Shown here in pieces: positions 1-64,000 of a stretch of 64,000 nt of DNA. The stretch's first letter is position 1. Each line of letters begins with the position of its first letter. The position numbers and the translations under genes were made by a program. This DNA comes from Phyto melanocephala (taxonomy: Eukaryota > Arthropoda > Insecta > Diptera > Rhinophoridae): positions 87,500,216 through 87,564,215 of the forward strand of contig OW799236.1 of NCBI GenBank assembly GCA_941918925.1, written 5' to 3'. The notes under the pieces were generated by a model. That model saw only the letters and a list, made by a program, of their open reading frames with translations, searched no databases and was not told where the DNA came from.

Positions 1-323
1 ACGGACACGGTTTTTTTGACCTACTCTTGCTTTACGAGCTATAACTCTCTTCCTAATATTCCGATTTAGCCCATTTTCAATACCAAGCAAACGTTGTCTA
101 TAAGAAAGATTCTGGCAAAATTTGAGCCCCCTAGCTTTTTCGGTGCGACCTCTATCGTGCTTTCAACAGACGGCCAGACGGACGGACATAGCTAGATCGT
201 CATCAAATCAAACCCTGATTCAGAATATATATACTTTATGGGGTCTAAAATGGATATTTCGATGTGTTACAAACGGAATGACAAAATGAATATACCCCCA
301 CCATTTTTTTGGTGGCGGGTATA
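1..323 (-). repeat. Family A repeat, terminal fragment
   Basis: This is the hairpin-bearing terminus of dispersed family A, read here in reverse orientation. It carries the tandem CAGACGGACGGAC-type pentamer run, the ACTTTATGGGGTCTAAAATG block and the end motif GGTGGCGGGTATAAAAA. The same text recurs at 11880-12191, 56025-56500 and, inverted, at 23032-23420. It continues beyond the left edge. Non-coding. Confidence 0.85.
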
Positions 324-811
324 AAAATTTGCTTACTGATGTTAAAGTTCGATTAAGCAAAAGTTCATAATCTTGTTCATGCAACATTTTAAGGTCGCTT
401 CACACTAGGGTTTTTTCCCGTTTTCCCGGGATAATTTTGCGGGATCCCGGGAAATGAAGAAAGTGGCTACGTCTCAAAAGCATAAGTTTATATTATGACA
501 TTTCTTTTTATAAAAATATTTTCTTCAAGGTTTTTTTTTTTAACTTTATGTTTAGAAATATATTTACAAATAATTTGATATACTTTTTGAGGTAATGTGT
601 TTATTTTATAAACTTTTTTTTTAATATTAAAAGAAACGAAACTGTTTTAGATGGAAGGTTCAATAGTATGGAAGTTTTTTTTTAAATGACGGATTAATGC
701 GTCATTTTAGATAATTGCACAAAGCAAATCAGAAAGAACTTCCGTCAAAAATTAAAAAAAAACTCAACCCACGTTACCAATACTTCAAAATTTCCATAAA
801 GAAAGAAGCAA
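324..811. other. AT-rich DNA with one CCCGGG palindrome
   Basis: No gene is visible. A short perfect inverted repeat, TTTCCCGGGAT at 422-432 and ATCCCGGGAAA at 444-454, follows a GC-rich patch. It may belong to the left end of the hAT element whose coding tail lies at 812-1889, but no matching right end was found. The remainder is poly-T-rich filler. Confidence 0.5.
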
Positions 812-936
812 GTGGTCAAAAAACTTAAAATATTATTTCTGTATTTGTTAAATGCACTTGTAACTTTTCGTACAACATCGGTTGAAAGAGAAAGAGTGTT
901 TTCTGTAACAGGGCAATCTATATATATAAAAGTGAA

Positions 937-942
<6 letters not shown>

Positions 943-979
<37 letters not shown>
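943..979. repeat. (TG)n microsatellite
   Basis: An uninterrupted TG run inside the 5' end of the Helitron. The second copy at 49280 has only about four TG units here, so the tract expanded in this copy. Confidence 0.95.
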
Positions 980-981
<2 letters not shown>

Positions 982-1067
982 GCTATAGACTCCGAAACTG
1001 TAAAACCGATCGGACTCAAACTTTGGCAAGTTGTTGTACACATACCAGGGAGTGTTTATGGATGGAA

Positions 1068-1730
1068 AAAAGTGGGCGGGGCCACGCCCATAAAAATTAG
1101 TTATCAGTTTTAGCTACTTGCACTTGACCGATTTTTCTGAAATTTTGCACACATATCGAGCTGTCATGACTAAATAATTTTGTAATAAGAAAAGTGGGCG
1201 GGCCACGCCCCTAAAAAAGCTTTAATTTTGAGGTACTTGCACTGGACCGATTTTTCTGAAACTTTGCACACATACTAAGCTGTCATAACCATATAATTTT
1301 ATGTTTAGAAAAGTGGGCGGGGCCATGCCCATAAAAAATTAGTTATCAGTTTTAGCTACTTGCACTGGACCGAATTTTCTGAAACTTTGCAAACATACTG
1401 AGCTGTCATGACTTTACACTTTCGTCATTAGAAAAGTGGGCAGTGCCACGCCCATTAAAAAAAAGGTATCATTTTGAGGTACTTGCACTGGCCCGATTTT
1501 TCTAAAACTTTGCACACATATTGAGTTGTCATGACTATACAGTTTCGTATTTAGAAAAGTGGGCAGTGCCACGCCCATAAAAAAAGGTATCATTTTGAGG
1601 TACTTACACTGGACCGATTTTTCTGAAACTTTGCACACTTATTGAGCTGTCATGACTATACAGTTTCGTAATTAGAAAAGTGGGCAGTGCCACGCTCATA
1701 AAGAAAAAGTTATAGTTTTTAGCTTTGCAC
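1068..1730 (+). repeat. About 120-bp tandem array inside Helitron copy 1
   Basis: Six units start near 1068, 1188, 1309, 1431, 1554 and 1674. Each contains AAAAGTGGGC(G/A)G, GCCACGCCCAT, a TTAGCTACTTGCACTGG-like block and a GAGCTGTCATGACTATA block. Units differ by a few per cent. Helitron copy 2 has about three units, so unit number varies between copies. Short ORFs across it are repeat artefacts. Confidence 0.88.
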
Positions 1731-1984
1731 TTGATATTCGATTAAAATTTAGAATGCGATTAAAATTCATGAAGGGGCGTAGCAACGCGCGCCGGGATTG
1801 GCTAGTTTGTTAATAAAATCAGAAATAGACTTTCTGACCAGTTAATAAACGCTTTGAGCGTATTAAAATATATTTTTCTAAGTCGTTAAAAATTGTTACG
1901 TTATATGTTTTTAATAATAAATTATATTAACATGTTTTTGAAATTGAATTCTAATGATTTTATTTTTGATCTCATAGCTGAAGT

Positions 1985-2092
1985 ACCATTATTTTTATGA
2001 GGCCTAAAATGGATATTTCGATGTGTTACTAACGGAATAACAAAATGAATATAAACCCCCATTGTTTTGGTGGCGGGTTAAAAACCTTACGT
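1985..2092 (-). repeat. Family A terminal fragment
   Basis: About 100 bp matching the family A end, including AAAATGGATATTTCGATGTG and a degraded TGGTGGCGGGTTAAAAA terminus. No internal part of the element is present. Confidence 0.75.
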
Positions 2093-2692
2093 TTGGATAG
2101 AATCTACAAATGATAGGTTTTGACATATTTGTATCCAGTATGCAACAATTGTGTTAAAAATTTTTTTTTTGTTATTTTTATTATTTCGAAGCAGAGATTA
2201 AAATTACAAAAACATACAGAATTACTGTAGAGATAGATCATTTTAGCTTCAGACGTTAATTTTTTAGTTCAGCTTAAAGTTTATTTATCCTGAATTTATT
2301 TGAAATCAATCACATACATACATACATATTTGGACAATTATATATTTTCTATGAAAAAAACTATTTCACACTCTGATGCAGACAACAGAATTGTTTATAT
2401 AAATGACTCTCTGTATAATTTGATCGAATTTAAACGACAAGCTGAATTGAAAATCTCATACTCAGCAAGTTTTTTATGTACGTCGACGATTTCAAGTGTT
2501 ACATTAATCGCATATAAATTTCAAATATTGAAAACAATGTTCCTTATCAAAACAATCATCCCATATTTATTATTGACTGTTCATAGTCTCAAGTCAGAAT
2601 CAGTTTCTTATCATCATCCATCCAGAACAGTTGTGTCTTACAGTTAAAAGTGCATCTAAAAAAAAACAAATACAATAAATCCTTTTTTTGCA
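2093..2692. other. Upstream region of the endonuclease-like gene
   Basis: AT-rich sequence preceding the start codon at 2693. An open frame of 115 codons at 2300-2647 has no recognisable motif and is low complexity, so it is not called. No convincing TATA box or initiator can be fixed. Confidence 0.4.
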
Positions 2693-2913
2693 ATGACAAC
2701 ATTTAAAATTAATTTGTTTTTGTTATTCATCACATTGAATGTCCTTCAATGTATTCGTGGTTATTGTGTGGTCAAATATCCGGGCAACCCGGAAAACTCG
2801 CCAATTTATAAGAAACAAATTGGGAAATATTCAGTAGAATTACCCCATAATGGAAATGACATATCCTTGAATGAGGGCGAAACTATTAAGGGTATATGCC
2901 GTACCAGCTTCAG
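2693..2913 (+). CDS. Exon 1: signal peptide and N-terminus
   Basis: The ATG at 2693 opens MTTFKINLFLLFITLNVLQC, a typical secretion signal. The exon ends CAG|GTAATT with two bases of a codon left over, which exon 2 completes to a serine. The mature part contains a Gly-Glu-x-Ile-x-x-x-Cys motif usual in this family's N-terminal region. Confidence 0.8.
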
Positions 2914-5900
2914 GTAATTTAACAAACGAAATCTAGATATCCTGTTTTAATTATTTTCTTATTTAAAAATTAAATAAAAATTGACAAACAACTGCCGTAT
3001 TCCTTAAAAATTATTTTAGGTTTGTTAAAGGCTCATTTGACAGATGTTGTACAAAAAGATGCCAAATAAACCTTTAATAAGCCTAAAATATTTTTTTTAT
3101 GAATACGGCAGAAAGTTTTTGATCTTGTTGCTTATGAAATTCTCTATTGGAAATCGATCCTGCAACATTATTCGCAAGAGCTTAAATCTGATTTTTTATA
3201 ATTTTTGTTGTTTAATTTTAATGACAATCTGAAATAGAGAAATACAGAAATATTATTCCATTAATGTTGTGTTGTATTTTACTTAGGTACAAATGACATA
3301 AATTTGGATTATTCAATTAATTTAATTTTCGAATTTTTTGTCATTCTGTCTGTCCATCTGAACTTGATTGGCTCAAAAACTGCTACACAGATTTTGATAA
3401 AATTTCATATGGAGAAATTTGATACCCCTTTTAACATAAAAGATATAAAACCAAGAAATGAGAAAATAAAAGGAATTGCAATAACAACAAACCACTTTTA
3501 ATATGCATTAACAACGATATTAGATACAATATAAAATATTTTTGGGGCCATTAATGCAGATTGGATTTACCTAACTTTTTATATATGTATATAACTTCAC
3601 TTTCTACAAAGCAATTCTGAATGAATTCTGAAGCAGTTGGAATTTTTTAAAAACTGATTTTCGAATTTTTCAAATAATTGAATTTTAAAATATCCCGGTA
3701 ATTGTTTGAAAATAATTTATACCACAAAATATATTTTTAATTTACAGGGCTTAAAAAAAAGACTTTAACAATTTTTTTTTAAATTTTTATTCAAAATTAG
3801 TAAATATAATTTTTAATGAAATAATATAAAACAAAAATAGTAAAAGAAAAGTTATATTCTTAATAACGGGTGGGTCATCTATCTTTCTATAATATAAGTC
3901 TACATAAATCTATTAAATATTAATGGCATTTTATTTGGGCTTTTTTTTTTTTTTCTTTAAAATTTATGTTTACCTAGATCATCTGCCAAGAACTGACCTT
4001 AATAAGTAAAAATATTTAAAAAGTGTTTGTATACATATGAACCTGCTTTAATTATTATCTTATTCTTTAATTATATTTTTTTGTAGTCCAATACGTTACA
4101 TGGCAAATAGGAATGATTATTATCACTACATAAATGACGACTACGAACGTACTTTGGAAAACGCAAAATCTATCACATTAAAGTGTCTGAACAACAAGTT
4201 ATACGTCAATGAATTGGCTTCATCTCAAGAAATATTTGAGTGTTCAAGACTTCAGTGGAGTATTTACGATGCGAATGACACGTTTGAATGGTGTGAGATA
4301 AATCCAAATGCCAAAACATTTTTACTAGCTACCAAATCCAGTGAAGATCATCACATATTGGCTGGTATTTGTTTCAATTTGAATGGATGGAGTTTACAGG
4401 CGATAACATATAATGTCACCAGCTCCACACAAAAACACAATAACGATATGGCATGTATTTACTAACACTCAATGACTCTTTATATTTAGTGCCTTATTAA
4501 TAAAACCATGATTTTCTACAAAGTTCTTTTTTAAAAATTAAATATTTATTCAAATTTTAGGTTAAAGATATTACGAAAACCGATTTAAAATCTTATCAAT
4601 CATTGGGTGATGATCTTTTGAACTTGGAAACGACCATGAATTTTCATCTATCGTAAGTGCACTTAATATTTTTCATACAGGGGTCACAAATTTTACACAA
4701 TTATTTTTTTTAATAAAAAAAAAAATCTGTATTAATGTGTTTTTATACCCTTCACACAGTGAAAAAGGGTATATATAGGTTTGTCATTCCGTGTGAAATT
4801 TCTAAAATTTTCATTTCCGTCCCCATAAAGTATATATTTTCTGAAAGCTTCTGAATAGGGGAGTCGATTAAGCTCTGTCAGTCTGTCCGTGTGTATGTTG
4901 AAATCAACTTTTTGAGGCCCCCCGACATCGCTTGAACCCGGGTGAGGTATTAAAATATCAAAAATATTCGGGAGCAGATTGGTATTGAAAACCAGAAACA
5001 TCGGTACATAAACAACTGAGATATGAGCAGAAACCCACGACCACCTCGATTTTTTTTCACAAAAACAACATTATAACAACAACATACAAACGTGTATACT
5101 GGCTAGAGTAGACGTGGCATGGAATCCCAGCTGAGCCAAAGAAAATTTTTTTTTATTTTTTTATATTCTTTTTTCAATTTTTTTTATATTTTTTTTTTAT
5201 TTTTTATTTAATATATTATTTATATTTTTATTATTGTTTTTTTTTAATTTTTTTTTATTTATTTTTTTTAATATTTTTTTATTAATTTTTTTTTGTTTTA
5301 TATTTATTATTTATATTTTAATTAATTTTTTTTTTAATTTTTTTTTTTTTTATTTTTTTTTTTTTTTTACATACATACGTAAATTTTTAATTTTACAATT
5401 GGATGTTTTTATATATGTATGTTTTTTATATATGTATGTACATACGTATTTCATATGAGATGAATGGTGATACAAACTACTGTTATTGCATGACTAAACG
5501 TTGTGAAGGGTATATAAGATTCGGCACGGCCGAATATAGCACTCTTACTTGTTTCATTTTTAATTGAATGAAGTAAAATTGGCCTGAGGAAAAATTTAAT
5601 TTCAAATTAATTATGAGGGATCAAAGTTTTAATATTTTTTTTAAATTGTTTTACAATAAATTCGTACAAAAGTATTCTTCTTCATTCACGTAACTAACTC
5701 TAAATGATTTTTAAAATTTGGCAACACTTTACACTTTACAGAGAGAGCCAACTGCAAGAACAATTGAGACAATTAGGTGAAACTAATTTATGGCTACATC
5801 TGGCCACCTACGAAATGTCATCTATTGTCCAGGGCAATTCATATATTAATTATTTTAAGGAATACGCCAATATTTTAAATACAATATGGTGGCGCAATTT

Positions 5901-8900
5901 ACGTTTGGGTAATTGGAAACTCTTTCTAAACACCTTGGAAAATTATGCCCACAGCAATAGTTTTCAACTGTATACGGGAACATCTGGCGCTGTTAAGGTA
6001 CCCACAAATAATTTCGGAGAATCTAATGTGCTGAAAATAAAGGTAATTATTGAAATATTTATTAATATCTAATACAACTGATATATGCTTGGTAATCGCT
6101 ATTAATACCAATACCGATGATATTCTATGAGGCAATGAAATCGCTACGCACAAATAAATAAATGGATTCACATTAGGGATGCAACTTTTTTACAATTTTT
6201 GAAAATATCAAAATGTGCCTATCCATACAATGTAGTGCATAAAAAAACAATAAGAACTATTGAAGTTTTTAGATTGTGATTTTGATTACAATCATATAAT
6301 TACATTAAGAAATGTAAATACAGTCGTGTCTGAATATAGTGAACACCCGATATAGTGAACACCTCCATATAGTGAACACCAAAATTTTTGCAAATAATAC
6401 TCTAAATAGTGAAAAACTCTAATAGTGAACAAAATTTTGAAAACAACTTCAACAACAATTGTTTTATTTAACTTAAATAAGTATGTTCATATATTTCCAT
6501 TTTTGTACAAATTGTTTCTAATCAGCTATTGCATTTACATGTATGTATTTTTAGTAAATAAAACGAGTTTTTGAACAAACATTTCAACCTTGATATATAG
6601 AACAACCTGGATACTATAAACAAGCCTTGCAAAAATTGGTTCACTATATCCAGACACGACTGTAGTCAAATAAATAAAAAATAAAAAATTTTGATAAAAT
6701 AAAAAAAAAATCTTAAAGGGCTTTCGGAAATCGGATTCGATGCGGAACGTTTTTGTTCCGAATCGACCTGAGGAAACATTTTGCGGTTTCAGCACGACGT
6801 CGGCTACAGCGTGGTGATAGGTCCTTATTTTGGTTGTACCCCTAATTCACATTTGAGTCAGAAAAATTTCTTACATAATTATTTGAGATAAATGCGTTTA
6901 TAACCTGTTTTACTGCACAAATATGTAGTCCGCAGTAGCTGTAGTAATTCATCAGACGAGTCTGATATTGAATCGCATCAATTACATCTCTTTCGGAAAA
7001 ACATAGATCAAAATGTGCAAAGCAGTGCTTCTAACAATTCATCAGATGAGCCTCACATGAACTCGTGTAAATTACAAAACTAGATGTGTGATTATGAAAT
7101 TTTGCAAACATTGCTTACTGGTCAAACGCCTTGCACTCGCCGAAAATAAATTAGATACGCCGACCTTTACACCCACCCCCCATATAACGCTTTATCTCAA
7201 ATTCGTATAATTTCTATATGAATAAAGATTTTGGAATAATAAAGGACTATATTGAATTATCTAAGTTAAATTTAATAGCAGAAACTATTTCAACACGCCT
7301 ACTATAACGCTCTTTTTTCACGTAATATACTGTTAATGAAATTTAAAATCTCATAAAAGCGACAATATTAGAGGTATGATGCTGAAATTTCGCACATATA
7401 AGCTATATGTAGTATATGCTAGACAATGTCATTGTTGTGCCAGAAATAAAAGGTGACACGCCCACTTTAACGCTTACCTCCCACATAATGCTTTATCTTA
7501 AATTCATATAATTCCTATATGGAGAAAGTTTTTGGAAGAATAAGGCACAGCCGAATGTAGTGATCTTACTTGTTTGATTTAAAAATAACTTGGTAAAAAT
7601 ATATATAAAAGAAACACTTACAATTTAAAGAAAGTTTTATTTGATATTATCTGAAATGATTTTTTTTAAGAATTTATTTAAGCATCCAAAACATTAATGA
7701 AAATCCCTGTTAAGTTTTTATTAGTGTTGTTTCTGCTACTAATGCTAATGTGATTTATTTTTCATCTGCTTATTTTTATTTTTTGGCAAAATTTTGGAAC
7801 AATTAATGTGTATTTGGTATAATTTTGCTATCAAGGCGGTTCATTATTATTCAGATCTTAACGTTGCACAGAGGAGTATTTGACCTCAAAAGCTGGCCAA
7901 AAAGGCAAACTGAATTTTAAGAAATCTTAAAAACTAAGTACGCAGCTCGACAGACAACAATATTTTACATTATATTGTAAATTTTCAAGACTTTTAGTTG
8001 CGATTTGTAGCTCTGAGACCCTGCTAAAGTCAGGAAAGTGAAGAAAATTATATGAGATTTAAATGTTTTTTTCGGTTTCTGGATGTTTATTTGTTATTTT
8101 TTTTTTTGCGGCCAAACGAATAAAGGTTTAACAATAATTTTTTTTCGCTGAAAGGTTTGATCAAAAAAAAATAAAAAGAAGAAGTTTTTGAAAGTGAGGT
8201 TAGCATCTCTACGAATTATGTTTGATACCACAATAAAACCTGGAATCTCTAATTTTAGAAACAAAAAAAAGCTTGCGCAAGTTTGCGCCATTATTTTTGA
8301 CGATTTTTTAAAATTTTCACATTTCTTCCATTTTTGCTCATCAAGCACCTTTTCTTATAGATTTATATCGTCATAAACTTTTATGTATTTTTTTTTATTG
8401 ATTTAAACTGTTATTCACATCACTTTTAACACTTAACAATGTTAATACCTGCCTTTAATTATAAATTTGAACATTTCTTTATTACCCATAATAGTTATAA
8501 GGGAATTCCCCATACATGCCCATAAAGGATATTTTTATATACCTGCTCTACAAAATATTATTTGTTAAAAAAATAAATATACGTACCTTATAAGACAAAT
8601 TATTAAAAGCATTTATCACAAAAATAAGTTTTAAAAAAATAAATACAGGTAAAAACAAAAAAAAATACATGGGCACCCAGGTATCAGGCTACCATCCAAT
8701 TAACGCATAAGAGCATGCGCTTGAAAATAATTATAAAGGGTTATTGCACACAATCTTTATCAAAACCGTTCTGTAACTTCGAGAGTCAACATGGAACAAG
8801 TTTTCACAAGCTATTCCAAATAGTGATAAAATCTAATGCTGGAACCATTGACGAGAAATTGGATTTTTTGGTCAGAAAATTGAGCAAAATGTCAAGGGGA

Positions 8901-11900
8901 TGGGGACATATTAGCACTGAAGCAGTATTTAAAAAATTTAAAAAATTGTTGCAAAAGATATTGGCTTTTGGCACAGCGTAAAGAGGACCGCTTTTTAAGC
9001 ACAAACGCTAAATGGCTGGAAGGAACTGTAACAATACCAGTATTTGGCAGTTCGTCTTCAGGACGACCACGAAAAAAATTTAATGCAGCTAGTGAAAGAA
9101 CAATGCGAAGAAAAACGGAAGAAGTTCGTAACCAATTAACAACAGAGAAGATCACATTTGCTGCATCCATGAGTCAAAGAGCAGCGGGACATAATAATGC
9201 GGCTAAGTTAATAATGGATATAACGAGATCCCCAAGAAAAGCAAGAACTTGCAAGCAATCATTAACAACTTCTGAAGTCAACCCTGTGAATAAAGGAAAG
9301 GAAAGGAGCTTTGGCACTGTTTGTAAATGCAGAGCTCACGAAAAAGCAATATGAAATTTTATACAATGCCAATAAAAATGTGTATCCATGTTACTCATTA
9401 CTCATGCAAAAAAAAAATGTTGTCCCAATGAAGATGCCACAACCGTTAGCGAAACATTAGCGGAAGTCAAGCTCCAAGCTCTTCTCGACCATACAACAAC
9501 ATTTTTATGTATATGCCTTGAAGAGGTTTTGCAGCAGTTTAAACCTTTAAAATCAACATTTGTTAATTGAGTTTTACTATTTATACCGACTTTTATTCCT
9601 TAGGAATGTGGCTTTTGGAAAAATTTGAAAAATTTAAATTTTTGGTTCTTAAATTTTTTTTATGGCATTTTGAAAACAAAAAATTTGACGAATTTTGCAG
9701 AAAAAATTTTTTTTCGCCATTTAATTTTTAATAACTTCGAAATAGTAATAGATAGAAAAGAAATGTGTTTAGTTAGCTTAAGTAAAATTTTCCGGTGCAT
9801 CTTCTGATCCTCCTCCTAATAAAATCGGAAAACTCGTTTACAAGTTATGATTAAATATATTAGGCAACCCAATAATTTAGGGGGTGAAATATGCCACGCC
9901 TTTAAAATCAAATCCTTACGTACTAGAGAAAAACGGAAAACAGATTTGAATTAAAGGAATCAAATTTTTTCAAAATCTGCTTTTAGATTTCTTATATCAT
10001 ACTACAACTAAAACTATCAGAAAACCAGAACTTTTAATTCAAAAAACAAATTTAATAATTTTGGCCAGCTTTTCAAGTCAAATACCCCTCTGTGCGTTGT
10101 AATGTATCATTAGATAAGACGTATGTATCATTTAACAGTATAACAAACTTTTGATTTCTTTTACAAAACTTTAAGGAATTAAAAACAAGTAAGAGCACTA
10201 TATTCGGCTGTGCCGAATCTTTTATACCCACCAACAATTTTGTGTGCATTTAAAGCACAATATTTATTATTTTGTTAATCGCTATGGAATAATCTCTTTA
10301 TAATAAAATATGTATCACTTTCTTTGTAGAGGTTGGTTAAATTTTAAGGGCCCATGTTAAGGTAAACTACACCTAGTCTTTAAATTTGTTTTCTGCATTT
10401 CATTTGACATTTCTCAATCTCAAACTTACTCAATTTGATCCGTGGAAAGATACGCAAATGAGCAACGCTTTAAAGTTATTCAGGTTTTTTATAAAAATGG
10501 ACGTTCAAATCAAAATGCATTTTGTGCACTTCTTGATTCTTTTGGTCAACATAATCGTTCAAATTCATCCACAATCGGGAGAATTGTAACAAATATTTAA
10601 ATTTCTGCAAAACAGGTCTGTATAAAATGTTAGAAAATCTGTGAATGCTTTCTTAGTTCGTTGAATGGGAACCACTGCTGGTTTTTGCGATAGTGTGGCA
10701 AAAGAGCAGTCAACCTCGACTCATCATCATGCCCAACAATTGAGCATAAACCTTTTTATTGAAAATTTGGATCATCAGATAGAGGAGTGGCGCCAAGGAT
10801 GGGGGGACCATTTGGCCGATATTTTGTTAAATACATAATTGAACCATACAAATATTATAATTACAAAAAGGAATACTAATAATATCCTAAATAATTTGTG
10901 TTTTATTTAAATTCAACATCGGTCCTTAAAATTTAACCACCCTTAATAACTTCGATATGCTACTAAAATGCTTTTGTAAATGTAGTCTTTTAGTAAAAGT
11001 GGGCGTTAAGGTAGAATGTCAATAAAGTTTCTGCTAATAAATACAACTTAGATATTTCAATATAGTCCTTTATTTTCCCAAAAACTTTGTCAATAGAGAA
11101 ATTACATGAATTTAAGATAAACCGTTATATGGGAAGTTGGCGTTAAAGTGGGCGTGTCACTTACACTTTTTGGCACAACAATAACATTGATTAGAAAAAT
11201 ATATGTAGCAAATTTCATCATCATACCTCTAATTTCATCGGTTTTATGAGCTTTTAAATTTCATTAACGGTAGATAACGTGAAAAGTGGGCGTTATAGTA
11301 GTCGTGTCAAAGTTATTTTTGCTGATGAGTACAACTTAGATATTCCAATATAGTCCTTTATTATTCCAAAATCTTTATTAATAGAGAAATTATATGAATT
11401 TTAGTTAAATCTTTATATGGGAGGTGGGCGTAAAAGTTGGCGTGGAACCTTAAATTTTTGGCACAGTAATGACATTGCCTAGAGGGATATACGTAGCAAA
11501 TTTTTGTCATCATACCTCTAATTTTGGCGGTTTTATGAGCTTTTAAATTTCATTAACGGTCGATAACGTGAGAAGTGGGCGTTATAGTAGGCGTGTCAAG
11601 TTGTTTTTGCGAATGAAGCGTCTCACCAAAAAGCAAAGTGTGCAAAATTTCAGAGTCGTACATCTAATTTTATTGCTTTTATGACGTTTTTGTTTTTAAA
11701 TATACCGAAAAATACACTGTGCGGTATAAATTTTCGTACATTTTGATTAATAACTCCTAATGCATAGATTTTGATAATTTTCGGGGAAAGATATTGTTTT
11801 TACTCAGGAAATATATACTCGAAGTTTCATGAGTCTACGTTAATGCGTTTGGACACAATTCCATCTTATTCGATGTTCGATGGACACGTTTTTTTCGACC

Positions 11901-12845
11901 TACTCTTGCTTTTTGAGCTATAACTCCCTTCCTAATATTCCGATTTAGCCCATACCAAACAAACCTTGTCTATAAGAAAGATTCTGGCAAAATTTGAGCC
12001 CCCTAGCTTTTTCGGTGCGACCTCTATCGTGCTTTCAACAGACGGACAGACGGACGGACATAGCTATATCGTCATCAAATCAAACCCTGATTTAGAATAT
12101 GTATACTTTATGGGGTCTAAAATGGATATTTCGATGTGTTACAAACGGAATAACAAAATGAATATACCCCATTTTTGTGGTGGCGGGTATAATAACTTTG
12201 ATAAAACAGTGAAAATTATATATTTAACAAGTCTTAGTTCAATTTATTTTTTTTTCTATATGCATGCATTTTAGAATGGTTACCTTAACGAAACTATACC
12301 CGCCTATATTTGGACATACTTAACATCGATTGACAATTTAATCGATGATTTCATTATTGTCGGTTACAATTCTCCCTACGCAGAGGTGAGTACTAATTTC
12401 AATTAAATTAAACCTTCTTATTAACATAAAGAATTTCTATTATTATTAAATATTTTATTAGTTTTTTACTCCTAACGAGGTGGTATTCTGTCCAAATATC
12501 TGTTCTGAAATTCCTTGGCTAAAAGAAATTTATAAATCATTCCATTTTGCAACGGCTGGCATCATGTTTTGCTGCTCTCCTGAATATATAAGTGATAATA
12601 ATTATTTAACTGGTTTTCCAACAGATGTTTTGTTATCACGCTTAAATATTTCCGAACAATCGACCGCAAAGGAATTCATAAACTTCACCCAAAATATGTT
12701 AAATGCTGAGCACGAAGCTACAACTGTAACAAGTCAAATTGTAAACGAAGTTACAACTGTAACAAGTCAATATGTAAACGCTGATCTAGAATACATAACT
12801 GAAAGTGTTGTTGATTCCAATGAAAATTATAATAATTTTAACTAA
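2693..12845 (+). CDS. Secreted endonuclease-like protein, six exons, catalytic motif not recognisable
   Basis: Exons 2693-2913, 4087-4450, 4561-4652, 5742-6042, 12275-12385 and 12462-12845 join in a consistent phase to 1473 nt, about 490 aa. A signal peptide (residues 1-23, hydrophobic run FLLFITLNVL) opens the protein. Layout and motifs follow the fly DNA/RNA non-specific endonuclease family: paired cysteines in exons 1-2, LGNWKLFLNTLE and LYTGTSGAVKVP in exon 4, VGYNSPYA in exon 5, and CPNICSEIPW with FCCSP in exon 6. Family members are usually 370-450 aa secreted nucleases. The family's RGHL motif should precede the NILNTIWW block, but the sequence there reads SSIVQGNSYINYFK without the arginine-glycine-histidine, so nuclease activity is unlikely (inference). 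Intron 4 is 6.2 kb and full of mobile elements. Splice sites are GT-AG except one possible GC donor after exon 2. Confidence 0.8.
2992..3111. mobile_element. GTATTCAT-type foldback MITE in intron 1
   Basis: A diverged copy of the approximately 117-bp palindromic element seen cleanly at 34056-34172. It has CTGCCGTATTC at one end and GAATACGGCAG at the other, and its inner arms (ATTATTTTAGGTTTG / CCTAAAATATTTT) fold onto each other. The duplication is unclear here (CAA versus AAA). Confidence 0.82.
4087..4450 (+). CDS. Exon 2: cysteine-containing N-terminal domain
   Basis: The acceptor TTTTTTTGTAG precedes 4087 and the frame joins exon 1 in phase. The exon encodes a stretch with cysteines at conserved-looking spacings and the ITYNVT motif near its end. 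The only in-phase junction with exon 3 uses a GC donor, ATG|GCATGT at 4451, or the poor site AAT|GTCACC further upstream. The better-looking GT site one base into the codon would put a stop at the join. If none of these is used, the frame stops at 4463-4465 and the gene is broken here. Confidence 0.7.
4561..4652 (+). CDS. Exon 3
   Basis: Flanked by CAAATTTTAG and GTAAGTGC, both good consensus sites. It encodes about 30 residues including SYQSLGDDLLNLETTMNF and ends two bases into a serine codon that exon 4 completes. Confidence 0.75.
4741..5554 (+). repeat. Family B repeat, full-length copy in intron 3
   Basis: Starts with the hairpin TATACCCTTCACACAGTG/AAAAAGGGTATA and includes ACCCCATAAAGTATATATTTT-like and CTGTCAGTCTGTCCG blocks and a long poly-T/TTTA tract (5150-5370). 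It ends GATTCGGCACGGCCGAATA followed by CTCTTACTTGTTT. The last 40 bp match the end of family A. ORFs across it are artefacts. Confidence 0.88.
5742..6042 (+). CDS. Exon 4: endonuclease core with missing RGH motif
   Basis: Acceptor TTTACAG ends at 5741 and the donor is AAG|GTAATT. Contains LQEQLRQLGE, the block that usually follows the nuclease's catalytic motif (NILNTIWWRNLRLGNW), and LYTGTSGAVKVP. In active relatives an RGHL sequence with the general-base histidine stands about 10-20 residues before the GNW block. No histidine is present there. Confidence 0.82.
6321..6662. mobile_element. Pogo/Tc1-like MITE
   Basis: 342 bp bounded by CAGTCGTGTCTGAATATAGT and its near-complement ACTATATCCAGACACGACTG, with a TA dinucleotide on each side (6319-6320 and 6663-6664). 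The motif ATAGTGAACACC is repeated near the left end. No ORF of note. TIR sequence and TA duplication suit a pogo/Tigger-type non-autonomous element. It lies in intron 4 of the endonuclease-like gene. Confidence 0.88.
6663..7079. other. Intron sequence, unexplained
   Basis: Contains two similar short blocks, AATTCATCAGACGAGTC (6945) and AATTCATCAGATGAGCC (7035), that read SSDES/SSDEP in one frame. This may be a decayed acidic N-terminal segment of a transposase, but nothing else supports it. Confidence 0.35.
7080..7574 (+). repeat. Family A, 3' fragment
   Basis: Carries the internal family A blocks with repeated ACGCCCAC and CATATAACG motifs, then jumps directly to the shared 3' end (GGCACAGCCGAATGTAGTG, CTTACTTGTTT). 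The nested mariner region present in the full copies is absent here. Confidence 0.8.
7867..10094. mobile_element. Transib/RAG-like DNA transposon, 2.2 kb, internally deleted
   Basis: Terminal inverted repeats CACAGAGG(A/G)GTATTTGAC extend to about 34 bp (7867-7900 and 10061-10094) with three mismatches. The pentamer CGTTG flanks both sides exactly (7862-7866 and 10095-10099). A CAC-starting TIR plus a 5-bp GC-containing target duplication is the hallmark of the Transib superfamily, from which RAG1 recombinase and its signal sequences derive. The plus-strand remnant at 8715-9570 supports an autonomous ancestor. The element sits inside intron 4, directly upstream of a family A element. Confidence 0.78.
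8715..9570 (+). pseudogene. Transposon-encoded protein remnant, probable Transib-type transposase N-terminal part
   Basis: Three overlapping frames (8715-8955, 8968-9307, then about 9308-9570) make one broken coding region of roughly 280 codons with at least three frameshifts, one at an A10 run near 9408. Recognisable blocks are GRPRKKFNAASERTMRRKTE, ITFAASMSQRAAGHNNAAK, a KKQYEILYNANKNVYPCY stretch and AEVKLQALLDHT. From memory, this block order recurs in uncharacterised multicopy proteins of aphids, hydra and other arthropods, thought to be transposon-encoded. The catalytic C-terminal half is missing. The terminal repeats and 5-bp duplication of the surrounding element suggest Transib; the protein family assignment is tentative. 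Confidence 0.6.
10183..12191 (-). repeat. Family A element, full-length inverted copy
   Basis: Reads from AAAACAAGTAAGAGCACTAT with the TTCGGCTGTGCCGAA hairpin at the left to the GGTGGCGGGTATAA terminus at the right, so it runs right to left. Internal modules in order are the shared end, a mariner derivative, repeated units of about 300 bp with ATGGGAGGTGGGCGT and AACGTGA(A/G)AAGTGGGCG, and the CAGACGGACAGACGGAC terminus. It contains no long ORF. Same architecture as the plus-oriented copy at 23032-25747. Confidence 0.87.
10329..10943 (+). mobile_element. Mariner-type deletion derivative nested in family A
   Basis: Inverted ends GGTTGGTTAAATTTTAAGGG and CCTTAAAATTTAACCACC with TA flanks. Inside, one broken frame gives FYKNGRSNQNAFCALLDSFG followed by STIGRIV, the helix-turn-helix start of Tc1/mariner transposases. 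The catalytic region is missing. The homologous insertion sits at the same place in the other full family A copy (25010-25612). Confidence 0.78.
12275..12385 (+). CDS. Exon 5
   Basis: Acceptor TGCATTTTAG and donor GAG|GTGAGT, both strong. 37 codons in phase 0, containing IPAYIWTYLT and IIVGYNSPYA, the segment matching 'IPVPKYxWKVV...GVNNPY' of family members. Confidence 0.82.
12462..12845 (+). CDS. Exon 6: C-terminal part with an 11-residue tandem duplication
   Basis: Encodes FFTPNEVVFCPNICSEIPW and FCCSP, the cysteine-rich end of the nuclease domain. A Ser/Thr-rich tail follows in which TTVTSQIVNEV is repeated as TTVTSQYVNAD (33-nt period, 12720-12785). The stop is TAA at 12843. The tail has no counterpart I know in the family. 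Confidence 0.82.
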   Translation, partial: FFTPNEVVFCPNICSEIPWLKEIYKSFHFATAGIMFCCSPEYISDNNYLTGFPTDVLLSRLNISEQSTAKEFINFTQNMLNAEHEATTVTSQIVNEVTTVTSQYVNADLEYITESVVDSNENYNNFN

Positions 12846-12920
12846 AATTTGAAAAATAATTTTAAATGTTCTTTAATTATAAACAAACAAAAATTTACTA
12901 ATAATTTAGGATATTCTCCT

Positions 12921-12926
12921 AATAAA
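12921..12926 (+). terminator. Candidate polyadenylation signal
   Basis: AATAAA 76 bases after the stop of the endonuclease-like gene and immediately before a hairpin element at 12930, which may supply or bound the 3' end. Confidence 0.45.
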
Positions 12927-12929
12927 TTT

Positions 12930-13110
12930 CAAAATTTTGTTTATTGGTTGTTGGTTTTAAGCTGGTCTGTATGCGTTTCACTGGTGCTTGTAACATTTTG
13001 AAACTTTTTCATAAATTTTGTGTTTTGAAGGTCTACTGATGATCTGGCATAAGCACCAGTGAAATGCACATAGACCAGCTTAAACCCAACAACCAATAAA
13101 CAAAATTTTG
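12930..13110. mobile_element. Long-armed hairpin element downstream of the gene
   Basis: About 60-bp inverted arms start CAAAATTTTGTTTATTGGTT on each side and include AAGCTGGTCT and TTCACTGGTGCTT, with a spacer of about 60 bp. The arms differ at a handful of sites. Transcripts running through would form a strong stem-loop. Family unknown. Confidence 0.85.
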
Positions 13111-13623
13111 ATTCTTCAATTATATTACAAGTCTTTCTTTTAATAAATATGGCTTATGAAATATGAATTGTATTTATTTCTTATTTGGTGAAGTAACATA
13201 GTTTCTCCTGCAGCTCGACCAATGCGTTAGTATTAGAAAAAGTTTGTTAGCACTCGTCTGCTATAATGAATAATTTTTTTTTTTTTTGTAAAATTATTAG
13301 ATAATTTTTCATCAATGAATATCACATTTCTGAAATTGTTTTTGTAGAAAAAATTTTTCGTCGGAAATTAAAAATAATTTTTTTTATTAGTAAGAATTAA
13401 ATCTACTACATTTCTGTTTAATCAATTCTTTAAAGTATAATATTTCCTGGCAACACTAGTTTCAATGTCTACACATGATAAATGACACGCAAACCACATT
13501 TACTTAAAACTAGGTCGATAATAGCAGACAACAATTTACCGAATATTTTCAACCTAAAATATTACATCTATCTTTATTATTCTCTTGTAGCAGTAATATT
13601 ATTTAAAAGTTTTGTCATTTCTG

Positions 13624-14533
13624 TAGGGTGATCGACTCGGTTTTAAAACCGGTGGAAAACCTGGGTTTTCACTGTTTCAGCTGGTGGTTTTTTTTCCAAA
13701 TGTTAATTTTTCGAATGTCGAATACACCGGTTTTTTTACTAACAGAAGCCGGTTTTTTTCATTTTCAGTTTTATATTTATTTATCTTTGTTACCAAACGT
13801 ACCATACAATATTTATTACTCAAAAAATTTCCAAAAACCAGATAATTTATTAAATACTCTTCCATAATATTGAAAGAAATTTATTTGTTGTTTAAAAAAC
13901 AAATGTAAAATAAGAAAATAATTAGGTTAAATATTATTTGTTTTAAATGGAGAGCAGGTATTTTATACGTTATTGCGCTTATAATTTGCTGTGATAATAA
14001 GCTGTTCAGTTAAATTTTTTGACCAAATTATTGTACTTTGCAATACTTTTTGATCTCATTTTCGAATTTCATTATATTTTGCTTCTACGAAATCTAGCGA
14101 CTTGTACTAAAGACTACCCATAGCTTAACTAATATCTCTGATAACATATGACTTGTATGCTAAAATAGTTTGGCATACAAAGGGTCATTATTACAACTTG
14201 CCTACAAAGTTAATGTAAGTAAAAGGTAAATTTGACTACAGTGAGCACTGAAGTGACTTTTTAATATTTTTCATTATTACAACCTCCTCGTAACAAAGAT
14301 TTTTTTTATTTCAAATAACGGCATTTTATAATAATGCCATTGAATTTGTGTCAACTTAAAATGCAATTAAACCATAAAACAAACTAGTTTATACCTATAT
14401 ACATGTATCTCTGCCATGGGTATAAGAAAGAATTATATTTTATGTATTCGACCGGTTAACCGGTTTTTTCTAAATTTTCAAAAAAGCAACCGATTTTTTC
14501 TTAAATAAAAATGTCGAATAATCGATCACCCTA
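13624..14533. mobile_element. Non-autonomous hAT element
   Basis: Inverted ends TAGGGTGATCGA / TCGATCACCCTA and a perfect 8-bp target duplication, CATTTCTG, at 13616-13623 and 14534-14541. Internally it has ACCGGTTTT-rich subterminal repeats at both sides and no transposase. TIR style and 8-bp duplication define the hAT superfamily. It lies in the last codons of the hexokinase-like gene. Confidence 0.93.
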
Positions 14534-14753
14534 CATTTCTGTCGATTGATATACAAATTCCTTGCTCTTGTTAATGGCTAGTAATAAAGCTGAACCTATA
14601 GCTATACCATTTTCTACAGTTCTAAGCTCAAAAGTACGTTCCTTGCTCAATAATTCTTTAATTTTTTCTTTCAACAAACTTTTATAAATGCGACTATTAA
14701 AATAGAAGCTGCCACCTAGAGCTATTGTTATATGCTTATCTTTGGTGCACTCA

Positions 14754-15434
14754 TTATACCCTTCACCTGTGGTGCACAAGGGTGTATATATATAGCTTTG
14801 TCATTCCGTTTGTAATTTCTACAATTTTCATTTCCGACCCCATAAAGTATATATTTTCTGAAAGCTTATGAATAGAGGAGTCGATTAAGCCCTGACCGTC
14901 TGTCCGTCTAGCCGCCTGTGCGTGTGTTGGTTGAAATCAACTTTAGAAGCAACCATATATTCCTCAGATCTGTGTATGGTATCAGTCTTTCGGAAATATC
15001 CGGGACTGAATCGACCACCTCGTTTTTTTTTCACAATTACAACAACAACATACATATATACTAATTAGAGTAAACGTGGCATCGAATCCCAGCTGAGTCA
15101 AAGAAAATGTGTCTTTATTTAATTTTTTTATTTTATATATTATTTATATTTTTATAATTTTTTTTTATTATATTTTTTTTAATTTTTAAAAAATTTTTTT
15201 TTAATTTTTGTTTGTAATTTTTTGTTTGTTTTTAATCCTTTTTTATTTTTTTTTTTTGTAATTTTTTTTCAATTTATAATTCTGCAATGGGATGTTTTTT
15301 ATGTATGTTTTTTACATGTATGTACGTATTTCATATGAGATAAATGATGATACAAACAATTGTTATTGCATGACTACATGTTGTGAAGGGTATATAAGAT
15401 TCGGCACGGCCGAATATAACACTGTTACTTGTTT
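14754..15434 (+). repeat. Family B repeat inside the hexokinase-like pseudogene
   Basis: Starts TATACCCTTCACCTGTGGTG and ends with GATTCGGCACGGCCGAATA and GTTACTTGTTTT. The middle has a TTTTA-rich tract like the copy at 4741. Coding-like sequence for hexokinase touches both edges, so the insertion is in the former coding region or in an intron of it. Confidence 0.87.
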
Positions 15435-16240
15435 TCTTTAGGCTTTGATATGCCCAATTTGACAAATATTAAGCACATGTGATCGATACTGCCTTCATCC
15501 TCTTTTAACATGTCACTGATATGCCTACTTGTAAAGGAGAATGCATATTGTAAAGTTTCACTTATGTAACCTTCAAATAGAACTGCTTCATTAACACATT
15601 GTAAGAACACCTGACGCGCTAGTTCTCCTATATATAAACACGTTATAAGTTTCTCAAATTTGTGTTGATTTTTATTCCAGGATACTTGATCAACCTTTTC
15701 ATCACACTCAGTACGTATGGGATCCAAATTGCCATTTGTTCCAAACTCACTCCATGGTGTGTTTACTATCGCATTGGCTAGGGATGTTTGCTGCAAACTA
15801 GATACATTTTCGGAGACATGTTCAACGTACACCGCACTGCAGTCAGTGCCAATATTCACTGCTTTTTTACAATCTTCTCCTTGCCAACTATTTGCTAGCA
15901 ATATGGCTTTACTATTACTCAGTTTTGATTCTACAGATACTCGTAAATCCTGGGTGCGTCTTATAGCGTTTTGAATAAGTTCAACTACCTTCTTTGGCTG
16001 CAAGGTGGGCATATTAAAATTGTTGCCTAAATTTTGCAAAACCATGTGTTTTACACAAAGCGACATGCTTAAGTGTTCCCTATGGAGACTGTGACGTTTT
16101 AAAGACTTTCCTAAATGTTCCATCAATAAGTGATTTTTAAACATATTATGATTAATTGTAAATGAAATATGTTTAAATATTTTAAATAAATTGTGTTTAA
16201 TTTTCCCCCCTTTGAACTTATTATGTTTAATTTCGATCAT

Positions 16241-17282
16241 TTTTTTAAATTTAATAAAAAATCATTGACGATATGTAGTTATCTTAAACGGAAAAAGTGC
16301 TAAGTCCATTTTTTTCAAATTATTCAGGAGAGACAAAAAACTATCTAAGTTTTTTTTAAGTAGGCTTTCTGAAAATCTGTAAATGCAGTTGTTTCCCTTA
16401 GTCTATCCTCTTAATTACCAGTAGTACTATGATTTTAAAATAAATCCTTAGCGGTCTTATAGGCTTTTTTGGACTCAGCATATTTGCTCTTTGAAATTTC
16501 ATTATTTTAGTAGGGATGTTTTCCTTAAATATGTTTTCTTTTATTTCTGAAATTTAATTTAAGGAATTGTTCCTTATGTAGCCTAATTCGTTACAGCGGT
16601 GTTCGATGTAACCAAAAAAGCTCAATAAAACTAAAAGAAGTAAATGTATTTGGTGTTTGCAAGAATGTAGTTCTTTTATTGGTGTTGGTTGATAAACAAA
16701 ATATTAATTGGTTAACACTAAAAGAAGAATAAGAATTATTAGTTTAAAGAATAAAAAATAAAAAAGTAAATTTCTGTGATATAGGTAATATCCAATTGCT
16801 TAAAATTATACGATTATGCTGCATTCAATGGTGTATTTATTTTAAGCGGAAGCTTCCTGTGTTTAAAAAAAAATAAATGCAGAATACTTAGAAAAACAAA
16901 TCATAGATGAGGTAGATCATCATAACAACGGTGGTGGGGTTTGGGTAAAGTCAGTTTGAAAATTTTCAGATCTTCATGTTTTCTTGCCGTTATTTTCCTT
17001 CTTTCGTTGTAGAGTGGTTCTAAACTCGAAAAATGAATAGGTTTTATATTTTTATTTATTTTCTGTGGTAAGTTATTCCACTCTTCGGCGAAGCTTATAC
17101 TTTATTTCACAATTTGGTGTATATTTAATTGCACGACTATCCCTTACCTTGTGATCTCCTTTACCTCGTTCAGGCCGAATGCTTTTACAAATTTGCAAGG
17201 TGTTGACGTGTTTAAAAAATGAAAAGTTTTTGCCATTCACAAGCATTAATTTTTGAAAAAAAAAAGTTGTTAACTGTTAGTA
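16241..17282. other. No supported gene
   Basis: AT-rich sequence. A slightly GC-richer patch at 17030-17200 reads on the minus strand as SIRPERGKGDHKVRDSRAIK, which may be a relic of a retrotransposon, but I cannot place it. Confidence 0.4.
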
Positions 17283-17837
17283 AAGGGTCCGCCAAATAAC
17301 TTTTTTTTTGTTTTGAAAATGCTATAAAAAAAGTGTAGCTTCGGCTGTGTGGCACGTAGCGCCGTCCTGTTGAAACCAAATGTTGCCAATATCCTCCTCT
17401 TAAATTTTTGGTGAACAAAAATTTGTTCAACATGGCCCGATAACGATCGCCATTGACTGTAACGGCTACTCCTTGCTCATTTTCGAAGAAAAATGGCCTA
17501 ATTATGCCTCTGGACCAAAATCCGCACCAAACAGTGACTCGTTTTGGGTGTATCGGCTTTTCAATGTATGCGGGTTTTCTGTGCCCTAAATGCGACAATT
17601 TTGCTTGTTTACATACCCGCCAAGATCAAAATGAGCTTCATCTGAAGAGATGATTTTTTTGGCAAAATCGGCCAAAGTAATGTCGCAATATTTCCCTGCG
17701 TTGTTCAAGCGTATACACAACCATATTCGTTCAGCGGAAGGATAAAACTAATTATCTGTCAAATCAGACATGAGCTAGGTGTTAACATTCACGAAATAAG
17801 CACTAGTTGAAAAAAAAACGTTAGATGGCGGACCCTA
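17283..17837 (-). mobile_element. Mariner element, internally deleted
   Basis: Ends GGGTCCGCCAAATAAC (left) and, on the other strand, TAGGGTCCGCCATCTAAC, with TA at each side. The minus strand begins MVVYTLEQRREILRHYF and jumps into SSDEAHFDLGGYVNKQN, then WCGFWSRGIIRPFFFENEQG and VTVNGDRYRAMLN in a shifted frame. The first catalytic aspartate (SDEAHF) is present. The region between the N-terminal helix-turn-helix and the first catalytic block, and the C-terminal end, are deleted. A premature stop and frameshifts make it inactive. Confidence 0.85.
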
Positions 17838-18184
17838 TAGTAATACCAAGTTATTAGCCAGTTTTAGCTGAGAATTTATTACTTTTTTCTCATATTTATC
17901 AATAAGAGTTTTTGTTGGGTAAAAGTAAAAACTCTTTGTATTCCAATTCCAATGCTGAATATTCTGAAAGTTTTATGGAATGAAAGTAAGTACTTCAGCT
18001 GCTTTGAAAGTGAAATGACGAAGTAGTTCCATCATTCTCAAAAACTTTCAGATATAATTTATTATAGTTTTCCAAAATTTCACACAACAGTAGAAAAAAA
18101 ACAACTTCAAATACGAGTGTTGTTTTTTATATGTCGCGACTTAAGGCAATAGGTGTTTTTGATTTTTTAAAATATTTTTTAATT

Positions 18185-18418
18185 TTGTCTCAATTTTACA
18201 AGAAGTGACATGACGATCTTGCAGTATCATTTTACAGACACAGCATCCACGAAACTCGTCGTTGAGCAAACTATGGCCACTATAGAATTTAGTAAAACAG
18301 CAATGAACACTGGTTCTGGTGCCTTTTCGCTAAAAATCGAATTGAGTTTATCGATGCACTGTTTTTGATTTAACCCACGTCGAAAATTGTTTAAAAAAAT
18401 CACACGATTTAATTCCAT
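18185..18418 (-). pseudogene. Mariner transposase N-terminal remnant
   Basis: The ORF starts MELNRVIFLNNFRRGLNQKQ, continues CIDKLNSIFSEKAPEPVF, then degenerates through a frameshift. This is the N-terminal DNA-binding part of a mariner subfamily different from the element at 17283, as judged by the MELNR...NFRRGL...CIDELN opening. Further codons resembling LQDRHVT lie in another frame near 18200. No TIRs found. Confidence 0.72.
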
Positions 18419-19725
18419 TTTTTTGCCGACATGAATTTTTCAAATTACCATAAACAACACAAATAGGCCTCATACGTTAAAACGTTCTGAATACGTATGT
18501 ATATTGTCAAAGAAATCAAGCCTTTACTATAGGAACATCAGCTGCCAGATTGCAGCACTAAAGTTGCTTAGTTCCAGTTCAGTATCAGTTTAAATCAAGA
18601 AATTATTTTTTTTAATAACAAAAAATCCAAGAAGTGTTAAAAATATTTTTTAATTTTACTTCTTCACACATTTGTAGTGAATAAAATTGTATTAAAATCT
18701 GATGTTCTCAATGCTTTTTCCTAAATTCAAAATATTTACAGAGTAAGCCACTAAGCACTGATAGTAGTATTTTAGCTAAACATTTTCAAAACTTTACAAT
18801 GTACACAGTCTATATTAAATATATTTTGAACCAACTGTGCACGATCACCAAGTTTTCAAAATGTTAAGAAATGGATCTAATTTCGTCATCACATTATCGG
18901 AAACATTTGCAAAAAAAAAGTTTTAAAAAGCACAATTTAAAAACCACTAAAAGCAATACTATTATGGTATTTGGTCATTAATTTCAAAATTGAATGAAAT
19001 TTTCCACTTTAAGCGATAGCGAAATTGTCGATTTTATTCACGGTACACTTTTAAATATTTTTAACTTCTTCTTGGTTCTTAATTGATAATTGGTTTTTGT
19101 GTTGTTTTTTGAAAGTTTAATTTTGCTTCTTGCCACTTTTATGAAATTCCCGATAACGTAAAGAAGTTAAAGATTTCAATAAAAAAACTACAGATTTTTT
19201 CAAAAATATTTTATAAAAAATTGTACCACTTGCTTTTAATATTTTTCTTATATTGATGTCTCAAACGTTGAAATTCTGGAAAGCTACACTGACTTTGCAA
19301 CTTTCAATTAAATTCAAAATCAATGAGAGCTTTCAAGGAATTTGAAAACGAATTTGAACAATGCGAATTTCCTGAACAAAAGTTGATACTTAGTTTTGGT
19401 TAAAAAAATTTCCAATTTTACACATAATATTTTTAGGCTGGTTTTGCAAATTTTGTTGCTACACACCGTACGTTTTGACACCGGAAATTTGTTGTCCCGT
19501 TGCGAATAGAATCTCTTATGTGACTGTATTTCAAAAAGTTTTGTTAGTATCGCAAATGAACGAATGGGCGTAATTAAAGGTTCTAATTTCAATTAGAAGT
19601 AAGAAAAGTCCTCGTTTATTATTTCAATTGTGAATACATACACTCGAAAATTTTATCAGTTAATAGTATTGCTTTGATACAGATACCGTTAACAATCTTA
19701 AAAAGTTTATAAACAATGTCAATAT
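18419..19725. other. No supported gene
   Basis: AT-rich. Small ORFs (for example 19320-19592 minus) lack motifs. No inverted-repeat element was recognised. Confidence 0.4.
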
Positions 19726-20091
19726 GTGACAGCGCAAAGAGAAAGAAACCTAAGGGAAAATAAAAACAATTTTTATTTTTTTTGGTGTTGAGCATCGAAT
19801 GAGACCGATTCCATGCCCTAAAAGTGTTCCCTCCCAGAGATATGCACGTTTTATGAGAGTGAAGTCGACGATTCTAAGCGCAGATAGAAAGGGACCTAAC
19901 GGTAAAATTTATTTATTTCCATTTTTTCCCAACTAAATTAACAAAATAACTTGATTTTACGAAACTACAAAAAATTTATTTTTTTCCTTATGAACAATTT
20001 AAAAAAATAGAAAAATCATTTAATATTTAAAATGGCTGTCCTGAACAAAACCTGTTTTTACCTTTAGGTCCCTTTGACTATGCGCTGTCAC
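19726..20091. mobile_element. TIR element beginning GTGACAGCGCA
   Basis: Left end GTGACAGCGCAAAGAG..., right end CTATGCGCTGTCAC, with complementarity continuing through ACCTAA(G/A)GG for about 35 bp. A third, direct copy of the subterminal block (GGGACCTAACGGTAAAA) lies inside at about 19892. No coding capacity. Superfamily unknown; no clear target duplication. Confidence 0.78.
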
Positions 20092-20923
20092 TTATATATT
20101 CTTTTATTAAACAATCATTTCATTAACCAGACAGGCATATTATAACACACATATCAATAACATATTTGAGAGCTGAATACTTAGCAGAATTTCAATTAAA
20201 TGGTTTAATTTGCATCATCGATCTTCTTTCGGATATTTCTTTACGTACAACATACAGGGACTTAACAAAGTTGAATCCAAAGCAGATAGACGGACATAGA
20301 ACAATCGACTTTCCCATTCTTTGATGATGAATTTTAAAACTTATACTATGTTCACACACGCGCCTTAATTGTCAATTTATAATATTCTCGCAATTAAAGG
20401 CCTTTATTGAGCTCAATTTACGATACTAAAAATTACTTTTAAATTGAGCAATATACACTTAATTGTTTCACTTATTGTCCAAAACTCAATATACAACTCT
20501 TGAGAAGCATGTGCAGTGAAAAGAAAATTCTATAGGTGGCATTTCTAATGTCAAACAAATAAATATGCAAAAAATAAATAGTAAGAAAATGGAAAATGGT
20601 TGATGGAAATTTTAATAAAATTTTTTAATAAAGTCAAATACATATTTAATTATATAAATATAATTGTAAAAATATTTTATAAACAGGAAAAACACTGAAA
20701 AGAAGGCATTATTTGATTTGGTATAAATACATCGTATTTTTACAGCTGTAAAATGCTATTGGAGTAAGATAAATTGAGTATGTGTTAACACTTATTTTAA
20801 TTGCTCTATTAAAACTAAATTGAAACAATTAAAAATATCTGTCTGAACAGAGTATTACAAGCAGAATGGCAAAACTTGGCACCACAGGTGAAAGGTACAA
20901 AAATAATGATCTATTTTGCTACT
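20092..20923. other. No supported gene
   Basis: AT-rich intergenic DNA without motifs that I can assign. Confidence 0.4.
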
Positions 20924-21356
20924 TTTTATACCCTTCACACAGTGAAAAAGGGTATATATAGGTTTGTCATTCCGTGTGAAATTTCTACAATTTTCATTTC
21001 CGACCCCATAAAGTATACATTTTCTGAAAGCTTATGAATAGAGGAGTCGATTAAGCCCTGACCGTCTGTCCGTCTGTCCGTCTGACCGTCTGTCCGTGTG
21101 TATGTTGAAATCAACTTTTTGAAGCCCCCCGACATAGGTTGGACCCGGGTAAGGTATTAAAATATCAGAAATATTCGGGAGTAGATCGGTATTGAAAATC
21201 AGAAACATCGGTACATAAACAACTGAGATATGAGCAAAAACCCACGACCACCTCGATTTTCTTTTCATAAAAACAACATTACAACAACAACATACATACA
21301 TACAAACGTGTATACTGGTTAGAGAAAACGTGGCATCGAATCCCAGCTGAGGCAAA
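20924..21356 (+). repeat. Family B, 5' half
   Basis: Nearly identical to 4741-5150: the TATACCCTTCACACAGTG hairpin, CCCATAAAGTATACATTTTC, four CTGTCCGTCTGACCG-type pentamer units, and ACCCACGACCACCTCGATTT. It stops at an A-run next to a mariner remnant, so the 3' half is lost. Confidence 0.87.
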
Positions 21357-21371
21357 AAAAAAAAACATTAA

Positions 21372-21812
21372 AAAAACTGTCTGTTTGATGTGCTTTATGA
21401 GCTGGTGGAATCATTGGTCCGTACTTCTTTAAATATGACGTTATTCGAACGTTACAGTCAATGGTGACCGTTGTAGGGCCATGATGACAGACTTTTTCGT
21501 TCAACAATTGAGCAACCATGATGTGCAAGAGCTCATAACATAATTGGTCTATTGATAAGACGCTTGGTAACCACATAGGTTTACGTTTCAGATTCGTGAA
21601 TGGGCTGAAATATAGTGCGATTTAACGCCACTAGACTATTTTCTGTGGGGATATGTAAAGTCGATACTCTACACCGATAATCCCGAAACGATTGAACAAT
21701 TGGAGAAGAACATTTGCCGTGTTATTGTTGGAAAAAAGTCATTGAAAATTGGATCTCCAGATTAAACAACGTCCGAGCGGTCATATGCCAGAAATCATAT
21801 TTAAATAATAAT
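21372..21812 (+). pseudogene. Mariner transposase C-terminal remnant
   Basis: Broken plus-strand frames give NVTVNGDRCRAMMTDFFVQQ, then after frameshifts CDLTPLDYFLWGYVKSKVYT, EQLEKNICRVI and VIENWISRLNNVRA. 'DLTPLDYFLWG' carries the third catalytic aspartate of mariner transposases, and the C-terminal order is standard. Several frameshifts and deletions. It joins family B directly on its left. Confidence 0.82.
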
Positions 21813-21924
21813 ACCAAAACATAATCTTTCGAATAAAGTAAATTTTATGTCAATTTAAAAAAGATATCTTTGTTTAATTTCCTTTCAAAGTTCTATACTT
21901 CTATAAAAAAAACCACCCAATCGT

Positions 21925-22045
21925 GCTTTCAGCACACGGACAGATGGATGGATATAACCTTAATTGAAACCAGAACCATATGGAATGTAAAATGAATATT
22001 TTGATGTGCTACAAACAGAATGATAAAATGAATATACCACCACAC
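21925..22045 (-). repeat. Family A terminal fragment, decayed
   Basis: Short match to the family A end: GTGCTTTCAGCACACGGACA, AATGAATATTTTGATGTGCT and GAATATACCACCACACC. Confidence 0.65.
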
Positions 22046-23031
22046 CAATTTGAGCCAATAAGCTAAAAAATAAATTAAAGTCAAATAAATTTTTCTAAAT
22101 AACAGAAGGTGGCGCTAAATGATTTGGTAATTTTTTTGAGTGTAACACGAGTCAAGTATAAGAGATCGATTTGTTGTCTATTGGTTGTTTAAAAAGATCA
22201 TCTTCGTTCGATACAAGATAAATATTTATTTTTAAACATCTGTTTATTTATTTCAAAAACAAATGTAATCTCTTGCAGGGTTGGAAATATAGTAGAAACA
22301 TTTTCAATAAATTTTAAAGTTTATGTTTAAGGAATTAAAATGCATATAGCAACGAAAACAACAAAACTATCTCAGTTAAAAAAATGGCAACACTGTCCAG
22401 CGAGCGAGTGTTTAAAAATCCAATTATAAGAAATCCAATCGTCTAAAAAAAATTAAAAAAATATTGATTGACATAAGCAAGGTTGCACATCTTTGACTAT
22501 TACGATATCGGGAATGGTATCTGAATAATTATAAATTCGGTATCGATAGTAGTGTTTCAGTTATATTTCTACACCGGTATTGCATATGTATATATAGGGT
22601 GTCCCAAAGCTAACGTCAGATTTGAATTTGTCGCCTTTTGTGCAGTAAAGTCTAGGCAATCCAAAAAACTGCTCTCAATGTGTTTATGCATCTAAATTCA
22701 ACACCAAATACAAGTATTTATCGTTCAGTATTTATGAGTTATAAACCTTAAAAGTTGCTGCTAACTATATATAACGATAGAGCATATGCCTCTTTAAATA
22801 AAAAAACTTATTGTAGTATATTTTAATTTAACAATTTGATAACAATAAAAAAATAAAAATTACAACAAACACATTTTTCGGCCAACCTTTCCTATTCCAA
22901 AAATTAATTTACAATTATAAAAATTAGCTTCTGAAATTCTTGCGTATAATTCGAGTAGCTGACAAATAATTTTGCAAATACACATGCAAACATACATACA
23001 CACTTCTGTTAAAGTTAAAATGTTTTTTGTT
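22046..23031. other. No supported gene
   Basis: AT-rich DNA. A TATAGGGTGTCCCAAAGC sequence at 22595 resembles one mariner inverted terminus without a partner. Confidence 0.4.
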
Positions 23032-25747
23032 TTTATACCCGCCACCAAAAAAATGGTGGGGGTATATTCATTTTGTCATTCCGTTTGTAACACATCGAAA
23101 TATCCATTTTAGACCCCATAAAGTATATATATTCTGAATCGGGGTTTGATTTGATGACGATCTAGCTATGTCCGTCCGTCTGTCCGTATGTCCGTCTGTC
23201 CGTCTGTTGAAAGCACGATAGAGGTCGCACCGAAAAAGCTAGGGGGCTCAAATTTTGCCAGAATCTTTCTTATAGACAAGGTTTGTTTGGTATTGAAAAT
23301 GGGCTAAATCGGAATATTAGGAAGAGAGTTATAGCTCGAAAAGCAAGAGTAGGTCGGAAAAACCGTGTCCTTCGAACATCGAATAAAATGGAATTGTGTC
23401 CAAACGCCTTAACGTAGACTCATGAAACTTCGAATATATATTTACTGGGCAAAGGCAATATTTTTCCCTGAAAATTGTCTAAATCTATGCATTAGGAGAG
23501 GAGTTATCGATCAAAATGTACGAAAATTTATACCGCACAGTGTATTTTTCGGTATATTTAAAAACAAAAACGTCATAAAAGCAACAAAATTGGATGTACG
23601 ACTCTGAAATTTTGCACACTTTGTTTTTTGGTAAGGCGCTTTTTTGTAACGGAAAATCACTTTTACGCCCACCTCCCATATAACGTTTTAACTAAAATTC
23701 ATATAATTTCTCTATTAATAAAGATTTTGGAATAATAAAGGCCTATATTGAAACACCTCAGTTGTACTCATTCGCAAAAATAACTTTGACACGCCTACTA
23801 CAACGCCCACTTTTCACGTTATCTACCGTTAATGAAATTTAAAAGCTCATAAAACCGCTAAAATTAGAGGTGTGATGATAAATTTTGCTACGTCTATCCC
23901 CCTAGGCAATTTCATTACTATGCCAAAAAATTAAGGTGCCACGCCCACTTTTACGCCCACCTCCCATATAACGTTTTACCTAAAATTCATATAATTTCTC
24001 TATTAATAAAGATTTTGGAATAATAAAGGACTGTATAGAAACACCTATGTTGTACTAATTAGCAAAAACAACTTTGACACGCCTACTATAACGCCCACTT
24101 TCACTTTTGAATTGTGTCCAGACGCATAAACGTAGTCATGAAACTTCGAATATATATTTATCGAGTCAAAAGAATATTTTTCCCTGAAAATCGCTTAAAT
24201 CTATGAATTAGGAAGAGTTATAGATAAAAATGTACGAAAATTTATACCGCACAGTGTATATTTCAAATTTAAAACGTAATAAAACTGACAAAACTATATG
24301 TACGATTCTGAAATTTTGCAAACATGGCTTTTTGGTCAAAGTCTTCGTTATAACGGAAAATAGATGTGCCACGCACACTTTTTTCCTTAAATTTTTATAA
24401 AAATATATTAGTCATATATATTAGCATTTATTCATCATACACTGCGCCATTTATTGTACTGTAGCTAAATATTAGATAAAGATGATAAGATAGATGACTT
24501 TACTAGCAACTACTAGATGGCATGCTTACAACTTATGCTTATGTTCTCCTGAAGTTATGCTCTATTAAAAATGGGAAATTAGGAAAATTTTGACCTAAGT
24601 AAAAAAAAATTATCTCTAAACATTATAAACAATTTATTTTCATGTACTAATGACTAACAAATTTTAAAATTATACAAAACTTATTTCGTTTGAAAATCTT
24701 TCAAAAGCAAAATGTTATAGAAGTTTAAAAATCAAAATCTTACTAATAAATTTCCCGTTTTAGAAAAATGCAGAAAATGTATATTTTAAATCACCCTGTG
24801 GCCCTTAAAATTTAACCTTAAATTCACTTTCTTCCTCTTAAATTCATGTAAATTCTCTATGAAAAAAGATTTTGGAATACTAAAGGACTATATTGAAATA
24901 TCTAAGTTATGTTTATTAGCAGAAACTTTAATGACACGCGTATTTTAACGGCCACTTTCATTGAAAGACTAAATTTACGAAAACATTTTACTAGCATACC
25001 GAAGTTATAATGGGTGGTTTAATTTTAAGGGACTATGTTGATTTTGAATAAAATTATTATGAAATTATTATCATTTATTTTTATAATGATAATATTTGTA
25101 TGCTTCAATTATGTATGGAACAAAATATCGGCCAAATGGCCCCCCAACCTAGGCGGCACATTTCATTTTCAATGACACTGTTGATGCTCGATTGTTGGGC
25201 ACGATGATGAGTCGAGGTTGCTTGCTCTTTTGTCACGTTATCGTAAAAAACAGCAATGTTTCCCATTCAACGAACTAAGATGGCATTCACAGATGTTTTC
25301 ACATTTCATACAGACCTGCTTTGCAGACATTTAAATATTTTTTACAATTCTCACGATTGTGGACGAATTCGAACGATTATGTTGACCAAAAGAATCACGA
25401 AGTGCACAAAATGCATTTTGATTTGAACGCCCATTTTTATAAAGATCTTTAATATTTAAAAGCGTTGCTCGATTGCGTATCTTTCCACGGTTCAAATTGA
25501 GTTAGTCTGAGATTGAGAAATGTCAAATGAAATACAAGAAAAAAGTTGAAGTTTAGATGTGGTTCACCTTAAACATGGGCCCTTAAAATTTAACCACCCT
25601 CTACAAAGAAAGTGATACATATTTTATTATAAAGAGATTATTCTATAGCGATTAACAAAATAATAAATATTGTGCTTTAAATGTACACAAAATTGGTGGT
25701 GGGTATAAAAGATTCGGCACAGCCGAATATAGTGCTCTTACTTGTTT
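23032..25747 (+). repeat. Family A element, full-length plus-strand copy
   Basis: Begins with the hairpin TATACCCGCCACC/GGTGGGGGTATA, then a CATTTTGTCATTCCGTTTG block, pentamer repeats TGTCCGTCTGTCCG (23170-23210), and two to three internal units of about 300 bp with CCCACCTCCCATATAACG. The mariner derivative (25010-25612) follows, then GATTCGGCACAGCCGAATA and CTCTTACTTGTTT. No long ORF. Confidence 0.88.
25010..25612 (-). mobile_element. Mariner-type deletion derivative nested in family A, second copy
   Basis: Ends GGTGGTTTAATTTTAAGGG and CCCTTAAAATTTAACCACCC. Counterpart of 10329-10943. Relative to family A it has the same position and orientation, so it moved with family A and did not insert twice. 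Confidence 0.78.
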
Positions 25748-27057
25748 TTTTTCGGTCAATTGAGTCAAATCATGTTAAAAAAAAAATTCATTCTTTCATT
25801 GATTTCGTTAGTATGATCACATATAAATGAACAAGTACATTGTCGTGGACTTGATTTTGTTGCTGGAGAATGTGACCACAACTGAAATGTGCCGCTTGTT
25901 GTTATTATTGTTGTTTTTAGCACAAGTACCAAAAAGTCTAAATTTGGCATTGTTGTGCTTTTACATGTTCAAAATACATACATAGCTGAAAACAAAGGAG
26001 GTGGATAATTGTTTGCTGCAATTACCAATTTGGTGGCATGTTGCAATTATCAGCTACCAAAACAAAACGAAACACAAACGAAAGGTAAAAAATGAATAAA
26101 TTTAAACAAATGAAAATAATAATAATAACAATTGACTATATCAACCAATTACAGCATTAGTAGTCAGTAAGTAGTTGTTATACTAAATATTATTGTAGCA
26201 AATTTGAAAAGACATAACAAGTCACATCAAGTGGATTGTACGTTTAGTGTGAGATAGTGTTAGTAACAGGAAAATATTTTAATTTTTTCGTATATTAGAT
26301 AATTAAATAAATGCTTCAAATTCTATACAAACGGCTCTGATGACAGGCCGTTACACTTCTCATTAATTTTCCATAGAGATGAGGTTGTTTCTATTTAGTT
26401 CACAACAGCAATGTTTTTAAGAGACCAACTGGTACATTGATGTACAGAAGTCTTACTGTGCAATGTACGGTGTACATAACCGACCAAGATTTACAAATTT
26501 TTTGACCACTCTTTGAATAGTTGACACAAATGGCACTTTCTCGATTTAAAATTCTTTAAATTTCACGAGCGTTCTTACTTACTGCGTTTACTTCCATTTC
26601 TGCAAAAAAAATTATTGGAAATTTGACTTACCGATTAAACTTCTCGATGTAGCCGAAATGGCCACATGCACAAAATTATATTCAAATTAGACTTTCGAAA
26701 AATTATCGTTCGAATAAAGACAAATTCATGATATTTATCTGTATTGTAGTTCAATGCACTAACCTTAAGGCAACAGTTCAAAATATAACATCTAAAACTG
26801 TTTTCTTTCTTTTAATAGTCCTTAAAATAATATCACAAGAGAATAAGTTTTGGTTGTTCCACCATAAAGTCATTCACCCTTGTCAAAAACCAAAGGTATT
26901 ATCACATGGAGGTATAAAAATTTCTGTTATTTAAGACTTTATTTATGTATTGACGGTGAACTTTAGTAGATAGTTTAAATTTATCAACTGATAATTAGCT
27001 GTTTCTTCTCCAATTTCAAAATTTAATTCATTTTGTTTCTTCTCTCATTATTTCCTT
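25748..27057. other. No supported gene
   Basis: AT-rich; no repeated or coding signal recognised apart from short A-rich runs near 26100. Confidence 0.4.
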
Positions 27058-27167
27058 TTATTTCATATGAGATGAATGGTGATACAAACTATTGTTATTG
27101 CATGACTACACGTTGTGAAGGGTATATAAGATTCGGCACGGCCGAATATAGTACTCTTACTTGTTTT
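27058..27167 (+). repeat. Family B 3' end fragment
   Basis: TTTCATATGAGATGAATGGT ... GAAGGGTATATAAGATTCGG, CACGGCCGAATATAG and CTCTTACTTGTTTT, identical in layout to 5448-5554. The 5' part is missing. Confidence 0.85.
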
Positions 27168-27244
27168 TATTAAATTTATGAAAACTTGTTTTTCTGATTC
27201 AGTTTTTTTTTTGGAACATTTTCTGTCTCATCCGGAATTAATAA

Positions 27245-27740
27245 TCCCTTATTTCACAATTCTAGCTTCATAAACGTATAAAATACAAAAAGTATCTCTT
27301 GGTCGGCCATAACATTTTTATTCGCACCTGGTATAATTAACTTCGAAATTCTGGTTTCATAAACGTAGAAAATGCAAAAGGTATCATAAAAATTCCAAAA
27401 ATTGTCTTTTCGGACGCCCATAATATTTTCAGTTTCACCTCTTATCAATAGTCATTAATTTCGAAATTCTAGCTTTGCAAACGTTGAAAATACAAAAAGT
27501 ACCATAAAATAAATAAAAAGTATCTTTCTAGTCGCACCTAAAAATTTTACCTTTATAAACGTAGAAAATACAAAAAGTACCATAAATATACAAAAAAGTA
27601 CCTTTTCGGTCGCCCATAACATTTTGAGCCTCAGCTCGGATCAATAGTTTCTAGTTTCATAATTCTAGCTTCATTAACGTAGAAAATACAAAAAGTACCA
27701 AAAAAACAGAAAAGTACCACTTTTGGGTTTTCCATATAAT
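27245..27740. repeat. Degenerate tandem repeat with AAAAAGTACC motif
   Basis: About four to five units of roughly 105-125 bp share AATTCTAGCTTCATAAACGT, AGAAAATACAAAAAGTACC and TTTTCGGTCGCCCATAACAT. The same AAAAGTACCA motif recurs singly to about 28310. It may be the inner array of a Helitron whose 5' end lies at 28544. Confidence 0.72.
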
Positions 27741-28439
27741 TGTATTAATTCGAAGTTTAAAATGTTCAAATATCTATGTAACAAAATATTTAAATAGACA
27801 TGATTCGAAGTAAGTAAATCTACTATTTTTTGCATAAAAGTAATTATGTTCTCAAAAGTACCAAACTGTTCTCCCGATTTTTCCCCTTTCCATCCTGTTA
27901 TGAAAGCGTTTCAATTTTCAACAAATTACATAATTTTATATGCCTGGTAAAATCCCTATTACAATTTTTTCTGAACTAGGAATTATACACATTTTCCGGT
28001 ATTTTTCTCTTTCTTGTACGTTTTTTGTCCCCCTAAAGGTTTCCAAAAATTTCACCTAAATAATTGTCCATATTCTATCAGGCAATAATAATTATCAAAT
28101 TTTGTCCCATTGAATAATGATATTCTTTAAAAAAAAAGTACCAAAAATAGGGACAATTTTGATCCCTTACACATGCGAATTTCAAAAGAGTGCCGAAATC
28201 CTATTAAGATTTTTTGGCGGATTAAGTATACAATTTAAAGTTTTTTTTACTAGCTTTACGTGTTTGGAAGTTACATAGAATACCAAAAAAGTACCAAATT
28301 GTAGAAACCCCTTAGGGGTTTAAAATTAAAAAAAACTCTAGTGCAAATTACAATTCTTTTTCAATTTAATTTGTACCATTCTTAGTTTAGCAAAAATATG
28401 ATTACCTATTTTACCCGTTTTTACCCTTTTCTACCTTCT

Positions 28440-28544
28440 TAAAGTATGATTTTCCAAAAATCTCTTCTTAGTGTAGCTCTTTGCGTTTGGGCTGTGCGAT
28501 GATTAATCAGTCAGTCAATCACATTACTCTTTTGTATATATAGA
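28440..28544 (-). mobile_element. Probable Helitron 5' terminus, minus strand
   Basis: On the minus strand the sequence starts TCTATATATACAAAAGAG and is preceded by A, the standard start of insect Helitrons. GACTGACTGATTAATCATCG follows. The matching CTAG end was not located with confidence to the left, so the extent is open. Confidence 0.5.
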
Positions 28545-28605
28545 TTGTTCTCCGAAACATTTTTCGATTAAATTTTTTTATATGAGGTTGGAAAATGTAA
28601 AATTA

Positions 28606-30450
28606 CACAGTACAACACATGATTTGCCAACTCAATTCTGTGAACTGTATGTGAAATTAGACCCAAAAAGAAGAATTTCTGCATCATTCGTTTTGTCTTC
28701 TTACCTGCGATTTGAAGTTAGTATCGATTTGAAGTTAGTACTATCGTATAGGGGAATTTATCACGTTTTAGGCCCTGTTGTTTGACATAGCTCGACAACC
28801 ACTAGCCCAATTTAGTTGAAATAAATTTTAAAAAAAATGAATGTATGAAGGGAAAAAATTATTTTTTGCCTAAAAATTTAAATTTTTTTTTTTAAAATAC
28901 ATAAAAAATCCAAAATGGAAAAAAGTTTCAAGTCTAGTTATTTTTTCGCAAAGTCACATAACCTATGAGCAAAATGAGACAAAGATCATAAAAATCGATG
29001 CACTCGTTTCGCTTTTATTCGCAATTGAGTAAATGTATGAATTTCAAAAATTTGCTCGAGATATGCACAACATTATTTGGAGAAAACATTGACACCTTTT
29101 TCATGATTCTGAGAATTAAAAAAAAAGGAATAAACAAAAGGTTATTTGATTTTTATGATTGCGGTAATAAATGTACGTGGACAATTAAACGGAAAGTGGA
29201 CCTTTTTATTATTTTGGGTTTTCCGGTGGCTACCTATATGATTTTTTTACAGAAATTGCACCCACATTTAAGGGTGGTCATTATTTTGAAAGTTTTGCAC
29301 AGTTTGAAACGTACAAGTGCTGAATCAGGTATATAGCCAGCCGCCCTTAAAATATGCGCCCATTTATAAGTACCTGGCAGTAAAATATTCAAAAATACGT
29401 AGTATTTATAGGTGTGCATTGATCGATTTTTGGCATTCAGCCCGTGCCGACGAACGCGAACAGTAAAAGTGATTTTTCTCCAGTTTTTTAAAAGTGAATA
29501 ACAACAAAACATAAAATATATCAGTATGGAAAACAACAAGTGCCCATATTTGGATGAATATTGTTACGTTTGTAGTCATATCGTCCGAAAAATACAGAAA
29601 AAAGATCGAAAAAATTTGTTTACTGAGCAATTCAAAACCGCGTATTGTAATTATTTCGATGAAGCAGATTTAAGTGGTGCAAATTTTACGCCGAACACGG
29701 TGTGCAACAGTTGTTATACTACCCTTCTAAAAGCGTCAACTTCTACAAGGATGGATATTGCCAATAATTGAAAAGATGTTCTAAATTTTGTTTTTATGCA
29801 TATTATAATTGCGTATTAATTGCATATTATTTTATTTTCATTAAGTTTTTATAAATAAAGTTTTTTTTTGCATGATAATTTTTTAATTTATATTTTTATT
29901 TTAAGGGTGGTGGCTATAACTGATTTTTGAAATTCATACATTTACTCAATTGCGAATAAAAGCGAAACGCGTGCATCGATTTTTATGATCTTTGTCTCAT
30001 TTTGCTCATAGGTTATGTGACTTTGCGAAAAAATAACTAGACTTGAATTTTTTTTCCATTTTGGATTTTTTATGTATTTAAAAAAAAAAAAAATTTAAAT
30101 TTTTAGGCAAAAAATAATTTTTTCCCTTCATACATTCATTTTTAACTTCGAAAGTGTTACTTGTTTAGGAAAACAATATATGAACAGATTAAGGGAATTG
30201 TAATTCTTAATTTTTTAAAATTTATTTCAACTAAATTGGGCTAGTGGTTGTCGAGCTATGTCAAACAACAGGGCCTAAAACGTGATAAATTCCCCTATAC
30301 GATAGTACTAACTTCAAATCGATACTAACTTCAAATCGCAGGTAAGAAGACAAAACGAATGATGCAGAAATTCTTCTTTTTGGATCTAATTTCACATACA
30401 GTTCACAGAATTGAGTTGGCAATCAATTAACTGAAAAATGTTGTACTGTG
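28606..30450. mobile_element. Long-inverted-repeat DNA element
   Basis: Outer ends CACAGTACAACA and TGTTGTACTGTG with a TTA trinucleotide on both sides (28603-28605 and 30451-30453). Inverted arms run 28606-29051 and 29923-30450 and are nearly identical apart from a segment of about 66 bp present only in the right arm (near 30146-30215) and a short divergent stretch just inside the tip. The 870-bp centre holds the ORF at 29526-29771. The TTA duplication resembles PIF/Harbinger or CACTA-type insertion, but arms this long are unusual for either. Superfamily not assigned. Confidence 0.82.
29526..29771 (+). CDS. Small cysteine-rich ORF in the long-arm element
   Basis: 81 residues, MENNKCPYLDEYCYVCSHIV... 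ending STRMDIANN. Four cysteines fall in CxxC pairs (CYVC and CNSC) about 45 residues apart, an arrangement able to bind zinc. From memory, a 'CYVCG...LYFGC...CxxC' N-terminal domain recurs in multicopy, transposon-linked arthropod proteins, and this would be a truncated relative. The start is preceded by a GC-richer 120-bp stretch that could act as a promoter. No transposase domain follows. Whether it is translated is unknown. Confidence 0.5.
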   Translation: MENNKCPYLDEYCYVCSHIVRKIQKKDRKNLFTEQFKTAYCNYFDEADLSGANFTPNTVCNSCYTTLLKASTSTRMDIANN

Positions 30451-30453
30451 TTA

Positions 30454-31519
30454 TGAAAGAAGAGAGAAAATTTCTGAAATTTAAAAAGGAATAGCTTATC
30501 AATTTAAACTATTTAAATTATAAAATACTGATATTTCCGTTAAAAATGTAATAAATTTATAAATCAATTTTTGCTTTTCTACCTTTTCTCATTTTAATTT
30601 TTGTTGCATTTAATTTTGTTATTAGGTTCATTCGCTTATTTCGCCAACAAACAACCTTAAATGTTATAAAAAAAATTTTCAAAATTAATGTTTTTTCTTT
30701 GGGTTTAGAGTTAATTAAAATAAAAATGATTTATTAATTGATTTTTTGTAAACATTCCCAATACCTTAATGGCTTTAATTTCCTAATTGCGCAATTAATG
30801 TATGTCTGAACATACTATTAGCTAAATTTGTATGATTATAGTTAAAACAAAAGTCGCCTTAATTTAACTTTTATCTTATTTTGTTGTTGTTGTTTTGCTA
30901 TTCACCTGTTCGTAGGTATGCAGCTCAGTTTAATGATTTATTTTTAGTTGTTTGTCTTATTTTTAGCTTAAGTTGTTTCAACAAGACTCTAACCATAAAT
31001 GTGAAGATCAGTTTTAGTTTAAGAATTATAAACTTTTCAATTTAACCTCATTTACTATGTTCATACGTGTTCTATTATTGTTCTGTTAAAAATATTTATT
31101 CATTTTTGTTGAATTGTTTTTTTTTTTGTTTTTTTTGTTTGTTTCGTTTATGCGGATTTCAGTGATCGTGTTCAGCAGTTTGTATGAAATTGCTATTTAG
31201 CTACTGAATTTTTGTTTTGTTAGTAGAAAAAAAACGCGTTTGTTTTTCTTTAGATAACCTAAACAAGATCAGTTTTGTGTGTTATACATATAAAGTTTTC
31301 TATTAAATTTTAAAAATAATAATTTTTTTCTCACTTCTTATGCGTTGATTTTTTTTATATCACAAGTAAAATTTGCCAATAATTCCTTTATTATTTAGTA
31401 GTACGGTATAGGATTTTTAGTGCTGTTGCAGTTAGTGAAACTTAGGAAAATAAATTTTGTTAAAGGTTAGTAAGCTTAATTTGCTTTGTGTATGAAATTT
31501 TAGTTTAAATATGACAATA
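30454..31519. other. No supported gene
   Basis: Very AT-rich intergenic DNA, no repeat structure recognised. Confidence 0.4.
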
Positions 31520-31925
31520 CAGGAAAAATATGGTTGAGGTAACCATAATCGAAGAGCAACATACTATGATTGAATTGTATAATTGTGGTTAAAAATAATA
31601 TTGGTTACCAGTTATCATTATTATGTTTAATTTAAGTATCATTCAATAACCATACATATGACTACAATTGAAATCGACAATCTTTGCTTTTTTACGGCAA
31701 ATTATTGTTTTTTGCTGTAACATACACATATAAATTGTACTTACCAATTTAATTGCAATTTTTTTACCAATATTTTTTTTTAATTTTCTCGTTTATTTTT
31801 AAATTTTTCTTTAATTTTTCAAAATTTTTGATATCTCAAACTTTTAAAATAATAAAAACTATTACTTGTTTTCGACAACCAAATATTGTTTTAATCATGC
31901 CGTAACCATGGTTTTTCTTTGCATG
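31520..31925. mobile_element. TA-flanked non-autonomous element, family E copy 1
   Basis: Ends CAGGAAAAATATGGTT (left) and CCATGGTTTTTCTTTGCATG (right), with TA on each side. Its middle shares GAGCAACATACTATGATTG, CAATCTTTGC and GGCAAATTATTG with the inverted, longer copy at 47200-47907. No ORF. Confidence 0.78.
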
Positions 31926-31929
31926 TAGA

Positions 31930-32262
31930 CAACGGCGATTTAATACAACAAGTCAACTTTTTAAGAAACATTTTCTCTCAAGACCAATTCGTATATAAGG
32001 GATGGAAAAGTTGTTATGATGTGTTTGATTAAATAAACTTTCATTAAAAAATGTTATATAAATATTTGTGAACCACATTCTAAATCTTAAAAATTTATTA
32101 TTAAAAAACCACTTACATTCCAAATAATTGTTTAATACCAAAACCAAAATCTAATTTGCCATCTCTGCATTAATAAATGAATTCAAAGCGAATTAAAAAA
32201 TGGTTAGACTTGCTTTTCCATCAGCTGGGCGGATAATTTCACCTGTATGAATTCGCCTTGAT
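31930..32262. repeat. Family F repeat, copy 1
   Basis: Starts CAACGGCGATTTAATACAAC and ends CACCTGTATGAATTCGCCTTG; the two ends are loosely complementary (AAGGCGAATT). A diverged copy lies at 61881-62225 and short partial matches near 36900 and 62690. Non-coding. Confidence 0.7.
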
Positions 32263-32263
32263 A

Positions 32264-32355
32264 TATCGTCGTTCGTAAATTATTGTGTTCTATGTGACAT
32301 ATAAAACCTATACGTAAAGAACACACTAATTTACGAACGACGCGTCGCGACGATA
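32264..32355. mobile_element. Short hairpin MITE
   Basis: Left arm TATCGTCGTTCGTAAATTA and right arm TAATTTACGAACGACG..CGACGATA pair over about 28 bp; the right arm holds an extra CGTCGCGA. It adjoins the end of family F copy 1 and is absent from family F copy 2. Confidence 0.75.
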
Positions 32356-33432
32356 TGACTTCACTTTTTGAGCAAAATGTTTTGTATTCTGGTGATATTT
32401 AGAGAAGTTCCTAAAAAGGAACCTAATATTTATAAAGTAAAGATCATTAGACAAAATTTTATTTGTTATGAGCTGAGTGTTAAACAATTAATTAATACAA
32501 CCTAATCCTGTAACTTATTATTCACTATGTTCGAGAAGTTCGATCAACTTGGAAATTTTATAGTACAAACTGTTGTGACAACATAATTTTTTATTGAGAA
32601 TAGTTTACATTTACTTAATGGGCCAATTCAAAGTAGACTCTCATATTGTACTATGTCATATAATTCATATTAATATGACTAGTGACTTTGAACACCTTTT
32701 GTTAACAAATTATGTATTTAATACAAGAAAGAAGACAAAGAGATGACGCTGTTAAAAATTGTATGTATACAGGAAAGAAGAAAAAAGAAATTATTCTCTC
32801 TGAGAGGTGAGAAGCGAAGAAATTCTCTCTGAGAGTCAGTATGGTTAAAAGTATAACATAAACAATTTCTTATACATAGGAAACAAATGTGTAAAGTCAT
32901 ATTATTTTTTTGTATGGAAATTACTAACAAAAATTGTATGCATGCATAAAATAATATGAAATAGTACAAATATGACTGATATGCAACCACTTTGAATTGG
33001 CCCAATGAATTTAATCGAAACTTAATGTGAACTGGAGCTCAACTCATATTCTGTGAAACGCTGAAATGAAATTTTTAACACATTATCATAAAGCTTTTGA
33101 TTTGCGTTTAGTGAAAATGCAAAGCATATGTTAAAATCAGAGACCGAAACTAACAGTTATTTTGAAATTTTAAAACAAAAAAAAAAGCATATAGAAGTAA
33201 ATGTCGGAAAACGGATTCAAGTATACCATATTGATCCTTATGCATTAGTCTATGATAAAATATGTTGCTTTTTAAAATTTTGATTTTGATTTTTTCAAGC
33301 AAGAATAAAAGTAATTTTTTGATATTTTTCTTTCAGCAAAAATAACATTATTTTTTGAAATTTTTAATTTTTTGAGCAAAAATAAAAGTTATTTTTTAAT
33401 TTTTATTTTCTCGAGCCAATATCAAGTATATT
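32356..33432. other. No supported gene
   Basis: AT-rich. A 95-codon minus-strand ORF at 32718-33005 is hydrophobic and without motifs. Confidence 0.4.
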
Positions 33433-33600
33433 TTAAATATCAGAATTTAGTTTTACTATCATGAGAGTTTCCAAATTGTCCACTGATAAATTGCACCACA
33501 ACTCTCCTAGAATCAGTTTGAGAGCTGAAAAGGATCTCTCTACACTAACTTGTGTCGCAGGTACAGAATGCATAAACAAAAGGAGCAGAACGAAACAAAA
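33433..33600 (-). pseudogene. hAT transposase C-terminal remnant
   Basis: The minus strand gives VPATQVSVERSFSALKLIL, then LSVDNLETLMIVKLNSDI and a stop at 33433-33435. This is the textbook hAT dimerisation domain, ending naturally. Upstream sequence is not readable as transposase. A second hAT lineage, different from the one at 812-1889. Confidence 0.8.
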
Positions 33601-34055
33601 TTTTTCATTGTTATACGGCCTGTCGATTTTCGTTTTGTGTAACAGTGCAAACCAAAAGTGTCAAAAAATGTTTAATTTGATAAAATGTTCTACACACATA
33701 ATTTATTGGTGAAACGCAAGATTAACAAAAACAAGATTACGCATGAAGACTTTTATAAACTTTTATAAACTTATTTATTACTTAAAGAAGAATAAAAGCA
33801 TTACAGTTTATATTGCGTCTTATATGTGTAATTTACCCTTTTTAAGTTAGTTTAAAACAATATTTTTTTTGTTTTCGATTTATATTATTCTTTATTGCTA
33901 TTATTATTTATTTTAACACTTTACGCACTTTTTACAATTTTTACTTGTATTATCAATCATTTGTTTGCGGGTGTGACGTCAAATTACAACAAACATAAAA
34001 ATGATCGTTGGTTGCCATCTCATCCCACCCTCCAATGATTCCTATTAAATATTAA

Positions 34056-34172
34056 GGGCCGTATTCATAAAAAATATTTTAGGTTTATTAAAGGCTTATT
34101 TGACAGATGTTGTAGAGAAATTTGTCAAATAAGCCTTCAATAAACCTAAAATATTTTTTATGAATACGGCCC
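34056..34172. mobile_element. GTATTCAT-type foldback MITE
   Basis: 117 bp, ends GGGCCGTATTCAT / ATGAATACGGCCC and a TAA duplication at 34053-34055 and 34173-34175. Almost the whole element is one palindrome around a loop at TTGTAGAGAAA. TWA duplication and GGGCC ends fit PIF/Harbinger MITEs. Confidence 0.92.
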
Positions 34173-34499
34173 TAAGCGTTTTATATTGTTATTAAAAGTT
34201 CTTATCAATTTCTTACCTTTGTTCATCCCTAATTCTTTCTTAAATAATTTTGCAGAATATAATTTGTTTACTTTATTATTTAATTTGACATTTGCTCAAA
34301 AATTTTAATGACATAATTCAAAAAGTCACTACAGTTGCAATAGAACACTGTTTTCATAAAACATACGAGAATCGCTAAATAAGTATTTGTGAAATGATAA
34401 AGTGAAAAATGCAAATGAAAACGAAAATTATTTTTATTTTTCACAGAACAGAAAATTGATTTTGTAATCTAAAAATATAAATTTATTCCAACAATTTTA

Positions 34500-34790
34500 T
34501 AGCCTTCATTCCGTTTGTAATTTCTACAGTATTTATATGCTACACTATTAAGCAAATAAATATTAAGAATCCTTATGTATAGAGAAGTCGAATTAGCTTT
34601 GTTCGTCTATCCGCCCGTGTGAGTTTCAAACTAACTTTTTGGAGCTTTCCATAATCCCACGGATTTTATAAAAAAAAGGTTTTCGGGAATTCTGCTATTG
34701 AAGATCTGCTATTCGGACACATTAGCGGATGAGTTATGTTCAGAACAAAATCAAATTTTTCAGCTCCCAGAAAACTGCTTGTTGAACATT
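34500..34790 (+). repeat. Family B, decayed 5' part
   Basis: CATTCCGTTTGTAATTTCTA, AGAGAAGTCGAATTAGCTTT, TCGTCTATCCGCCCG and CTAACTTTTTGGAGC follow the family B order with many changes. Confidence 0.65.
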
Positions 34791-34909
34791 AATGAAAATG
34801 AAAAATATTGGTTCAATCATAACAACAGCAAAAAAAGCAAGCGGTAAGTGATACATACTTACACATGTATTTATGTATGGATATGATGGTTATATTGTTG
34901 ATGCTTGTA

Positions 34910-35550
34910 CAGGGTGGACCAAAAGTCACGCCTGCGTGTAAAAATTTAATAACTTTTCTGTTTATTAATATTTTTTTTCAGATTTTATTCATCGATTCGT
35001 GTAACACCACCATGCAAAATTTAACGACTGAGCAACGAACGAAAGTGGTAGAATTTTACTTTTCCAATGGGCGCTCAATTTTACTGACGCAACGAGCATA
35101 TCGAAATTATTTCAACACCAGAAATGCACCTAACCAAACCACAATTAATAGTTTAATTGCACGATCAGGAAGACCAAGAATAATACAGAATCAAGTGAAC
35201 ATTGATCGTGTACGGGTCAGTGTTGCAGAATATTCAGGAACTTCAACGCGAAGACGTTCTGGACAACTGGGCATCTCTAGAACATCACTTCAACGTATTT
35301 TACGTCATTTAAACATGCATCCATACAAGGTCCAATTGACCCACGTGCAGTTATGCAAAACGCCTGTTTAAGAGCCCAATTGTGCATCGATGAAAATGGT
35401 GGTCATCTCTCTGACATTATTTTTCATAATTAAAATTTAGGTCATACAAAGATAATATTATAATTAAAAAAAAAAATTTTTATAAAAAATAATAATAAAC
35501 AAAAAAGTTATTCAATTTTTACACACAGGCGCGACTTTTGGTCCACCCTG
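34910..35550 (+). mobile_element. Mariner/IS630-type deletion derivative with near-perfect TIRs
   Basis: Ends CAGGGTGGACCAAAAGTC and its complement; about 35 bp of TIR with three differences, flanked by TA at 34908-34909 and 35551-35552. Contains the ORF at 35012-35371. High TIR identity suggests a fairly recent insertion or selection for end function. Confidence 0.93.
35012..35371 (+). pseudogene. Truncated mariner-like transposase, 119 codons
   Basis: Uninterrupted frame MQNLTTEQRTKVVEFYFSNG ... LGISRTSLQRILRHL ... YKVQLTHVQLCKTPV. It contains both N-terminal DNA-binding helix-turn-helix units (VVEFYFSNGRS...; LGISRTSLQRIL) and the linking RSGRPR motif. About 15 residues before RSGRPR, and the whole DDD/DDE catalytic domain, are deleted. 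The ATG at 35012 fits family starts; the open frame extends upstream to 34865 outside the element. A product could bind the TIRs without cutting (inference). Confidence 0.8.
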
Positions 35551-35633
35551 TACATACATATGTAGCAATTTATTGCGCAATCATTGTTATGCTGATTTCT
35601 AGAGCAATTTTTGCCGCAATAAAATAAATAAAT

Positions 35634-35874
35634 AAATTTTAATTCAGGCTTGAGTTCATATTAATATTCTATTTGTAATAGAGAACTTTTTTTTCTTAGT
35701 TGTGATAAATGCACAAATAATCTGAAAATTATTTTTTTTTTTGTTTACCGACACTAGCCGAGTGGAACGCATTTTTGAAACCAGCCATGATTTCATCATC
35801 AGCACTCACAATTAAAAAAAAATTCTTTGTTACAATAAGAATGTTAATATGAACTCAAGCCTAAATTAAAATTT
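35634..35874. mobile_element. TIR element with AGGCTTGAGTTCATATTAA ends
   Basis: About 45-bp inverted ends, AAATTTTAATT(C/T)AGGC TTGAGTTCATATTAA on each side, with a 150-bp unique middle. No ORF. Family unknown. Confidence 0.82.
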
Positions 35875-36940
35875 GAATATTAGTTTAAACCGAAAAGTTC
35901 GATAAATAAAAAAATTCAATTAAAATAAATAAATTATCTTAAATAAATTACTAGTTTTGTGCTCCCCATCCAATAAAAATAGACACATGTTGGCAATAAA
36001 GTGCCGTTATTCTGCCGACATTTTTGAGATTGTTACGTGAAAACGCAGCGTTATAATGACGTTGCCTGTTTAACGTTTATTTGCGTTAAACAGAAAATAA
36101 AACTTTCGTTACATTACCATACTACAGTGGGCTCTGCAAAAGAGAAAACAAGAGTTCCACTTACGTCCTTAAAATTGAAAAGTTCAATTATTTTCCATAC
36201 AAACCTTTCAATTCCAGTGCAAGAAAAACAACTTCATTTATGTATTTTTATACTAAATTATATCTAGATTAATTTTATTTGTATGCTTTTTTGTAAAATT
36301 ACTGTTTAACTATATTAAATTATACATAATTTTTTTGGGTTTCATTTTAGTTTTTCTTAAATTTTTTAATATTTTAAAACATTAAACGACTTGTTAAAAT
36401 TAATATTTCTTTATTTAACGATAATAATATTTAATTTATGCTAACAATATATTAAAATATACGTAAAAATTTAACGCATAAAAAAAACGAAAAAAAAAAC
36501 ACTTACTTCTACACCGAGAAAAAATGGTCAAATGTAAATTATAATAAATATTTGTAAAAAAAAATCGTTAAATACCGATTATGAGTAGAGTGTATAACCC
36601 CAGCACACTATTTCAATGCAGGTCGCAGTCAAAGGTCTCTTTTGTAGTCAATAAGAATTATAAATCTTATTCATTAAATTAATGATTAAATAATTAGAAA
36701 GAAAAATTTACTTTTTCAAGTCAATTTAATTTTATTTTTAAGGCAATTTGTATACACAGGAAATATATTGGTTGTGGCAACCGAACACGTTTCTATGGTC
36801 AAAATTATAATCACCCAGTTTAGTGTATACTTGGAACTTCGGCAACGAATGTCTGTAGCTACAAACATGGAATTGTAATATCGTTACTAAGGCATATTCA
36901 AGGTGAATTCGTATATCAGTTGTTCGATTCACTAACTTTT
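35875..36940. other. No supported gene
   Basis: AT-rich. The block at 36753-36930 (CAACCGAACACGTTTCTATGG) hints at another copy of a TIR element but cannot be delimited. Confidence 0.4.
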
Positions 36941-37342
36941 AAGGCCATGAGAGGTAAAACTTGGTCGCTTTGTGTGACATTGCTAACTTTTACAGAAAAG
37001 CGTGAGGGAAACAGTGTATGTCACAGTGAAAAGTTTGACATTGTTTGTTTACCTATAAAGTTTGCAAGTACTTTTCTAATTTTTTCACTATTATTTTATT
37101 ATTTAAAAATATATTTTTTAAATAAAAGCACAAAATTTTATTTTATAATAGTTTTTAAAACTAATTAATTTTGAGTTCGAATTAAAAAAAAAAATATGTA
37201 AGAAAATTTGCCATCTGATTGTCAAAGATGCGTTGAAAGTACCTTATGTAACATGTTTCGTAAAAGTATGACTATTTCATCTTCATGTCAAAGGGAATTT
37301 CTAATGCAACGCGAATCAAAAGTTTTACCTGACATGGCCTTT
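36941..37342. mobile_element. TIR element with AAGGCCATG ends
   Basis: Left AAGGCCATGAGAGGTAAAAC and right, on the other strand, AAGGCCATGTCAGGTAAAAC. Related text near 51130-51310 keeps CATGTTTCGTAAAAGTTTG and CAAAAGTTTTATCTAACG but lacks clear ends. Non-coding. Confidence 0.75.
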
Positions 37343-37470
37343 ATCGATCCGACAGTACTTATTTAGTTAAATCTGTTCACATGGATTATTGTTGCTTTAG
37401 CTTAAGATTAAACGATTAACTAATTGCTTTTGACGATACTGGACAACTAACGATCAACTGATATCTTGTT

Positions 37471-37624
37471 AGAGTTGGACACAAATCGGTTACTTTAGTT
37501 CAATTTTGCCAACAACTTCAGTCGTTTTTTAATTGAACCCCTTTTAAATTACCGTGTGGTTTGTGCAAAATATGAAAGAGGTTGTTGGTAGAAACGGACT
37601 TAACTAACCGATTGACCCAACTCT
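37471..37624. mobile_element. Small TIR element with AGAGTTGG ends
   Basis: AGAGTTGGACACAAATCGGTTA at the left is complementary to TAACCGATTGACCCAACTCT at the right with a few mismatches; about 154 bp. Non-coding. Confidence 0.65.
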
Positions 37625-38559
37625 ACGATTGATCCAACTGTACATCTTGTTAGAGCAACCAAAAAAATTCATCACCAACATCACTCCCACAGGTCATAGC
37701 CCAGACTTAAGCCATTGATTTTCGAAGTGAGTATACGATTTAACTTTTTATCGTTAAAATTAACAATAAAGAAATGTTTTTCGTTAAGATAACAACAACT
37801 CTTGTTAAAATATGTTACTAATTCTGAAATCGATAAGATTCTTGTTTACTTTTTTTGAAATATCAGCTCTTGGGACAAGACTACCTTGTAAATGTGTCTT
37901 GATCATAACGATTGGCAACAATTTTCGTTATCCCAACTTAAATTGTATATTCTGTGTAGTTTAATAGTCTATTTAAAAATAAAAAATTTATTATATTGCA
38001 AATCCATATGATTTAACAGGAGGTTATATAATAACCAAAAGGTAAATTAAACTAAATACAGATTTTGCAGGCGTGGCAACTTAAACGGACAAGCAATAAG
38101 TTTGGATCAGCTCTAAATACTCCAAATGTTTTATTAATTCAAAAAAATTATTGTTAAAATCTCTTGGTATTTTGAGTATTATTTTGTGTAATTTACTTAC
38201 AAATTAACTAAACGAACTAATCGCTTATTATCAATAAATTAGGTTTTATTTAGTTAGGGTTTGGATTTTTAAGACAAAAAAATTGCATATTCGGGGTATT
38301 TCGAGTTTCACGGGTTTTTTTTTTAATATTGCAAAGCACATTGTTGTTTATTTAACAACTTGAGACTTTAAATTTATATTTATTTCGTTTGCCTTTACCC
38401 CGTTTTAATAGCAGAAATAAATAAAAAAAAACGTTTGATGTTTTAAGCAAGGAAACGCCTATTGAATTTAAAAATTTCTCTTTTATACGCCTACAGTCAT
38501 TGTCTTAAGCTAATAGCTGTCAGTCATCTTAAAACTTTTTCTATATATTTTTTGTATAC
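37625..38559. other. No supported gene
   Basis: AT-rich intergenic DNA; nothing recognised. Confidence 0.4.
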
Positions 38560-38870
38560 CCTTTACCATGAGTTATTTGAACATTAAAGTTTTGCATTCC
38601 GTTTGATACTTCTACAATATTTCCATTTGTTACTCACAGGGTATACGTATATTTTCAATCCTTATATAACAAGGAGGTTTTATTTAGTGTTTGTTGAAAT
38701 CAAGTTTTTGAATCCCTTAGAAGTCTTATTAATCCGTACGCAGTATTAGTATATTACGGGCATTAAGGAAATTTCTGGTATTAAAATTAAGCAAAATTGA
38801 AGCGTTAACGGCGGACATATAATCAACTTAATATTTAAAAAAAATTTTTTAAACCAATAGTTTTCTTCTT
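38560..38870 (+). repeat. Family B, strongly decayed
   Basis: TATACCCTTTACCATGAG, TTGCATTCCGTTTGATACTT and TGTTGAAATCAAGTTTTTG follow the family B 5' order. Confidence 0.6.
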
Positions 38871-39760
38871 TACATCTGTATAAGTAAAATTGATATATTT
38901 AACTTGGAGGTTATATTTATAAAAATGTAATTAATATTTTTTAATAATTATAACATGTGTTTATAAGTATGTACATCTGAAAACTTATTGCATACCAGCA
39001 TACATGTCTCTGATTTATCATAACATTCTTTGTAGGCAGGCTATGACGATATTTATGTCCATTTTTACTTTAATCCGACATAAAGTTACGTTACGTTACG
39101 TTAGTTTAATAATTCTATTTTATATAATCTTAATTGTATATTACGTTTGCTTAAGAAAATTTTAAGTCACTTTTAGTTTAGTTTCCCGTTTTATTCCGTT
39201 AGAAATTAATAACAAAAAGTATTCTCTGGGATTTTAAACAAACACTTACGATTATTCCAAACCCTAGTTTAACTGATTAAACCTTTTCAGGAATTGTCAA
39301 TCACAGTCTTTTTAATACTTTTTCTTTGTTAATTGTCATTGTTGCATGGGGTTATAACTATGGTTAATTATTTAATTTATAAATATAATCTTGTATAAAA
39401 TGTATATGTTTGGTTTTGTGTTTATAAATGTAAATTTATTTTAATTTTATAGATGCATACATACATACATACTTGAATATGTAAGCAAGTGTATGTATAT
39501 GTATGCATATATTTTTTGCATATTTTATATTTTATTAAAAAAATATATTTAGTTTGTTTAATAAATTGTTTTGTTTTATTATGCATGTATGTCTTTTAGG
39601 TTCTACCTCTCGCTTCCTTACTTTTATTTAACATCTCTAAATAAATTATTTGCAAAATCTATCTATTCATTCTTATTTTGAAGGCCAATTGTTTCCAATA
39701 TGTCTTCTGACTTTAAGTCATATTAAACTGTATGATTTTTTTCTGTCTGTTCAGCTGGTT

Positions 39761-39848
39761 TTAATGATAGTGTGCCACTCGGTATTCGTGCTCTTCGTCA
39801 CTGACGTACATGCGTGTTAGATCAGATGCAACAGAAGCACTATCACTG
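39761..39848 (-). CDS. Terminal coding exon
   Basis: Acceptor CTCCCAG preceded by a strong pyrimidine tract; 28 codons plus stop. Candidate polyadenylation signal AATAAA on the minus strand at 39628-39623. Confidence 0.78.
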
Positions 39849-42800
39849 CTGGGAGGAAAAAAGGGAGAGAAAAAGAAGAGAAAAGAAAAATATGTTACAA
39901 ACGAAAGTAAAGGAAAGCAATAAAAAGGATAATATCAAAAAAAAAAAGATCTGATAAAATTTATTATGTTTTAAAACTGTCAAGTTTTCATACTAGCGCG
40001 GGTTCAAGGTGAAGAAAATAAAGGATATTTACCTCCTTCCCCAGCATAAGATTTTTGTTTTGATAAGTTATATTATTGACAGCCATAAAATAAACAATTC
40101 ATACAATTTATTTAAAACTTCCAAACCCCCCACCATAACGCTTAAGCTGGTAATTACTGTGAAAACTGTCTTGCTCATTTCCATTTGGTCAGTTGCTGCC
40201 GTAGCAGTGATCGCTGTCGCCAATGTGGAAGCAGATGTTACAAGTATTTTATATACCAATGAAAATGAAATTTATTAAAGACAAAAACCGCGTTCAAGAA
40301 ATAGGCCAAATGTTACGAATCCCGCATTTTTTATAGTTATACAGCCAATAACATGATATGCGGTTTTAGCAGAACGATTTTCATGTCACATAGCACGCAA
40401 TAGAATTAATTTGTTTAAATAAATAACCATTTTGACGCTAAATAATTATTTTCGCTGGGAACATGTAAAGTCATACACATATGGTCACTTCTATGTCATC
40501 GTACGTGACATTTGTACTCCTATAAAGTGGAGTAATTTTTGCCAAAGTAAGAGTAACTGAAACAAAATTAGATCTTTATGTTCCATTCAAAGTGTACTTT
40601 ATTAAAAGAAAAAAAAATAATTATATTCTAAGCATTGTTGTCTAAAATACCCAGAAAAATAAGAATATATAGTACGTGACATAAAGCAGAAGTGATTTTG
40701 AGGTTTATATGGAAATATGAAAAAACCTGCGAATCTTGGGAGGTATTTTTTCTTTTTTTAATTTATTACACCAAATTGTTTTTCATTTAAAATCCATCAT
40801 ACTTAATTGAAAACAATCTTTAAATGATTTTATAATAAACTAGCTGATACCCGGTGTGCTTCGCCACCCCAAATTTTAGTATTTAATTCATATGTACCCA
40901 TTTTTTCCAGAAATGTGTATTTGGGTGTCAAAGTTGCTCTTGCAAAATTTTACAACTCTAATATCGTTTTCCGAATATACGAATTTTAGTGTTTAATTCA
41001 TGTGGCCACGCCTACTATTGAAGTCCGCCCATTTTTTACCCAAATGTTCGTGTGGATGTCAAAGTTTACCGTAATTAATTTGAAGACTCTAGCTGCATTA
41101 ACTTTCGTGATATATAATATTTTAATTCTTTAATAGGGCGTGGCACCCCGCCCACTTACAATTTAAAACCAAGGTATAGCCTATAGTTCCTTCCAGACAT
41201 ACAGAAAGATTCTATGAAAATTTCAAGAAAATCGGTGCAGCCGTTTAACCGTCTATAAAGCACAAGCAAACATACAAGCACACATTGATTTTTATATATA
41301 TATATATAAATTCAATTTAATATCGTTCGTGACATATCGGACGTGACAGATTTTTCTCTAATAGTATTCTTAGGTAATACAATTTATATTATGTTGAGAC
41401 AAAAAGTTAAATTCTAAATTAGGTCCTCTTGCGACTGTTCAAATACGAATGACGGAGGCAAATAATGTTTTTGCACTACGAACGTGACATTAAAATAACA
41501 TTCAAGGGAAATCAAAACAAAATACCGCTAATTGGACTCTATATTTTCTATTTTCTTATGGATCTTGTTAATTGTTGTTGTCACCTTTATTTTAAAGCAT
41601 ATTTACAATTACAATTTATTTCTACAATTAAGTCGCTAAAAAGAAATAGTTAATTGCAATTCTTTAAAATAAGTCAATACCTGCGCATAGTAAGTAGGTA
41701 GATAAGGCTGGTGCAAAATTACCCCCACACCCCACACCCTCACCCGGTGACCATTACGGTCCATTGTGACGCCTTACTAGAGAGAGGAATAGACATAGTT
41801 AGAATATAAGAGAAAGAGAAGCAGAATCTCTGGCGGGATTAGAACCCGCAACCCCCAATCTAGCAGACCAGCACACTACTGACTAGTCCACAGGGGCACC
41901 CTGCGCATAGTAAAATTTGAGTGTTTTTTTTTATAAATAAACTTATATTGAAAAACTTTTAAGAGTTTTTATTTTTATGTATTTGTAGCAACAGCGATAA
42001 ATTGGGCAATTGAAGATAAAGTTCGACGCTTTATTTCCTAAAAAATTGCTTAAACTAGGCCTTCCTTTTCATTACATGATAAACAAACTATCATGTAATT
42101 AAAATCTCTGTAGCACCTATAGGGACCCAAGAAGATAAAACTGTGTTAACAAGAGCCATGATCTGAATCAAATAACGATTAATATTGTATAACCCATCCC
42201 CTTTTTACAAACATCATTCCATTTATTAATTGAAAATATTAAAATTATGTCTGTATCTGCAGTGCACACATTTGCAAAATAAAAATAAAAAATTAAAACA
42301 ATTTTTTAATGTCAACTTACTTGGCAATTTCTTGTTCATATGCTGATGCAACCATGGCGCATAATTCCTGTTCCAAATTACCACTGCCGCTACGTGTATA
42401 GAAACCAGACGAGGCCGATGAATCATTGCGTTCTAGTGATCTTATGGCCGAATCGTCATCATCACTGTGATTGATATAGGTAATCTGTGATTGTAGTTGC
42501 TGCAATTGATGTTGTTGTTGTAACAGTTGTAACGATGGTTGATTTTTTATATTGTTGTTATGTTGTTGGTAATCTTTAAAGTTACCACACAAAGCTGTTG
42601 GCTCTGTTATGGCAACATTATTGATATTTGATGTTGGCATTGTTGCTATTGTTACCAATGATGATGGTGTTATTACATTGTTGCCAACAGCAGCTGCTGC
42701 TATTGTGGATGGTGTTAATAATGATGTTGTTAGTGGTATATCTAGAGCGGTAGTTGTAATTGTTGTTGTTGCCACTCTTAGTGCAGTTGTCGTCAGTGTG

Positions 42801-43115
42801 TTTAATGATGCTGAAAATGTCAATTTCTGTTTTGTTGTTTGAAACTTTGCACATTCACTGTTGTCTGTTTCATGTTGTACACCAATTACTTGGTTGATTG
42901 ATGGACATGATAACACTGTTGCTGACGCTGTTGTTGGTTGTAAGATTGCACTTGCTGCTGCTGAAATCGTTTGTGTTGTTGATGTGTTTGTAGACACTTT
43001 AGTGTCTACCAAATTACCGCAAGACGTGGTAGTAGTGGCTGTTGTTGCTGTAGAATCGTTATTAACTGGAAGTGTTGTGCTATTGCCATTGGACGTCCAG
43101 AGGTCTGATCCATTG
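39761..43115 (-). CDS. Q/T-rich protein, last two coding exons (5' part not in view)
   Basis: Exon 42321-43115 (795 nt) is bounded by TTATTTCTAG and a GTAAGT donor. It encodes Thr/Ser/Asn-rich sequence, a polyQ stretch (LQLLQQQHQLQQLQSQ) and the acidic, more conserved-looking DDDDSAIRSLERNDSSASS, then LEQELCAMVASAYEQEI. Its last two bases join exon 39761-39848 in phase, giving NSDSASVASDLTRMYVSDEE and the C-terminus EHEYRVAHYH with TAA at 39761-39763. The 2.5-kb intron carries a Helitron and a SINE. The terminal part looks functional: sharp splice sites, better codon composition than surroundings, conserved-looking end. I do not recognise the gene. Upstream exons lie beyond 43115; none found within the window, so the preceding intron is at least 20 kb or extends past the edge. 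Confidence 0.8.
40840..41310 (-). mobile_element. Non-autonomous Helitron in the Q/T-rich gene's intron
   Basis: Minus-strand 3' end GGCGAAGCACACCGGGTATC AGCTAG followed by T, and a TATATATATAAAAATCAATG-type 5' end near 41310. Inside, GGGCGTGGCACCCCGCCCAC and CAAGAAAATCGGTGCAGCCG are typical of insect Helitron relatives. The 5' TC is blurred by a TA microsatellite. Confidence 0.75.
41693..41900 (-). mobile_element. tRNA-derived SINE with perfect target duplication
   Basis: The minus strand starts GGTGCCCCTGTGGACTAGTC (A-box region), has a GGTTCTAATCC B-box, and ends in a CCTTATCTACCTACTTA tail. The 12-bp duplication CTGCGCATAGTA is exact at 41681-41692 and 41901-41912. The internal body (CACAATGGACCGTAATGGTC) recurs in copy 2 and in a LINE tail near 52080. 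Confidence 0.9.
42321..43115 (-). CDS. Penultimate coding exon
   Basis: The frame runs from one base completing a codon at 43115 to two bases of a codon at 42321. Poly-Thr, poly-Ala and Gln stretches make long ORFs in other frames (42609-42842, 42861-43145), which are shadows. The block SSASSGFYTRSGSGNLEQEL is compositionally ordinary and probably the functional motif. Confidence 0.82.
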
Positions 43116-43471
43116 CTAGAAATAAATCAAATATTAAAACATTAGTTTAACAAAATTACCGTTATTTTTCACACTTTTCATGAAATGTTTGTAACAAAAA
43201 TCAGATTTTGTTTAATATATGTATGTACTTATGATTGTAAAATTAAAAAAAAAATAATATTTACAGTTGTAATAAGGAAACAAAAATATACTTTTGGTAT
43301 AGAGATTCTGATAGGAATTTAAGAATTTCGAACACGTTCAAATGCCATAATATGACCGTAGATTTGTTGTGGCAATCGAGTTATTTGCCAATTGAATGAT
43401 TAATATCTTTGAATCATACCTTTCTTTGGTAATCATAGAATGACTTTCCCAAGAATAATACTAAATACTTA

Positions 43472-43588
43472 CTGTCGTATTCATAAAAAATATTTTAAGT
43501 TTATTAAAGGCTTATTTGACAGATGTTGCACAGAAATTTGTCAAATTAATCTTCAATAAACCTAAAATATTTTTTTTGAATACGACAG
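43472..43588. mobile_element. GTATTCAT-type foldback MITE
   Basis: Ends CTGTCGTATTCAT / GAATACGACAG, duplication TTA at 43469-43471 and 43589-43591. Lies upstream (5') of the penultimate exon of the Q/T-rich gene, in its preceding intron. Confidence 0.9.
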
Positions 43589-43719
43589 TTAATATTTAGT
43601 ATATTAAAATTTCGAAACGAAATTCATAAAACTAAAGGGTTTCTTAGTATGAATGCACTTTTTCAATTTTTTGGAGAAATTTGGGAGTTCTCACATATGT
43701 TATGTTATGTTATATTGTT

Positions 43720-43970
43720 TTGGAAAGTTTTGAAACGATTTAAACCAACTGAAACTGCAAACTATTTAGCGTAAACAAGGATAAGAGTACCTTATTTATA
43801 AGCCTTGATAAATAATTTGCAGTTTCAGTTAGTGTAAAATGTTTTAAAAATTTCCAAAACGAGCATATAAAGTTTTTACATTGAAGTTTTTAAAAGCAAA
43901 AACAAAATGAATGTGTTTTTAAATTGTTGTGTTTGTTGCCGGGATGCATATACCTTACCCGGGTTCCCCA
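43720..43970 (-). repeat. Family D repeat, partial
   Basis: Contains AAACCAACTGAAACTGCAAA, AAAGTTTTTACATTGAAGTT and GTTGCCGGGATGCATATACC, the order seen (reversed) at 59258-59480 and around 55054-55890. Cut at the GCATATACCTTAC end. Confidence 0.7.
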
Positions 43971-44503
43971 CGTAGCAATATTTATTACCGCAATTGTCAA
44001 ATTTGATTGCGTTCATAGATATTGTGACGTGTAGACCGCAAATTGTTATATGTAGCAATTTATTGCGCAATCATTGCTCTGCTCATTGCATGAGCAATTA
44101 TTGCATTTTGAATATGCCTCGTTTCAAGAGCTGACAAAAAACAACAGTTATACTGCAGCCAACTTCAGTAGCTAACGCATTGTCAAAATTTGATTTTTTA
44201 ATAGCAAACCATTGCTGGTGCGCTATTTTGGTTTGCTTTATATACGGCCTTTACATGATAAGTGTCAAAGTCGTGCCTTTTTCCAAGTTTCTTTTGAAGA
44301 ATATTAAGAATTCATAGACGCTCAAAAGATTACTTTTTGCCTGCAACAGCTCATGTTTGTTTTATATTTTAAGTCAAATCTAAATAAGCCAAATAAAATG
44401 AAGAAACATCACGACAAATACAAAACATATTTTTTTACCACCCCATTTTCAACTCTCGGCCGATCATCAACAAATTAAAAAACTAAGAGTGCTATATTCC
44501 CGC
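43971..44503. other. Short repeats around TGTAGCAATTTATTGCGC
   Basis: The block TGTAGCAATTTATTGCGCAA with ATCATTG occurs at about 44052 and again at 35561. No gene. Confidence 0.45.
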
Positions 44504-44695
44504 CAGAGACTCTGGACTGGTCTGCTTCTCTTTCTCTTCTATTCTAACTATTTCTATTCTTATTCTATTCTTCTCTTTATTTCTATATTAAGGCATCACA
44601 ATGGACCGTAATGGTCTCCGGGTGAGGGTGTGAGGGTAACTTTGCACCAGCCTTACCTACCTGCCTACCATATTGTAATGCTCACATCGTTATTA
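44504..44695 (+). mobile_element. SINE copy 2, 5'-truncated
   Basis: Begins CCCGCCAGAGACTCTGG, passes GGCATCACAATGGACCGTAA and TGGTCTCCGGGTGAGGGTGT, and ends CTTACCTACCTGCCTACC. The tRNA head is missing. Confidence 0.83.
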
Positions 44696-45110
44696 AGCCT
44701 AGATTTCAAGCGCCATATTTGATTTTGCCTTTTTTAATACTTAACTGTATTCTACCCAAATTATTTTTATAAAAAAAAAATTTCTACCATTTTGTTTCAG
44801 ACACCATTTGGACTTAAACTTTTTCTTTGTTTACTGTATTCTACTGCCAAAGTCCTTTCGTTTGATGCCAACCCAATCAATGTAGAAGTAAACACATTTT
44901 GATAACTAGATTTGATCCATATACGCTATTTTTTAAGTAGCGGTCATCTTGGATTTTTAGTTTTTTTTAAAGCTCTTATATTCTAGATAAGCCCTTTTTT
45001 TGGTTCCTTTCTGTTGTCCAGAAGCTGAAAAAAATCTATTTCAGTTTGTAAATTTTAAGAAAATTAGCAAATATATATATGTATATATATATATTTATCC
45101 AAAATTTAGT
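44696..45110 (+). repeat. GGCCATCTTGAATTT-type repeat, decayed
   Basis: Repeated phrases TTAACTGTATTCTAC, TTTACTGTATTCTACTGCC, CTACCATTTTGTTTCAGACA and AGCGGTCATCTTGGATTTT. Related to 48060-48588 and, inverted, 52720-53040. Confidence 0.65.
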
Positions 45111-47199
45111 AGAAATATTTCTAGAGGCATTATTACAAATGCCTTTATGAACTAACCTAAAGCTGAAAATTTTTTTTTTTTTTGGGAAAACAGAGGCAGT
45201 TGTTTTTAGTTGCTTATATCTCAGAAAGTAATGGGGCGATGGGTTTCAATAAAGATTCATTATAGTATATTTACAAATGATTGATACCATTACAGATCTA
45301 AGTAGCATGTAGGGGCTTAAAAAAGTTGATTTTAACAAACACAAGGAAAAATGGGCATGGCTCAACCAAAATCCCTAGTCATAATCTTTCAAAAAATATA
45401 TACTTTATAGGAAAATCAATGTTGTAGAAATTACATAATACAGTCATGGAGGGCAAACATGGTGAACAATCATCATGTAAATCCCTAAACAAATCGAATG
45501 ATCAGGAGATTTTTTGACAGCTAACAAATGCTTGCTGGTCTTGTTTAGGTTTGACTGTAAGTATGCATAATTTTGGGGACGTCTAATAAACTTTACTTTT
45601 TGAAAAAGTTTTAAACTTTTATGTAAAAATGTAACTAAAAATGTAAATAATTAAGAGCGTAAGAAGATAAAACACAAATAATTCCACTCCAAATGTATGA
45701 CTTGAATAATATTAAAATTGATATTGATTCACCGATTTTTAATCTATCTCTACTTCCTTAAAATAAATACTACCACTGGATTTGGAGTTCTTTAAACATT
45801 AAAAAATCTTCATATTTTTTATAGACAATAAACAAGCAGTTAAATTAAATAAATACATACACAGGCATTAAAACAACATAAAATTCTTTATGAAGTTTAA
45901 AGATCATTGCCAAACAACCCATTAAGACAATGACTGTTAAGGTCAAAAGCGCATAAAATTCGCAAACATAAACTATAATGTTTGTTAAACTTATAAATTA
46001 AAAGCGAGAGAAAAATATCTTTTAACAAATTTTAATTTATTAAAGGTTGTTTAACATTAAAATCCCCTACTAAGTAACCGTAAAAAATAATTAACGTTTA
46101 TAGCACGTGTAATACGGGTAAGTTAACTATCATGGATAAATAAAAAAACCATAATTTAAAATTTTTACTAATTTTTATATTGTAACATTAACAAAAATGT
46201 TCACCTGTTAAATTCTCCGTAATAAAATAACGACTTTATCAAAGCAGTTAAAATCGTCATCTTTTATTTACACCAATTAATCTTTAATTTAAAAATACAA
46301 AAATTTAGAAAAAAAAAACGCAAAATTTATAGTTGATAGAACAAGGTTTAGTTAATAAAACAATTTACAACAATTTGTGGCTTTCAACAATAGAGTCATA
46401 ATGAACATAATAGAGACAAATGACTGCCAGCAACATGAGATTTATTTTTAAATGCAATTAATTAAATGTGAGTTAAACAAAATAAGCAATCAAGGAGTGG
46501 ATTAAATAAAATAATTAAAGAGTTGTTATATGAAAATATTTGGGTGTTTTACCAGAAATAAATAAAATGAAGTTAAATATAACATCAAGAGTCAATAACA
46601 ACACTAAATCTAGTGTCAAATTGGCTGAGCTGGCAACATAGTTTTAATGTACATATAATCAAAGGTCTCTAGTTTTTCCTTAAGACGCAAACATGTGGGA
46701 ATATTTTGTGGACATTGCAAACATTAGCATAAACGAATACTTTTCTTATGGTAAAAGTACAACTATTGATTTAAGCTTCGTATACACGTTAGAAAAATCA
46801 TTATCAGACCATTAACAATATTGTCAGATATCTAGCAATCGTCTGCACATACTTCGTTATTTCTGTCAGATTGACACATCTTGTCAAATCATTTTAAATT
46901 GGCAAATGTACGTGTTTTGTGCATTTAACAATGGCGTAATTTCATCCAAGTTAGGGATGTCAGATGTATTATATGTTGTTTTTATTATTGTTGAATAGAA
47001 TTTTGTTATTAGAAATATTCTTTATCTTTCCATTTTATTACTTAAACATGTTGAAATATAACATTTATTTAAATAAAAACAAGTAAGAGCGTTATATATT
47101 GAATCGTACCGAATCTTATATGTCCTTTACTCCTTGCAAATAAAAATTTAATAACAAAAATATACATACATAAGTTTGTAGTATATGAATATTCATATA
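45111..47199. other. No supported gene
   Basis: AT-rich intergenic or intronic DNA. A faint family A/B-like stretch lies at 45200-45440 (ATATACTTTATAGG, GTTGATTTTAACAAACACA). A short end of the shared A/B terminus (AAAACAAGTAAGAGCG) is at 47077. Confidence 0.4.
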
Positions 47200-47907
47200 C
47201 ACGCAAAGAAAAACCATGGTTACGACATGATCACGACGGTCATATTATAGTTTCTATAACAATATTTGGTTGTCGAAAACAAGTAATAATTATTTTTGTT
47301 TCATTTAATCATATATTTTGTCACGATAATCAAGCATTTGTTTGAATTGTATCATTTAATGTTTACTTTTCGTTAAAATTTCAAAGTCGTTATCATTTAA
47401 AAATAGTATGATTTGAAAAAATTAATTTGACAAAAATAACATTTTATTCAAAGCCATTATAAATTAAAAATAATCATTAAATAATAGGTGAGACAACAGT
47501 ATGATTACAAATTAATCCAGCTATGATTTGTTTTAATAATAATTTGATTTCAATCGTTCTTCTTCTTGCTGAATAAATTTTTATTATTTTAAAAGTTTGA
47601 GATGTCAAAAAAATGAACACAAATTTTGAGAAATTAAAGAAAATTTTAAAATAATTGAGAAAATGTAAAAAAATATTGGTAAAAAATTGCAATTAAATTG
47701 GTAACTACAATCAATATGTGTATGTTACAGCAAAAGACAATAATTTGCCGTAAAAAAGCAAAGATTGTCGATTTAAATTGTAGTCATAATCATGTATTAT
47801 TGAATGATACTTTAAACATAATAATAATAACTGGTAATCATACAATTCAATCATAGTATGTTGCTCTTCTATTATGGTTACAACAACCATATTTTTTTCT
47901 TTGCGTG
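47200..47907. mobile_element. TA-flanked non-autonomous element, family E copy 2
   Basis: Ends CACGCAAAGAAAAACCATGG and TATTTTTTTCTTTGCGTG with TA at 47198-47199 and 47908-47909. 708 bp, inverted relative to copy 1 at 31520, which has lost about 300 bp. No ORF with motifs. TA duplication suggests Tc1/mariner mobilisation. Confidence 0.87.
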
Positions 47908-48059
47908 TACAAACACTATAGTTATAGACATGTAAAAATATATATACTTACATACTATATAATCATGGACTTCTATACACACATATATACATACATATAA
48001 GCATACTGGCATATATGTATTAGTACATACATACTAACTATGACATTTCATTTAATACT

Positions 48060-48588
48060 GATATTGAGATGGGTAAACTTTCAGTTACCAGAATTGCTCA
48101 TACCTGTATCCACCATTTTGTAGTGGCAGCCATTTTGAATTTGAAAATTTTCATAGCGTACTGTATTCTACTAGTCAAGCCCTTTAACCTTATTGAGGGG
48201 GTTGAAAAAAAGTTCAATCCGTCATTTTGTTTATGACGCCATGGCTCGCCATCCTGAATTAAGAATTTTTGTTTAGTTTACAGGTTTAGTTGTTTAGTTT
48301 ACTGGTCAAGCAGTTTCAATTGATACCACTACTAAATGTGGTTAACTTTAAATTACAGAAATTGTCTCATGTATACAAATTTGTCCGCTATTTTATCATG
48401 TCAGCCATTTTGATTTTATTGGTTATACATGATGTACTGTATTCTACTTATCAGTTCCTTACATTGATACAATATTGCACATTAGTTAAACTTTTAATAA
48501 TTATTGTAAAATCGAATGATTGTAAAAATTTTTTCGGAATTTAGTCATGGCGGCCATCTTGAATTTGAAAATTTTTCATAGTCTACTA
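48060..48588 (+). repeat. GGCGGCCATCTTGAATTT tandem-type repeat
   Basis: Three to four units with GG(C/G)AGCCATTTTGAATTTG, GAAAATTTTCATAGCGTACT and CTGTATTCTACTAGTCAAGC. Target of the SINE at 48589. Non-coding. Confidence 0.75.
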
Positions 48589-48750
48589 GGTTAGGTTAGG
48601 TTGAAGAGGCAGCTGTTGTGCAGCTCACTTGGGTCCATTATATTGATCCCTTTGTAATACCTGAATAGATAAGTAAGAATAGAATAGAAAAAAGAGAAAA
48701 CCCCCGAACTAGCAGACTAGCACACTACTAACTAGTCCACCGGGGCATCC
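48589..48750 (-). mobile_element. SINE copy 3 with a different 3' tail
   Basis: The minus-strand head GGATGCCCCGGTGGACTAGT is the same tRNA-like head as in copy 1. The 3' part differs (GAGCTGCACAACAGCTGCC, then CAACCTAACCTAACC). Imperfect duplication TTTCATA..CTACTA flanks it (48574-48588 and 48751-48765, 13 of 15 matching). Confidence 0.8.
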
Positions 48751-48765
48751 TTTCATATCCTACTA

Positions 48766-49279
48766 TTTATATTCTATATTTTTTAACATAAATTATACAC
48801 TAGAAACATTTTTGTGAAATTTTTATTGGAGCGTAGGAATTTTAAGTATGTATTTATGTTAATATGGCATTATTGCAAAAAACTTTTTTAATGCAACAGC
48901 CGTTTTGCAAAATGAAATTATTCCTTTCCGTGTGTAAATTTAGTTTTGTGTCAATAGGTGCAGAATAAGATGGATATTAATACAATTTATTGTGAATATA
49001 AAAAGGGCGGTACAAAGTGTTTGATTTTTAAATCTGCGTAAGGTTTTTCAGATTCCCAAACACCATAAAAATCAAAAATTGACAACCGTCTAAACTTAAA
49101 ATTTTTTGTCGGACAACATCTTCAAATAAAGTTATTATCATACCAAAATCTGTCAGTCAAATTGTCAGCTTTTCTGACAGAACTCTTACAACGGTCTGAA
49201 TTGAGAATTTACCTTATGAAAGCAATTTTTTATCTTAATTTCATTGTTACTAAGCTACACACTTAGCTGACGATATCTA
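48766..49279. other. No supported gene
   Basis: AT-rich; nothing recognised. Confidence 0.4.
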
Positions 49280-49719
49280 TCTATATATATAAAAGTGAAA
49301 CTCTGTGTGTGTGTATGTTGGCTATAGACTCCGAAACCGTAAAGCCGATCGGACTTAAGCTTTGGAAAGTTATTGTACACATTCCAGGGAGTGTTTGTGG
49401 GTGGTAAAAAGTTGGCAGGGCTACACCTATAAAAAAAAGTTATAATTTTAAGCTACTTGAACTTTACCGATTTTTTTCAAAACTTTGCACACATGTTGGA
49501 CTCTCATGACTATACAGTTTCATGATTATAAAAATGGGCAGGGCTACGCCCATAAAAAAGTTATAATTTTAAGCTACTTGCACTAGATTGATTTTTCTAA
49601 AACTTTGCACACATTTTGAGCGGTCATGACTATATAATTTCGTAATTAGAAAAGTGGGCAGTGCCACCCCCACAAAAAAAGGTTATTATTTTCAGCTATT
49701 TCCACGCATTCTAATAGTT

Positions 49720-49962
49720 CCCACCGATTTGCCTTTCAACTTCAAGCGACAACAGTATCCAGTTCGCTTTGCATTCGATATTATCATCAACAAAGCACAA
49801 GGACAATCTCTGCGTGTTGCAGGATTTAATTTGGAGATTCATGCTTTTTACATGGCCAGCTGTACGTCGCATGCCCCAGAGTGGAAACACCAAAAAATTT
49901 CTTCATTTTTACAGCAAATGGAAAAACCACAAAATATTGTATACCCACTTGCATTACAATAG
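49720..49962 (+). pseudogene. Helitron Pif1-type helicase, C-terminal end
   Basis: The frame reads LPFNFKRQQYPVRFAFDIII, then NKAQGQSLRVAGFNLEIHAF, and after a degraded stretch IVYPLALQ with its stop. FPFKRxQFPIxLxFAMTINKxQGQS is the last conserved helicase motif of Helitron RepHel proteins, and NIVYPLAL is their usual C-terminus. Everything upstream (Rep nuclease, Walker motifs) is absent. Confidence 0.88.
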
Positions 49963-50018
49963 AAATCAATAAAATAATATTTTTAATATTTTCAATTAAA
50001 ATTCAGAATGCAGTTTTA

Positions 50019-50135
50019 GGGCCGTATTCATAATAAATATTTTAGGCTTATTAAAGGCTTATTTGACAGATGTTGTAGAGAAATTTGTCAAATAAGCCTT
50101 CAATAAACCTAAAATATTTTTTATGAATACGGCCT
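50019..50135. mobile_element. GTATTCAT-type foldback MITE inside Helitron copy 2
   Basis: GGGCCGTATTCATAATAAAT ... ATGAATACGGCCT with TTA at 50016-50018 and 50136-50138. Inserted just downstream of the helicase stop, so it is younger than the Helitron. Confidence 0.9.
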
Positions 50136-50177
50136 TTATTCTTAAGGGGCGTAGCAACGCGCGCCGGGCTTGGCTAG

Positions 50178-51719
50178 TATTTACATCAATAAAAAAAAAT
50201 CAACAAATCCTATCAGCCAAGTAAGGCCAAACAAAAAATTTAACGTGTTCGCAGAATATGGAAAACTTGTTATTTTTTGTAGATGTGATAGATTATTGAT
50301 TTATTTATAAATATGTTTTACTTCTTGATTTTTTCATCTTAACTTTAATTATGGGGTGAATAAAATTATCTACATTAAGATTAAAAATAAAGATAAACAA
50401 ATATTGCGATATTTTATTAAATTTTTTAAATTTATTTACCCACCAACCAAAATTATCAATTAAGCATAATTAAATATAAAAATTATTATTTTTATTATTT
50501 GGTTGCATAAATAATATCAAGAAGTTTTATCAAAGCAGCATAGCCAAAATTGTTTTTATTTAGTTTTTGCATTACATGTTAATGTTTATTACTTTAATTA
50601 AATAAATTTTATGCCGTTATAACTTTGCATACTCATACGTATGCATTTTGCTAAATCTGGAAACTATTTACTTGACGCTAATATTAATTTTATGTATTTG
50701 ATATTCTTGCTAAATAAAATTCACATGAAATTCATTTTTAATATCAGAAAAAACCTATTTACTTGAAGAACTGGATTCTTTTAAAACTAATACGAATTTA
50801 AATATTTTAAAATCCGCTTAATTTTTTTACATAACATCTTTTAAATGTTAATAACGCGATGTTGTGTTATTTTTTTAAGCAGAAATTTTTGTGTCGAATT
50901 ATTTGGTAAATACACTACAGCAAAACTTTTTGGAAATTTGCTAACCTGCCTGGCTGAAGGTTGCACCTATAATTTCCACTGATGACTGTAGCCTGTTGAA
51001 CTATTAAAAATATATCGTGTTTTACGTTCCACATAGTTAAATTTTTTTCGAGCCCCAAATTTTACAAAAAAAAATATTTGTTATCGCATACGAATTTAAT
51101 ATAAAATTAATGAAAATTACACCCAACTGATTGTCAAAGTTTGAAAAAAGATGAGAGTTGCCGTATGTATATACTTTATCTGACATGTTTCGTAAAAGTT
51201 TGTACATTTCATCTGTGAAGTTAAAGCGAATATGTACCGCAAAGCAAAAGTTTTATCTAACGACGCCTTTTGTGTGTTTACTTTTCTGAACTAGAAAAGC
51301 TGACAGAAAATTTGGTGAAGTTAACAGCTGATATAATGTATATTTAATGTATTTTTTATCTACGCAGATATGAATGTTAACATCACTTATATTATATTTT
51401 TTTCTTTTATATCTTAAAAAAGTTAAACAAATAACAGCTTTTTCTTATTAACGATTACATCTCTGATTTAATGCCGGGTGCATGGTGTAATTACAAAAGG
51501 TGAGAGCGTAAAGAGAGAGTATTTTTTGTCTCTCTTTTTTTATGGAGTTTAACACTTCTTGGCACTGAAATCTCTTTTTGGAGTTTGGCAAACATTGGCA
51601 CACAAAAAAATAATCAGCTGGGCTGGCACCGCCTCCTGTATAAGTGTATCCTAGCCGGGTGTTATTAACGTAAAGATTAGGCGTTAGGAAGGAGTTGTGA
51701 ATTAAAAGATTGTTTTTGT
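50178..51719. other. No supported gene
   Basis: AT-rich. A block at 51130-51310 is related to the AAGGCCATG element at 36941. Confidence 0.4.
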
Positions 51720-51915
51720 TTTTTTTTGCATTTATACTTGTGATGCCAAGCTTATGAATAGGGCTCAATTGAGCAATTCCAGTCTGTCAGAGTGTTGGTT
51801 TAAATCAACTTTTAGAAGCTTCCACATGTTGCGCAGATCTGTACGTGGTATCAATCTTTTCTAAATATTTGGGTTTGAGCTGTTATTAAAATCCAGCCAC
51901 ATAATTTTCTGAGAT
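51720..51915 (+). repeat. Family B fragment
   Basis: AGCTTATGAATAGGGCTCAA, CAGTCTGTCAGAGTGTTGG, TTAAATCAACTTTTAGAAGC and CTGAGATATGAGCAAA follow the family B order; closest to the copy at 14754. Confidence 0.7.
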
Positions 51916-52017
51916 ATGAGCAAACAATAAAAAACTGTCTTTGATTTTTCCATGTTTTTTACCATAAAAATAAGATTTTTTTGCCCTAGGATAATTTATA
52001 GACACAATTCTAACTAT

Positions 52018-52712
52018 TAGGTAGGTAGTTAGGTAGATAGGAAGATGCAGGAAGCAAGAGGCACTCGGAGACCAATATGGTCCATTGTGTTCCCCTTTAT
52101 AAATGAAACATAGAAAGGAATTGATTAGAAAAAGAGAGTTCCTCAAGATAAAGTGAATGAGATAAGTAATAGTTGGAAGGAAATAGAACAGAGACATACA
52201 CAGTTTTTAACAAGCCTCATTGAAAGTTCACCAGCTACCCGACCCCCATCATGAATCCTATGATATTCTCTAGTTTGCATTCCAGAACATCACCCAACTC
52301 ATCGTGGAATCATCTACCTAATCACTTAACCCTGAGATTCTGCAACAGACGATCTTACAATCTCCAACTCCTTCTCATTCTCACACATCCTACAATAATC
52401 CGGAGTATCATGATCCCATCTGCTAATCCTAGCTCTCTTTTGGGCAATAACAGACAATGTGTTCTACAGTCTCCAACTTCTCCTCACCTTCACAAATCCT
52501 ACAATAATCCGGAGTGCCGCGATCCCATCTACTAATCCTAACTCTCACAAGACAGTGTCCTGTTAAAATCCCAATAGTGGCCCTTAGACATACCCTATTC
52601 AAACCCAGAAGTAACGTAGAGTCCGCCGAGTTCAACTTGGGCCATAAAGCTCTTGCTACTCTGCCAAATCGGATCGAAAGTAAAATACAACTGCTTCGGT
52701 ATTTTCCCTAAA
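52018..52712 (-). pseudogene. LINE 3' end: cysteine/histidine motif and 3' UTR
   Basis: The minus strand at 52635-52429 reads VCLRATIGILTGHCLVRVRI, DYCRICEGEEKLETVEHIVC and YCPKES. This is the GILTGHC...CRxC...ExxxHxxCxC signature that follows RNase H in Jockey/R1-type retrotransposons. A segment of about 110 bp containing it (TCCTACAATAATCCGGAGT) is duplicated in tandem (about 52380 and 52500). Further left comes a probable 3' UTR with CACAATGGACCATATTGGTC and a CCTA-rich tail at 52018. The 5' part is missing. Confidence 0.78.
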
Positions 52713-52719
52713 ATTTACA

Positions 52720-53040
52720 AACTTAGATCGATTTTTTTTATTTCCTAGACACGTGAAAAGGTCAACATTGGTATCAAATGAAAGGGCTTGACTAGAAAAA
52801 TAATAAATACGCTATCAAAAATTTAACTATTAAAAATTTAACTATTAAAAATGTAACTATTAAAAATTTAAAAAAGATAACGTCCGTAACAAAATGGTTG
52901 TAATTTTTTGCCTTAAACCCATCAATAGAAGTATTAAATGAAAGGGCTTAAATTGTAGAATACAGTTAACTATGTAAAAATTTGAAAAACAAATGCAATC
53001 GAAAACACTAAAACAAAATGGCGTACAACATTAAATCTTA
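52720..53040 (-). repeat. Inverted copy of the CATCTTGAATTT-type repeat
   Basis: AAATGAAAGGGCTTGACTAG, AGGGCTTAAATTGTAGAATACAG and AAAACAAAATGGCGTAC are complements of phrases at 48100-48200. Includes a 15-bp tandem AAAAATTTAACTATT, about 3.5 units, at 52817-52870. Confidence 0.65.
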
Positions 53041-53783
53041 AGTCTACGCTATGCTACCATGTAATAATTACACCAATGAACATGATGGTGAAAGGTATTA
53101 TTATATTCGGTCAGGATATAGCACTTTTACTTGTTTTTTTAATGGTGCATTCACAAAGTGTGCTTTAAGGCTGCATTGTGATATTGACATAGTCTTAAAA
53201 GTGCCTTTAATTTTTAATAATAAACAACACAATATTTTTAAAACATTTTTAATTTTTTGGAAATTATGACAATATGATAATAAGACATAAAAACACAGCT
53301 TGTCAATTTACTAACTGAATTGAAAATAACAAACAAAATAAAATAATAATAGAATTTTTGCTAAGTAGTTGCAAGCTTTATATCATACCGTACTTAACCT
53401 ACTTAAACCGCAGTAGGGTGTCAGATATTTATAAGATGACTTAAAATTGCAATAAAACTCTTATTATATGTGCAAATTTTTTTGCGAATTTAAATTTTGC
53501 ACAACGAATATTGCTTCATCGATTGTAAGTAAAGCAACAAATATCAAAATTAGAAACGTATTAAATAAATTAAATTTAAAAAAAAAACAAAAATAGAAAT
53601 AAAATAAGTTAATACGTAAATTTTATAATCAACAAAATTTATAATAAATTGACTACATATATCTTAGTTACCACATTTGGTTAGTCATAAGCAAGTTATT
53701 GCCAGTATCTCTTTCCCAATCTTACATACATATGCGTACATGACATACATACATACATAAAAATGTGTTGGGGAAATATCGTA
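53041..53783. other. Mostly featureless; one A/B end
   Basis: At 53088-53135 a decayed shared terminus (TATTCGGTCAGGATATAGC, ACTTTTACTTGTTTTTT). Otherwise AT-rich. Confidence 0.45.
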
Positions 53784-54095
53784 TTAGACAGCTACTATTT
53801 CGGACTTTTTTCGACCCCCTTCGCTCAGATGATATTTGAAGTTTTCAGTTATCCAGCTCATTGTACTCCGATTAAGCCAAATTACATTTACAGCACCCCT
53901 GCCAAGGGGTTCGGCAAGCACTATACAAGCTTGTGTACAAGTTGTATGAAAAACTTTTTCTTTCACCAACAAATTATACGAAGCATTTTTGGTTTCTGGA
54001 GTATAGAATGTCGCCGCTGATCGCCTTTTCGCAAGTTTGTCAGCTGCTTTATTCACAGATATAGTTATGTGTCTCTTAAACCAAATCAGTGCCAC
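53784..54095 (-). pseudogene. LINE RNase H region fragment
   Basis: The minus-strand ORF opens LIWFKRHITISVNKAADKLA KR, matching the 'W(V/L)xGHxGxxGNExADxLAK' end of retrotransposon RNase H. It continues about 70 residues that fit the downstream linker of fly Jockey-type elements. The conserved glycine-asparagine is lost (SVNKAAD). No RT is attached. Confidence 0.65.
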
Positions 54096-54114
54096 TAAAT
54101 TTGTATCTCTTATC

Positions 54115-54290
54115 TTTTTATACCCTTCACACAGTAAAAAAGGGTGTCATTCCGTGTCAAATTTCTACAATTTTCATTTCCGACCCCATAAAGTATATAT
54201 TTTCTGAAAGCTTATGAATTGGGGAGTCGATTAAGCTCTGTCAGTCCGAATCCCAGCTGAACAAAAAATTTTTTTTATTTCTTTTATATT
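54115..54290 (+). repeat. Family B 5' fragment, internally deleted
   Basis: TATACCCTTCACACAGTAAAAAAGGGTG hairpin start through GGGGAGTCGATTAAGCTC, then it skips directly to GAATCCCAGCTGA and the TTTTA tract. Confidence 0.82.
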
Positions 54291-55053
54291 TTTTTTATTG
54301 AATATATTATTTATAATTTTATTATTACTTTTTTTTTAAATTTTGTTTTATTTTTTTTTAATTTTTTTTATTTTGTTTTTGTTTTGTATTTATTATTTAT
54401 ATTTTGTATTCGAAATTCGAACAGGTGATTCAAGTAGAGCAGCGAAAGAAGCAGCTTAGCCTAGTAGAGAGACTCCTTCAGACTAAAGGTGCAGAATAAA
54501 TTCAACTGAAGAGAATATACACCAGCAACTGCCCTCCCATCCTTAAAGGACATACGATGTAGTTTTTCAACCACTTTCACTCGACTCATGTGCTCCATCG
54601 GCATCTAAATCTTTCTTATCTCTTTATTCACGACCCAAAGTGATACCATGTGCCATTTACTATGGCATACTTTTATACACACAGAAATAATTCAGTTTCT
54701 TTAAAGTTGAAACCACCCATTTATTATGAGAATTGAATTGCTTTGATTTATTTAAAAATGTATTTTATATAGTAGCTTTGATTTTCCAAAAAAAAAAAAA
54801 AAAAATAATTCAAAATTAATAAATCGTCTGCAGAAAACTCTCAGAAAAAAACGTCTTCTTCGGACATATATTTTGTTCCTTGGGCACTTGGGTACTCAAT
54901 GCCCTTTAAAGTGTTAATCATTATTTATAAAGTTGTATTTATAAAGTTTAAGAAAAAAAATTTACGAATAAATTGAACTGCACAATATTATTTAAATAAA
55001 AATTATACTTTGCTCTAAAATTCGAAAAATCAGTTCATAGTATTATTTAGATC
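54291..55053. other. No supported gene
   Basis: Poly-T tract of the preceding repeat to about 54410, then a GC-richer 200 bp (54430-54620) with no readable motif, then AT-rich DNA. Confidence 0.4.
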
Positions 55054-55890
55054 CAAGGCATATTCTTAAGGTATTTGCATCCCGGCAACATACATATACA
55101 ACAATTAAAAAATGTTGCCCGCGACTCTGGTTAAAATTTTCTATTCGTAAGGTTCAATTTTGCACCACTTTTTCGAACATTTCGGCATATATTCCATGAA
55201 TAACACGTGTTATGTTATACTCTAAGGCTTCTCTCGTGTTTGGCTTGTCCACATGAACCAACGACTTCACATCACATCAAATCACATGATCTTGGCGGTC
55301 CATTTCGAGAGATAAACAGCCAAAAAAAGTCGCGTATCAAGGCTCGATATCGTACGCCGTTGATGGTAACGTTTCTTCCACGGTCGTCTTTGAAGAAAAA
55401 TGGACCGATGATGCCAACATCCCATAAATCACACCAAACTGTCGTTTTTTCGGGATGCATCGTTAACTCTTGTTCTGCATGTGGCTGTTGTTCACCCCAG
55501 ATGCGACAGTTTTGCTTGTTTACGTATCCATTTAGCCAAAAATGAGCCTCATTGCTGAAAACAATTTTTCGATAAAACAGTGAATTTCCATCGAGCTGTT
55601 GTAAGCTCGAGAGTTTCTCCATGATGAAATGCCAGAGTATACTGAACACTTTTTACTTTCACAGTGCTGCCAGCTCGAAAACTTAATTCATAAAAAATCT
55701 CTCTTTATACATATATGCCAGTAGATGTTACACAATTTTTATTCCTAAATTTTGTATAATTTATCAAAAACTTCAATGTAAAAACTTTGTATTCTCGGTT
55801 TATATTTTGCTGATTGGTTTTGTTTTAAACAATTTATCAGACTTACGAATTTTTTATTTCGCGATGCATATACCTTATGAATATGCCTTG
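55054..55890. mobile_element. Family D TIR element carrying a mariner insertion
   Basis: Outer inverted ends CAAGGCATATTC(T/A)TAAGGTAT and TTGCATC...: left at 55054, complement ATACCTTATGAATATGCCTTG ending 55890. Body blocks AACTTCAATGTAAAAACTTT and GATGTTACACAATTTTTATT are shared with 59258-59480 and 43720-43970, where no mariner is present. Confidence 0.78.
55135..55670 (-). pseudogene. Mariner transposase remnant nested in family D
   Basis: The minus strand reads VFSNEAHFWLNGYVNKQNCR IW, VWCDLWDVGIIGPFFFKD, NVTINGVRYRALIRDFFW, then ISRNGPPRSCDLM and, past a stop, HGIYAEMFEKVVQN. The first catalytic Asp is replaced by Asn (SNEAHF for SDEAHF). About 30 residues carrying the second Asp are deleted between FFW and ISRNG. 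Definitely inactive. No mariner TIRs were identified at its edges. Confidence 0.82.
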
Positions 55891-56024
55891 AGTATTATTG
55901 TGATATAAGAATTTCCTTTTCAATTATCTTAAAATGAGTCGAACACGTGGCAGCGTTACGTGTAAAACTGTAAGAAACTATTACATAGAAAACTATACTT
56001 CCTATTCCTCCACTTCCCTTAAAA

Positions 56025-56500
56025 AGAAACGGTGCGGTATACATTTTCGTACATTTAGATCTATAACTTCTTTCGTAATGCATAGATTTAAGTTATTTTC
56101 GGAAAAGCATATTTTTTTACCAAAGAAATATACACTCGAAACTTTATCGTTATTGCGTTTAGACACGATCGCGTTTTATTCGATGTAGGAAAGCCATTGC
56201 TTTTACTCTTGCAACTCTTGCATTACGAGTTATAACTTTTTCCTATTAAACTGATTTAGCCCATTTTCAATACCAAACAAACCTTGTGTAAAAAAAAGAT
56301 TCTGGCAAAATTTGAGCCTAACTTTTTCGGTTCGAACTCAATCGTACTTTCAACAGACGGACAGACGGACGATTATAGCTAGTTCGTCATAAAATGATAC
56401 CAGGACCCAGAAAATATATATACTTTAAAAGGTCTAAAATGGATATTTCGATGTGTTACATACAAAATGACAAAATCAAATTTTTTTGGTGTGTTAAGAG
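56025..56500 (-). repeat. Family A terminal fragment
   Basis: GTGCGGTATACATTTTCGTA, AGACGGACAGACGGACG, GGTCTAAAATGGATATTTCG and a decayed TTTTTTGGTGTG end. Same order as 11720-12191. Confidence 0.83.
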
Positions 56501-58260
56501 AGAACGATTAACTATTATAAGGATAATTTGAGTAGGGTACAAAATGATTCTAGAAAATATTGAAAGTTTATAAATCAGACTCTAGGAAGAGGTTCTAAGT
56601 CGGTAATTAATTTAAAAAAAGATGATGAGGAAGTTATAGTCAGGGATGAGTATAAAGCTGAACTTTAAAATAAATATTTTTTAACAAGTGTTTAAAATTT
56701 TAAAGACAATTTGAGGCATATTCAAGTGTTCATTTTAATAGTTTTAGAAAAATAAGGTATTGTTAAAATCAATTTAAGTTTACATATACATTTAATGAAG
56801 AACTTTTTGATTTATTAAGACAATTGGATACAAATAAAAGTGCAGGTGATGATGGAATTTCTGTAAAATATTTGCATGAGTGCAAAGATGTGCTTATACC
56901 TTACTTATCACAAATTTTGAACTCTATTATTGACTTTTCAATTTATCCAGATATTTTGAAAACACATAAAATTGTTCCAATTCCTAAGTTTATAAAACCA
57001 AGTGTTGTTGAGAATAAAAGACCAATAGCTTTGTTATCTGTAATTGATAGAGTTTTTGAAAAAGCTTTTTTTAATCAACTTTCGACATTTTTTAACAATG
57101 AATCGTTAATATATCCTAATCGATATGGACTTCGTAAAGGTTGTGGTACAGATGAGGCAGTGATATATGTTATTAATTATATATGAGATTGTTTGGACAA
57201 AGGTTTTACAGGTGTATGTGGTATGTTTTATGACACTTCTAAAGCCTTCGATCTTATGGATCATAAAATTTTGATGGAAAAACTAGATTTTCTTGGTGTA
57301 GGAGGAAGTAATGCAGCATTACTGAAAAGTTGTTTGGGAAATCGGAAACAATTTGTTCAGATAAATGCTAGCAAAAGTTTGATAGGTTATGGAGTATGAG
57401 TATGGAGTTCCTCAAGGGAGTGTTTTAGGACCTTTACTGTTCACTCTGTATATAAATGATATAAATAATTTGTGTTCAAATGGAAAAATATTTCTTTAAG
57501 CAGATGATATTTGTCTTTTTTACCCGTATAAGGAAGATTTGATAATACAAATTTTTGTTGAGCGTGACGCAGCTTTAATTTCAGAGTATGCTAAATTTAA
57601 TAAACTTGTGTTAAATGCTGGTAAAACCCAGTTCATACGATTTAGACCAAAACCGAATCGCAATAGATCTAATATTAATATTTTCGTGGATGGAAAGAGA
57701 ATATTAGAGGTTGAAACTGTAAAATATTTGGGAGTCTACATGCAGAGTAATTTATCGTGGCACCAACATATTCAAATGCTGAAATCTAAAATATCGCCAG
57801 CGTTAGGAATTTTATTCAAACTAAAAAATAATTTAGATATAAAAACTAAAAATATAATTTTCCAGACATTAATACAAAGTAACTTGAACTACTTGCCAAT
57901 AGTATGTAGTTTCCGAAGAAACTCAGATGTAAAAGCTTTACAGATAATTCAAAATAAATCGCTTAAAGGTATCTATAATCTTCATCAAAGATTTTCTACA
58001 TAATTACCCGTTTATGAATTGTATAAAATGCAGTTACTAATTTATGTATATAAAGCTGTAGATAATATTGGTCATCATACAATTAAATTTTTTATTAACC
58101 AAATGTTTTTTAGCACTAGAAGTAGCCGTAACCTCAGAACAGAAAATAGAATATATAGGTAGTTTGAAATATAACAGATTGTCTCAATACATAAAAGATT
58201 GTTCTACAATTCCATTGTTTAAACTTTGATTACAAGAATATTTATTACAAAACATTGAAA
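56500..58260 (+). pseudogene. Non-LTR retrotransposon reverse transcriptase
   Basis: Successive plus-strand frames cover most of an RT domain: a thumb-proximal lead (RKYWKVINQTLGRGSKS), LDTNKSAGDDGISVKYLHEC, IVPIPKFIKPSVVENKRPIA, FYDTSKAFDLMDHKIL (motif A Asp), GVPQGSVLGPLLFTLYIND (motif B) and ADDICLFYPY (motif C with both catalytic aspartates). Then LNAGKTQFIRFRPKP and VKYLGVYMQSNLSWHQHI follow. Broken by stops at 57184, 57397, 57498 and 58001 and a GAGTAT duplication at about 57394. CR1/Jockey-like by motif spacing (tentative). The endonuclease domain is absent, so the copy is 5'-truncated. It abuts a family A end. Confidence 0.87.
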
Positions 58261-59257
58261 ACTTAGTTTTTTTCTGTTTAAAATTTTAAATATACTTATA
58301 ATCATGAATTATTTTTTTATATGTAACTTGCTTTCATAATGCCCCAGTGGCGCGGAGGCCAATTTTTATTGTAAATGAATTTAATAAATTTGTAAATACA
58401 TAATAAATGAAAAAATACATTAATTTAATATTTTAAATGTATAAAATACTTTATTAGGTCCATAAACAATATTGCTTCAACACTTGCTTCCAAAACTATT
58501 GTAAAACTTAACTTTTGAAAATTGAAAAAAAAACTAATACGACAAGATGTTTAACTAACATGTTTCTGCATTCTTTTTTTTTTACCATTAATGTGGGTTA
58601 ATTTTGGATTAATGCCAAAGAAAAATATACAAAAACTCTATACAAAGCCTGTAATGTTTAATGGTAAAAACAAAATATTTTATTTGAATTTAAAATGTCT
58701 TTTGGAAACATGTCCTCCTTCATTATTACTAGATAATTTTTTGCTATAATAAAGTGTTAAATCTTAAGACAACACAAGATGCCAAAAAAGAGCTTTTAAA
58801 AAGCCATAAAAACTAAGTTAATAAATACATGTGTAAAATGTATACCCTAAAGTCATTGATTATTTCAGTGTTTAATGCCAAAAGTGTTTATAAGTGGCTC
58901 AAAAAAAAAAATACTACGAAAACTTGTTTAACAGGGAATATTTGAAATATTTAGCAGATGATTTAATTCAGATTAAACGTGTTTTGAACAACTAAAGTAA
59001 CCCATTGGCACAAATACAGATTTGATTAATTAACCAAAGGTCTTAGTAGTGAGAGTTCTTTCTGATTTAGTAAAAGTGCATTGCTCTTTTTCGGTATACA
59101 CCGATGGTCACAAGTAGAAAGGCCCTAAATCGATTTTTTACGAAATTGAGTTGTTCAGTGCTTTACATTTCACATCAATACACCTTAACACAATAATTCA
59201 ACGCAATAGTATCAAAAATAATAGTTTTACAGACGATTTTACAAAAGAAATTATTAA
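58261..59257. other. LINE 3' tail then AT-rich DNA
   Basis: Up to about 58410 the sequence (GCCCCAGTGGCGCGGAGGCC followed by TTGTAAAT repeats) is the likely 3' UTR and tail of the RT element. Nothing recognised beyond. Confidence 0.5.
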
Positions 59258-59480
59258 GGCATATTCATTAGGTTTATGCATCCCGGCAACAAACACAACA
59301 ATTAAAAAACACATGCATTTTGTTTTTGTATATATGCCTATAGATGTCACACAATTTTTGTAATTTTTTCTCTAATTTTGATCATTTTTTAAAAACTTCA
59401 ATATAAAAACTTTATATTCTCGTTTTGGAAATTTTTAAAAACTTTTTAAACCAACTGAAACTGCAAATTTTTTATTGTAG
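59258..59480 (+). repeat. Family D repeat, left part
   Basis: AAGGCATATTCATTAGGTTT, ATGCATCCCGGCAACAAACA and AAACCAACTGAAACTGCAAA; lacks a recognisable right end. Confidence 0.7.
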
Positions 59481-60739
59481 ATAAAAAATAAATATAATAA
59501 TTTTGACGGATGTGATTGTGAAAGTTTTAAAAAACAACCAGCTGATTGGATGAGTACCTTATTAATATATCTTGGAAACTACGTTATGATCATACGTTTT
59601 CTATTCCGTTTTTTATCCCTCCTTTAAAGTTACAATTATTTGACAATCGACATGTAAGTATTTATCGCAAAGTAGCTGACAGTATCACATTTTAGTTGTT
59701 AAGCGCGTTAAACCAGACTAATGTGTAACTAACTTTAGGTTTATTTGTTAGTTGTGAGCAAAAAATTAATTTAATTGATTTACGCCATGATTGATAGACA
59801 ATTCTTAAGGTGTTACTATAATCTACGGGCCATTCATTTAGTTATACAATGTATTTGTACCGTTAAACAATATTTACCAATTGAAATACAATAGTATTTA
59901 ATACCTGCCCTGTTTGTTGTATGCGAAAGTATCTTTTCTATACCATTAGCACACCATATGAGTAATTTTTATTATGTACTCGTAGGCATGTATGCAGTTA
60001 GTTGGTTATTTGCAGTTGCATTGTTTTGGACAATGTGGCAAGTATCGATTCAATACACTTTATACTTCATAAAATTGCCCATTGTTTTGGTTAATTCATT
60101 TTTTTTTCTTCTTCTTCTTATTTAGGAAACTGAACTTTTAGACAAAAATGTTTTAAAAGGTCTGTTTACGGAGTGTTTTTTGTCTTTTGTAAAGAGCGGT
60201 TTTGTTGTTAGTTATACCAAACCCAGTTGCTGTTTTATAAACTTCAAGAAGGTCATAGAGAAAAGCAAAAAATACTTTATTTAGTAGAATATAAAGGCTT
60301 AACTTTTTTATAGTTTATGTGGCATTTTAGTGGTAATTATTTCTTATTAGTCTTCATAAAAAGAATTGCTTGAATTATTTCATAAATCTTGACACAGAAG
60401 AAACGTTCCTAATAATCATACTTTTTTAATTGCTTACATTCAATCATATCATCACTTTAAGGGAGTAAGATCCGATTTACGTTTTTAAAAAAATCTCTAC
60501 TTATCAAAAAAAAAAAAATTAGTAACAAATGCTATTCATTCGCAATTATTGTATATAATTCAATGAGTTGTAAAACTCGCTACTTGTAGATGTAATCAGT
60601 TTTCAAAAATATTGATTTAATTTTTTTATTCCCGATTAGAGGCCAAACAATGATTATTGATTAATATTTAATATATACCTCTAACGGTTTTAGTGTTATT
60701 GCTACTCCAAGGTATAGAGATGTAACTAAAATCTTTGGC
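59481..60739. other. No supported gene
   Basis: AT-rich; no assigned feature. Confidence 0.4.
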
Positions 60740-61260
60740 TAGGGCGTATGAGAATTCTAGATCTTATGCTTAAAGAGGTTAGGAAGATTTAGATGCCGAC
60801 GTAGTGCAAAAGTCGAGAGAATGTAATCTAGAGACTTCATCGCACGCTCCTAGCGGATGGATTCATGCACATTGAGGTCAAGAATAGAGACATTAGTATC
60901 TTTACTGACTAGTCATAGAGAACCATGGACCTCGATTTTTAAGAACTTAAAGGGACTCAGATGTAGACGGAGTGCACGATTAGAGTGAATGTGGTGTAAA
61001 AGCTGCATCAAACGTTCATGGTGGATGGATTCAAGCACAATGAGGGCAGAAATAGTGACATCAGTATCTGTACTGATTAGGCATCAATCCTCGACCTCAA
61101 ACTTAACGGTGTTAAGAAGTCTTCGGTTCCAACGGAGAGCATGAGTCGAGTGAAGGTGGTCTAGAGATTCCATTGCACGTTCATAGCGGATGGATGAATG
61201 CACAATGGGATCATATATTGTGACATCAGTATCTTTAATATAAGGGCATAAAAAAATTCG
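60740..61260. repeat. 168-bp tandem repeat, about three units
   Basis: Units share ATTCATGCACA.TGAGGTCA / ATTCAAGCACAATGAGGGCA, GACAT(T/C)AGTATCT, GCGGATGGAT, and TCTAGAGA(C/T)T. Period 168 nt, a multiple of three. The minus strand reads ERAMESLDHLHSTHALR and ERLMQLLHHIHSNRALR in the same phase, but a TGA stop recurs at the same place in two units. It is much GC-richer than its surroundings. Either a small satellite or a decayed coding repeat. Confidence 0.75.
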
Positions 61261-61880
61261 GGACCTAGAATTTAAAGAAGCCAGGGATACTCAGATCACA
61301 TAAGGCATGTAATATTGTTTGCTAGTCCAGAGAAAATGCCTGTAGTATCACGGGACTAAGTGAAGAAAGAGATGGCGATTTGTAGCTAAGAAATTACTGG
61401 AGAGCAAAAAAAGGTCTCGAAATAGTAGTAGACTGCAAATCTGTTAAAAGTCAGTTAGTGCAAAATGAAATAAATTGAAATAACAACATTTAATTATGTT
61501 AAATTTTTAGTAAATCAATATATTGCAGAGCCTTAATCGTCGCCGGGTAAAACAATTAAAAATTCTGTTCAAGTGGACAGTGAAAAGGTTATACTAATAA
61601 TTATAAGCATTTATGTGTGTACAATACTGAATTCATTATTATCTCCTCAAATACTCTCTGTATTGGAAAGGTTTATTTTGGTAAGTTTTTATAATCTCTA
61701 GTAGAGTTAGTTGTGAATATTCTTCAGTAAATAAAAGGTAAATGATAATAAAGGCTTTTCAATATTAAAGAAAAAAAAAATTGTTTTTAAATATTCAGTT
61801 TATACTGACTCATATTCTGTGCATTAAATATTTGAGGACTACCCCAACCTTCTCGTCCAAGACATATCCATAAGGTAAAT
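61261..61880. other. No supported gene
   Basis: Mixed sequence; the GC-richer part to 61400 may be a further decayed unit of the 168-bp repeat. Confidence 0.4.
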
Positions 61881-62225
61881 GCAACGGCGAATTAATACAA
61901 CAAAGAAACTTTTAAGGGGATGTTTCATGTTAAGGCCAATTCGTACATCAGGGATAGAAAAGTTGTTTTGACATATTAAATATAATAAAATTTGATTAAA
62001 AAAAAGGATATAAATGTTTGAAACACATTATTAATGACGCAAAAGCAACAAATATACATAAATTTAGCACATTTATTATCAAAAAAGTACGCGTAAGTTA
62101 ATTGTTTAATACCAAATCCAAAATCACATTTTCCTTCCCTTCATTAATAAGGCAAATTTAACCAATGTTGACAAAAAGCTTCCCCATCAGCTGGGCTAAT
62201 AATTTCACCTGTATGAATTCGCCTT
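61881..62225. repeat. Family F repeat, copy 2
   Basis: GCAACGGCGAATTAATACAA at the left and CATCAGCTGGGCTAATAATT, CACCTGTATGAATTCGCCTTG at the right, matching 31930-32262 over the whole length with many differences. Confidence 0.72.
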
Positions 62226-64000
62226 GCTTCTCGCCTGAACAAATTGGCTGTACAAAAAAAGATATAGAAAATACACCTGAACTTGAATTAATACATATTT
62301 TTGTACCCTATTTTCAAACCATTGATTTTATTCGCATAATATATTTTTGTTGCATGAATCATTCAATCATTCAAAGAACTCGTTCAATAGTTTAAACAAA
62401 CGTTTCCAAAATTGTACAAATAGTCAGTAAATAATAGTCCATCAATTGTTATGTTAATGTTGCTTTAAGTACAATTGACAAGCTTTTAGTTCTTCCTTTA
62501 TTAAAATTAAAAAATTAAAAATGTGTATTTAATGAACGTTCACAATCTAACTGTTTTAAATTTATACAAGAAATTTACAATTAATATAAAAGATAAAAGT
62601 ATTTTTAAAAATATTTTACTAAATAATGGCGATGAACATTCGTGTAGAAAGGAGAGAGAAGAAGTCATGGTAATAAAGCAGCAATGTATGTCAATGCAAA
62701 TTCATATACCAGGGGTGGAAAAGCCGGTATGATTATAATTTCCTTAAATACTATTTGATGCAGGAAGGTATTCATAAAAAAGAGTTTAAATATAAAAATT
62801 AAAGAAGGAAAATTGCTCTTATTTAAATTTTTCTAATACCAAAATAAAAATCTAGTATAAATTAAAATTTTGACAATATCCCTTAACAAACTTCAGATTT
62901 TAGGTGACCTCAAAATACAGCACATCTGGTGGTAAACGTTTAGCATATTTAAATATGCCTGGAGGTGAATGTTTGGTTTATGTAAATATGCAATGATTTA
63001 GGGAAAAAATTCAAATATCAAAAACAAAATTTAGACATAATAATATAAACAAATTTTCAAAAGCGATAGAAAAATTATATAGTCACAAATTTTTACTACA
63101 AAGTATTTGTGTTAAAAATTAAATCTAATTAACCTTAGTTCTCTTTCAAAATTGCAAAATATTTGAGCGTTAATAACAAGCTTAGCAAATACTCGAAAAT
63201 AAATTAATATTTTATAAAAGTGATGTCGTTTTTTCTTAAACCCACAGTTTTGGCAGCACTTTAATGTTAAACACAATTTTTGTTTAAATTTTATTAGGAA
63301 CGAAATAGAGTTTTCTTTAAAATAATAATGAAATCTAATTATGCCAAACATTTTGATTTATTTATTTAATTGTTAATAAATTTGCAATATTATATTTGTT
63401 TGCATGACTGAACACATTTGACAATATTAAACTAAGTGTCATTTTATATGGCATAATAATTATAAAACAAAATAAAAATCAAATAATAAACAAATAGGAA
63501 AAATTAAACTATCACACAATATGCTGATCATATTAATATAATGCATTCGAAATATAAAACAACGACAAAATTAAACAAACATTATGTCTAGATCACATAC
63601 ATACTTCTGTTTGTATTTACATTCATTTGTGAGAATCCAAAAACGGTTTATTTACAAAAAACAAAAATGAAACAAATATTTATTTATGTAAAAAATATTA
63701 TCAAGATCTTGTCCAGACCATATGTGTCACAAAATGTTTTAAAACTCTTTTTAAGCAGCATATGTATGTCTCTCCTTCGTATTTGGTGATGTCGTGCAAA
63801 ACTCAAATATTCTATATGACTTCAAAAAAATTTATAAACATACATAGATACTTACATATGTACCTATATACATACATATGTATGTATTTATTTATAAGTA
63901 TTTAATATATATGAAGCTACTGTTTAATATTATTTTGACCACCGTTATTATTAACTCGCCACCAACAAAAGTTAACGATATATTAGTTTTGTTTTTTCAT
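62226..64000. other. No supported gene
   Basis: AT-rich. A short piece of family F (GGGGTGGAAAAGCCGGTATG) lies near 62712, and ACAT/CATA microsatellite runs at 63838-63890. Confidence 0.4.

What the first reader, a model, noticed from the sequence alone, without database searches (positions are those of the whole stretch)
7862..10099. Transib/RAG-like transposon with CGTTG duplication and an unusual coding remnant
Seen: 34-bp inverted ends starting CACAGAGG, exact 5-bp direct repeats CGTTG outside them, and a broken 280-codon frame. Known: Transib elements have CAC-starting ends and 5-bp duplications, and RAG1/RSS derive from that superfamily. Inference: this element belongs there, yet its protein resembles an uncharacterised multicopy arthropod/hydra family. 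If right, it links that family to Transib/RAG-type ends.
Basis: partly seen in the sequence, partly recalled or inferred. Interest (0 to 1): 0.85.

Follow-up and report, generated by a model that had tools for sequence, protein, structure and literature searches.

The report
Crippled Transib jumping gene copy
This is a dead copy of a Transib transposon, the kind of jumping gene from which the antibody-gene enzyme RAG1 is thought to descend; it has lost the cutting part of its enzyme and was probably copied around its host genome by enzymes made elsewhere, which is ordinary for such elements.

Summary
The element spans 7867-10094 (2228 bp), with 36-bp inverted ends (33/36 matching) starting CACAGAGG and exact CGTTG repeats at 7862-7866 and 10095-10099. 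I fetched 39 further copies from the host assembly. Of 26 copies with both ends found, 19 have exact 5-bp duplications, 6 differ at one base, 1 does not match; none is exact at 3, 4, 6, 7 or 8 bp. The duplications favour CGWCG; printed Transib preference is CGNCG. The coding remnant (8791-9539) is residues 1-257 of a Transib transposase: its nearest full-length relative, P0002, matches HzTransib at 2e-121, and a longer copy with the same ends, L048, matches HzTransib directly. The window copy lacks 1135 bp of L048, so everything after residue 257, catalytic residues included, is gone; 16 of 39 other copies share that junction. It is a non-autonomous deletion derivative, probably mobilised in trans. 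New member of a known kind; low interest.

The parts
7862..7866 (.). 5-bp target site duplication CGTTG, left copy
7867..7902 (+). left terminal inverted repeat, starts CACAGAGG
   Evidence: left 95 bp found at 39 other places at 98-99% identity
7903..8790 (+). 5' non-coding part of the element; 96% identical to L048 over the first 300 bp, then about 92% after a 98-bp gap relative to L048
8791..9539 (+). broken remnant of a Transib transposase gene, N-terminal residues 1-257 of about 670 (tblastn: residues 39-257 of P0002 at 52% identity), frameshifted
9536..9539 (+). junction of a 1135-bp internal deletion relative to L048, with 4-bp microhomology AGTT; everything coding after residue 257 is missing
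9540..10058 (+). 3' non-coding part of the element (93% and 90% identical to L048 in two blocks, with a 77-bp gap between)
10059..10094 (-). right terminal inverted repeat
10095..10099 (.). 5-bp target site duplication CGTTG, right copy

Best explanation
A non-autonomous, internally deleted copy of a Transib-superfamily cut-and-paste DNA transposon. A longer parent (about 3.5 kb, ends CACAGAGG, one transposase gene) lost 1135 bp between two AGTT microhomologies; this removed everything after residue 257, the DDE catalytic core included. The derivative was then amplified by transposase supplied in trans: the transposase binds the ends, cuts at CAC, and inserts into CGWCG-like sites, making 5-bp duplications. 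Shown: ends, duplications, target preference, homology to HzTransib through longer copies and relatives, shared deletion junction, a frameshift shared by several copies. Inferred: the order deletion-then-amplification, mobilisation in trans, and the cutting chemistry (from HzTransib and RAG).
For: 26 two-ended copies: 19 exact 5-bp duplications, 6 with one mismatch, consensus CGWCG, against printed CGNCG for Transib (passages). P0002, 67% identical to the searched N-terminal query, matches HzTransib at 2e-121, RAG1L and RAG1 weakly, and Pfam RAG1 at 26.5 bits, cut-off 25. L048, with the same ends and a CGGCG duplication, is 89.6-95.7% identical to the window element in four blocks, and its frames match HzTransib directly, 4.7e-6 (N-terminal) and 2.2e-48 (core). 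The 1792/2928 junction occurs in 16 of 39 other copies plus the window; a second deletion type (939/2680) in 14 of 39, one more within 2 bp. 0 of 19 copies examined keeps one open frame over residues 1-257; 8 of 19 share the same shifted reading.
Against: No intact autonomous copy of this family was seen: the four closest pieces that I fetched (L048-L051) are broken, and only L048 shows the ends. The window's own fragments match no Pfam family above cut-off (four fragments), and the one fragment searched against the PDB, like P0001, finds no Transib; the link runs through relatives. 1 of 26 end pairs matches at 1 of 5 bases, and 14 of 40 loci gave no end pair with my strict patterns. Of seven relatives given to hmmscan only P0002 passed the RAG1 cut-off; P0045 and P0063 fell below it and P0003, P0004, P0006 and P0020 showed no RAG1 match at E 0.1. 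PF26100 is precomputed for 25 of the 64 proteins, but hmmscan listed it for none of the seven, and no call says what PF26100 is.
Confidence: 0.95

Rival explanations
1. The N-terminal-only remnant is kept by selection as a truncated DNA-binding protein that represses Transib movement or serves the host.
For: The deletion stops shortly before the first catalytic Asp (residue 274 of P0002), and many copies keep the same N-terminal stretch. N-terminal-sized proteins of 285-390 aa occur among the named insect relatives (P0015, P0016, P0019, P0022, P0024), though these may be gene-model fragments.
Against: 0 of 19 copies examined (17 with the window's junction, 2 with its left side) has an unbroken frame over residues 1-257, the longest aligned open span being 219 residues; 8 of 19 share a shifted reading. 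A second subfamily amplified with a C-terminal piece only.
Confidence: 0.03
2. A RAG-like (RAGL/TransibSU, RAG1L-RAG2L) transposon rather than a Transib proper.
For: CAC ends and 5-bp duplications are common to both (passages). P0002 has weak matches to RAG1L and RAG1.
Against: P0002 scores 409 bits with HzTransib against 33 with RAG1L and 23 with RAG1. In the longer copy L048 (3563 bp) no open frame of 60 aa or more within the element, other than the transposase pieces, exceeds 132 aa; introns were not considered and no RAG2 model was run.
Confidence: 0.02

Closest known systems
HzTransib (active Transib of Helicoverpa zea, PDB 6PQN and others)
   Same: Same transposase family: P0002 E = 2e-121 over residues 175-653, and this genome's own copy L048 4.7e-6 (N-terminal frame) and 2.2e-48 (core frame). 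The entry is titled 'Putative DNA-mediated transposase' in the PDB table; that 6PQN is HzTransib is recalled. 5-bp duplications as in Transib (passages).
   Different: The window copy is broken and lacks the catalytic core. Its ends read CACAGAGG. The four closest longer pieces read in this genome are broken too.
RAG1/RSS and RAGL (ProtoRAG) transposons
   Same: Shared ancestry of the catalytic core, CAC at the ends, 5-bp duplications.
   Different: Only marginal sequence match (23-33 bits). No RAG2-like gene seen in L048 (no RAG2 profile run).

Membership tests
Transib superfamily | 5-bp target site duplications | tested here: met
   19 of 26 two-ended copies exact, 25 of 26 within one mismatch, 0 exact at 3, 4, 6, 7 and 8 bp
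Transib superfamily | insertion preference CGNCG (printed: PMC4735498, PMC5704228, passages) | tested here: met
   among 19 exact duplications: C 16, G 15, A or T 17, C 12, G 14 at positions 1-5; as a preference, not a rule: the window's own CGTTG departs at position 4
Transib superfamily | terminal inverted repeats starting CAC | tested here: met
   window; copies. The CACWATG consensus of Transib ends is recalled; CACAGAG does not fit it beyond CACA
Transib superfamily | transposase homologous to HzTransib | tested here: met
   through P0002 and this genome's L048; the one window fragment searched alone gives no PDB match to Transib
Transib superfamily | DDE catalytic triad (HzTransib D126, D225, E436, passage of PMC6941560) | tested here: not met
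   absent from the window copy, as expected of a deletion derivative. Present in P0002 at D274, D381, E589; in this genome's nearest relatives only in parts: both Asp motifs in L050, second Asp motif in L048, Glu motif in L051 (motif scan). So it is filed as a non-autonomous derivative, not as an autonomous Transib
RAGL (RAG1L-RAG2L) transposon | convergent RAG2-like gene | tested here: inconclusive
   ORF list of L048 shows no second long frame within the element; no RAG2 profile was run

The most novel reading that the evidence does not exclude
The Transib families of this genome keep RSS-like ends: a CAC-type heptamer and an A-rich block 23 bp further in, on both ends, in three of four families examined. 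One of them, with perfect CACAGTG heptamers and two 99.8% identical copies (L052/L053), the first with an open 665-aa transposase, may still be mobile, and its ends could be cut by vertebrate RAG.
Probability: 0.15. Interest if true: 0.45.

Novelty: new member of a known kind. Interest (0 to 1): 0.2.

Why it matters
The genome is a rich Transib host (67 matches to P0002, a lower bound), with several families and two amplified deletion subfamilies, a fair place to study how non-autonomous Transibs arise and spread.

Tried and rejected
Direct searches with the window's own fragments (one in the PDB; four in Pfam) gave nothing above cut-off; the first protein search found only P0001, a close relative of similar length, and P0001 found nothing in the PDB. 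P0001 against viral contigs: 15 pattern matches, none a relative. A selected truncated repressor was considered and rejected on the broken frames. The RSS-like nonamer comparison gave 5-6 of 9 matches at spacer 23 in 8 of 10 ends (five elements, four families; the window and L048 are one family) and 3 of 9 in the two ends of L056. Against it: the window family scores the same 5-6 of 9 at spacer 12, L054's left end is best at spacer 24 (7 of 9), and the comparison was made after seeing the ends, in A-rich DNA, without a chance control; I treat it as weak. A count of all copies by end pattern could not be had, nor searches with the right end or the junction; 40 scored of 1393 first-look candidates is a lower bound. 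In the copy counts I dropped L001-L008, which are the same places as the window and L009-L015. The frame count covers 19 copies; three others with N-terminal pieces but other junctions (L016, L029, L031) were left out. Papers: passages seen in PMC4411706, PMC7204232, PMC8355894, PMC4735498, PMC5704228, PMC6941560; listings only for the searches. Kapitonov and Jurka 2005, looked up under a recalled id, is not held and was not read.

Full report
Observation. The window carries an element at 7867-10094 (2228 bp). Its ends CACAGAGGAGTATTTGACCTCAAAAGCTGGCCAAAA and, reversed, CACAGAGGGGTATTTGACTTGAAAAGCTGGCCAAAA match at 33 of 36 positions. It is flanked by exact CGTTG at 7862-7866 and 10095-10099. 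The coding remnant runs from an ATG at 8791 to the junction at 9536-9539 in shifted frames.

Copies. A search with the left 95 bp scored 40 of 1393 first-look candidates, and the 40 listed matches are 98-100% identical. I fetched the 39 places other than the window and looked for both ends with strict patterns. 26 of 40 loci (window included) gave a pair of ends, 14 did not (end changed or outside the stretch). Of the 26 pairs, 19 have an exact 5-bp duplication, 6 differ at one of five bases and 1 matches at one base only. Exact matches at other lengths: 6 at 2 bp, none at 3, 4, 6, 7 or 8 bp. The 19 exact duplications give C16, G15, A/T 17, C12, G14. Passages of two papers give CGNCG as the Transib preference (PMC4735498; PMC5704228).

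Protein. The window's fragments alone match no Pfam family above cut-off, and the one searched finds no Transib in the PDB. A query joined from P0001 and the window's remnant found 64 proteins with E of at most 1 among 513 candidates; 41 of 64 are 601-724 aa long, 25 of 64 carry the precomputed Pfam label PF26100, and one (P0045) is named V(D)J recombination-activating protein by a source. The best, P0002 (671 aa, 67% identity to the query), matches HzTransib (6PQN) with 409 bits, E = 2e-121, over residues 175-653; RAG1L (6B40) has 33 bits and RAG1 (3JBW) 23 bits. Of seven relatives given to hmmscan, P0002 alone passes the Pfam RAG1 cut-off (26.5 against 25 bits); P0045 and P0063 are below it, and P0003, P0004, P0006 and P0020 show no RAG1 match at E 0.1. 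PF26100 was listed for none of the seven there, and I have no call that says what it is. P0002 has the three acidic residues at 274, 381 and 589, in the places of HzTransib D126, D225 and E436 (residue numbers from a passage of PMC6941560).

Parent. The genome search with P0002 lists 67 matches (a lower bound): 63 at 37-50% identity, which look like other Transib lineages, and four pieces at 58-70%, which I fetched. One of these, L048, has the same ends and a CGGCG duplication around 3563 bp; in L049, L050 and L051 the end patterns were not found. The window element matches L048 in four blocks at 89.6-95.7%. It lacks L048's positions 1793-2927 (1135 bp) and two shorter stretches (98 and 77 bp); the main junction shows a 4-bp microhomology AGTT. 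L048's own frames match HzTransib directly: N-terminal 4.7e-6, core 2.2e-48. L048 is itself broken, with the part around the catalytic Glu missing, and L049-L051 are broken too.

Two deletion subfamilies. The 1792/2928 junction of the window occurs in 16 of 39 other copies; two more share its left side. A different junction, 939/2680, occurs in 14 of 39, one more within 2 bp; six have neither. The first type keeps residues 1-257, the second a C-terminal piece from residue 582 on. Of 19 copies of the first type (window included, and the two with only the left side) none has an open frame over 1-257, and 8 show the same shifted reading, scored by one short peptide string. So the copies most likely spread as non-coding passengers of a transposase made elsewhere; that is inference.

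Other families. I read the ends of three other Transib families of this genome. L052/L053: ends CACAGTG, duplications CGGCG and CGCCG, copies 99.83% identical over 2929 bp; L052 has a 665-aa open frame that matches HzTransib at 8e-113. L054/L055: CACTGCG and CACTATG, duplications CAATG and CTTTG. L056: CACATTG and CACAGTG, duplication CGTCG; for L057 the same script did not find the pair of ends. In three of the four families an A-rich block follows the heptamer after 23 bp on both ends; in the fourth it does not, and the window family scores as well at spacer 12. This is suggestive of RSS-like ends but was not tested against chance. A legend in PMC8355894 (passage) describes Transib ends with heptamer and nonamer-like parts, with 20-22-bp or 12/23 spacers, so the theme is in print.

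Verdict. The novelty claimed does not: the protein family is the Transib transposase family. The element is an ordinary non-autonomous Transib.

Noticed in passing
L052 and L053 (host contig 2, about 69.40 Mb and 89.62 Mb): A second Transib family with perfect CACAGTG heptamers on both ends, two copies 99.83% identical over 2929 bp, a 665-aa open transposase frame in L052: possibly still mobile.
   Followed up: partly
L054/L055 and L056: Two further Transib families with CAC ends and 5-bp duplications CAATG/CTTTG and CGTCG.
   Followed up: partly
L013, L014, L020, L022 and ten others: A second deletion subfamily of the window's family with a 939/2680 junction that keeps only about the last 60-80 residues of the transposase region from residue 582 on.
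   Followed up: partly
window 15428-16261 (-): Open frame matching Pfam Hexokinase_2 at 4e-25.
   Followed up: no
window 34823-35368 (+): Open frame with a DUF4817 helix-turn-helix match; looks like a mobile element piece.
   Followed up: no
window 56767-57183 (+): Weak reverse transcriptase match, below the Pfam cut-off; probable LINE remnant.
   Followed up: no
window 4732-5070 and 21032-21367 (-): Two similar translated stretches (SRWSW..HISVVYVPMFL), a dispersed repeat; no Pfam match for the first, the second not scanned.
   Followed up: no
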